DNA from: an uncultured Rhodobiaceae bacterium
GTDB taxonomy: Bacteria > Pseudomonadota > Alphaproteobacteria > RS24
Length of the DNA: 34,472 nt
Direction: 5' to 3'
Assembly (NCBI GenBank): GCA_937876775.1
Contig: CALEFA010000074.1
Span: forward strand, 1-34,472
The notes below the pieces were generated by a model. It had not been told where the DNA came from. It worked only from the letters and a program-made list of their open reading frames with translations, and made no database searches. Shown here piece by piece: positions 1-34,472 of the stretch (positions within the stretch are counted from its first letter, which is position 1; each line of letters opens with the position of its first letter). Position numbers and translations under genes: made by a program.

Positions 1-603
<603 letters not shown>

Positions 604-655
604 CCAAACCCGCCAGAGGCTTGCCAAATCATGCCGGATGATTACAAATCGGCAG

Positions 656-2188
656 ATGAGTAATGCTATGGCCTGTTTTGATTTTATCGTCGATAGCCAA
701 GCCGCCACCCATCGCGTGGCGCATTGGTTGCGGCCGCTTTTGAGCGGGCACGGGTTTATCTCCCTAGTCGGCGATTTGGGGGTCGGCAAAACTGAATTTG
801 CCCGTGCTTTTGTGCGCGCTTATTGCGGCGATATTATTGTTCCTAGTCCGAGCTTCACCTTAGTTCAGCCTTATGAGAGCGGCGATGTACGCTTGTTGCA
901 TGCAGACTTATACCGTTTAGCAGAGGCTAGCGAAATTTACGAACTTGGCCTCATTGAGGCGATGGATGATCATATTTGCTTGATTGAATGGGCCGATAAA
1001 GCCGATGGCCTCCTGCCAAAGGCGGATGTCATCGTGCGCTTTGATATGGTCGCTGGGCAAGACCATCAACGGCATATTGAAATCAGCTCGGAAGATGAAA
1101 CCCTATTGGCCGCCTTGCGAGCTGCCTATCAACGCGATCAGCAAGTAGAAAAATTTCTTGTGACCCATGATTGGTCGCCCACGCAGGCTCAGCGTCAGCC
1201 GTTAGCCGGCGATGCGTCGACGCGGCGCTATGACCGCCTCACCAAAACCGATGGCCATTCAGCGGTGTTGATGGACTGGCAATCTGGCCCAGACGGTGCG
1301 GCCGACTATGACGGCCAAGCTTATTCGCAGGTGGTGCATTTGGCTGAGGCCACGCCAGCTTATTGCCGTATGAACCAATGGCTGGAAGCCCATGACATGC
1401 GCGTGCCGCAAATTCTGGCCAGCGATGAGGGGGCGGGTTTTGTCCTTTTGGAAGACCTTGGCGACATGACCTTAGCGGCACTCGACAAAGTGGGCGATGC
1501 TGCGCGCAAGCCGATTGTCTATGCTGAAGCGATTGAGACTCTCCTGCATTTACATGCCCAGCCTGCCGCAGATTTTCTCGCCGTCTATAATGGTCGTGTG
1601 CAAGCCATTGAAACGAGCCTGTTCCTTGATTGGTATTTACCTTGGCGCGGTATCAGCGTGACCCCAAGCGCGCGTCAGGCATGGATGAACCTATGGCAAA
1701 ATTTGGGTGATAGCCTCTTGGAGGCTCCGAAGGTAAGCGTTTTGCGTGATTTCCATTCGGTGAATATGCTTTGGCAACCGCAGGCTCAGGGGCGTTATCG
1801 TTTGGGGCTGATTGACGTGCAAGACGCGCTGGCCGGTCATGCGGCCTATGACCTGCTTTCATTGTTGCAAGACGCGCGTATCGATGTGTCGCCCCAGCAA
1901 GTGGCGCTCAGCTATCAAAATTATACTGATGCGCGTTTTACTGACGCGGCGGATAAACAGGCTTTTTCGCGCGCTTATGCGATAGCCGGTGCGCAGCGTA
2001 GTTTGAAAATCGCTGGTATATTTGTTCGCCTCGCGCAACGAGACGCAAAACCAAACTATCTCGATCATCTACCGCGCATTATCGGCTATATTCAGCACAA
2101 TCTCGCGCATCCTGCCTTGGATGATATTGCCGCATGGCTCGAAGCCGAAGCACCGATGAGCTTGCAGATGCCCTTCGGTGACACATGA
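656..2188 (+). CDS. Bifunctional TsaE ATPase / AmgK-like sugar kinase (aminoglycoside phosphotransferase fold)
   Basis: Two domains are fused in about 510 residues. Residues ~1-155 are TsaE, the ATPase that works with TsaB and TsaD to make t6A37 in ANN-decoding tRNAs. Seen are the P-loop GDLGVGKT (39-46), the PSPSFTLV segment, HADLYRL and the LIEW motif. Residues ~165-510 are an aminoglycoside-phosphotransferase-fold kinase of the AmgK type, with LAGDASTRRY, a LLEDLGD motif, the catalytic loop RDFHSVN (364-370) and the metal site IDVQD (386-390). AmgK phosphorylates the anomeric carbon of N-acetylmuramate or N-acetylglucosamine in peptidoglycan recycling. Translational overlap with the MurU-like gene supports that role. 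ATGs at 638, 656 and 668 are all possible starts and none has a clear ribosome site. The fused architecture is known in Alphaproteobacteria. The kinase substrate is inferred from context. Confidence 0.9.
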   Translation: MSNAMACFDFIVDSQAATHRVAHWLRPLLSGHGFISLVGDLGVGKTEFARAFVRAYCGDIIVPSPSFTLVQPYESGDVRLLHADLYRLAEASEIYELGLIEAMDDHICLIEWADKADGLLPKADVIVRFDMVAGQDHQRHIEISSEDETLLAALRAAYQRDQQVEKFLVTHDWSPTQAQRQPLAGDASTRRYDRLTKTDGHSAVLMDWQSGPDGAADYDGQAYSQVVHLAEATPAYCRMNQWLEAHDMRVPQILASDEGAGFVLLEDLGDMTLAALDKVGDAARKPIVYAEAIETLLHLHAQPAADFLAVYNGRVQAIETSLFLDWYLPWRGISVTPSARQAWMNLWQNLGDSLLEAPKVSVLRDFHSVNMLWQPQAQGRYRLGLIDVQDALAGHAAYDLLSLLQDARIDVSPQQVALSYQNYTDARFTDAADKQAFSRAYAIAGAQRSLKIAGIFVRLAQRDAKPNYLDHLPRIIGYIQHNLAHPALDDIAAWLEAEAPMSLQMPFGDT

Positions 2189-2892
2189 GTGAGCCGATAA
2201 CCACGGCGATGATTTTGGCGGCTGGACGCGGCACCCGCATGCGCGCCCATGCCGACGCCCCTCCCAAACCATTGGTTGAAATTGCCGGTCAGAGCCTTCT
2301 CACTCGGATGATTGATCGGCTGCAAGCGGCGGGCATTGAACGTATTATCATTAACTTGCACCATAAGGCGGCATTCATCACCTCGCATTTGCAGGCGCGC
2401 ACACAGGGGCCGGAGATCATTTTTTCGGATGAAACGCAGTTGCTCTTGGACACGGGCGGCGGTGTTAAAAACGCCTTGCCGCTTTTGGGGGCAGCTCCCT
2501 TTGTGGTTTGCAACGCCGATGTTCTCTGGCAGGAGAACAGCAATAATATTGCTGCTTTAATGGCAAATTTTGACGCCGCGCGCATGGATGCTCTCTTGCT
2601 TATGGCAGATATGGCAAGTAGTACCGGCTATGATGGGGACGGCGATTATTGCCTTGCCGCAGATGGTCAATTGCGCCGCCGTTCCGATGAGGTAAATGCG
2701 GGCATTTTTTCTGGTGTGCGTATTGTGACACCGCAAGCGGTCGCCGCCATAGACCAAACGGTGTTTTCATTTAACGCCATATTTGATGCCGCCGAGGCGC
2801 GCCAACGCTTATTTGGGCGGCGGTTAGATGGACGGTGGATGCATGTCGGCACGCCTGAGGGGCGCGCTGAGGCTGAAGCAATTATCGGCTAA
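2185..2892 (+). CDS. murU: N-acetylmuramate-1-phosphate uridylyltransferase-like nucleotidyltransferase
   Basis: A 235-residue sugar-phosphate nucleotidyltransferase. The N-terminus carries the family signature AMILAAGRGTRMR, then PPKPLVEIAGQSLL with the substrate-contacting lysine. Further in are DTGGGVKNALPLL and VVCNADVLW, whose aspartate binds the metal, and the C-terminal segment WMHVGTPEGRAEAE. In the MurU salvage route the enzyme joins UTP and MurNAc-1-phosphate to give UDP-MurNAc, bypassing de novo synthesis and the fosfomycin-sensitive MurA step. Its ATG overlaps the upstream stop as ATGA, so it is probably translationally coupled to the AmgK-like kinase that would supply its substrate. 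Length fits the short MurU class better than GlmU or RmlA. Preference for MurNAc-1-phosphate is inferred from the pairing; a GDP-mannose or glucose-1-phosphate role is less likely. Confidence 0.85.
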   Translation: MSEPITTAMILAAGRGTRMRAHADAPPKPLVEIAGQSLLTRMIDRLQAAGIERIIINLHHKAAFITSHLQARTQGPEIIFSDETQLLLDTGGGVKNALPLLGAAPFVVCNADVLWQENSNNIAALMANFDAARMDALLLMADMASSTGYDGDGDYCLAADGQLRRRSDEVNAGIFSGVRIVTPQAVAAIDQTVFSFNAIFDAAEARQRLFGRRLDGRWMHVGTPEGRAEAEAIIG

Positions 2893-2941
2893 GGTCTATA
2901 TTGTCACCCCGCATACGGCCCGGGCTGTGGTATCATAAGTG

Positions 2942-5900
2942 ATGAACGATTCTGCGCGCCTCAAAATATATAACATCGCCGCCGGACAAGCTTTTTTGAG
3001 TGTGCTGGCTGACAGTATCAGTGATGACAAGCAGCGGCAGGAGGTTTTCGGCCCCTGTCAGTTGGAAGATGTCACGATTCTGTTGCCGACCCGACGGGCC
3101 GCCCTACACTTGTCAAAACTGCTGTTATCGCGCGCTCAAAGCCAAGGGCAGCAGGCGGTTTTACTGCCTCATATTGGTACTTTGGGCGACCTAGATGATC
3201 AGGGTTTTGAGGGCATCCAAAATGATGGCGTGATGGCCCCCGATTTGCCGCCAGCTATTGACCCGCGAGCGCGACATTTTTATTTTTTGAAACTTATTCG
3301 CAAATGGGCTGAACAAACCGATCAAGAACTTAGTGCCGTGCGCTTGTCGGCCTTGGCCTATGATCTGGAAGGGCTTCTTGATCAGGCACAGAATGAACAA
3401 ATTGACTGGGCTTCTTTGCCCAATCTAGTGACCGGTGAATTGGCACAAAATTGGGAAATCACCGTCGATTTTTTGAAAATCATCACTGAGTTCTGGCCAG
3501 CTTTTTTGCGCGATAATAATTTATTAGATCCCGTCGAACGGCGTAATCATTTGCTGGCCGCCCGCACTCAGGCGTGGCGACAGCGCCCACCGGATGGCCC
3601 GGTAATCGCGGCCGGTTCGACCGGTAGTATTCGTTCAACCGCTGATTTATTGCAGGTGATTGCAAGCTTGCCGCGCGGCGCGGTTATTTTGCCAGGTCTG
3701 GATATGACTGCCGATGAGGATTGCTGGCAGGCGATTATTGGTGATGCCTCACACCCGCAAAATCTGATGGCCAGCCTGTTGACCTATTTAGATGTCGATC
3801 GGGCACAAATAAAGCCATGGCCAGGCAGTGCCCCTATCGTGCCAATGGCTCAGCTCATTAACCAAGCTCTGGTGCCTGTGCCACAAACTGCTCTTTGGGC
3901 ACAAATGACGCAGCACCAATCAACCCAGGCGCCGAAGCCGTTTTTGCAGATGACGCATTGCCATTTGATTGAAGCACCCGACCAGCGCAGTGAGGCGGGC
4001 ACGGTGGCCATGGCCATGCGTGCTGTTTATGAAAACCCGGGTCAAACGGCAGCATTGGTGACGCGCGACAGAAATTTGGCGCGCCGTGTCGCCTCTGAAT
4101 TGCGCCGTTGGGATATTGAGGTCGATGATTCATCGGGTCAACCCTTGACGCAAACACCTGCCGCGGCTGCCTTGCGATTGATTTTACGCTGTCTGCAGGA
4201 CGGCTTCGCGCCTGTAACATTTTTGGCGCTGATGAAACACCCGATGGTGTCATTGGGGATGGCGCGAGGCGACCATCTGACCGCCGTACGTGATTTGGAG
4301 ACGGAAATCTTACGCGGTCCGCGCCCGTCAGCCGGACTGGCCGGTATGCAGCGGGCTTGGCAGCAAAAGAAAGCGGAACCAAATGAATTGTTAACCGCAT
4401 GCGAAGCCGCTTTCGCAGATCTCCTAGCTTTACCGCGGCAAAGCAGTATTGCCGACTTGCAACCAGCCTTATTGCGCACGGCTGAGGTTTTGATTGCCAA
4501 TGATCAGGGCGACCACCTGCCATTGTTTGAAAATGGCGAGGATGGTCGTGCGCTTGCACAATTCTTCGATAGTCTTATGCAACACGCGCATTTGGCGCCA
4601 TCGGTCAAACTATCTGATTGGCCAGAATTATTTGATTTGTGGTTGTCCCGGCATAATGTTCGGCGTTTGCCGCGCGCGACGCCACGGCTATTCATCTGGG
4701 GCCCTTTAGAAGCCCGCCTGATGCAGCCCGATGTGATGATTTTGGGTGGCTTGAATGAAGCCAGCTGGCCGCCCTTGCCGGAAACCGGCCCATGGTTATC
4801 GCGGCCGATGCGGGCGCAGATCAAGCTGAGTCAACCTGAACGGCAAATTGGTCAGGCGGCGCATGACTTTGCTCAAGGGGCTAGCGCGCCAAAAGTGTTC
4901 TTGTCTCGGGCCATGAAAGTCGACGGTTCGCCAAGCGTGGCGGCACGCTGGCTGAGACGTCTCGAAACATTGTGCAATGGCCTACCGAGAGAGCAGGGAG
5001 AGCAATATTTGGCTTGGTGGCAGCACTTGGATAACCCACCAATCGCGGACGGTGCAGCGCAACCAGCTGCGCGCCCTATGCCATGCCCGCCGGTGGCGGC
5101 GCGGCCCAATTCATTGTCGGTAACGCAAATTGAAACACTATTATCCGACCCTTATAAAATCTATGCCCGAAAAATTCTCGGGCTCAAAGAATTGCAAGCT
5201 GTGGATGCACCGGCGGGTGCGGCGCATCGCGGCAATTTATTGCATGACTTATTCGAGCAACTCATTCGCGATGGGCGCCATTTGGGCGACACGATTGCTG
5301 ACGACATTATGAGCTACGCCAAAGCCGCTGAAGCTGATTTTCCTGGCGGCGCTTCTGTTATGCGATTTTGGCAAGCGCGGTTGCAAGCCGTGGCTGACTG
5401 GTTTGCCGATTATGAAACTCTGCGGCGCGCCGATATAGCCGATAGCGTGGTCGAAGAAACCGGTCGCCTGCCCCTGTCGATTGACGGGCAAGATTTCACC
5501 ATTACAGCAAAAGCCGACCGTATCGATAAGCTGACTGATGGTAGTTATGCGGTGATCGACTATAAAACCGGTGCGTTGCCGTCGCAAAAATCGGTTGCCG
5601 AATATTTGGCACCTCAATTAACCCTCGAAGCGGTGATTTTGCAGGCTGGTGGTTTCGCTGAGCATGGCTTGCCACCGGCGCCCGTCAAAACGCTAGATTA
5701 TTTGCGCCTAACCGGGCGACATCCGCCGGGTGAACGCCTGTCGATTGCGGCCACGCCGGAGCTCGTACAAGGCGCTTTGGACATGTTGCACAAACTCATT
5801 GCCAGCTATCAAAAGCTAGAGCAGCCCTATGTTTCGCACATACGCCCGAAAAATCAGAATTTTGTCAGTGCCTATGATCACCTAGCGCGTCTGGCTGAAT

Positions 5901-5944
5901 GGCGCAGCACGCTCGATGAAGGGAGCGGTGATGAGCAAGATTGA
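2942..5944 (+). CDS. addB: Double-strand break repair protein AddB (helicase-like / nuclease subunit)
   Basis: About 1000 residues, the usual size for alphaproteobacterial AddB. With AddA it forms the nuclease-helicase that resects double-strand ends and prepares 3' tails for RecA, the counterpart of RecBCD. Visible signatures are VTILLPTRRAALHL near the N-terminus, the helicase-like segment MILGGLNEASWPPLPETGPWL in mid-protein, and a C-terminal PD-(D/E)xK nuclease domain with ITAKADRID followed by YAVIDYKTG at about residues 855-877. No cysteine cluster flanks the nuclease motif, so the iron-sulfur cluster of the Bacillus AddB type appears absent. The start may be ATG 2942 or the GTG immediately before it (2939); the ribosome site is weak. 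The C-terminus overlaps the addA start, so the two subunits are probably coupled. Confidence 0.95.
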   Translation: MNDSARLKIYNIAAGQAFLSVLADSISDDKQRQEVFGPCQLEDVTILLPTRRAALHLSKLLLSRAQSQGQQAVLLPHIGTLGDLDDQGFEGIQNDGVMAPDLPPAIDPRARHFYFLKLIRKWAEQTDQELSAVRLSALAYDLEGLLDQAQNEQIDWASLPNLVTGELAQNWEITVDFLKIITEFWPAFLRDNNLLDPVERRNHLLAARTQAWRQRPPDGPVIAAGSTGSIRSTADLLQVIASLPRGAVILPGLDMTADEDCWQAIIGDASHPQNLMASLLTYLDVDRAQIKPWPGSAPIVPMAQLINQALVPVPQTALWAQMTQHQSTQAPKPFLQMTHCHLIEAPDQRSEAGTVAMAMRAVYENPGQTAALVTRDRNLARRVASELRRWDIEVDDSSGQPLTQTPAAAALRLILRCLQDGFAPVTFLALMKHPMVSLGMARGDHLTAVRDLETEILRGPRPSAGLAGMQRAWQQKKAEPNELLTACEAAFADLLALPRQSSIADLQPALLRTAEVLIANDQGDHLPLFENGEDGRALAQFFDSLMQHAHLAPSVKLSDWPELFDLWLSRHNVRRLPRATPRLFIWGPLEARLMQPDVMILGGLNEASWPPLPETGPWLSRPMRAQIKLSQPERQIGQAAHDFAQGASAPKVFLSRAMKVDGSPSVAARWLRRLETLCNGLPREQGEQYLAWWQHLDNPPIADGAAQPAARPMPCPPVAARPNSLSVTQIETLLSDPYKIYARKILGLKELQAVDAPAGAAHRGNLLHDLFEQLIRDGRHLGDTIADDIMSYAKAAEADFPGGASVMRFWQARLQAVADWFADYETLRRADIADSVVEETGRLPLSIDGQDFTITAKADRIDKLTDGSYAVIDYKTGALPSQKSVAEYLAPQLTLEAVILQAGGFAEHGLPPAPVKTLDYLRLTGRHPPGERLSIAATPELVQGALDMLHKLIASYQKLEQPYVSHIRPKNQNFVSAYDHLARLAEWRSTLDEGSGDEQD

Positions 5945-8900
5945 TAATCAACCAGCCTTTCAAGCTTCTGACCCACATTATTCGGCGTGGGTAGCGGCCA
6001 ATGCCGGCTCCGGTAAGACGTTTGTTTTGGTGACGCGCTTGGTGCGCTTAATGTTGTCTGGCGTGGCTCCTGAAAAGCTCCTGTGCCTGACCTATACGCG
6101 CAGCGCAGCAGCTGAGATGCAAGACAGATTGTTTACCCTATTGGCAGAGTGGGCACTGCTTGACGATGCCGCATTGCATAAAGCCATTGGCGAGCGGCTT
6201 GGCACGCCGGACGACGAGCACGATTTACCATTGGCGCGCATGCTATTTGCCCGCGCGCTTGAAAGCCCGGGCGGCCTGCGCGTTCAGACCATTCACTCAT
6301 TTTGCGAAAGCCTGTTGAAACGGTTTCCATTGGAGGCTGGCCTGTCGCCACAGTTTGATTTGCTTGATGAGCAGGATGCGCAAGATTTGCAGGCGCAGAT
6401 TATTCGCCGACTTCTAAGCCACGAAGACGACACCGCCCTGCGCAGCGCCCTCGACGCTTTGACCCGACAATTGAGCGAGCCCGACCTTGATAAATTGGCG
6501 CATACCATTTTGTCACAACGCGATCATTTTGATACAGCGCGTCAGAGGGAGAATTTGAAGAAATTGGCTCAAAGCAGCGGCCTTGACCATTTGGACGAAG
6601 AAGCACGTAATCCAGAATCAATCGCTAACACCCATATGCAAGAATATACATCGCGCGCTTCGGAGTTGGCCAATTGGTTGGCAGCTTCAGAGCAAACAAC
6701 CAATCAGCAACGTGGCCACGACCTCGGCAAGTTCATCGACGCTATGGAAAATCAACAATTGCCACAAGCATGGGCGGCGTTGTCGCAGGTGTTCTTGACC
6801 GGCGATGGCAGTCCGCGCAAATCATTGGTCACTAAAACTTATGCCGAGAAACAGCCTAACTTGGCCGATGATTTGGTTCGCTGGGGGGAGCGATTTGACG
6901 AAGTCACAGCGCTATATCGCGCCAGTTTCACCTATCAAATGACACAAGCGCTTTATGTTTTTGCCGAGAGTCTCATCCGCGACTATGCCGCCGTGAAGGA
7001 TCAGCGTGGTGTATTGGATTACGATGATTTGATTTCTTGCACCAATCAAATGCTGTCACAAAAGCGCGCGGCTGCATGGGTTTTATTCAAGATTGACAAT
7101 GGCTTAGAGCATATTTTGGTGGATGAGGCGCAAGATACGAGTCCAGCCCAATGGCGGGTTATTCGCACGCTGGCCGATGAGTTTTTTGCTGGTGAGACGG
7201 CCAATCCGAAACAGCGAACGATTTTCGCCGTGGGCGATGAGAAACAATCAATCTTTAGTTTTCAAGGTGCTGATCCGGCTGGCTTTAATGCCCAATATGA
7301 ACATTTTAATGCGCAAGTTTCTGAGATTGGTGGCGCGGTCAATTATGTGCGTTTGCTCAATTCATGGCGCTCGGCGCCTGAGGTGCTGCAAGTGGTTGAT
7401 CAACTGTTTTCAACTTCTGAAACAGCGCGTGGTTTGTCGGCCGCTGGCGCGCCGACCGAACATATTGCCCAGCGTGATAAAGCGACCGGCTATGTTGCGT
7501 TATGGGAAGCTGAGCAGTCGACGCCGATAAGCGAGACTGACGAGGCCAGTGAGTTAACGGATATGCCGGTGGTTGATTTGCCGGAAACCACTAGACAGAA
7601 ACTAGCGCGTCGCATTGCAGATAAAATAGCAGCGTGGCAGGCCGATGCGACCTGTGATATCCGGCCAGGCGATATTTTAATCCTCGTACGCAAACGCGAT
7701 GATTTTGTCGACGATATGATCCGCGCACTAGATCGGCGCAATATTCGTGTCGCCGGTGCCGACCGCATGGTGTTGCTAGAGCAAATAGCTATTCTGGATT
7801 TAATGGCGGCGGCTGAATTTGCCCTCAATCCAAATGATGACTTAACTTTGGCCTGTTTTCTGCGCAGTCCCTTGGGAGGGCTAGATGAGACGGCACTGTT
7901 TGACTTGGCCTATGGCCGTTCAGGCAGTCTGTGGGCGGCGCTGAAGGCGGCGGTCGCGGCCGGTGGCGATGATAAACTGAAATCGGCGCATCAACGGCTC
8001 AGTTGGCTGTTGGCGCAAGTCGACTATTTGCGACCTTATGATTATTTTGCCCAATTACTAACGACACAAGATGGCCATGCATTGATGCGCGGGCGCTTGG
8101 GTACTGAAATTGACGATGCGATTGGCGAATTTTTGCGCCTCGCTTTGGTATTTGAAAGCCGCCATGTGGCTTCCATGCAGGGGTTTTTGCATTTTTTACG
8201 CCAAGGCCAGCAGACCATTAAACGCGATATGGAAAACCGCCAAGATGCGGTGCGAATTATGACCGTGCATGGCGCCAAGGGGCTGGAAGCGCCGATTGTG
8301 TTTTTGCCGGATACATGCTCGCGCCCAGGCGGCAGCGCCCAACGCGGTGTGGTGCAGATGGGACAGCAGAAAATACCTTTCTGGCGGGCCAATAGAAAAA
8401 TGCGCGAAGCCCATGGGCAGGCCGAGGAAGAAAATGCCATGCAGAGCGAGCAGGATGAGTCCAAGCGACTGCTCTATGTGGCGCTAACGCGGGCGCGCGA
8501 TCGGCTTTACATTGGCGGCTATTTGAATAAGCGGGCTAAGACCCCGCCAAAGGATTCGTGGTATCAAATGATTGCCGATGAATTGCAGAAAGATAAGAAC
8601 CTTGGCGAGGATATGGGCCGCCCCATTTGGTCGCTTGGCGATGAACACAAAGCGATGCCTGAGCGCAAAACAAATGACCAGCCGTCGATTGACCCTGGCC
8701 CTGCGCCATCTTGGGTTAGTAAAAAAATCTCTAAGCACGAAGCGCGCGAGAATATAAGGGCTGAGAAAATATTTGCCCCTTCAACCATAGCCTCGCCGTC
8801 GGCAAACACTGCGTCCAATAAGGGAGGCAATAACGAGGCTATGTTAGCGGGGCATATTAGCCATAGCCTGTTTGAGCATTTACCAGCTGTGCCAAAGGAT

Positions 8901-9356
8901 CAACGGGCAGCCGCGGCGCAAGCCTATGTGTCGCTTCATGGACAGAGCCTAGCGCCGAACACGCAAGAAAAATTGATTGCCAATGTGTTGACCGTTATGG
9001 CCGATCCGCAAATCGCTGAACTGTTTGCGCCGCATAGTCGGGCCGAAGCGCCGATTGCTGGTTTTTTGACTCGCACCAATGGCACGCAAATACAGTTTCA
9101 TGGGCAAATTGACCGCTACGTCGAGACTGATCAGGCGATTTATTTGGTCGATTTCAAAACTGGTTCAGTGCCCGATGTTGACGACATCGCCGATGCATAT
9201 GTGCTGCAAATGGCTGTTTATCAAGCTCTTATGCGCGCCGTGCGCGGTGCTAAGCCAATACGTTGCGGTTTGGTTTGGACGCAAGCTTGCCGCGTCGACT
9301 GGTTGGATGACGAAAGATTGGCGTCTAGCTTAGCGAATATGTTGTCTGGTGCTTGA
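5931..9356 (+). CDS. addA: Double-strand break repair helicase AddA (UvrD-type helicase and nuclease)
   Basis: About 1141 residues from the preferred ATG at 5931, which has AAGGGAG eight bases upstream; an in-frame ATG at 5916 is also possible. It is a superfamily 1A (UvrD/RecB) 3'-5' helicase. Walker A ANAGSGKT lies at about 23-30, then the motif LTYTRSAAAEM, the Walker B box LVDEAQDTSP (~396), FAVGDEKQSIFSFQGADP, the motif RIMTVHGAKGLEAPIVFLPD and motif VI VALTRARDRLYI (~850). A C-terminal PD-(D/E)xK nuclease domain shows the motif YLVDFKTG (~1073). The gene overlaps the end of addB. Together the two proteins carry two nuclease sites and one active motor. Nothing looks broken. The recognition hotspot (Chi equivalent) cannot be inferred from the sequence. 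Confidence 0.96.
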   Translation: MSKIDNQPAFQASDPHYSAWVAANAGSGKTFVLVTRLVRLMLSGVAPEKLLCLTYTRSAAAEMQDRLFTLLAEWALLDDAALHKAIGERLGTPDDEHDLPLARMLFARALESPGGLRVQTIHSFCESLLKRFPLEAGLSPQFDLLDEQDAQDLQAQIIRRLLSHEDDTALRSALDALTRQLSEPDLDKLAHTILSQRDHFDTARQRENLKKLAQSSGLDHLDEEARNPESIANTHMQEYTSRASELANWLAASEQTTNQQRGHDLGKFIDAMENQQLPQAWAALSQVFLTGDGSPRKSLVTKTYAEKQPNLADDLVRWGERFDEVTALYRASFTYQMTQALYVFAESLIRDYAAVKDQRGVLDYDDLISCTNQMLSQKRAAAWVLFKIDNGLEHILVDEAQDTSPAQWRVIRTLADEFFAGETANPKQRTIFAVGDEKQSIFSFQGADPAGFNAQYEHFNAQVSEIGGAVNYVRLLNSWRSAPEVLQVVDQLFSTSETARGLSAAGAPTEHIAQRDKATGYVALWEAEQSTPISETDEASELTDMPVVDLPETTRQKLARRIADKIAAWQADATCDIRPGDILILVRKRDDFVDDMIRALDRRNIRVAGADRMVLLEQIAILDLMAAAEFALNPNDDLTLACFLRSPLGGLDETALFDLAYGRSGSLWAALKAAVAAGGDDKLKSAHQRLSWLLAQVDYLRPYDYFAQLLTTQDGHALMRGRLGTEIDDAIGEFLRLALVFESRHVASMQGFLHFLRQGQQTIKRDMENRQDAVRIMTVHGAKGLEAPIVFLPDTCSRPGGSAQRGVVQMGQQKIPFWRANRKMREAHGQAEEENAMQSEQDESKRLLYVALTRARDRLYIGGYLNKRAKTPPKDSWYQMIADELQKDKNLGEDMGRPIWSLGDEHKAMPERKTNDQPSIDPGPAPSWVSKKISKHEARENIRAEKIFAPSTIASPSANTASNKGGNNEAMLAGHISHSLFEHLPAVPKDQRAAAAQAYVSLHGQSLAPNTQEKLIANVLTVMADPQIAELFAPHSRAEAPIAGFLTRTNGTQIQFHGQIDRYVETDQAIYLVDFKTGSVPDVDDIADAYVLQMAVYQALMRAVRGAKPIRCGLVWTQACRVDWLDDERLASSLANMLSGA

Positions 9357-9415
9357 TTATCTTAAGCGCAGTTCTTAGATTGAACATATGATTCCCTCGC
9401 CAATAGGAGACCGAA

Positions 9416-9736
9416 ATGGCTGTAGCACATATCAATGATGATGATTTCGAAACCCAAGTTTTGAATGCAGACGGCCCTGTTTTGGTCGATTTCTGGGCCG
9501 AATGGTGTGGCCCGTGCAAGCAGATTGCACCAGCGCTGGAAGAATTGTCAGCCGAATATGATGGAAAACTGTCGATCATTAAAATCAATATTGACGAAAA
9601 CCCCGAGGCGCCAACAAATTATGGTGTGCGCTCAATCCCGACTATGATGATTTTCCAAGATGGGCAAGCGGCAGCGACCAAAGTGGGGGCTGCACCGAAA
9701 AGTCAAATCAAAGAATGGATTGAAGAAAGCCTCTAG
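9416..9736 (+). CDS. trxA: Thioredoxin 1
   Basis: A 106-residue single-domain thioredoxin, the normal family length. The active site WCGPCK sits in FWAEWCGPCKQIAP at about residues 28-38, with the conserved cis-proline in RSIPTMMIF. It is a cytoplasmic disulfide reductase recycled by thioredoxin reductase and serves ribonucleotide reductase, peroxiredoxins and methionine sulfoxide reductases. The ribosome site is strong (TAGGAG, 7 bases before the ATG). It follows addA by 59 bases. Its stop codon lies inside a small hairpin that also contains the stop codon of the convergent folC. No signal peptide is present. Confidence 0.97.
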   Translation: MAVAHINDDDFETQVLNADGPVLVDFWAEWCGPCKQIAPALEELSAEYDGKLSIIKINIDENPEAPTNYGVRSIPTMMIFQDGQAAATKVGAAPKSQIKEWIEESL

Positions 9737-9744
9737 GCTTTTTT
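9726..9744 (+). terminator. Rho-independent terminator overlapping the trxA and folC stop codons
   Basis: The sequence AAAGCC-TCTA-GGCTTT is a perfect 6-bp stem with a 4-base loop, and the stem's T run continues to six Ts. On the plus strand this is a compact terminator for trxA. The loop and stem contain the TAG of trxA and, on the other strand, the TAG of folC. On the minus strand the hairpin is followed by only a weak pyrimidine tract, so it would be less efficient for folC. Confidence 0.55.
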
Positions 9745-11043
9745 CCGATTAGCTTTCAATACCTCGCCAGCTAAATAGAGCGAGCCAGCAATGAGAATAA
9801 GTGCGTCTGGCGCATTGATTGCGTTGAGGGCGGAAGACAAATCGGCGTGCGCCGAACAGTGTAAACCCTGCGCCCGTGCGGCTTGATGTAGTAATTGAGG
9901 CGGCAAGGCATTGTCATTGCCGCTAATCGGAACACAATGAACAGTAAGCCTTTCGGCCAGCCCGGATCGTGCAGCGAAAGCGGCAAGAAAATCATTGTGT
10001 GCTTTGCTGGCCAAAAGGCCAATAATCATATGCAGTGGCCGATTGGTCGATTGGTTGTCGAGCCAAGTCGCCAACATATCTGCCGCCGCCTGATTGTGAC
10101 CACCGTCGAGCCAAATGTCGGCCTGTGTTAGGCGCTGGCGAATACGTGCCGTCAACGGGCCGTCGGGTAGAGGTTGTAAACGGGCCGGCCATTCGGCAGT
10201 TTGCAGACCAGTGGCAATCGCTTCGGGTGCGATGTTCAAATCTCGCGCGACGGCAATCGCCGTGCCGGCATTTGTTATCTGGTGGGTGCCGACTAGATTT
10301 GGCAATGGCAGATCGAGCAAGCCTTTTTGATCTTGGAAAACCAACCGCCCATGTTCGCAGCCCACCTGCCAATCCTGGCCGGCGCGTGCCAAGGGCGCTT
10401 GTAAACGATCAGCGGTTTTTTCTATCACCTCAGCAACCGGCGCATCTTGCGGGGCACTGATGATGGTGCGATGTGGTTTAATAATACCGGCTTTTTCAGC
10501 CGCGATACCAGCCAAATCAGAGCCGAGAAATTCTTCATGGTCGTGGCTTATCGGGGTGATGACGCTAAGAAGCGGATCAATGACATTGGTGGCATCCAAA
10601 CGTCCCCCCAGTCCAACTTCGAGTAGAAGAAAATCAGCGGGATGTTCGGCGAAGGCGAGAAAGGCGGCAGCCGTGGTGATTTCAAAAAAAGTAATATCTT
10701 GCCCCTGATTGGCGACTTCACAGCGGCGCAAATAATCTGCCAACTGTGGCTCGCTGATAGGCTGCCCAGCTAGGGTGATGCGTTCATGAAAATCAACCAA
10801 ATGCGGTGACGTATAGCAGTGCAGACGATGCCCGGCGGCTTGCAAAATCGCCCGCGTGAAGGCCAATGTAGAGCCTTTGCCATTGGTGCCGGCGATATGG
10901 ATGATTGGCGGCGCTTTACCTTGCGGATTACCCAAGGCCGCCAGTAAACGGGTCATGCGGCCAAGCGACAAATCAATCAGCTTTGGGTGTAAATCTAAAA
11001 GCCGTGCGAGCAAGGCCTCGCTTGAAGGAGACGCATGTGACAT
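9733..11043 (-). CDS. folC: Bifunctional dihydrofolate synthase / folylpolyglutamate synthase
   Basis: A 436-residue Mur-ligase-family enzyme that adds L-glutamate to dihydropteroate and then extends the polyglutamate tail of folates, using ATP. The P-loop IHIAGTNGKGST is at about 49-59. Also seen are the folate-loop segment YTSPHLVDFHERI, EVGLGGRLDATN and ISHDHEEFLG with metal and ATP contacts, and the C-terminal-domain motif WLDGGHNQAA. It is the last gene of the minus-strand run and starts 3 bases after the accD stop. The accD-folC pairing is widespread in Proteobacteria and suggests co-transcription. It ends convergently with trxA, overlapping it by 4 bases. Confidence 0.95.
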   Translation of the reverse strand: MSHASPSSEALLARLLDLHPKLIDLSLGRMTRLLAALGNPQGKAPPIIHIAGTNGKGSTLAFTRAILQAAGHRLHCYTSPHLVDFHERITLAGQPISEPQLADYLRRCEVANQGQDITFFEITTAAAFLAFAEHPADFLLLEVGLGGRLDATNVIDPLLSVITPISHDHEEFLGSDLAGIAAEKAGIIKPHRTIISAPQDAPVAEVIEKTADRLQAPLARAGQDWQVGCEHGRLVFQDQKGLLDLPLPNLVGTHQITNAGTAIAVARDLNIAPEAIATGLQTAEWPARLQPLPDGPLTARIRQRLTQADIWLDGGHNQAAADMLATWLDNQSTNRPLHMIIGLLASKAHNDFLAAFAARSGLAERLTVHCVPISGNDNALPPQLLHQAARAQGLHCSAHADLSSALNAINAPDALILIAGSLYLAGEVLKANRKKA

Positions 11044-11046
11044 TAA

Positions 11047-11925
11047 TTATTCGGCAGGCAGGGTTTCGTGGGTTTTGCCACCCATCAGCAGGTCGAGCAA
11101 TTGCGCTAGTTTCTCATGTAGTTTATGGCGATGCACCACCATATCTATCATCCCATGTTCGAGAAGATACTCAGCCCTTTGAAAGCCCTCAGGCAGCTGT
11201 TCTTTGATTGTGTCTTGAATGACCCTTGGCCCAGCAAAGCCAATCAGCGCATTTGGCTCGGCTATGTGAATATCTCCCAACATACCATAAGAGGCAGTGA
11301 CGCCACCAGTCGTTGGGTCGGTCAGCACCACAATATAGGGTAGGCCACGTTCGCGTAATTGTTGAACAATCACCGTCGTACGCGGCATTTGCATAAGCGA
11401 TAAAATACCTTCTTGCATACGCGCGCCACCAGCTGCAGCCACCATAATCAGCGGAGCATCATGAGCCAAGGCGGTTTGTCCGGCAGTCACCACTGCTTCG
11501 CCGGCGGCCATGCCCAGCGAGCCACCCATGAACTGAAATTCCTGCACCGCAATGACACTGTTGCGCCCACCAATTTTTCCGAGCCCGACCTGAACGGCGT
11601 CTTTTTCACCGGTTTTGGTGCGTGCATCTTTCAGCCGGTCGGCATATTTCTTTTGGTCTTTGAATTTCAAAGGGTCATGGGGCACGTCAGGCACGTCAAT
11701 GCGCTCGAATTTTCCGCCGTCAAAAAGTGCTTTAAAGCGTTCGGCTGCACCAATTCGCATATGATGATCGCACCCTGGGCAGACTTGTTGCATGGCAATT
11801 AAATCGCGGTGAAAAATCATCTCGCCGCATTTCTTGCAATTATCCCATAGGTTATCTGGCGTCTCGTCGCGGTCGTTGAAGACGCTTGGAAAGCGGGGGC
11901 GGACGAAATTTTTAATCCAGTTCAC
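11047..11925 (-). CDS. accD: Acetyl-CoA carboxylase carboxyltransferase subunit beta
   Basis: About 292 residues. With AccA it transfers carboxyl from carboxybiotin to acetyl-CoA to form malonyl-CoA, the first step of fatty-acid synthesis. The N-terminal zinc ribbon has two CxxC pairs, CKKC and CPGC, 15 residues apart (cysteines at about 30, 33, 49 and 52). The crotonase-fold core shows [31 protein letters not shown] and [15 protein letters not shown]. The start is set at GTG 11925: it gives the usual family N-terminus (NWIKNFVRP) and has GGGAGA seven bases upstream. A longer TTG-initiated reading to 11949 would swallow that ribosome site. It lies between trpA and folC, a familiar alphaproteobacterial arrangement. 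Confidence 0.95.
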
Positions 11926-11932
11926 GACACCA

Positions 11933-11938
11933 TCTCCC
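11933..11938 (-). promoter_or_regulatory. Ribosome binding site deciding the accD GTG start
   Basis: GGGAGA on the minus strand lies seven bases before GTG 11925 and supports that non-ATG start over the upstream in-frame TTG at 11949. Confidence 0.6.
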
Positions 11939-11969
11939 GTTCGGCACAATATGGCCGCGTTTATGGTTG

Positions 11970-12800
11970 TTATGTCTTATTTACACCCGCTGCCAGCTGC
12001 GATGCAAGTAAAAGCACATGGTCAACTAGCTCAGGCAACGCTTTACCTTGGGCGTCGAGGTTCTGGGCAACCGCTTCAACCAATACTGATCCGACGACAG
12101 CGCCATCAGCAATTGAGGCAATATCATGGGCTTGTTCGGGGGTACGAATGCCGAAACCGACGACCACTGGTAAATCTGTGTGGCTCTTAATCCGCGCCAC
12201 ATTTGCAGCAACTGCGGTTTTTTGTGGTGCTGCAGAACCAGTGATGCCAGCAATTGATACGTAGTAGACAAAGCCGGAGGTGTTTTTCAAAACATCAGGA
12301 AGGCGGGCATCATCAGTTGTTGGTGTTGCCAAGCGAATAAAGTTTAGACCGCCGCGCAAGGCAGGCAGGCACAGTTCTTCATCTTCTTCCGGCGGCAAAT
12401 CAACAACAATCAGGCCATCAACCCCAGCTTCTTTGGCTTCGGCGACGAATTTTTCCGGCCCGTAATAATAGATCGGGTTGTAATAGCCCATCAGCACAAT
12501 CGGCGTGCTATCGTCATTCTCACGGAACTGGCGCACCATCTTAAGTGTGCCGACAAGCGTTTGCCCAGCTTTCAGAGCGCGCAAAGAGGAAGCCTGAATG
12601 GCTGGCCCATCAGCCATCGGGTCGGTAAAGGGCATGCCGATCTCAATAACGTCGGCGCCAGCTTTCGGTAAGCCTGCAATAATTGCCGCCGAAGTCGCGA
12701 CATCCGGATCACCAGCCGTCAGGAAGGCAACGAAAGCTTTTCTATTTTCCGCTGCCAGCTGCGCAAAGCGCGTGTCTAAACGTGTTACACCATTCGTCAT
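11970..12800 (-). CDS. trpA: Tryptophan synthase alpha chain
   Basis: A 276-residue TIM barrel that cleaves indole-3-glycerol phosphate to indole and glyceraldehyde-3-phosphate and channels indole to TrpB. The catalytic motif [15 protein letters not shown] holds the expected acids Glu53 and Asp64 (equivalents of Glu49 and Asp60 in E. coli). The phosphate-binding end is seen in [12 protein letters not shown] and [10 protein letters not shown]. The mobile loop region carries [12 protein letters not shown]. It starts 12 bases after trpB ends, as expected for an obligate alpha2beta2 complex. Length is normal and all catalytic residues are present. Confidence 0.97.
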
Positions 12801-12812
12801 TAGAAATTCCGC

Positions 12813-14024
12813 TTATAAATCAATGTTGAGATGCTCGGCGACGGCGAAAACATCTTTATCGCCACGGCCACACATATTCATCACTAAAAGATGGTCTTTT
12901 GGCAATTTCGGGGCAATTTTTCCGACATAGGCCAGAGCGTGCGATGGTTCAAGGGCCGGAATAATGCCTTCGAGGCGGGTAATTAATTGGAACGCCTCCA
13001 ATGCTTCTTTGTCAGTTGCTGAAACATAGGTAACGCGCCCACTGTCGCGTAAAAAGGCGTGCTCGGGGCCAATGCCGGGGTAGTCGAGACCGGCTGAGAT
13101 AGAGTGGCCTTCAATAATCTGGCCGTCATCGTCTTGCAGTAAATAAGTCCGATTACCATGTAAAACCCCCGGCTTGCCGCCGGCTAGCGAGGCCGCATGA
13201 TCGGGTGTTTCAAGGCCAAGACCGCCAGCTTCAACGCCAATAATATCAACGTCTTTGTCGTCAAGGAAAGGGTGGAACAGCCCCATGGCATTGGAGCCGC
13301 CGCCAATACAGGCGACCAGCGTGTCCGGCAAACGGCCTTCGCGCTCTTGCATTTGCACTTTGGTTTCCTTGCCAATAATCGATTGGAAATCCCGCACCAT
13401 AGCTGGATAGGGGTGGGGGCCGGCGACGGTACCGATAATGTAAAAAGTATTATCGACATTGGCGACCCAGTCGCGCAGGGCTTCATTCATCGCGTCTTTT
13501 AACGTGCCAGCGCCAGAGGTGACAGGACGCACATCGGCGCCCAATAATTTCATACGGAAAACATTTGGCTTTTGCCGCTCGATATCCGTCGCCCCCATAA
13601 AGACCGTGCATGGCAGGCCAAAGCGCGCCGCCACTGTTGCTACGGCAACACCATGTTGGCCGGCGCCAGTTTCGGCGATGATCCGGGTTTTCCCCATGCG
13701 TTTGGCGAGCAGGATTTGTCCTAGGCAATTATTAATTTTATGCGAGCCGGTATGGTTCAGCTCATCGCGTTTCAGGTAAACTTTGGCACCGCCATAGTGT
13801 TCGGTTAGGCGTTCGGCGAAATACAGCGGGCTTGGCCGACCAACATAGTGGGTTTGCAAATCAACTAATTCGGCATCAAAAGCTGGGTCTTGTTGCGCCG
13901 TCCCATATGCTTTTTCCAAATCTAGGATAAGCGGCATTAGGGTTTCAGCGACAAAGCGTCCACCATAAAGTCCAAACCGGCCATTTTCATCAGGCCCTTC
14001 GCGATATGAATTTGTTCCGTCCAC
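12813..14024 (-). CDS. trpB: Tryptophan synthase beta chain
   Basis: A 403-residue PLP enzyme that condenses indole with serine to make tryptophan. The PLP lysine is Lys96 in [11 protein letters not shown]. The carboxylate-binding loop [10 protein letters not shown] and the PLP-phosphate loop [10 protein letters not shown] follow. The C-terminal part carries [17 protein letters not shown] and the closing motif [10 protein letters not shown]. This is the common TrpB1 type, fitting its partner trpA directly downstream. It begins 7 bases after trpF ends, so trpF-trpB-trpA look like one transcript. No leader peptide or trp attenuator lies upstream of trpF. Confidence 0.97.
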
Positions 14025-14031
14025 AATTACC

Positions 14032-14670
14032 TCATCCGGCGCGAACCGCCGTCACAAATTGGCTCATTGACTCTGTATCTTTTTCGCCGGGCGCTGTTTC
14101 AACACCAGATGAAATATCGACCATGGGCGCATGGGTGATGCGTAAGGCCTCAGCCACATTATCGGCCCGCAATCCGCCGGCTAACAAATAAGGCTGTGCT
14201 CCGTCATAAGCGTTTAGCAGCGCCCAGTCAAAAGTTTCTCCATTGCCGCCGGGTAATCCGTCTTCTGGCGGTTTGGCATCGAATAAAAACCAATCGGCGA
14301 GGCCCTTATAGTCTTGCGCTTTGGCAATATCATCTGCGCTGCTGACCGGCAGGGCTTTGATAATCTGGCAATGGCTGCGTGAACGAATCTCGGCGACACG
14401 CTCTGGCGTTTCATGGCCATGCAATTGAATATGGTGCGGGCTGACACAAGCCAGCGCGGTGTCGAGCATATCATTGTCGGGATCCACCAAAAGCACGACG
14501 CGCTCAATATGGCGGGCGCATTTACTGGCAAGACCAGCGGCTTGGTCTTCTGTCAAATGTCTAGGCGAAGGTTTATAGAAAACAAAACCGGCCAAATCGA
14601 CGCCAAGATGATTAATGGTCTCAATATCTTGCGGGCGGGTGAGGCCACAAATTTTGATTTTAGTGGTCAT
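14032..14670 (-). CDS. trpF: Phosphoribosylanthranilate isomerase
   Basis: About 212 residues, a TIM-barrel isomerase converting phosphoribosyl anthranilate to CdRP in tryptophan synthesis. The catalytic cysteine is in [12 protein letters not shown] at the N-terminus and the catalytic aspartate in [13 protein letters not shown] near the C-terminus. Also seen are [19 protein letters not shown] and the phosphate-binding [14 protein letters not shown] 14670 is preferred over the TTG two codons upstream because family members start directly before KIKICG. It sits 14 bases after pyrF and 7 before trpB. Confidence 0.95.
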
Positions 14671-14684
14671 GGTCAACTGCCAAT

Positions 14685-15401
14685 CTAATTCTTCGCTAGG
14701 CTGACAGCAATTTCTTGCGCCGCTTGCCCAGGGTTATCGCTGCCTGTAATGGCGCGACCAATGACCAAAATATCAGCCCCGGCTTGCAAGGCTTGTGGCG
14801 GTGTCATGACACGTTTTTGGTCGTGCGTATCGCTGCCAGCCGGACGAATGCCGGGAACAATGAGCTTAAAGTCAGGGCCCATTTCGGCCCGTAAAATTGC
14901 AATCTCATGGGCTGAGCAGACCACACCCTGCATGCCATTGGCATGGGCCAGCGCCGCCAAACGTTTGACTTGGTCTTCGGGCGTACCGGTGATGCCCATA
15001 TCGTGCAAATCTACCTCTGAAAGGCTGGTCAGAACCGTTACGGCCAACATGCAAGGGGCGGCACTTCCTGCCTCTTTGGCAGCGTCACTGGCGGCTTTCA
15101 TCATCGCCGCGCCGCCACCAGCGTGAACATTTAACAGCGTTGGCCGTAAAGGCGCCAGCGCGCGGACTGCCGAGGCGACCGTATTAGGAATATCGTGTAA
15201 TTTTAGATCAAGGAAAATTGGCACCGCATGGGCTGCAATTGCTTGGTAACCAGCGCTGCCATGGGCATAGAAAAACTCCATGCCGATTTTCAAGCCTCCA
15301 ACATGGCCTGAAAGCTGCGCCGCCAATTGTTCGGCACGTGCCAAATCTGGCGTATCAAGGGCGCAAAATACCGGACTTGGGGTGTGAATGCTTTGTGTCA
15401 T
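14685..15401 (-). CDS. pyrF: Orotidine 5'-phosphate decarboxylase
   Basis: A 238-residue TIM barrel catalysing the last step of UMP synthesis. The charged catalytic array is in IFLDLKLHDIPNTV, matching the D-x-K-x-x-D pattern. The N-terminus reads VFCALDTPDLARA and the phosphate loop VPGIRPAGSDTHDQKRVMTP. The C-terminal motif is LVIGRAITGSDNP. It sits between lapA and trpF in the minus-strand run; the physical link between pyrimidine and tryptophan genes is conserved in several alphaproteobacteria. All key residues are intact. Confidence 0.96.
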   Translation of the reverse strand: MTQSIHTPSPVFCALDTPDLARAEQLAAQLSGHVGGLKIGMEFFYAHGSAGYQAIAAHAVPIFLDLKLHDIPNTVASAVRALAPLRPTLLNVHAGGGAAMMKAASDAAKEAGSAAPCMLAVTVLTSLSEVDLHDMGITGTPEDQVKRLAALAHANGMQGVVCSAHEIAILRAEMGPDFKLIVPGIRPAGSDTHDQKRVMTPPQALQAGADILVIGRAITGSDNPGQAAQEIAVSLAKN

Positions 15402-15440
15402 GACGCGTTTCCTTCGCCGTTTCCACCGACTTGTGAATCG

Positions 15441-15812
15441 TCAGTTATGGCTCTTAGGTTCTTCTAGCATGGCTGGCGCATCAGGCAAATGCGTCATAAC
15501 TGGCGGCTGGTTTTCACTGGCCGCCCGCTCACCTCGGGCATTGCGCCAAACTTCATATTTTTTCTCGCTTTGGCGCTTAAAATAAACCGTCGCACTGACA
15601 ATCCAGCCAATGATAAACCCCAAAACGGCAATCATCAGCAGAATGAGGAATAACGGCAGGGTGATGCTTGCGCTTTCGGCCCCATCCATCCATGCCAGTG
15701 GGTCATAATACAGAGTAATTAGCTGGCGGTTTTGCACGGCCAGAGGAATAAGCAAAGCAACAAGGGCGATGAAAATGATGCGCGAGGTGAGTTTCGCGAG
15801 AAACGCCCACAT
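15441..15812 (-). CDS. LapA-domain inner membrane protein (DUF1049 family)
   Basis: A 123-residue membrane protein with two clear hydrophobic segments. The first, at about 11-25, covers IIFIALVALLIPLAVQNRQ and includes the family-typical Q/N before the second strand. The second, at about 52-72, is LFLILLMIAVLGFIIGWIVSA. A cytoplasmic basic tail (FKRQSEKKYEVW) follows. LapA-domain proteins are linked to LPS assembly control in E. coli, where LapA works with LapB; the role in Alphaproteobacteria is less certain. The gene begins 3 bases after ihfB ends and precedes pyrF, so it is very likely co-transcribed with ihfB. Confidence 0.8.
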   Translation of the reverse strand: MWAFLAKLTSRIIFIALVALLIPLAVQNRQLITLYYDPLAWMDGAESASITLPLFLILLMIAVLGFIIGWIVSATVYFKRQSEKKYEVWRNARGERAASENQPPVMTHLPDAPAMLEEPKSHN

Positions 15813-15815
15813 GGA

Positions 15816-16106
15816 CTATTTTCTGGTATCGGCGTTCAACCGATCGCGCAGCTCTTTTCCAGTTTTGAAGAAAGGGGCGTTTTTACGCGCCACAGCAACA
15901 GATTCGCCTGTTCTTGGGTTGCGTCCAATGCGGGCGTCACGTCTTTTTACAGAAAAAGCGCCAAAGCCACGTAATTCAACCCGATCACCACGTCCCATAG
16001 CGTCACCGATTTCATCAAGCAGACGATTTACAATTGCTTCTACATCGCGCTGATAGAGATGAGGGTAAAGTTCCGCAACGCGGGCAACAAGTTCGGACTT
16101 TATCAT
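15816..16106 (-). CDS. ihfB: Integration host factor subunit beta
   Basis: A 96-residue HU/IHF-fold DNA-bending protein. The N-terminus [23 protein letters not shown] and the body [26 protein letters not shown] are typical of IHF-beta rather than HU. The proline of RNPRTGE is the residue that intercalates DNA at the kink. It pairs with IHF-alpha, which is not in this window. It lies downstream of a strong rpsA terminator, so it probably has its own promoter in the 120-bp gap. AAAAGG is placed seven bases before the ATG as ribosome site. Confidence 0.95.
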
Positions 16107-16130
16107 GACAAACCTTTTCTAAAAATGCTC

Positions 16131-16163
16131 ATACAAGTTGCCAAACCAACCTATCGGCGTCAA
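16131..16163 (-). promoter_or_regulatory. Possible ihfB promoter
   Basis: Between the rpsA terminator and ihfB the minus strand has TTGACG as a -35 candidate (16163-16158). Weak -10 candidates CAACTT and TTGTAT follow at spacings of 17 and 21. A promoter is expected here because transcription from rpsA should stop upstream. The exact -10 is not convincing. Confidence 0.3.
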
Positions 16164-16173
16164 GCAGAAGAAT

Positions 16174-16206
16174 AAAAAAATGGCCCGAGCAAAGTCGGGC
16201 CATTTT
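16174..16206 (-). terminator. Rho-independent terminator of rpsA
   Basis: On the minus strand, 20 bases after the rpsA stop, a perfect 12-bp stem (AAAATGGCCCGA paired with TCGGGCCATTTT) encloses a 6-base loop and is followed by a run of seven Ts. This is the strongest terminator seen in the window. It separates rpsA from ihfB. Confidence 0.9.
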
Positions 16207-16226
16207 CACATTATTGTCGGAAAAGT

Positions 16227-17933
16227 TTAGTCGTCTTCACGATTCAAGGCTGCACCCAGAATGTCACCCAATGAGGCGCCACTGTCGGATGAGCCATATT
16301 GTGCGACGGCTTCTTTCTCTTCAGCAATTTCCAGTGCCTTAATCGACAGGCCGACACGACGGTCGCGCTTGTCGAGATTGGTCACCATGGCGTCGAGTTT
16401 ATCGCCAACGCTAAAGCGCTCTGGACGCTGGTCTTCACGATCACGTGACAGGTCAGAACGACGGATGAAAGCAGAAACGTCGCCATCACCAACCGAGACT
16501 TCAAGACCACCATCATTGACGGCTGTCACTTCGCAGGTCACTGAATCGCCACGTCGTAGGTTTCCAAGGCTCTCAAATGGGTCGCCATCAAGCTGTTTAA
16601 TGCCCAAGCTGACGCGTTCTTTTTCCTGGTCAACATCCAGCACAACCGCTTCAACGGTCTGGCCTTTGGTGAATTTGGCCAAAGCCTCGTCACCTGATGC
16701 GTTCCAGTCGAGATCAGAAATATGCACCATGCCGTCGATTTCATCTTCCAAGCCAACAAACAAACCGAATTCGGTGATGTTTTTAATTTCGCCTGAAACT
16801 TTCGTGCCAGACGGATATTTGGATGAGAAATCTTCCCATGGGTTTTCCATGCATTGTTTCAGACCTAGCGAGATGCGGCGTTTTTCAGCGTCGACTTCGA
16901 GGATCATCACCTCAACTTCTTGCGATGTTGAAACAATCTTGCCCGGATGGACGTTTTTCTTCACCCAGCTCATTTCTGAAACGTGGACAAGACCTTCAAT
17001 GCCTGAGCCCAGTTCAACAAATGCACCATAGTCAGTGATGTTGGTAACTTGGCCTTTGACTTTGCTTTCTAGCGGGAAGCGTGCGGTCACATCATCCCAT
17101 GGATCGCTTTCCAGTTGCTTCATGCCGAGGCTGATACGCTGAGTTTCAGAGTTGATTTTCACAACTTGAACTTTCACTGTTTCACCAACAGTCAGAACTT
17201 CTGATGGGTGGTTAACGCGACGCCACGCAATATCGGTAACGTGCAATAGGCCGTCGACGCCGCCCAAATCAACAAATGCACCATAATCGGTGATGTTCTT
17301 GACAACGCCTTCAACAGTTTGTCCTTCGACCAGATTTTGGACGATCTCACTGCGGGCTTCGGCGCGGCTTTCTTCCATAATGGCACGACGTGAAACAACA
17401 ATATTGCCACGGCGCCGGTCCATTTTCAGAATTTGGAATGGCTGCGGCGTGTTCATCAGAGGCGTAACGTCACGCACTGGACGAATGTCCACTTGGCTGC
17501 CAGGCAAAAACGCTGTTGCGCCGTTCAAGTCGACGGTGAAGCCGCCTTTGACGCGACCAAAGATAACGCCTTCGACGCGCTCTTCAGCCTCAAATGATTT
17601 TTCAAGATTGATCCAGCTTTCTTCACGGCGGGCTTTATCACGCGACAATACCGCGTCGCCATTGGCATTTTCGATACGCTCGAGGAAAACTTCAACTTCA
17701 TCGCCGGCTTTCAATTCGGCGGCAGTGCCAGCCATTGAGAACTCGCGCAGAGGCACGCGACCTTCGGTTTTTAAGCCGACGTCGACAATCACCAAATCAT
17801 TCTCGATAGCGGTGACGCGACCTTTGATAACACTGCCTTCAATCGGCGAGTTATCGGAAAAGCTCTCTTCTAAAAGGGCTGCAAAATCTTCTGTTGTTGG
17901 ATTCATATCCGACATATTTGTTGTTTTAGACAC
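16227..17933 (-). CDS. rpsA: 30S ribosomal protein S1
   Basis: About 568 residues with six tandem S1 (OB-fold) RNA-binding repeats. The first two are divergent (VIKGRVTAIENDLVIVDVGLK and VEGVIFGRVKGGFTVDLNG). The next carry the classic signatures ITDYGAFVDLGGVDGLLHVTDIAW, ITDYGAFVELGSGIEGLVHVSEMSW and ITEFGLFVGLEDEIDGMVHISDLDW. The last is more diverged. S1 delivers mRNA to the 30S subunit. The start is set at GTG 17933, which has AGGAG eight bases upstream; an in-frame TTG lies at 17957. The N-terminal segment NPTTEDFAALLEESF is typical of alphaproteobacterial S1. It follows cmk by 152 bases, the usual cmk-rpsA order. Confidence 0.97.
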   Translation of the reverse strand: MSKTTNMSDMNPTTEDFAALLEESFSDNSPIEGSVIKGRVTAIENDLVIVDVGLKTEGRVPLREFSMAGTAAELKAGDEVEVFLERIENANGDAVLSRDKARREESWINLEKSFEAEERVEGVIFGRVKGGFTVDLNGATAFLPGSQVDIRPVRDVTPLMNTPQPFQILKMDRRRGNIVVSRRAIMEESRAEARSEIVQNLVEGQTVEGVVKNITDYGAFVDLGGVDGLLHVTDIAWRRVNHPSEVLTVGETVKVQVVKINSETQRISLGMKQLESDPWDDVTARFPLESKVKGQVTNITDYGAFVELGSGIEGLVHVSEMSWVKKNVHPGKIVSTSQEVEVMILEVDAEKRRISLGLKQCMENPWEDFSSKYPSGTKVSGEIKNITEFGLFVGLEDEIDGMVHISDLDWNASGDEALAKFTKGQTVEAVVLDVDQEKERVSLGIKQLDGDPFESLGNLRRGDSVTCEVTAVNDGGLEVSVGDGDVSAFIRRSDLSRDREDQRPERFSVGDKLDAMVTNLDKRDRRVGLSIKALEIAEEKEAVAQYGSSDSGASLGDILGAALNREDD

Positions 17934-17941
17934 AAGTGTGT

Positions 17942-17946
17942 CTCCT
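17942..17946 (-). promoter_or_regulatory. Ribosome binding site deciding the rpsA GTG start
   Basis: AGGAG on the minus strand is placed eight bases before GTG 17933. It lies inside the longer TTG-initiated reading and so argues for the GTG. In the same leader, TATGAT near 17977-17982 could be a -10 element, with no good -35 at standard spacing. Confidence 0.6.
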
Positions 17947-18085
17947 AAAAATGCCAACTGCTTAAACCAGCGGACTTCCCATCATATCTGGCGTGATGCG
18001 AGGATTCCCTCAAACACGCGAAACAGCGCCACTCGGGCGAAAGGGCAGGGTTGAATTGTGCTATTGGCGGTTTAGATTTCGGGGC

Positions 18086-18739
18086 TTATCTCGCGATAAA
18101 GGCCAGAGCCGCTGTAAGCGCCTCTTCTATAGACAAATCTGAGGTATCTAGCAAGTGCGCATCTGCTGCTTGTTTCATCGGTGCAATGGCGCGTTGGCTG
18201 TCGCGCGCGTCACGGTCTAGTATATCCTGCAGAACCGTTGCTAACTGTATCTTCTCATCGTCTTGTCGCAATTCCAGAAAACGGCGCTCAGCGCGGACTT
18301 CGGGGCTTGCCGTGACAAATAATTTATGTGCGGCTTCGGGGCATACAATGGTGCCAATATCGCGACCATCTAGTATCGAGCCAGCTTTGCCCTCTGGCGG
18401 ATTGTGGGCGAAATCGCGTTGTGTCTGCAAAATACAGGCGCGCACAAGCGGTTTGGCGGCAACCAAAGAAGCGGCAATGCCGGCTTCAGCCGTGCGCAGG
18501 GCGGCCTGCGTTTGAGGATCATTAAGGCTTTTCATATCGAGATGTTGAGCCGCCGATAAAGCTGCCGCATCATCTGCCGGATCTCCGCCTGTGTTCAAGA
18601 CACCCACACCAACAGCGCGATATAGCGCTCCGGTGTCAAGATAGGCGTAGTCAAAATGCGCTGCCAAACGACGCGCCAGAGTGCCCTTGCCAGATGCGGC
18701 AGGCCCATCGACCGCAATAATCACAATGCTAGCGCTCAA
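18086..18739 (-). CDS. cmk: Cytidylate kinase
   Basis: About 217 residues. It phosphorylates CMP and dCMP with ATP. The P-loop is AVDGPAASGKGTLARRLA, followed by YLDTGALYRAVG (nucleotide-binding) and the DGRDIGTIVCPEA motif. The C-terminal lid shows RAERRFLELRQ and RDARDSQRAIAPM. The most likely start is TTG 18739, because AGGGG stands six bases before it. It then overlaps the end of aroA by 11 bases, which suggests translational coupling. A GTG five codons later (18724) would give the family-typical beginning just before IIAVDGP but has no ribosome site. Confidence 0.94.
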   Translation of the reverse strand: MSASIVIIAVDGPAASGKGTLARRLAAHFDYAYLDTGALYRAVGVGVLNTGGDPADDAAALSAAQHLDMKSLNDPQTQAALRTAEAGIAASLVAAKPLVRACILQTQRDFAHNPPEGKAGSILDGRDIGTIVCPEAAHKLFVTASPEVRAERRFLELRQDDEKIQLATVLQDILDRDARDSQRAIAPMKQAADAHLLDTSDLSIEEALTAALAFIAR

Positions 18740-20099
18740 AATGAACCCCTAATTCTTCCATTAAGCTGAAAAATGTTGGGAAGCTGGTTTCAATCATCGA
18801 GGTGTCGTCGACGCTTATCGGCGCGGCGCTGGTCAGGCCGAGTACCAGAAACGACATGGCAATGCGGTGATCGTGACGGCTTTCAACCGTGCCACCACCA
18901 GCAACTTGTGCCTGCCCGCAACCGGTGACCGACAGACTATCCTCACCCTCTTCGACGGTGACACCATTAGCTCGTAAGCCATCGGCGATGGCGGATAAAC
19001 GGTCGCTTTCCTTGACCCGCAATTCGTGCAGGCCGGCCATTAATGTCGTGCCCTCAGCGCAGGCTGCAGCCATGGCTAGTGCCGGGTATTCATCAATCAT
19101 GGAGGGGGCAATATCCGCTGCCACGTCAACCGCCTTAAGTCGGCTATAGCGGATACGCAAATCAGCAACGCGTTCTCCGGCCTGCTGGCGTTCATCGCAA
19201 ATCTCAATATGCCCGCCCATTTCACGCAATACCCGAATGAGGCCGTCGCGTTGGGGGTTGAGCATGATATTCTTCAAAATCACATCCGAGTCCGGAACAC
19301 ATAATGCCGCTACCATTGGGAAAGCAGCCGATGAGGGGTCGCCCGGCACGTCAATGTTTGTGGCCTTTAAGTGGGCTTCACCGGTTAGCGTAACGATGTG
19401 CTGGGCTCCATGCCTTTGGCTCTCAACCTTCGCGCCAAACAAGCGCAACATGTTTTCGCTATGGTCGCGGGTAATGGGTGTTTCCCGCACAATGGTCTGA
19501 CCGGGGGCGTTTAAACCAGCCAGTAAAATGGCTGATTTGACCTGCGCCGAGGCAACCGGCGAAACATAGTCAATCGGCATCGGCGTTGGCGGGCCGGCTA
19601 GTCGAAGCGGTAAAGTGGTTTTTTCATTTGCGGTAATCTGCGCGCCCATCAAAGCCAAAGGATTGGTCACGCGCGCCATCGGGCGGGCTGATAATGAGGC
19701 ATCGCCAATAAATTCGGCGCTGATACCGGCGCCGGCCACAACCCCCATCACCAAACGTGCGCCTGTGCCCGAATTACCAAAATCGAGTGCCTCTTCGGGG
19801 CTGCGCAGTCCAGCCTGTCCGACTCCGGTCACTTGCCATGTACCATCGCCAAGCCGCTGCATTTGAGCCCCCATTTGCTGCATCACTCGGGCTGTCGCTA
19901 ACACATCCGTGCCTTCCAAAAGGCCTGTGATACGACTGCTACCGGTTGCCATGGCAGAAAGAATAAGGGCGCGATGTGAGATCGACTTATCGCCAGCCAT
20001 GGTGACGCTGCCGGCAAGCGGGGACTTACAAATATGTGCAATTGCAGGTTTTCTAGCCGGTTCCAAAGACCCGGAAGGGGGTTCTGTTTGAGACGTCAT
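18729..20099 (-). CDS. aroA: 3-phosphoshikimate 1-carboxyvinyltransferase (EPSP synthase), class II-like
   Basis: A 456-residue enzyme joining PEP and shikimate-3-phosphate in the shikimate pathway. Motifs are GDKSISHRALIL (PEP-binding lysine near 38), LDFGNSGTGARL (108-116), GDASLSARPM, SAQVKSAILLAGLN, TRDHSENML, DVPGDPSSAAFPMVAAL and ELRVKESDRLSAIADGL. The SAQVKS and RDHSEN segments and the overall sequence resemble the class II, CP4-like enzymes. At the position where CP4 has an alanine that blocks glyphosate, this protein keeps glycine (Gly111). It overlaps cmk, forming the usual aroA-cmk-rpsA series. A 146-bp gap with a palindrome separates it from the divergent acidic-protein gene. Confidence 0.96.
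   Translation of the reverse strand: MTSQTEPPSGSLEPARKPAIAHICKSPLAGSVTMAGDKSISHRALILSAMATGSSRITGLLEGTDVLATARVMQQMGAQMQRLGDGTWQVTGVGQAGLRSPEEALDFGNSGTGARLVMGVVAGAGISAEFIGDASLSARPMARVTNPLALMGAQITANEKTTLPLRLAGPPTPMPIDYVSPVASAQVKSAILLAGLNAPGQTIVRETPITRDHSENMLRLFGAKVESQRHGAQHIVTLTGEAHLKATNIDVPGDPSSAAFPMVAALCVPDSDVILKNIMLNPQRDGLIRVLREMGGHIEICDERQQAGERVADLRIRYSRLKAVDVAADIAPSMIDEYPALAMAAACAEGTTLMAGLHELRVKESDRLSAIADGLRANGVTVEEGEDSLSVTGCGQAQVAGGGTVESRHDHRIAMSFLVLGLTSAAPISVDDTSMIETSFPTFFSLMEELGVHFER
18746..18750 (-). promoter_or_regulatory. Ribosome binding site supporting the cmk TTG start
   Basis: AGGGG on the minus strand, inside the last codons of aroA, lies six bases before TTG 18739. Confidence 0.5.
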
Positions 20100-20157
20100 G
20101 CCATGGTTTTCACCAATTTAGCCGAGCGCGTCAAGTGGGCCGTGTGCGGATATTTTA

Positions 20158-20179
20158 CAAAAACCAATATTTGTTTTTG
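20158..20179. promoter_or_regulatory. 22-bp near-perfect palindrome in the aroA / FYDLN divergent promoter region
   Basis: The arms CAAAAACCAAT and ATTTGTTTTTG match at 10 of 11 positions with no spacer. The right arm overlaps a consensus TTGACA (20177-20182) that points towards the FYDLN gene. This is the layout of an operator, but the binding protein is unknown. The -10 at 17-bp spacing is poor (CAATCA). Confidence 0.4.
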
Positions 20180-20245
20180 ACACTTGCCCCGCTTCATGGC
20201 AATCAGACGAGTGTTAGGATATTAGGCTCTTTAAGGGAATGTAAT

Positions 20246-20626
20246 ATGGTTGACCCAAAACTTGGTACAAAACGTAGTTGTGAGGCCTGTGAGGCCAGAT
20301 TTTACGACCTTAATAAGAATCCGGCTGTTTGCCCAAAGTGCGGTCACAGTTTCGACCCAACTGCGGTTATCGCCGCGGTTGCGACGCGCAAAATTGAGCC
20401 AAAGGTTGAACCAGAAGTCGAAGACAATGAAGATGAGTTGGATGACGACGAAGATGCGTTGAGCCTCGACGCCATGGTCGATGATGAAGTCGATGATGAC
20501 GATGACGAGGATCTGCCAGCCTTCGACGATGCGCCAGACGATGATAGCTTGCTTGATGATGACGACGTCGATGACGACGATGATGATGACGCAGCCTTCC
20601 TCGATGAGGACGACGACGATATCTAG
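20246..20626 (+). CDS. FYDLN_acid family protein (TIGR02300) with zinc-ribbon-like CxxC pairs and an acidic tail
   Basis: A 127-residue protein of unknown function. Residues 1-45 form a small ordered head: LGTKRSCEACEARFYDLNKN followed by PAVCPKCGHSFDP. Two CxxC pairs flank the family-defining FYDLN motif, as in part of the family, and could hold zinc. The rest is a low-complexity acidic tail in which most residues are Asp or Glu, encoded by long runs of GAT/GAC. The start is ATG 20246, with AAGGGA eight bases upstream; the open frame extends further up but family members begin here. It sits next to tRNA-Ala and opposite aroA, a conserved alphaproteobacterial neighbourhood. An RNA-polymerase or nucleic-acid-mimic role would be speculation. 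Confidence 0.88.
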   Translation: MVDPKLGTKRSCEACEARFYDLNKNPAVCPKCGHSFDPTAVIAAVATRKIEPKVEPEVEDNEDELDDDEDALSLDAMVDDEVDDDDDEDLPAFDDAPDDDSLLDDDDVDDDDDDDAAFLDEDDDDI

Positions 20627-20680
20627 TTCGGCAGGCCATAATTTATTGGCCGCAATGAAATAGCATTTTGCGACAAATTT

Positions 20681-20709
20681 TTGTTGATTAGCGTGGCGCG
20701 TTAGATTAG
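20681..20709 (+). promoter_or_regulatory. Possible promoter of tRNA-Ala
   Basis: TTGTTG (20681-20686) could serve as a -35. TAGATT (20702-20707, spacing 15) or GATTAG (20704-20709, spacing 17) could be the -10. The mature tRNA would begin some 34 bases later. No strong terminator separates this region from the acidic-protein gene. Confidence 0.35.
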
Positions 20710-20742
20710 CTTCCGCTCGCTACTCGATATTCGTGAAGCGAA

Positions 20743-20818
<76 letters not shown>

Positions 20819-20921
20819 TTTCCCCAAATTATAATAAATATGACGGCGCATTGTGTGTTGCGGCGGCCTGTGCCAATTTGAGCACTCTTCAGATTGAAAA
20901 ATTATCAGCGGGTCGAGTAGG

Positions 20922-22148
20922 GTGACTGTTAAGCCGAAAAAAATTCTGATTGTCGGTGCTGGCATAGGCGGGCTGACGACAGCGCTTGCCTGTTTGCATC
21001 ATGGGTTTGAGGTGCAGGTTTTGGAACAGGCGCCAGCTCTTGAGAACATGGGAGCCGGCATTCAAATTCCGCCCAATGCCAGCAAAATACTGGCCGCTCT
21101 CGGGCTTGAACAAGAGATTGCTGCACACGCGTTTCGACCGCAGGCCCTGCAAACCCGCATGGGTCAAAGCGGACGGCAGGTGTTTTCTATCGCCCTAGAT
21201 GCTAAAACCCTGAACCATTGGGGCGCTGCCTATTATCATATTCATCGGGCTGATTATGTCGCTGTTCTAAGCACGGCTTTGCAGGTGCGGGCTAACAATG
21301 CTTTGCTGTTGAATGCTGCCTTTAGCCATTACCAGCAAACCGCCGATGGTGTGGTGGCACATATGGCTGATGGCCGCCAATTCCATGGCGACATCTTAAT
21401 AGGTGCCGATGGCTTGCGTTCGTCTGTGCGGCAGCAAATTTTGGGTCCCGAGCAGCCACGTTTCACTGGCAATATGGCGTGGCGTGCTGTCGTGCCCTTA
21501 GCGGCGCTTGAGTGCCCGCCGCCGACCAGTGCCTGCGTTTGGATGGGGCCGGGCCGCCATGCGGTCACCTATCATTTGGGCGATGGTTTGGTGAATTTTA
21601 TTGGTGTCGTTGAGCGCCAAGATTTTCTGCAAGAAGATTGGCACACGACAGGCGCGCGCCAACAGGCGGCGGCTGATTTTGCCGATTGGCATCCAATGAT
21701 TACCGGCCTTATTGACAAAGCCGAGGCTTTGCATTGCTGGGGGTTATACGACCGCCAAACACTCAGCACATGGGTTGATGGGCGCGTCGGTTTACTTGGG
21801 GATGCGGCGCATCCGATGTTGCCATTTATGGCGCAGGGCGCAGCCATGGCGGTTGAAGATGGTTGGGCGCTGGCTCGTTGTTTGGCGTCTTATGCGTCTG
21901 ATACGCCTCGTGCCGCGCTAAATATTGCTGACGCTTTGGGTGATTATCAACGCCATCGTTTGCCGCGCACACAAGCCGCGCAGAATGCCTCACGGCGCAA
22001 TGCAAAGACGTTTCACCGGTCAACGGTGGTCTCGCAATTGGCCAATTATGGGCCGATGTGGCTGGGTGGAAAATGGGCGCCCAATCTGGTACGCCAGCGT
22101 CTAGATTGGCTTTATTGCCATGATGAGACGGCGGTTACTGTTGGCTAA
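20922..22148 (+). CDS. FAD-dependent aromatic-ring monooxygenase (salicylate-hydroxylase-like)
   Basis: A 408-residue class A flavoprotein monooxygenase that would use NAD(P)H and O2. The N-terminal dinucleotide fold is ILIVGAGIGG (9-17). The DG motif that contacts both FAD and NAD(P)H is LIGADGLRSSVR (~157-168). The GD motif is GDAAHPMLPFMAQGAAMAVEDG (~292). The overall pattern (LEQAPALENMGAGIQIPPNASKIL) resembles salicylate 1-monooxygenase and 3-hydroxybenzoate 6-hydroxylase. The substrate cannot be read from sequence; no aromatic ring-cleavage genes are nearby. It starts with GTG 20922 and has a poor ribosome site. It ends convergently with the phosphotransferase gene, overlapping it by 14 bases. 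Confidence 0.88.
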   Translation: MTVKPKKILIVGAGIGGLTTALACLHHGFEVQVLEQAPALENMGAGIQIPPNASKILAALGLEQEIAAHAFRPQALQTRMGQSGRQVFSIALDAKTLNHWGAAYYHIHRADYVAVLSTALQVRANNALLLNAAFSHYQQTADGVVAHMADGRQFHGDILIGADGLRSSVRQQILGPEQPRFTGNMAWRAVVPLAALECPPPTSACVWMGPGRHAVTYHLGDGLVNFIGVVERQDFLQEDWHTTGARQQAAADFADWHPMITGLIDKAEALHCWGLYDRQTLSTWVDGRVGLLGDAAHPMLPFMAQGAAMAVEDGWALARCLASYASDTPRAALNIADALGDYQRHRLPRTQAAQNASRRNAKTFHRSTVVSQLANYGPMWLGGKWAPNLVRQRLDWLYCHDETAVTVG

Positions 22149-23544
22149 CGTGCCATTTTTCCCGAGCCACGCTGAGCCCGGCGTAACGCGGCTGATGCAT
22201 GGTTAGACGCTCCAATGCCGAGAGGCGCAAATGCGTCCATAGGCCAGCTGTCGACAGGCTCATCTGTCCGCTATACAGCGCTGCACATAGTTCGGCATGG
22301 CTGACACCCAGCGTGGCCAAACGTTGTTTTGCCGCTGCCTCAAAATGCGGGCCATAATCAGTCATCCGCTGAATAATCGACAAAGTATTGGCGCCAACGC
22401 GGGCGTTAAATAAATGGCTACCAGTTTCGCGAGCCATTAAATCTTCTTTTATCCAGCCGCTCATGGCGGTCAATAATTCACTGATCTGTGGCTCGGCCGA
22501 TTGAACAGTGGTTTGCGGTAGATCAAAAGGCGCGTTCAATGGCCCACTGAGGCCAGCGTCGTCCTCCAGCATCAACAGCAAATCAAGCTCAACTTCTGAT
22601 GCACGTGTGCCAATCAATGCGCGCTCCATCGAGCGGTCGAGGCCGTTGCGCCAAATATCGGTCATTTTGAGTGTCATCATGCCCCAGCGCAAAGTCGCGT
22701 AGACCAGCCAGAAATTAAACCGTTGGCGGTCAATGGTTTGTCCGCTAACGCGTTGATAGGCGGCCAATAGGTCATCAATCTGACCGACCCCGCCAACGGC
22801 TCGGTCATAATTGCCAAACCGCCATGACGGCATACACAACCAAGCCAAATCCTCAGCCGGATCGCCAATATGCGCCAATTCCCAATCGAGCACGGCCGAC
22901 ATGCCATTGTTGTCGATTAGTAAATTGCCCATGCGGAAATCGCCATGCAGCAAACAAGCCGGCACTTCGTCGGGTATATTTTTTTCAAGCCAATTTAACG
23001 CGTAAGAGTAGATTGGAATTTGCACGCCAAACATATCCAATGCGGCTTTCAAATTAGATAGATTTTGTTCGATCGTTAAGGCCGGTAAATCGACGGTGAC
23101 GCGCGCGGGCGCGATGGCATGAATTTTCGCCAATTGTTCAGCGCATTGTTCGGTAAACTTCGCCAGTGCACTGGCATAATTGGGGTCTTTAAACAGCTTA
23201 TAGGGCAATGCTTCACCCTCAATGCGCGCCATTACAAAACCAACGCCGAGGTCGTCGTCAGCGGTCAGTCGACCAATCACTTGTGGTGCGCTGACGCCAT
23301 TTTCATAAGCCAGTGTCACCACACTGGCCTCATGGTTCAACGACAGGCCACTACTGTTTTCCGTCGGCGGCACACCACCAGGGTGGCGGCGCAAAATAAG
23401 CGGTTGTCCGGCACATTCAAAGGCCCAAATTTCCATATTTGCGCCAGCCGTCAGGCGACTAATGTCTTGGGCTGGGCTGTTAAAATGGCGCTGGCAGAAA
23501 ACCTGCAACCCATCATTGATTTTGCTACGCGTGTCGATTGTCAT
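22135..23544 (-). CDS. Phosphotransferase (APH/ACAD10-like kinase fold) fused to a DUF6285-like C-terminal domain
   Basis: About 469 residues. Residues ~1-335 are a protein-kinase-like aminoglycoside-phosphotransferase fold: SRLTAGANMEIWAF (nucleotide loop), LILRRHPGG with the ATP-contacting region, the catalytic loop LLHGDFRMGNLL and the metal motif VLDWELAHIGDPAEDLAWLCM. This resembles the ACAD10/11-type kinases often found with acyl-CoA dehydrogenases. The last ~110 residues (from ISELLTAMSGWIKEDL through FNARVGANTLSIIQR) resemble DUF6285, which is usually a separate neighbouring gene. The start is ATG 23544; a TTG 12 codons upstream is possible. No acyl-CoA dehydrogenase is adjacent, so the substrate is unknown. 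Aminoglycoside resistance is unlikely. Confidence 0.82.
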   Translation of the reverse strand: MTIDTRSKINDGLQVFCQRHFNSPAQDISRLTAGANMEIWAFECAGQPLILRRHPGGVPPTENSSGLSLNHEASVVTLAYENGVSAPQVIGRLTADDDLGVGFVMARIEGEALPYKLFKDPNYASALAKFTEQCAEQLAKIHAIAPARVTVDLPALTIEQNLSNLKAALDMFGVQIPIYSYALNWLEKNIPDEVPACLLHGDFRMGNLLIDNNGMSAVLDWELAHIGDPAEDLAWLCMPSWRFGNYDRAVGGVGQIDDLLAAYQRVSGQTIDRQRFNFWLVYATLRWGMMTLKMTDIWRNGLDRSMERALIGTRASEVELDLLLMLEDDAGLSGPLNAPFDLPQTTVQSAEPQISELLTAMSGWIKEDLMARETGSHLFNARVGANTLSIIQRMTDYGPHFEAAAKQRLATLGVSHAELCAALYSGQMSLSTAGLWTHLRLSALERLTMHQPRYAGLSVAREKWHVSQQ

Positions 23545-23613
23545 GGCCGCATGATAGGAGCAAGCTGGGCCGTCGGTCAAACCAACAATTGATGATATTG
23601 GCTTGCCATATAG

Positions 23614-23637
23614 GGTCTTGGCGACTTAAGGTCTTGG
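23614..23637. repeat. Short direct repeat upstream of the yghU-like gene
   Basis: GGTCTTGG occurs twice with a 16-bp period (23614-23621 and 23630-23637), just before the yghU-like ribosome site. It could be a regulatory half-site pair or chance. Confidence 0.3.
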
Positions 23638-23656
23638 TCTGTAAACGGAGAATATC

Positions 23657-24508
23657 ATGAGCGAAAAAGCATATAAGCCAGCTAAAATATGGACCTGGAA
23701 CAAAGGCAATGGCGGACGTTTTGCCAATATCAACCGGCCAATAGCCGGGGCTATTGAAGACAAGCAATTGCCGGTTGGGAAACATCCATTCCAGCTTTAT
23801 TCATTGGGCACGCCCAATGGTGTGAAGGTGACCGTCATGCTTGAGGAATTGCTCGCACTGGGCCACAAAGGGGCTGAATATGACGCTTGGCTGATTAATA
23901 TTGGGGAAGGCGAACAATTCGGAAGCGGTTTTGTCGACATTAATCCGAACTCGAAAATTCCAGCGCTGATGGACCGCAGTGGCGAGCAACCGCAACGGTT
24001 GTTTGAGTCGGGCGCCATGTTGATGCATTTGGCGGAAAAATTTGATGCTTTCTTGCCGGCTGGTGGCACGCCGCGCAGCGAATGTTTGTCGTGGCTGTTC
24101 TGGCAAATGGGCAGCGCGCCTTATCTTGGCGGTGGGTTTGGTCATTTCTATGCTTATGCGCCAGAGCCAATGGAATATTGCATCGACCGGTTTGCCATGG
24201 AAGTGAAGCGGCAGCTAGATGTGTTGAATCAGCATTTGGCCGAGAATGAATATATGGCTGGTGATGACTATACGATTGCGGATATCGCTATTTGGCCATG
24301 GTATGGAGCGATGGCTAAAGGCCTGCTCTATGAGGCTGGCGAGTTTTTACAGGTTCACGAATATACTCACCTCATTCGCTGGACCGACCAAATTGCGCAA
24401 CGCCCAGCGGTTAAGCGCGGGCGTATTGTCAACCGCCCATGGGGGGAAGAAAAATCACAACTGGCTGAGCGCCATGACGCCAGCGATTTTGATGGCTTGA
24501 ACGTTTAA
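23657..24508 (+). CDS. yghU: Glutathione-dependent disulfide-bond oxidoreductase, YghU type
   Basis: A 283-residue glutathione-transferase homologue matching E. coli YghU along its length. It has the N-terminal extension YKPAKIWTWNKGNGGRFANINRP, then HPFQLYSLGTPNGVKVTVMLEELLALG (thioredoxin fold with the Asn of TPNG near the active site), the glutathione-binding NPNSKIPAL and FESGAML, and the helical domain with WLFWQMGSAPYLGGGFGHFY. It ends in PAVKRGRIVNR and RHDASDF. YghU-type proteins bind two glutathione molecules and act as disulfide reductases rather than conjugating enzymes. The ribosome site GGAG lies 7 bases before the ATG. It is divergent from the phosphotransferase and ends at a shared bidirectional terminator. 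Confidence 0.93.
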   Translation: MSEKAYKPAKIWTWNKGNGGRFANINRPIAGAIEDKQLPVGKHPFQLYSLGTPNGVKVTVMLEELLALGHKGAEYDAWLINIGEGEQFGSGFVDINPNSKIPALMDRSGEQPQRLFESGAMLMHLAEKFDAFLPAGGTPRSECLSWLFWQMGSAPYLGGGFGHFYAYAPEPMEYCIDRFAMEVKRQLDVLNQHLAENEYMAGDDYTIADIAIWPWYGAMAKGLLYEAGEFLQVHEYTHLIRWTDQIAQRPAVKRGRIVNRPWGEEKSQLAERHDASDFDGLNV

Positions 24509-24532
24509 AGCGTTTACCGACAGATCAGGAAA

Positions 24533-24567
24533 TAAAACGGTGGCAGGAATTCTGCCACCGTTTTTTT
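24533..24567. terminator. Bidirectional rho-independent terminator between yghU and hpf
   Basis: The perfect 10-bp stem ACGGTGGCAG / CTGCCACCGT encloses a 5-base loop (24537-24561). On the plus strand seven Ts follow. On the minus strand an A-rich tract at 24531-24537 gives a T-rich tail. It can serve both convergent genes; its T run reaches the hpf stop codon. Confidence 0.85.
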
Positions 24568-25162
24568 AGGCACTAGCGGATTTGCCGGTGCCTTCATCTG
24601 GCTCGAGTTCGAGCCAACCAATATTTTTATCGCTGCGCGTATACACCAGATTGAGCCGGTTTTGCGATAGGGTACGGAAAAGCACAAAACTATCATCGCC
24701 CAGTTCAAGCTGCATTACCGCCTCGCTAACCGACAAATGCGGCACACGCTTGCTGTTTTCTGCCACAATCACCGGCGCATAATCTTCCGGTAATTCCTCT
24801 ATATCGGCCTCTGGCGCTAGTATTTTTTCCGGCGCACTAGGCACGACATCATTGAGGCGACGTTGACCATCATGACTTTTGAGGCGTCGTTTATAGCGGC
24901 GCAATTGTTTTTCAATTTTGGTAATTGACTGGTCAAAGCTCAAATACACATCGGCGTCGCTGCCGGATGCGTGCAGGTAAAAGCCGCTGTCTAAATGCAT
25001 GGAACACGCTGACTCAAAATAATTTCCTTGTTTGGAGAAAGTGACATTTACATCCGCCGGTCGGTCAAAATATTTGCTGATGGCGTCACTAAAACGCTCT
25101 TCCACATGGGTGCGTAGGGCTTCGCCAGTTTCCATATGTCTTCCGGTAATATGAATATTCAT
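24566..25162 (-). CDS. hpf: Ribosome hibernation promoting factor, long form
   Basis: A 198-residue long-type HPF. Residues ~1-100 are the RaiA-like ribosome-binding domain (MNIHITGRHMETGEALRTHVEERF, LHASGSDADVYLSFDQSITKIEKQLRRYKRRLK). Residues ~138-190 are the dimerisation domain (VSEAVMQLELGDDSFVLFRT...RLNLVYTRSDKNIGWLELE). Long HPF joins two 70S ribosomes into inactive 100S particles in stationary or stressed cells. A strong GGAG lies 7 bases before the ATG. In many proteobacteria hpf follows rpoN and precedes ptsN; here it follows lptB directly after a 162-bp gap and nothing follows it on its strand in the window. Confidence 0.93.
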   Translation of the reverse strand: MNIHITGRHMETGEALRTHVEERFSDAISKYFDRPADVNVTFSKQGNYFESACSMHLDSGFYLHASGSDADVYLSFDQSITKIEKQLRRYKRRLKSHDGQRRLNDVVPSAPEKILAPEADIEELPEDYAPVIVAENSKRVPHLSVSEAVMQLELGDDSFVLFRTLSQNRLNLVYTRSDKNIGWLELEPDEGTGKSASA

Positions 25163-25180
25163 GTTCTCTCCTTTTCTTTG

Positions 25181-25258
25181 GCCTGCTGCGTTGGATTGCA
25201 GCCCACCATCTGCTTGCGGTTAGCGCCACAGCAGGCGGAGACATCAGGCTCACGCCTG
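25181..25258 (-). promoter_or_regulatory. Structured leader upstream of hpf
   Basis: The 162-bp lptB-hpf gap holds an 8-bp perfect inverted repeat, GCCTGCTG (25181-25188) with CAGCAGGC (25229-25236). A smaller GCAG/CTGC pair is nested inside, and a neighbouring hairpin CAGGC-TCAC-GCCTG lies at 25245-25258. There is no T run, so it is not an obvious lptB terminator. It may be an mRNA leader structure. A weak promoter candidate (TTGAGG, then CATAGT at spacing 15) lies upstream around 25265-25291. Confidence 0.35.
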
Positions 25259-25324
25259 TCGGTGACTATGCACACAAAAATTCTGCCTCAAATTTGAATG
25301 AGAGTCTAGCGTCGCCGGCAGCGT

Positions 25325-26116
25325 TTACAGTGAGAAGTCGGTGCCGAGATAACTGGCGCGCACCTCTGGATGAGCGACAATTTCTTCGGCTGTGCCTTCC
25401 ATCAGCACTTGCCCGTCATGAATAATCACTGCGCGGTCAATAATACCTAGGGTTTCACGCACATTATGATCGGTAATCAACACGCCGAGGCCGCGTTGTT
25501 TAAGCTTGGCGACCAAGTCGCGGATATCATTAATGGCAATCGGGTCAATGCCGGCAAAGGGTTCATCAAGTAGAATAAAGCTCGGATTGCTGGCCAGTGC
25601 GCGGGCGATTTCAGCGCGCCGTCTTTCGCCGCCAGACAGGGCTTGGCCCGGCGCATGGCGCACATGGCCAATGGAAAAATCATCAAGCAATTCTTCCAAT
25701 CGCATCATTCGCACATCGCGGTCGGGCTCGGTTGCTTCTAAAATAGATAGAATGTTCTTCTCAACGCTTAGCGTACGGAAAATCGATGCTTCTTGCGGTA
25801 AATAACCAATCCCCATGCGGGCCCGACGATACATCGGTAACAATGAGACATCATGGCCGTCAATCATCACCTGACCACTATCTGGGCGGATGAGACCGGT
25901 AATCATGTAAAATGTGGTAGTCTTACCGGCGCCATTAGGCCCCAAAAGGCCAATCGCTTCACGCCGATCAAATTGCAAAGAAACGTTTTTGACAACCACG
26001 CGATTGCCAAAACTTTTAGTCAATTGATAAGCTCCCAAACCGCCTTTATTGAGCGCGTCATGGGCGCCATCGGTTTTGCTCGCAGGCGTTTTCTTTGGTG
26101 CTTTACTGGCGGTCAT
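25325..26116 (-). CDS. lptB: LPS export ABC transporter ATP-binding protein LptB
   Basis: A 263-residue ABC ATPase that powers LPS extraction from the inner membrane with LptF, LptG and LptC. The first ~30 residues are a family-variable Lys/Ala-rich extension. Walker A is LLGPNGAGKTTTFYMITG, the Q-loop region is GIGYLPQEASIFRTLSVEKN, the ABC signature is ALSGGERRRAEIARAL, Walker B is FILLDEPFAGIDP and the switch histidine is in LITDHNVRETL. LptB-specific features are the Q-loop sequence and the closing VRASYLGTDF. It lies 74 bases after lptA. lptF and lptG are not in the window. Confidence 0.95.
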   Translation of the reverse strand: MTASKAPKKTPASKTDGAHDALNKGGLGAYQLTKSFGNRVVVKNVSLQFDRREAIGLLGPNGAGKTTTFYMITGLIRPDSGQVMIDGHDVSLLPMYRRARMGIGYLPQEASIFRTLSVEKNILSILEATEPDRDVRMMRLEELLDDFSIGHVRHAPGQALSGGERRRAEIARALASNPSFILLDEPFAGIDPIAINDIRDLVAKLKQRGLGVLITDHNVRETLGIIDRAVIIHDGQVLMEGTAEEIVAHPEVRASYLGTDFSL

Positions 26117-26190
26117 TTATTTTCCGATACATTTACCGTTGTCAGACTAGCCTAAAGCGGTTCGACTGCAAAGCGCTTGGCGGGCAAAGT

Positions 26191-26688
26191 TTAGGGCTTC
26201 AACTCAATACGTGCGCGTCCCGACGTGGCATCGCTATACATTTGACTGGTGCCATCGCGCATATTAATTATCATGCGCTGGCTCTGCGCCGTGCCGAGTT
26301 GCGTATCTGGATTACGATTTTCAATGCGGACATTGCCGGTTAGTTCCAGCGTTTCAGCGCGAATATTATAATGCGCTTTATCGGCTTGGCTGGTCTGGCC
26401 TTTGACGTCAACCACGCTCACGCGATGGTTGGCAAAGACATCTTGCGCTTGATCGCCGTTCTCGGGGTCAAAAATAATAGTCATTTTGGTCGCCGTCATA
26501 CTCAAATCACCCTGAAGCAGTTTGGTATCGCCGTTCAAAAGGGCACGGTTTTTCAACTCTTGCACAATGATGGTTTGTCCTGAAACCTCAATCGGCGCGT
26601 CCGGACTTGTGGCAAAACGGGTCGGCGATTGGGCCGTGGCAGAACCAGCAAAGAATAATCCAAGTAAGACAAAAACCAAGGCACGCAT
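26191..26688 (-). CDS. lptA: LPS transport periplasmic protein LptA (OstA-like)
   Basis: A 165-residue periplasmic protein with a clear signal peptide (MRALVFVLLGLFFAGSATA, cleavage likely after ATA). The mature part is an OstA beta-jellyroll seen as repeated short strands (IEVSGQTIIVQELKNRALLNGDTKLLQGDLSM, ETLELTGNVRIENRN). LptA proteins stack into the bridge that carries LPS from LptC to LptD. Its ATG overlaps the lptC stop as TAATG, so the pair is coupled. The family is weakly conserved in sequence; context and fold pattern carry the call. Confidence 0.87.
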   Translation of the reverse strand: MRALVFVLLGLFFAGSATAQSPTRFATSPDAPIEVSGQTIIVQELKNRALLNGDTKLLQGDLSMTATKMTIIFDPENGDQAQDVFANHRVSVVDVKGQTSQADKAHYNIRAETLELTGNVRIENRNPDTQLGTAQSQRMIINMRDGTSQMYSDATSGRARIELKP

Positions 26689-27275
26689 TATTTCTGCTCC
26701 TTGGCAAATAAGGTGATGACCCCATTGGTAAACTCATGGGTTTTATTTTCGGCGGTGCTGTTGAGTAAATCGGCGGTAATGCGCCGTGCTGGGCTTTCCA
26801 TTTGCAGTGGCCCTTGAACCATGAAATCGCCGTTCTGCATGTTAAAGTCGACGTGCGGGGCGCGAATGGTTCTGTTGCCGGTCTGACGCAATTCAACCGT
26901 TCCGCTGAGGGTAATGGTTTGCATTTGCTGGTCGTAAACGCCGCTCTCCGCCTGCGCTTGAATGAGGTCTTTGGCGCGCCGTGTGCCGATCTCTATGTCA
27001 GGGGCTTGCATATCGTATGTTGATTTTGTTTCAGGCCGTTTCCGCAAGACCTGAGCGCGTAAAATATATGGCTGCCCCTGTTGATTTTTGCCGCGCATGA
27101 CAGCGTCAATCATCTCCGCCTGCGCAGGACCACTGGTCACGCGGGCGTCAAACCATGTGCCGCTGCCGAAACTTGACCAGAGCAAGACGAGCACCAAAAG
27201 GGCAAGCGCGGTCACGAACATTGCTTGCCGCAATCGCCGCACACGGCGTGAGTGGTGAGTTGGATCAGAGGCCAT
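26688..27275 (-). CDS. lptC: LPS export system protein LptC
   Basis: A 195-residue bitopic protein: a short basic cytoplasmic N-terminus (HHSRRVRRLRQ), one transmembrane helix at about 19-36 (FVTALALLVLVLLWSSF), then a periplasmic OstA-like domain with short beta repeats (TITLSGTVELRQ, VDFNMQNGDFMVQGPLQME). It links the LptBFG pump to the LptA bridge. It starts 14 bases after rnd and overlaps lptA, so rnd-lptC-lptA-lptB form an apparent operon. Confidence 0.87.
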   Translation of the reverse strand: MASDPTHHSRRVRRLRQAMFVTALALLVLVLLWSSFGSGTWFDARVTSGPAQAEMIDAVMRGKNQQGQPYILRAQVLRKRPETKSTYDMQAPDIEIGTRRAKDLIQAQAESGVYDQQMQTITLSGTVELRQTGNRTIRAPHVDFNMQNGDFMVQGPLQMESPARRITADLLNSTAENKTHEFTNGVITLFAKEQK

Positions 27276-27289
27276 GCATAAAACTGCCT

Positions 27290-27901
27290 CTAATGTGAGA
27301 AAATATCAATATCTTCCCAACCGGCCAAATCCATGGCTGAACGCACGAGCACGAAATCGAAACAGGCTTCAGCCATGGGCCGGCGGCCTTCACGGTCGAG
27401 CATGGCTTCAAGGCGGTCTTTTAATGCGTGCAGATGCAAAACATCAGAGGCTGCATAGTTGAGTTGGGCGTCAGACAAATCATGTGCGCCCCAGTCAGAG
27501 CTTTGTTGGGCTTTTGACAAATCAACATTGAGCAACTCGCGGCATAAATCTTTCAGACCATGGCGGTCGGTATAGGTGCGGACTAATTTAGAGGCAATTT
27601 TTGTGCACCATAGCGGCGCCGCATGGACTTCCAAATATTGCGCAATCACGGCCAAATCAAAACGGGCAAAATGGAAAATTTTGACCAGCGAGCGATCTGA
27701 CAACATGGCTTTCAAGTTCGGTGCGTCATAGTTTTCAGGTTCAAATTGCACAATATGCACTTCGCCGTCACCGGCCGAAATTTGAACCAAACACAAGCGG
27801 TCGCGCGATGGCTTGAGGCCTAGCGTTTCCGTATCAATGGCTACGGAGCCGGAAAACTTAACATTTTCTGGCAGGTCGTTTTTGTGCAAATGAATGGCCA
27901 T
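27290..27901 (-). CDS. rnd: Ribonuclease D-like 3'-5' exonuclease
   Basis: About 203 residues, consisting only of the DEDD exonuclease domain without the HRDC domains of full-length E. coli RNase D. Catalytic motifs are VAIDTETLGL (DxE), the second Asp in FHFARFDLAVI, and the C-terminal motif LNYAASDVLHLHAL (Y...D, DEDDy type). Such short forms are the usual alphaproteobacterial type and trim RNA 3' ends. ATG 27901 is preferred over a TTG two codons upstream. It heads the lpt operon, a placement common in this class. Confidence 0.9.
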   Translation of the reverse strand: MAIHLHKNDLPENVKFSGSVAIDTETLGLKPSRDRLCLVQISAGDGEVHIVQFEPENYDAPNLKAMLSDRSLVKIFHFARFDLAVIAQYLEVHAAPLWCTKIASKLVRTYTDRHGLKDLCRELLNVDLSKAQQSSDWGAHDLSDAQLNYAASDVLHLHALKDRLEAMLDREGRRPMAEACFDFVLVRSAMDLAGWEDIDIFSH

Positions 27902-27917
27902 GGGCAAATCCTACCGT

Positions 27918-27946
27918 TAACTGACATATGTCCTCTAACTGTCATA
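27918..27946. repeat. Direct repeat upstream of rnd
   Basis: TAACTGACATA (27918-27928) and TAACTGTCATA (27936-27946) match at 10 of 11 positions with an 18-bp period, 17 bases upstream of the rnd start. The placement would suit a regulator binding two faces of DNA near the promoter. No known site matches with confidence. Confidence 0.35.
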
Positions 27947-27949
27947 CAG

Positions 27950-28025
27950 ACGATGCAGGGTCAAGTTCTTTGGCAGTTTCGCGCGAAGGTAATACTGGCA
28001 AATTTACCTATAGCGCCTGCATCGT
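27950..28025. other. Inverted-repeat element, possible structured RNA
   Basis: A perfect 10-bp inverted repeat (ACGATGCAGG and CCTGCATCGT) encloses 56 bases. Inside are a second imperfect stem (TTTGGCAGT with ACTGGCAAA, 8 of 9), the palindrome TTCGCGCGAA and an alternative GGTAA/TTACC pair. The element lies in the 175-bp gap between an unknown gene and rnd. Neither end shows a long T run. Confidence 0.35.
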
Positions 28026-28076
28026 TTTGCAACCTTGGGCGATGTATGGCTGTTCACCTGATATTGTACCAATTGT

Positions 28077-28760
28077 CTAGAAAAGGCGGATTTGTGAACC
28101 ATGTGGACGCGGTTTTTTGTGTTCATCTGGTAACTGGCATATGCGGTTCATGCGGGTCGTGCTTCCGTCAGCATATTCCCAAACCAGCTGTTCGCCCTCG
28201 CGATAGCGGCGCACCACCACTGGGCCCCAGCCAAACAGATGAAAATTGAGCACCTTGTCTTGCCAAATCATCGAGGCCGAGGTGCGCGGGCAATAGTCTT
28301 TGTTGCCAATAGAAAAAGTAACGCCGCCCTCTGTATCATTTGTGTTGAGGCCTGCCGTTTTATTGGGGCCGTAATCGTGAATGATGCCGCCCGCGGTAAT
28401 GACCGTTCGGTGACCGCATTGCTCAACCCGCTCAAGGTGACCGACTTTGCCGCTCACGCCTATCCACAGACCGCGAATATCGTCGGCCTCGGGCGGCAGG
28501 GGTTCAGTGCACGCTTGCAATATCGGTGACGGGAAGTGCGTATAGCCACACCCCGGCGTATTGCCTTTGGCAATTTCATTGGCTTGTTTGGCACTGCCAT
28601 CCAAGGGGGGGAGGCGGCAGTAATTGATCGTGCTACCGTCTCCGGCGAGCACGGTGGCATCAATGGTTAGGGGTGGCCGTGACGAAAAAAATGCCAGCCA
28701 AAATAGGAAAACGCAAAGGCTGAATAAAGAACCAAGGGAAATAATCAGAATGCGCTTCAT
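28077..28760 (-). CDS. Unknown exported or membrane-anchored protein with six extracytoplasmic cysteines
   Basis: 227 residues, function not recognised. The N-terminus MKRILIISLGSLFSLCVFLFWLAFF is a signal peptide or membrane anchor. The remaining ~200 residues have six cysteines (near 48, 71, 84, 115, 157 and 208), an even number compatible with three disulfides after export. The best conserved-looking stretches are DIRGLWIGVSGKVGHLERVEQCGHR with TAGGIIHDYG, and the C-terminal part GPVVVRRYREGEQLVWEYADGS, which reads like beta-strands. It is divergent from the long GST-like gene, and the shared promoter region carries the palindrome also found before the sulfatase. It is therefore inferred to belong to the same TetR regulon. 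The ribosome site is weak. Confidence 0.75.
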   Translation of the reverse strand: MKRILIISLGSLFSLCVFLFWLAFFSSRPPLTIDATVLAGDGSTINYCRLPPLDGSAKQANEIAKGNTPGCGYTHFPSPILQACTEPLPPEADDIRGLWIGVSGKVGHLERVEQCGHRTVITAGGIIHDYGPNKTAGLNTNDTEGGVTFSIGNKDYCPRTSASMIWQDKVLNFHLFGWGPVVVRRYREGEQLVWEYADGSTTRMNRICQLPDEHKKPRPHGSQIRLF

Positions 28761-28796
28761 TTGGTAAGGTCTCGCGTTAAGGCGTCACATTGCTTT

Positions 28797-28829
28797 CACA
28801 CTATAAATTGACATTTATAGTGTCAATAA
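28797..28829. promoter_or_regulatory. Operator A: shared TetR-type operator and divergent promoter
   Basis: The 19-bp imperfect palindrome TTGACATTTATAGTGTCAA spans 28808-28826. An overlapping perfect palindrome has arms ACACTATAAAT and ATTTATAGTGT (28798-28808 and 28813-28823). TTGACA is a consensus -35 on both strands. On the minus strand TAGTGT follows at spacing 17 and drives the unknown exported gene. On the plus strand TAATCT (spacing 17) or AATAAT (spacing 15) drives the GST-like gene. The 33-bp block matches operator B at 26 of 33 positions. Confidence 0.75.
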
Positions 28830-28889
28830 ATAATCTGGTGTCCTGTTGGCGACCTTAGTGCAAATCGCCCATCTGGCTTAGGAGACATT

Positions 28890-30035
28890 ATGGCTGACAA
28901 TTACAAACTTTTCACGTGGAGCGTGTCTTTATACTCGGGCAAGGCGCGTGCTTATCTCATTAAGCAGCATATTGACTTTGACGACATCTCGCCTGCCGAC
29001 CCGCATTATGAGGCGCACATCCGCCCTGCCATTGGGCGTTGGATTATTCCTGTCATGCAAACGCCAGATGGCGAGATTGTGCAAGATGGCACCGATATTA
29101 TCGATTGGTTTGAAAGCCGTGGAATGGCTCGGCTGCCAGCCTATCCACAAACGCCCAAGCACCTCATTAGCTCACTGATCATGGAAATGTTTGGTGGTGA
29201 GGGCATGCTGCGTCCGGCCATGCACTATAGGTGGAACTTTGATGCCGATAATCTCGATTTTATCTTGCAGCAATTTGGTTTGTTCGCCTTGCCGCAGGTA
29301 CCGCCCGCTGAACGCCGCGATATGGCCTTGCATGCGTCTGGACGCATGCGCAAAGCGGCGGTGATGTTCGGTGTCACACCAGAAACCGCGCCGCATATTG
29401 AGGCGGCCTATGAGGAGATGATGGGTGAACTTGACGCTCATTTTGCCGCTCACCCTTATCTTTTAGGCGGGACTCCGACGATTGGTGATTATGGTTTGTT
29501 TGCCTCACTTTACGCCCATTTGGGTCGCGATCCGCATCCCCTCAGAATGATGCAAGAGAAAGCGCAAATGTTATTCCGCTGGACTGAGCGCATGCGGAAC
29601 CCGAGCGCCGATATGGTCGAGTTTCTCAACTATCCTGAAACCTTGCTGGCGACCGATGCTATCCCCGACACGCTGAAGATATTGCTGCGCCGTGTTGCCT
29701 CTGACTATTTGCCTGAGATCCAAGCGATGGTTGCCATGAGCAATGAGTGGCTTTCGACGCATAAGCCAGCTGAAAACGAGGTCGTTGGCGGGCAAGGTCT
29801 GGGGCGTGGTTTGGGTATGTGCAGCTTTGAATGGCGCGGTCACAAGCTGGAAGTTATGGTCATGCCTTATCGTATTTTCATGCTTCAGCGCATTCAAGAC
29901 GCCTATGATGGGCTCGATTCAGAAAGTCAAAAAGCTGTCGATACGCTATTGGCGGAAACCGGTCTCGCGGCCATTCTCACAACCCGCTCAATACGGCGCG
30001 TGGAACGTAAAAACAATCGCGAGGTCTGGGTCTAA
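28890..30035 (+). CDS. Glutathione S-transferase-like protein with an extra C-terminal domain
   Basis: 381 residues, against ~200-230 for ordinary GSTs. Residues ~1-85 are a thioredoxin-fold GST domain (LFTWSVSLYSGKARAYLIKQ, WIIPVMQTPDGEIVQDGTDIIDWFE with the cis-Pro and the D-I substrate-side motif). Residues ~90-240 are the helical domain, with YLLGGTPTIGDYGLFASLYAH as the N-capping motif. Residues ~250-381 (SDYLPEIQAMVAMSNEWLS to the end) match nothing I can name. It may conjugate or reduce an unknown electrophile; the serine of SVSLYSGK could be the activating residue. The start has TAGGAG six bases upstream. Expression from operator A links it to the sulfatase operon. Confidence 0.82.
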   Translation: MADNYKLFTWSVSLYSGKARAYLIKQHIDFDDISPADPHYEAHIRPAIGRWIIPVMQTPDGEIVQDGTDIIDWFESRGMARLPAYPQTPKHLISSLIMEMFGGEGMLRPAMHYRWNFDADNLDFILQQFGLFALPQVPPAERRDMALHASGRMRKAAVMFGVTPETAPHIEAAYEEMMGELDAHFAAHPYLLGGTPTIGDYGLFASLYAHLGRDPHPLRMMQEKAQMLFRWTERMRNPSADMVEFLNYPETLLATDAIPDTLKILLRRVASDYLPEIQAMVAMSNEWLSTHKPAENEVVGGQGLGRGLGMCSFEWRGHKLEVMVMPYRIFMLQRIQDAYDGLDSESQKAVDTLLAETGLAAILTTRSIRRVERKNNREVWV

Positions 30036-30040
30036 TCTGC

Positions 30041-30979
30041 CTAGCCAATTTCGTGCAAGAAAGCCAATAGCGCGGTGGCGTATTCCTCGTGCATGTCCTC
30101 GACAAGAAAATGGCTGCCGCCGGATAGAATAACCGGCTCCCGTTGCGCGGCCGCAGGAATGAATTGGCGCACGCTTTGATGGCCGTTTGGGGCAACAATG
30201 TCCTTATCTGAATAAAGGCACAGAAATGGTTTTTCGAAAGATGCCAGTTTTTGCCGCGCATAAAAATTATCGACCAGCATGGGATTGTCAAAACGTGTCG
30301 GCAACATTTGTGTGAATTGCCGATTGCCGGTCAAATAACGAAAATTCGGATATGGCGCAGCGTAACCGGCAACCACTTGTTTCGATAATTTTGATGTGCA
30401 AATCGCAGCAAGCATTTTCCAGTGTCGCCAGAACAGGTTTAGGCGCACATAGAGCTGAAATTTGCGCAAAAACCCCGACCCCGGCATTGCCATATTATCT
30501 ATCTTTTGCTGCGGATCGCGCACTGGAAACCCGGTATTGGAAAAAGTGATGCTGGCAATCCGATCTTGACGTGTGGCCGCCACACGCAGTCCGATTATCC
30601 CACCCCAATCATGCAGCACTAAATGCGCATCGTTTAGCTTGAGTTTGTCAAATAATGCTTCGCGCACCCATGCCTCGTGCCGCGCAATCGTATAATCGCG
30701 CATGCGGGTCGGTTTATCCGATCGCCCCATGCCAATTAAATCAATCGCAATGGCTCGATAGCCGGCATCTCCCAAGGCGCGAACGACTTTGCGCCACATG
30801 AAAGACCAAGTCGGATTGCCGTGAATCATGACCACCGGCTGACCATCGCTCGGCCCATGTTCGATATAATGCATATCCAAATTTCCACCATCTTGGTCAT
30901 CAAGCGTCACAAAATGCGGCGCGAAATCATAATCAGGCAAATGGTTGAAACAGTGGTCGGGGGTCTTGCGTATTTTCAT
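30041..30979 (-). CDS. Haloalkane dehalogenase-like alpha/beta hydrolase
   Basis: About 312 residues from ATG 30979, which gives the family-like N-terminus KIRKTPDHCFNHLPDYDFAPHF; a GTG at 30994 is possible. Features are MIHGNPTWSFMWR (oxyanion and halide Asn near 55), the nucleophile elbow LVLHDWGG (Asp124 and Trp125), the acid in LYSDKDIVAP and the base in SGGSHFLVED (His290). Haloalkane dehalogenases convert R-X to R-OH and halide. The cap segment GSGFLRKFQLYV has no tryptophan where HLD-I enzymes carry the second halide-binding Trp; the nearest are at about 184 and 187. OleB-type beta-lactone decarboxylases share HGNPTWS and HDWGG, so dehalogenation is not proven. It is the third gene of the sulfatase-tetR operon. 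Confidence 0.8.
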   Translation of the reverse strand: MKIRKTPDHCFNHLPDYDFAPHFVTLDDQDGGNLDMHYIEHGPSDGQPVVMIHGNPTWSFMWRKVVRALGDAGYRAIAIDLIGMGRSDKPTRMRDYTIARHEAWVREALFDKLKLNDAHLVLHDWGGIIGLRVAATRQDRIASITFSNTGFPVRDPQQKIDNMAMPGSGFLRKFQLYVRLNLFWRHWKMLAAICTSKLSKQVVAGYAAPYPNFRYLTGNRQFTQMLPTRFDNPMLVDNFYARQKLASFEKPFLCLYSDKDIVAPNGHQSVRQFIPAAAQREPVILSGGSHFLVEDMHEEYATALLAFLHEIG

Positions 30980-31028
30980 CGTCAGATGGCTCACTTTTCA
31001 GGTCAATATGTTTTGCATTACGGTGTTC

Positions 31029-31038
31029 GAACCGGTTC
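31029..31038. repeat. Perfect palindrome in the tetR-hydrolase gap
   Basis: GAACCGGTTC is a perfect 10-bp palindrome in the gap between the TetR stop and the hydrolase start. It does not resemble operators A and B. It could be an mRNA hairpin or chance. Confidence 0.25.
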
Positions 31039-31049
31039 ATTAAAGAGGC

Positions 31050-31661
31050 TCAAGCCAAGCTTGCCTTAATGCCATGGCTGTCGAAAAACCCAGCTATAAG
31101 TGCGGCCAAGATATTTTTGCTTTCGCGCACGCCCAGTTTTTGTTGGTGACGTAAGCGGTGCCACATGTCGAAAGAAGTGAGCGCATCCAACCCTTCTAAG
31201 ACCGCTGGCGGGTGCGGCTCAACTTCCGGAAACCAGCTTAAAGTGAGCTCGCGTAATTTATTCTGGTCGCGCGTATAGCTTTGGCGCAATGTCGGCGAAC
31301 GCCATAATTGTGCCTGTGTCGATAGAAAAATATTGTTCAAATGCTCATAGGCTGTCGCCTGATTATCTAGAAAAGTCTCGATACGTTGGGTCATGTCGCC
31401 ATAGCCTTCGCCACGCGGGAATAAGGACATAAAATTGTCACGCGCGTAGAAATCGACCGCCGCAAACAAGGCTTCCATATCGTCGAAATGGCGGAAAAAA
31501 GAACGCAGACCGACTCCGGCCTTATCGGCAATTTGCTTGGCCGTCGGCACCAATAGGCCTTGGTCGATGAGTTCCAGTGCGGCTTTAATGAGTGCCTCGC
31601 GCGACCGCGCGCTTCTTTGACGGCGACCATCAACTAAAACCAGATTGGGATTTTCATTCAT
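31050..31661 (-). CDS. TetR/AcrR-family transcriptional regulator
   Basis: 203 residues. The N-terminal helix-turn-helix domain covers about 16-64: SREALIKAALELIDQGLLVPTAKQIADKAGVGLRSFFRHFDDMEALF, with the recognition helix in GVGLRSFFRHF. The rest is a helical ligand-binding and dimerisation domain with no recognisable ligand. It starts 15 bases after the sulfatase stop (ribosome site GAGAGG) and precedes the hydrolase by 55 bases, so it is probably made from the sulfatase promoter, where operator B would allow autoregulation. The 19-bp palindromes at A and B are of a size typical of TetR operators. Repressor rather than activator action is inferred from overlap with the -35 boxes. Confidence 0.88.
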   Translation of the reverse strand: MNENPNLVLVDGRRQRSARSREALIKAALELIDQGLLVPTAKQIADKAGVGLRSFFRHFDDMEALFAAVDFYARDNFMSLFPRGEGYGDMTQRIETFLDNQATAYEHLNNIFLSTQAQLWRSPTLRQSYTRDQNKLRELTLSWFPEVEPHPPAVLEGLDALTSFDMWHRLRHQQKLGVRESKNILAALIAGFFDSHGIKASLA

Positions 31662-31676
31662 ATGGACCTCTCAGGG

Positions 31677-33356
31677 CTAGTTAGGCCAGTAAATATAATC
31701 ATCGTCGAGGCTCAAATTGTCGGCCGGCGTTTTGTCAATCCAGATGGGTATAGACACGCGCGACGTCCACATTGGCTCCGCTTGCTGTTTGTTATGCGCG
31801 TCCAGCATGGCCATTAACGCGCCGACTTTTTTAGGGTTTTGCGCACTGACCTCGTTTTGCTCAAACGGGTCCTCGGTCATATTGAACAGGCGAATTTTTT
31901 GTGGATCCATGCTGCGCTGCAATTTCCAACCGCCTGACATAATTGCTTGGTAATGGCCCTCGCGCCAAATCAATGTTTTATGCGGGCGGCCAGTTTTACG
32001 ACCGGTGAGATATGGCAGTAAGTTCACTCCATCCATCACTTTGGCTTGCGGCGTCAATCCGGCCGCGCCGAGCGCCGTTGGCATAATGTCGAGATGCGAC
32101 ACTGCATGCGGATAGGTTCGGCCGCCGTTTAATGCTTGCGGCCAGCGCATGACATAGGGGATATGCGTGCCGCCTTCGAAGAAACTCAGTTTCCAGCCGC
32201 GATAGGGCTTATTGATGTCGGGCATGCCAATATAATTAGCGCCACCATTATCGCTGGTGAAAATGACAAGCGTATTATCATCCAGCCCATTGTCTTTCAG
32301 TGCCTGCATGAGCTTGCCGACCGAACGATCAACGGCACGAATCATGGCGGCATAGACGCGGGTGCGGTGATTGGGGAAGTTATTGCCGACTGCTTCAAAA
32401 TCGTCTTTTGTAGCTTGTAATGGTGTGTGAATGCCCCAATGCGCCAGATAGAGAAAAAACGGCCGGTCCTTATTGGCGCCGATGGCCTTTACCGCTTCAT
32501 CGGTATAATAGTCGGTCAAATAGCCTTTCGGACGAAAATTATCGCTTCGATTGAAGCTTGCTGAATAGTCCAACACCTCCCATTGCACGCTGTCGAGAAT
32601 AGCAAATTCATTGCGCGCATTGACCACCTCCGGATCGTCAATCGGCAGATACAAACCGCTTGCCATCAGCAGACTTTCATCAAACCCCTGATCCAGCGGG
32701 TGCATGCCCGAACTACGTCCCAAATGCCACTTGCCGATATGTAGATTGTGATATCCGGCGCGCTTTAACTCCTCGGCTAAGGTAATTTCGCTGCTCGGCA
32801 TACCTTTGGCTTCGTAGGGCATATTGTGATTGGCATGAGGGTCATCAGCATGCACCTCATGAAATTTGAAGTTGCGCGGCGCTGGGTCGTCTTTGCTTAA
32901 TTGTTGCAGAATTGGAGCGAACGCATCGGGGGTAGGGGTAAATTCAAAGCCGAAACGGGTCGCATAACGGCCAGTTAGCAACATGGCCCGCGATGGAGAA
33001 CAAACCGCACTGCCGGCATAGCCATTGGCGAAGCGCACACCTTCGGCCCCCAACCGGTCAATATGTGGTGTCTCAATCAAGCCACCGCCATACAGGCTCA
33101 CATCGTTAAAGCCCATATCATCGGTCAGGATGACAATAATATTGGGGGGGCGTTTTTCGCCTTTTTCCCAAACGCCGGTCTGCCAGTTAATGGCGCGGTA
33201 TGGTGCCACCGGATTGTTCATCTTCTGGAGAAAGCCGACGGTTTTTATGATGAGCGTCGTGCGGTTGGCAAAGCCCATGCCCACGAGACTGACGAGCACG
33301 AGGGCGGCTATTAAATAACCCTTCTTGCGGCGGCTGAGTTGCGTCCAAAAAGTCAT
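31677..33356 (-). CDS. Membrane-anchored or exported type I sulfatase (formylglycine, Cys type)
   Basis: 559 residues. Residues ~10-30 (KKGYLIAALVLVSLVGMGFA) are a signal anchor or uncleaved signal peptide, so the catalytic domain should face the periplasm. The active site VCSPSRAMLLTGR (Cys119 in C-x-P-S-R) needs conversion to formylglycine. Calcium ligands are Asp79-Asp80 in IIVILTDDMGFNDVSLYGG and the pair in IFTSDNGGANY. HIGKWHLG and the lysine/histidine motifs of the alkaline-phosphatase superfamily are present. It removes sulfate from an unknown sulfate ester. No maturase gene (FGE or anSME) is in the window. AAGGAG lies 8 bases before the ATG. It heads an apparent operon with tetR and the hydrolase. 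Confidence 0.92.
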   Translation of the reverse strand: MTFWTQLSRRKKGYLIAALVLVSLVGMGFANRTTLIIKTVGFLQKMNNPVAPYRAINWQTGVWEKGEKRPPNIIVILTDDMGFNDVSLYGGGLIETPHIDRLGAEGVRFANGYAGSAVCSPSRAMLLTGRYATRFGFEFTPTPDAFAPILQQLSKDDPAPRNFKFHEVHADDPHANHNMPYEAKGMPSSEITLAEELKRAGYHNLHIGKWHLGRSSGMHPLDQGFDESLLMASGLYLPIDDPEVVNARNEFAILDSVQWEVLDYSASFNRSDNFRPKGYLTDYYTDEAVKAIGANKDRPFFLYLAHWGIHTPLQATKDDFEAVGNNFPNHRTRVYAAMIRAVDRSVGKLMQALKDNGLDDNTLVIFTSDNGGANYIGMPDINKPYRGWKLSFFEGGTHIPYVMRWPQALNGGRTYPHAVSHLDIMPTALGAAGLTPQAKVMDGVNLLPYLTGRKTGRPHKTLIWREGHYQAIMSGGWKLQRSMDPQKIRLFNMTEDPFEQNEVSAQNPKKVGALMAMLDAHNKQQAEPMWTSRVSIPIWIDKTPADNLSLDDDYIYWPN

Positions 33357-33376
33357 TGCGACTCTCCTTTTGCCGT

Positions 33377-33409
33377 CAGCCTATAAATTGGCATTATAAA
33401 TGTCAATAA
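33377..33409 (-). promoter_or_regulatory. Operator B: sulfatase-operon promoter with TetR-type palindrome
   Basis: On the minus strand a consensus -35 TTGACA (33406-33401) is followed after 17 bases by TAGGCT (33383-33378) as -10. The overlapping 19-bp palindrome on the plus strand is TTGGCATTATAAATGTCAA (33388-33406), arms matching at 6 of 7. The 33-bp block equals operator A at 26 of 33 positions, in the orientation that drives the unknown exported gene. A TATAAT also sits within the palindrome but has no -35. Confidence 0.75.
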
Positions 33410-33504
33410 GTGTCGCTGTCTGGAAAAACGCCATGCACAAGCACGCCGCCTGCGACGCCTTTATCCTTTTGCGCTTTATTGCAAAGCCTTACTAACGGGC
33501 CTTA

Positions 33505-34472
33505 TTACCAGGCCTTCTGGTATCCAAAATTGAAGCTCGTGTCTCGCGACATCTGAGGGCCATTGAGGTCTTCATAAACCGGCTTTTGGATTTCGAAGGC
33601 TAGGCGGTGGCCAGAGAACCATCCATGATGCCCAATGAAGTTAAAACCAATTGCGAAGTTTACCAGACTGCCGCCATACATTTGCGTCTGGGCGGATTGG
33701 ATAGGCTTGTCAATCTGCGGGTCTTGGCCATCAATAGTTCCGCTGCGCCGATATTCGAGCCGAAGCGAGCCACTAAACTGGTCACTAAATGATTTCATCA
33801 TCCATGTCTTGGCGTCTACTTCATTTCCCAAAGCGTAACCTTGACGATTGTCGTCCAGCCTCAAGGTGGCATTGAGTTGGCCGCCGTAAACATAATCACC
33901 CGTATCAGCGGTGTAAGTGAGCGAGGGTTTTAAGTCATAGGTACCTGATCCCAATTGCATAGCGTAGGGCAGGCGGGCCACTTGATTTGTGTTCATGGGT
34001 GTCAAAATAGTATCGACTTCTTTCAGCGAACCCGTGGGCAGGCTTACCCCAAAGCTGCCATGCCACTTGCCGTGTTCACCCTTTGGCAGGGCGCTAATGT
34101 TGAATAAAGCTGCAATGGTTGTATCACCCAGCCCTTCCGAATGCGTTGTAAAGCTGCCCAATTTGGCATTTCCCATCATGGCGAAAGTATTGGCGGTCAT
34201 TTTTTTCTGCGTGTAATTCGTCATCATCATCAAAGTGATATCATCGCTTGGAGCGAACATTACGCCGAGCATCGTCATATCCATGGTCATATTTTGCGGC
34301 ACCACTTTCAATGTGGCTGGGCCCTCATGCATGTTGGCGATTTGTAGAATCTGACTATCGCTAACTTTATTGCGTCCTATTTTGTTACTTTTCATTTCCA
34401 TGCGCATTTGGCGGGCAGAGACCATCCATTCGCCCGATTTGTGCATATGGTCAGCCATCACGCCAATCGGGG
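33505..34472 (-). CDS. Methionine-rich beta-barrel-like outer membrane protein, 5' end outside the window
   Basis: About 322 residues are visible; the frame stays open to the window edge (PIGVMADHMHKSGEWM), so the true start and signal peptide lie beyond it. The N-terminal third is very rich in methionine (for example RQMRMEMK, NMTMDMTMLGVMF, LMMMTNYTQKKM). The remainder alternates polar and hydrophobic residues with repeated glycine and aromatic residues and ends in FNFGYQKAW, as in outer-membrane beta-barrels. Related proteins are often annotated only as 'transporter' and sometimes sit near copper genes. The metal link is an inference from composition. It lies upstream of the sulfatase on the same strand, with operator B between them, so it is probably not in that transcript. 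Confidence 0.6.
   Translation of the reverse strand, partial: PIGVMADHMHKSGEWMVSARQMRMEMKSNKIGRNKVSDSQILQIANMHEGPATLKVVPQNMTMDMTMLGVMFAPSDDITLMMMTNYTQKKMTANTFAMMGNAKLGSFTTHSEGLGDTTIAALFNISALPKGEHGKWHGSFGVSLPTGSLKEVDTILTPMNTNQVARLPYAMQLGSGTYDLKPSLTYTADTGDYVYGGQLNATLRLDDNRQGYALGNEVDAKTWMMKSFSDQFSGSLRLEYRRSGTIDGQDPQIDKPIQSAQTQMYGGSLVNFAIGFNFIGHHGWFSGHRLAFEIQKPVYEDLNGPQMSRDTSFNFGYQKAW

Follow-up and report, generated by a model that had tools for sequence, protein, structure and literature searches.

What regulates the genes that surround two similar 33-bp blocks in the genome of an uncultured Rhodobiaceae bacterium, and does the TetR-family protein encoded between the blocks act at both of them? 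The window, a stretch of 34,472 nucleotides, belongs to a genome of 1,717,328 bases in 80 contigs (G000), and a sequence-only reading of it had proposed that the blocks are copies of one promoter-operator defining a TetR regulon. Motif, spacing, conservation, TetR co-occurrence and promoter overlap were observed in the sequence. The blocks are very probably operators of the 31050–31661 protein, which would be an autoregulated repressor that blocks RNA polymerase and is released by a ligand.

Both read on the plus strand, the blocks at 28797–28829 and 33377–33409 agree at 26 of 33 positions and are thus direct repeats; the coordinates and the number of matches given earlier stand. When the 19-bp cores are aligned on opposite strands, 17 of 19 positions still agree. 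Each block contains the palindrome ascribed to it, an exact TTGRCAT-N5-RTGTCAA at 28808–28826 and at 33388–33406. The placement was also read correctly: one site precedes sulfatase-tetR-hydrolase, the other lies between the long GST and exported-protein genes, and the gene and domain listing of the window has tetR as the sole regulator gene between them. The next-best 33-mer match to either site elsewhere in the window reaches 20 of 33. With up to three mismatches allowed, the short pattern is found 16 times in the window against 11.6 expected, which is not above chance, and the extended motif was therefore used instead. This pattern of 27 bases, with at most three mismatches, occurs nowhere in the 1.72-Mb genome but at the two sites, and its reversed-pattern control has zero matches there. 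An apparent additional hairpin of 11 bp within site 1 (ACACTATAAAT-TGAC-ATTTATAGTGT) lacks conservation in relatives and was set aside. The features of the locus are:

28077–28760, minus strand: exported protein, predicted regulon member, no Pfam or NCBIfam match
28798–28826, minus strand: predicted promoter toward the exported protein (−35 TTGACA at 28826–28821, 17-bp spacer, −10 TAGTGT at 28803–28798)
28803–28831, no strand: putative operator 1, a 29-bp extended palindrome (core 28808–28826) in the divergent promoter-operator of the exported-protein and long GST genes; identical 29-mer in G002
28808–28836, plus strand: predicted promoter toward the long GST (−35 TTGACA at 28808–28813, 17-bp spacer, −10 TAATCT at 28831–28836)
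28890–30035, plus strand: long GST-family protein, 381 aa, predicted regulon member (Pfam GST_N_3/GST_C_2)
30041–30994, minus strand: haloalkane-dehalogenase-like alpha/beta hydrolase, predicted regulon member (NCBIfam NF002043, 299.3 bits, cutoff 265)
31050–31661, minus strand: TetR-family regulator, 203 aa, candidate repressor for the two sites (Pfam TetR_N, 33.8 bits, cutoff 24)
31677–33356, minus strand: type I (Cys, CSPSR) sulfatase, predicted regulon member (Pfam Sulfatase PF00884, 197 bits)
33378–33406, minus strand: predicted promoter of the sulfatase-tetR-hydrolase operon (−35 TTGACA at 33406–33401, 17-bp spacer, −10 TAGGCT at 33383–33378)
33383–33411, no strand: putative operator 2, a 29-bp extended palindrome (core 33388–33406) upstream of sulfatase-tetR-hydrolase

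The TetR protein carries its helix-turn-helix (TetR_N, PF00440) at the N-terminus, in residues 24–69. This domain is 67–72% identical to that of family orthologues and the remainder 31–39%; the C-terminal region is highly diverged, with 19–39% identity outside the genus, and the G002 protein is 86% identical to that of the window. The recognition-helix stretch GLRSFFRHF is invariant among family TetRs with the strict motif. The G008 protein has GIRTVFRQF instead, and the variant site of G008 has an altered flank, ATATTATGACAT. Among solved structures none is close to the protein, the best match (5e-7) being at the general TetR level only.

In relatives from the same alphaproteobacterial family the palindrome sharpens to ATAAATTGACAY-N5-RTGTCAATTTAT, which with up to three mismatches is present in 14 of 28 family genomes, the reversed-pattern control giving zero. 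Nearly all of these copies adjoin the orthologous genes for the sulfatase, the long GST, TetR, the hydrolase and the exported protein. Loci that keep the genes and lack the palindrome were named beforehand as a refutation, and all 11 family genomes whose TetR is 43% or more identical keep it at these genes. The complete relative G006 has a GST gene 74% identical to that of the window but neither a TetR match nor a palindrome, and a second GST and hydrolase copy in G013, away from tetR, also has no palindrome. Gene order varies, with operons rearranged in G013, G021 and G026, and each separated promoter in the DNA examined has its own site. In G019 a site lies at a contig end that truncates the sulfatase, so that its tetR may be outside the assembly. 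G002 has a second, identical operator copy (C40; L115, 886–914) flanked by an exported-protein paralogue and an amidase gene; a CoA ligase gene comes next.

An unbiased association was obtained by searching 144 relatives for the core ATTGRCAYNNNNNRTGYCAAT without reference to tetR. The core is present in 15 of the 144 genomes, and the reversed-pattern control in none. A TetR relative, defined as a match at E 1e-18 or better, is encoded in 14 of the 15 core-positive genomes versus 6 of the 129 others (Fisher p=6e-14); the remaining positive genome is truncated at the end of a contig. Shared ancestry among the genomes means that the within-family p values exaggerate independence. Outside the family, the core is found in only 3 of 116 genomes (G036, G117 and G142). 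Seven of the 116 encode a TetR relative, and these three are among them (p=1.4e-4). G008, G030, G068, G078 and G092 have a TetR relative without the exact core, which is consistent with diverged recognition, G008 retaining its variant. The search also located sites before a hydrolase-sulfatase pair (G001, C8) and before a second sulfatase gene (G023, C182). In G019 (C9; L244, 1501–1552) an exact-core site stands directly before a gene of 490 or more codons whose start looks PHP-like or DUF3604-like, a label read from the sequence; a GST gene and a thioesterase-like gene lie upstream of it.

When named genomes were scanned with the TetR alignment, relatives numbered in the hundreds, and the best of them came from Halieaceae, Luminiphilus, Porticoccaceae/SAR92 and other groups. 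The cultured strains Zhongshania antarctica DSM 25701 and Seongchinamella unica GH4-78 are among the relatives with sites close to tetR. The search for the palindrome near orthologues that had been recommended found the core TGRCAY-N5-RTGYCA in 44 of 74 gammaproteobacterial TetR loci; the other 30 are without an exact core in the locus DNA examined, which counts against the operator reading. The 44 loci hold 65 exact cores, and 57 of these are intergenic. Permuted half-sites, 719 in all, average 1.3, and their largest count, 35, came from a near-variant of the motif. Only the 5-bp spacing is enriched: a spacing of 4 gives 12 (one outside genes) and all others at most 3. A matrix trained on alphaproteobacterial sites only yields 39 matches in the same 74 loci versus 0.03 for permuted matrices. 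Most sites lie 0–170 bp before the starts of sulfatase, GST, MBL, DUF1330, DJ-1, hydrolase and tetR genes. The neighborhoods have in common the families of the sulfatase, the MBL-fold hydrolase, the long GST, the DsbA-domain protein, the second GST, the second sulfatase, the hydrolase, the exported protein and enoyl-CoA hydratase. A recurrent marine gammaproteobacterial tetR cluster (L142–L220) comprises an MBL-fold hydrolase, two sulfatases, two long GSTs, DUF1330, a DsbA-domain protein of 459 aa, DUF4345 and nitronate monooxygenase. In these comparisons the link between site and TetR holds in three further alphaproteobacterial families and in Gammaproteobacteria, the out-of-family and gammaproteobacterial tests being stronger than the one within the family.

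The regulon predicted from these motifs is wider than the two window sites. Two other exact short cores occur in the window's genome, of which that at C63:89984 falls inside a frame of 1238 aa and was set aside. The other, at C63:110103–110121 (L117, about 6104–6122), is a third, weaker site that lies before a DUF1330-GST2 operon, with an RND-type HlyD gene on its other side; it is conserved in G001 and G002 and probably belongs to the regulon. Variant palindromes of the form TTGGCAC-N5-CGCCAA precede GST2 in G016 (L134) and G025 (L129, L074), two incomplete assemblies in which no TetR relative was detected, and these weaker variants make the assignment of the third site less certain. Another regulator would account for them, as would a contig absent from the assemblies.

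The same variants, along with one weaker extended-motif match in G025, are what favors a different regulator at the palindromes generally, be it another TetR, a MarR or a GntR protein encoded elsewhere in the genome, with tetR a mere neighbor. This is unlikely, as the presence of sites tracks that of a TetR relative over the 144 genomes, the link spans two classes whose gene order otherwise differs, and G006, with its GST gene, is without both.

How the TetR protein would act is suggested by the promoters. The TTGACA and the TAG-starting −10 at 17-bp spacing reported earlier are indeed found, as TTGACA-N17-TAGNNT, on the minus strand at each site, with TTGACA..TAGTGT at site 1 and TTGACA..TAGGCT at site 2. 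Site 1 has an additional, previously overlooked promoter on the plus strand toward the GST gene, TTGACA-N17-TAATCT. The opposite strand of site 2 faces no gene and retains only degraded signals (TTGGCA..TGTCGC), a decay that speaks for a promoter and for an operator alike. Among alphaproteobacterial sites, TTGACA-N17-TANNNT stands on 19 of 26 gene-facing strands, and the palindrome there is predicted to be a two-way promoter, possible on both strands because the two half-sites supply both −35 hexamers. In the wider set the AT arms of the palindrome itself cause spacings of 13 and 15 to score as well. On either strand the conserved palindrome extends over the predicted −35 hexamer and the spacer, the arrangement expected of an operator placed over a promoter.

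That the protein binds, that it represses and does not activate, that a ligand releases it and what this ligand is are all predicted. A TetR dimer, or two, would bind the palindrome; with the −35 hexamers of both strands inside the half-sites and the outer AT arms adjoining the −10 hexamers, the bound protein would keep RNA polymerase off the promoter or promoters. Repression at site 2 would cover sulfatase-tetR-hydrolase and so make the repressor autoregulated, while site 1 would repress the divergent long GST and exported-protein genes jointly. A small molecule, probably the pathway substrate or a breakdown product, would bind the diverged C-terminal domain and release the DNA.

Some TetR-family proteins act as activators, and with that precedent the regulator might bind the same sites as an activator or dual regulator. 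A palindrome that lies over the −35 hexamer and the spacer on each strand fits occlusion, and this mode of action is a little less probable even than a different regulator.

More improbable again is that the blocks resemble each other as two strong sigma-70 promoters (TTGACA with an AT-rich −10), or through recent duplication, with no operator at all. The motif does include promoter elements, with a consensus −35, and a 29-bp symmetric promoter is palindromic partly for promoter reasons, which counts against the operator reading; the second copy in G002 beside the exported-protein paralogue shows that local duplication occurs. Against this, conservation across two classes extends to the palindrome spaced by exactly 5 bp and to no other spacing, two-fold symmetry is retained in gammaproteobacterial sites before Sulf1 where just one side faces a gene, and such promoters are absent from relatives without TetR. 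Repression by the TetR protein at these operators remains the preferred reading.

The genes themselves give indications of function. The sulfatase is of the formylglycine type, having a Sulfatase domain and the CxPSR maturation motif as CSPSR, and its closest solved relatives are carrageenan sulfatases; no glycoside hydrolases are among the common neighbor genes examined. The hydrolase at 30041–30994 combines a curated family score with an HDWGG nucleophile motif (Asp), which predicts a haloalkane dehalogenase. No solved relative of the long GST was found in the structure search. The exported protein is 64–86% identical between Alpha- and Gammaproteobacteria, a higher conservation than that of the TetR, and its AlphaFold model is poor (mean pLDDT 48.7).

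BetI, of the TetR family, regulates choline-O-sulfate genes as described in PMC12442346, and the link of such a regulator to a sulfatase in Alphaproteobacteria is shared by the window, where the two genes are adjacent. An identity with that system was rejected as exceedingly improbable, since the sulfatase scores 128.7 bits versus the choline-sulfatase cutoff of 433.45 (TIGR03417), the regulator has no BetI match, both proteins fall below curated cutoffs, and the other genes differ, with no choline genes among the common neighbors.

The TetR–tetO type is another close parallel, alike in an N-terminal TetR_N helix-turn-helix, a length of about 200 aa, divergent transcription and, as predicted here, a palindromic operator overlapping −35 and −10 and a tetR under its own operator. 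The gene set differs, being of the sulfatase/GST/dehalogenase-like kind rather than efflux. TetR autorepression at divergent promoters is textbook knowledge, and the system is a further TetR-family case of familiar design, an unusually well-defined marine regulon. The open-access literature, to which the search was confined, yielded no description of the TetR subfamily, the operator TGRCAY-N5-RTGYCA, the gene cluster or a cross-class regulon.

Our guess is that the substrate of the regulon is a sulfated, possibly halogenated hydrophobic compound. It is a long shot that the TetR subfamily senses, and the regulon degrades, a marine metabolite bearing sulfate esters and halogens, such as an algal chlorosulfolipid-like compound, by a route that would employ the sulfatase, the haloalkane-dehalogenase-like hydrolase, glutathione transferases and the MBL-fold hydrolase. 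If so, the conserved operator would mark an undescribed pathway in abundant marine bacteria. A precise operator and a candidate repressor are now available for a gene set that recurs in mostly uncultured marine bacteria, among them the Rhodobiaceae-like alphaproteobacterial family, Halieaceae/NOR5 and SAR92 relatives. The operator may be used to list the full regulon in any genome, and reporter screens for the inducer may lead from there to the substrate of the pathway.
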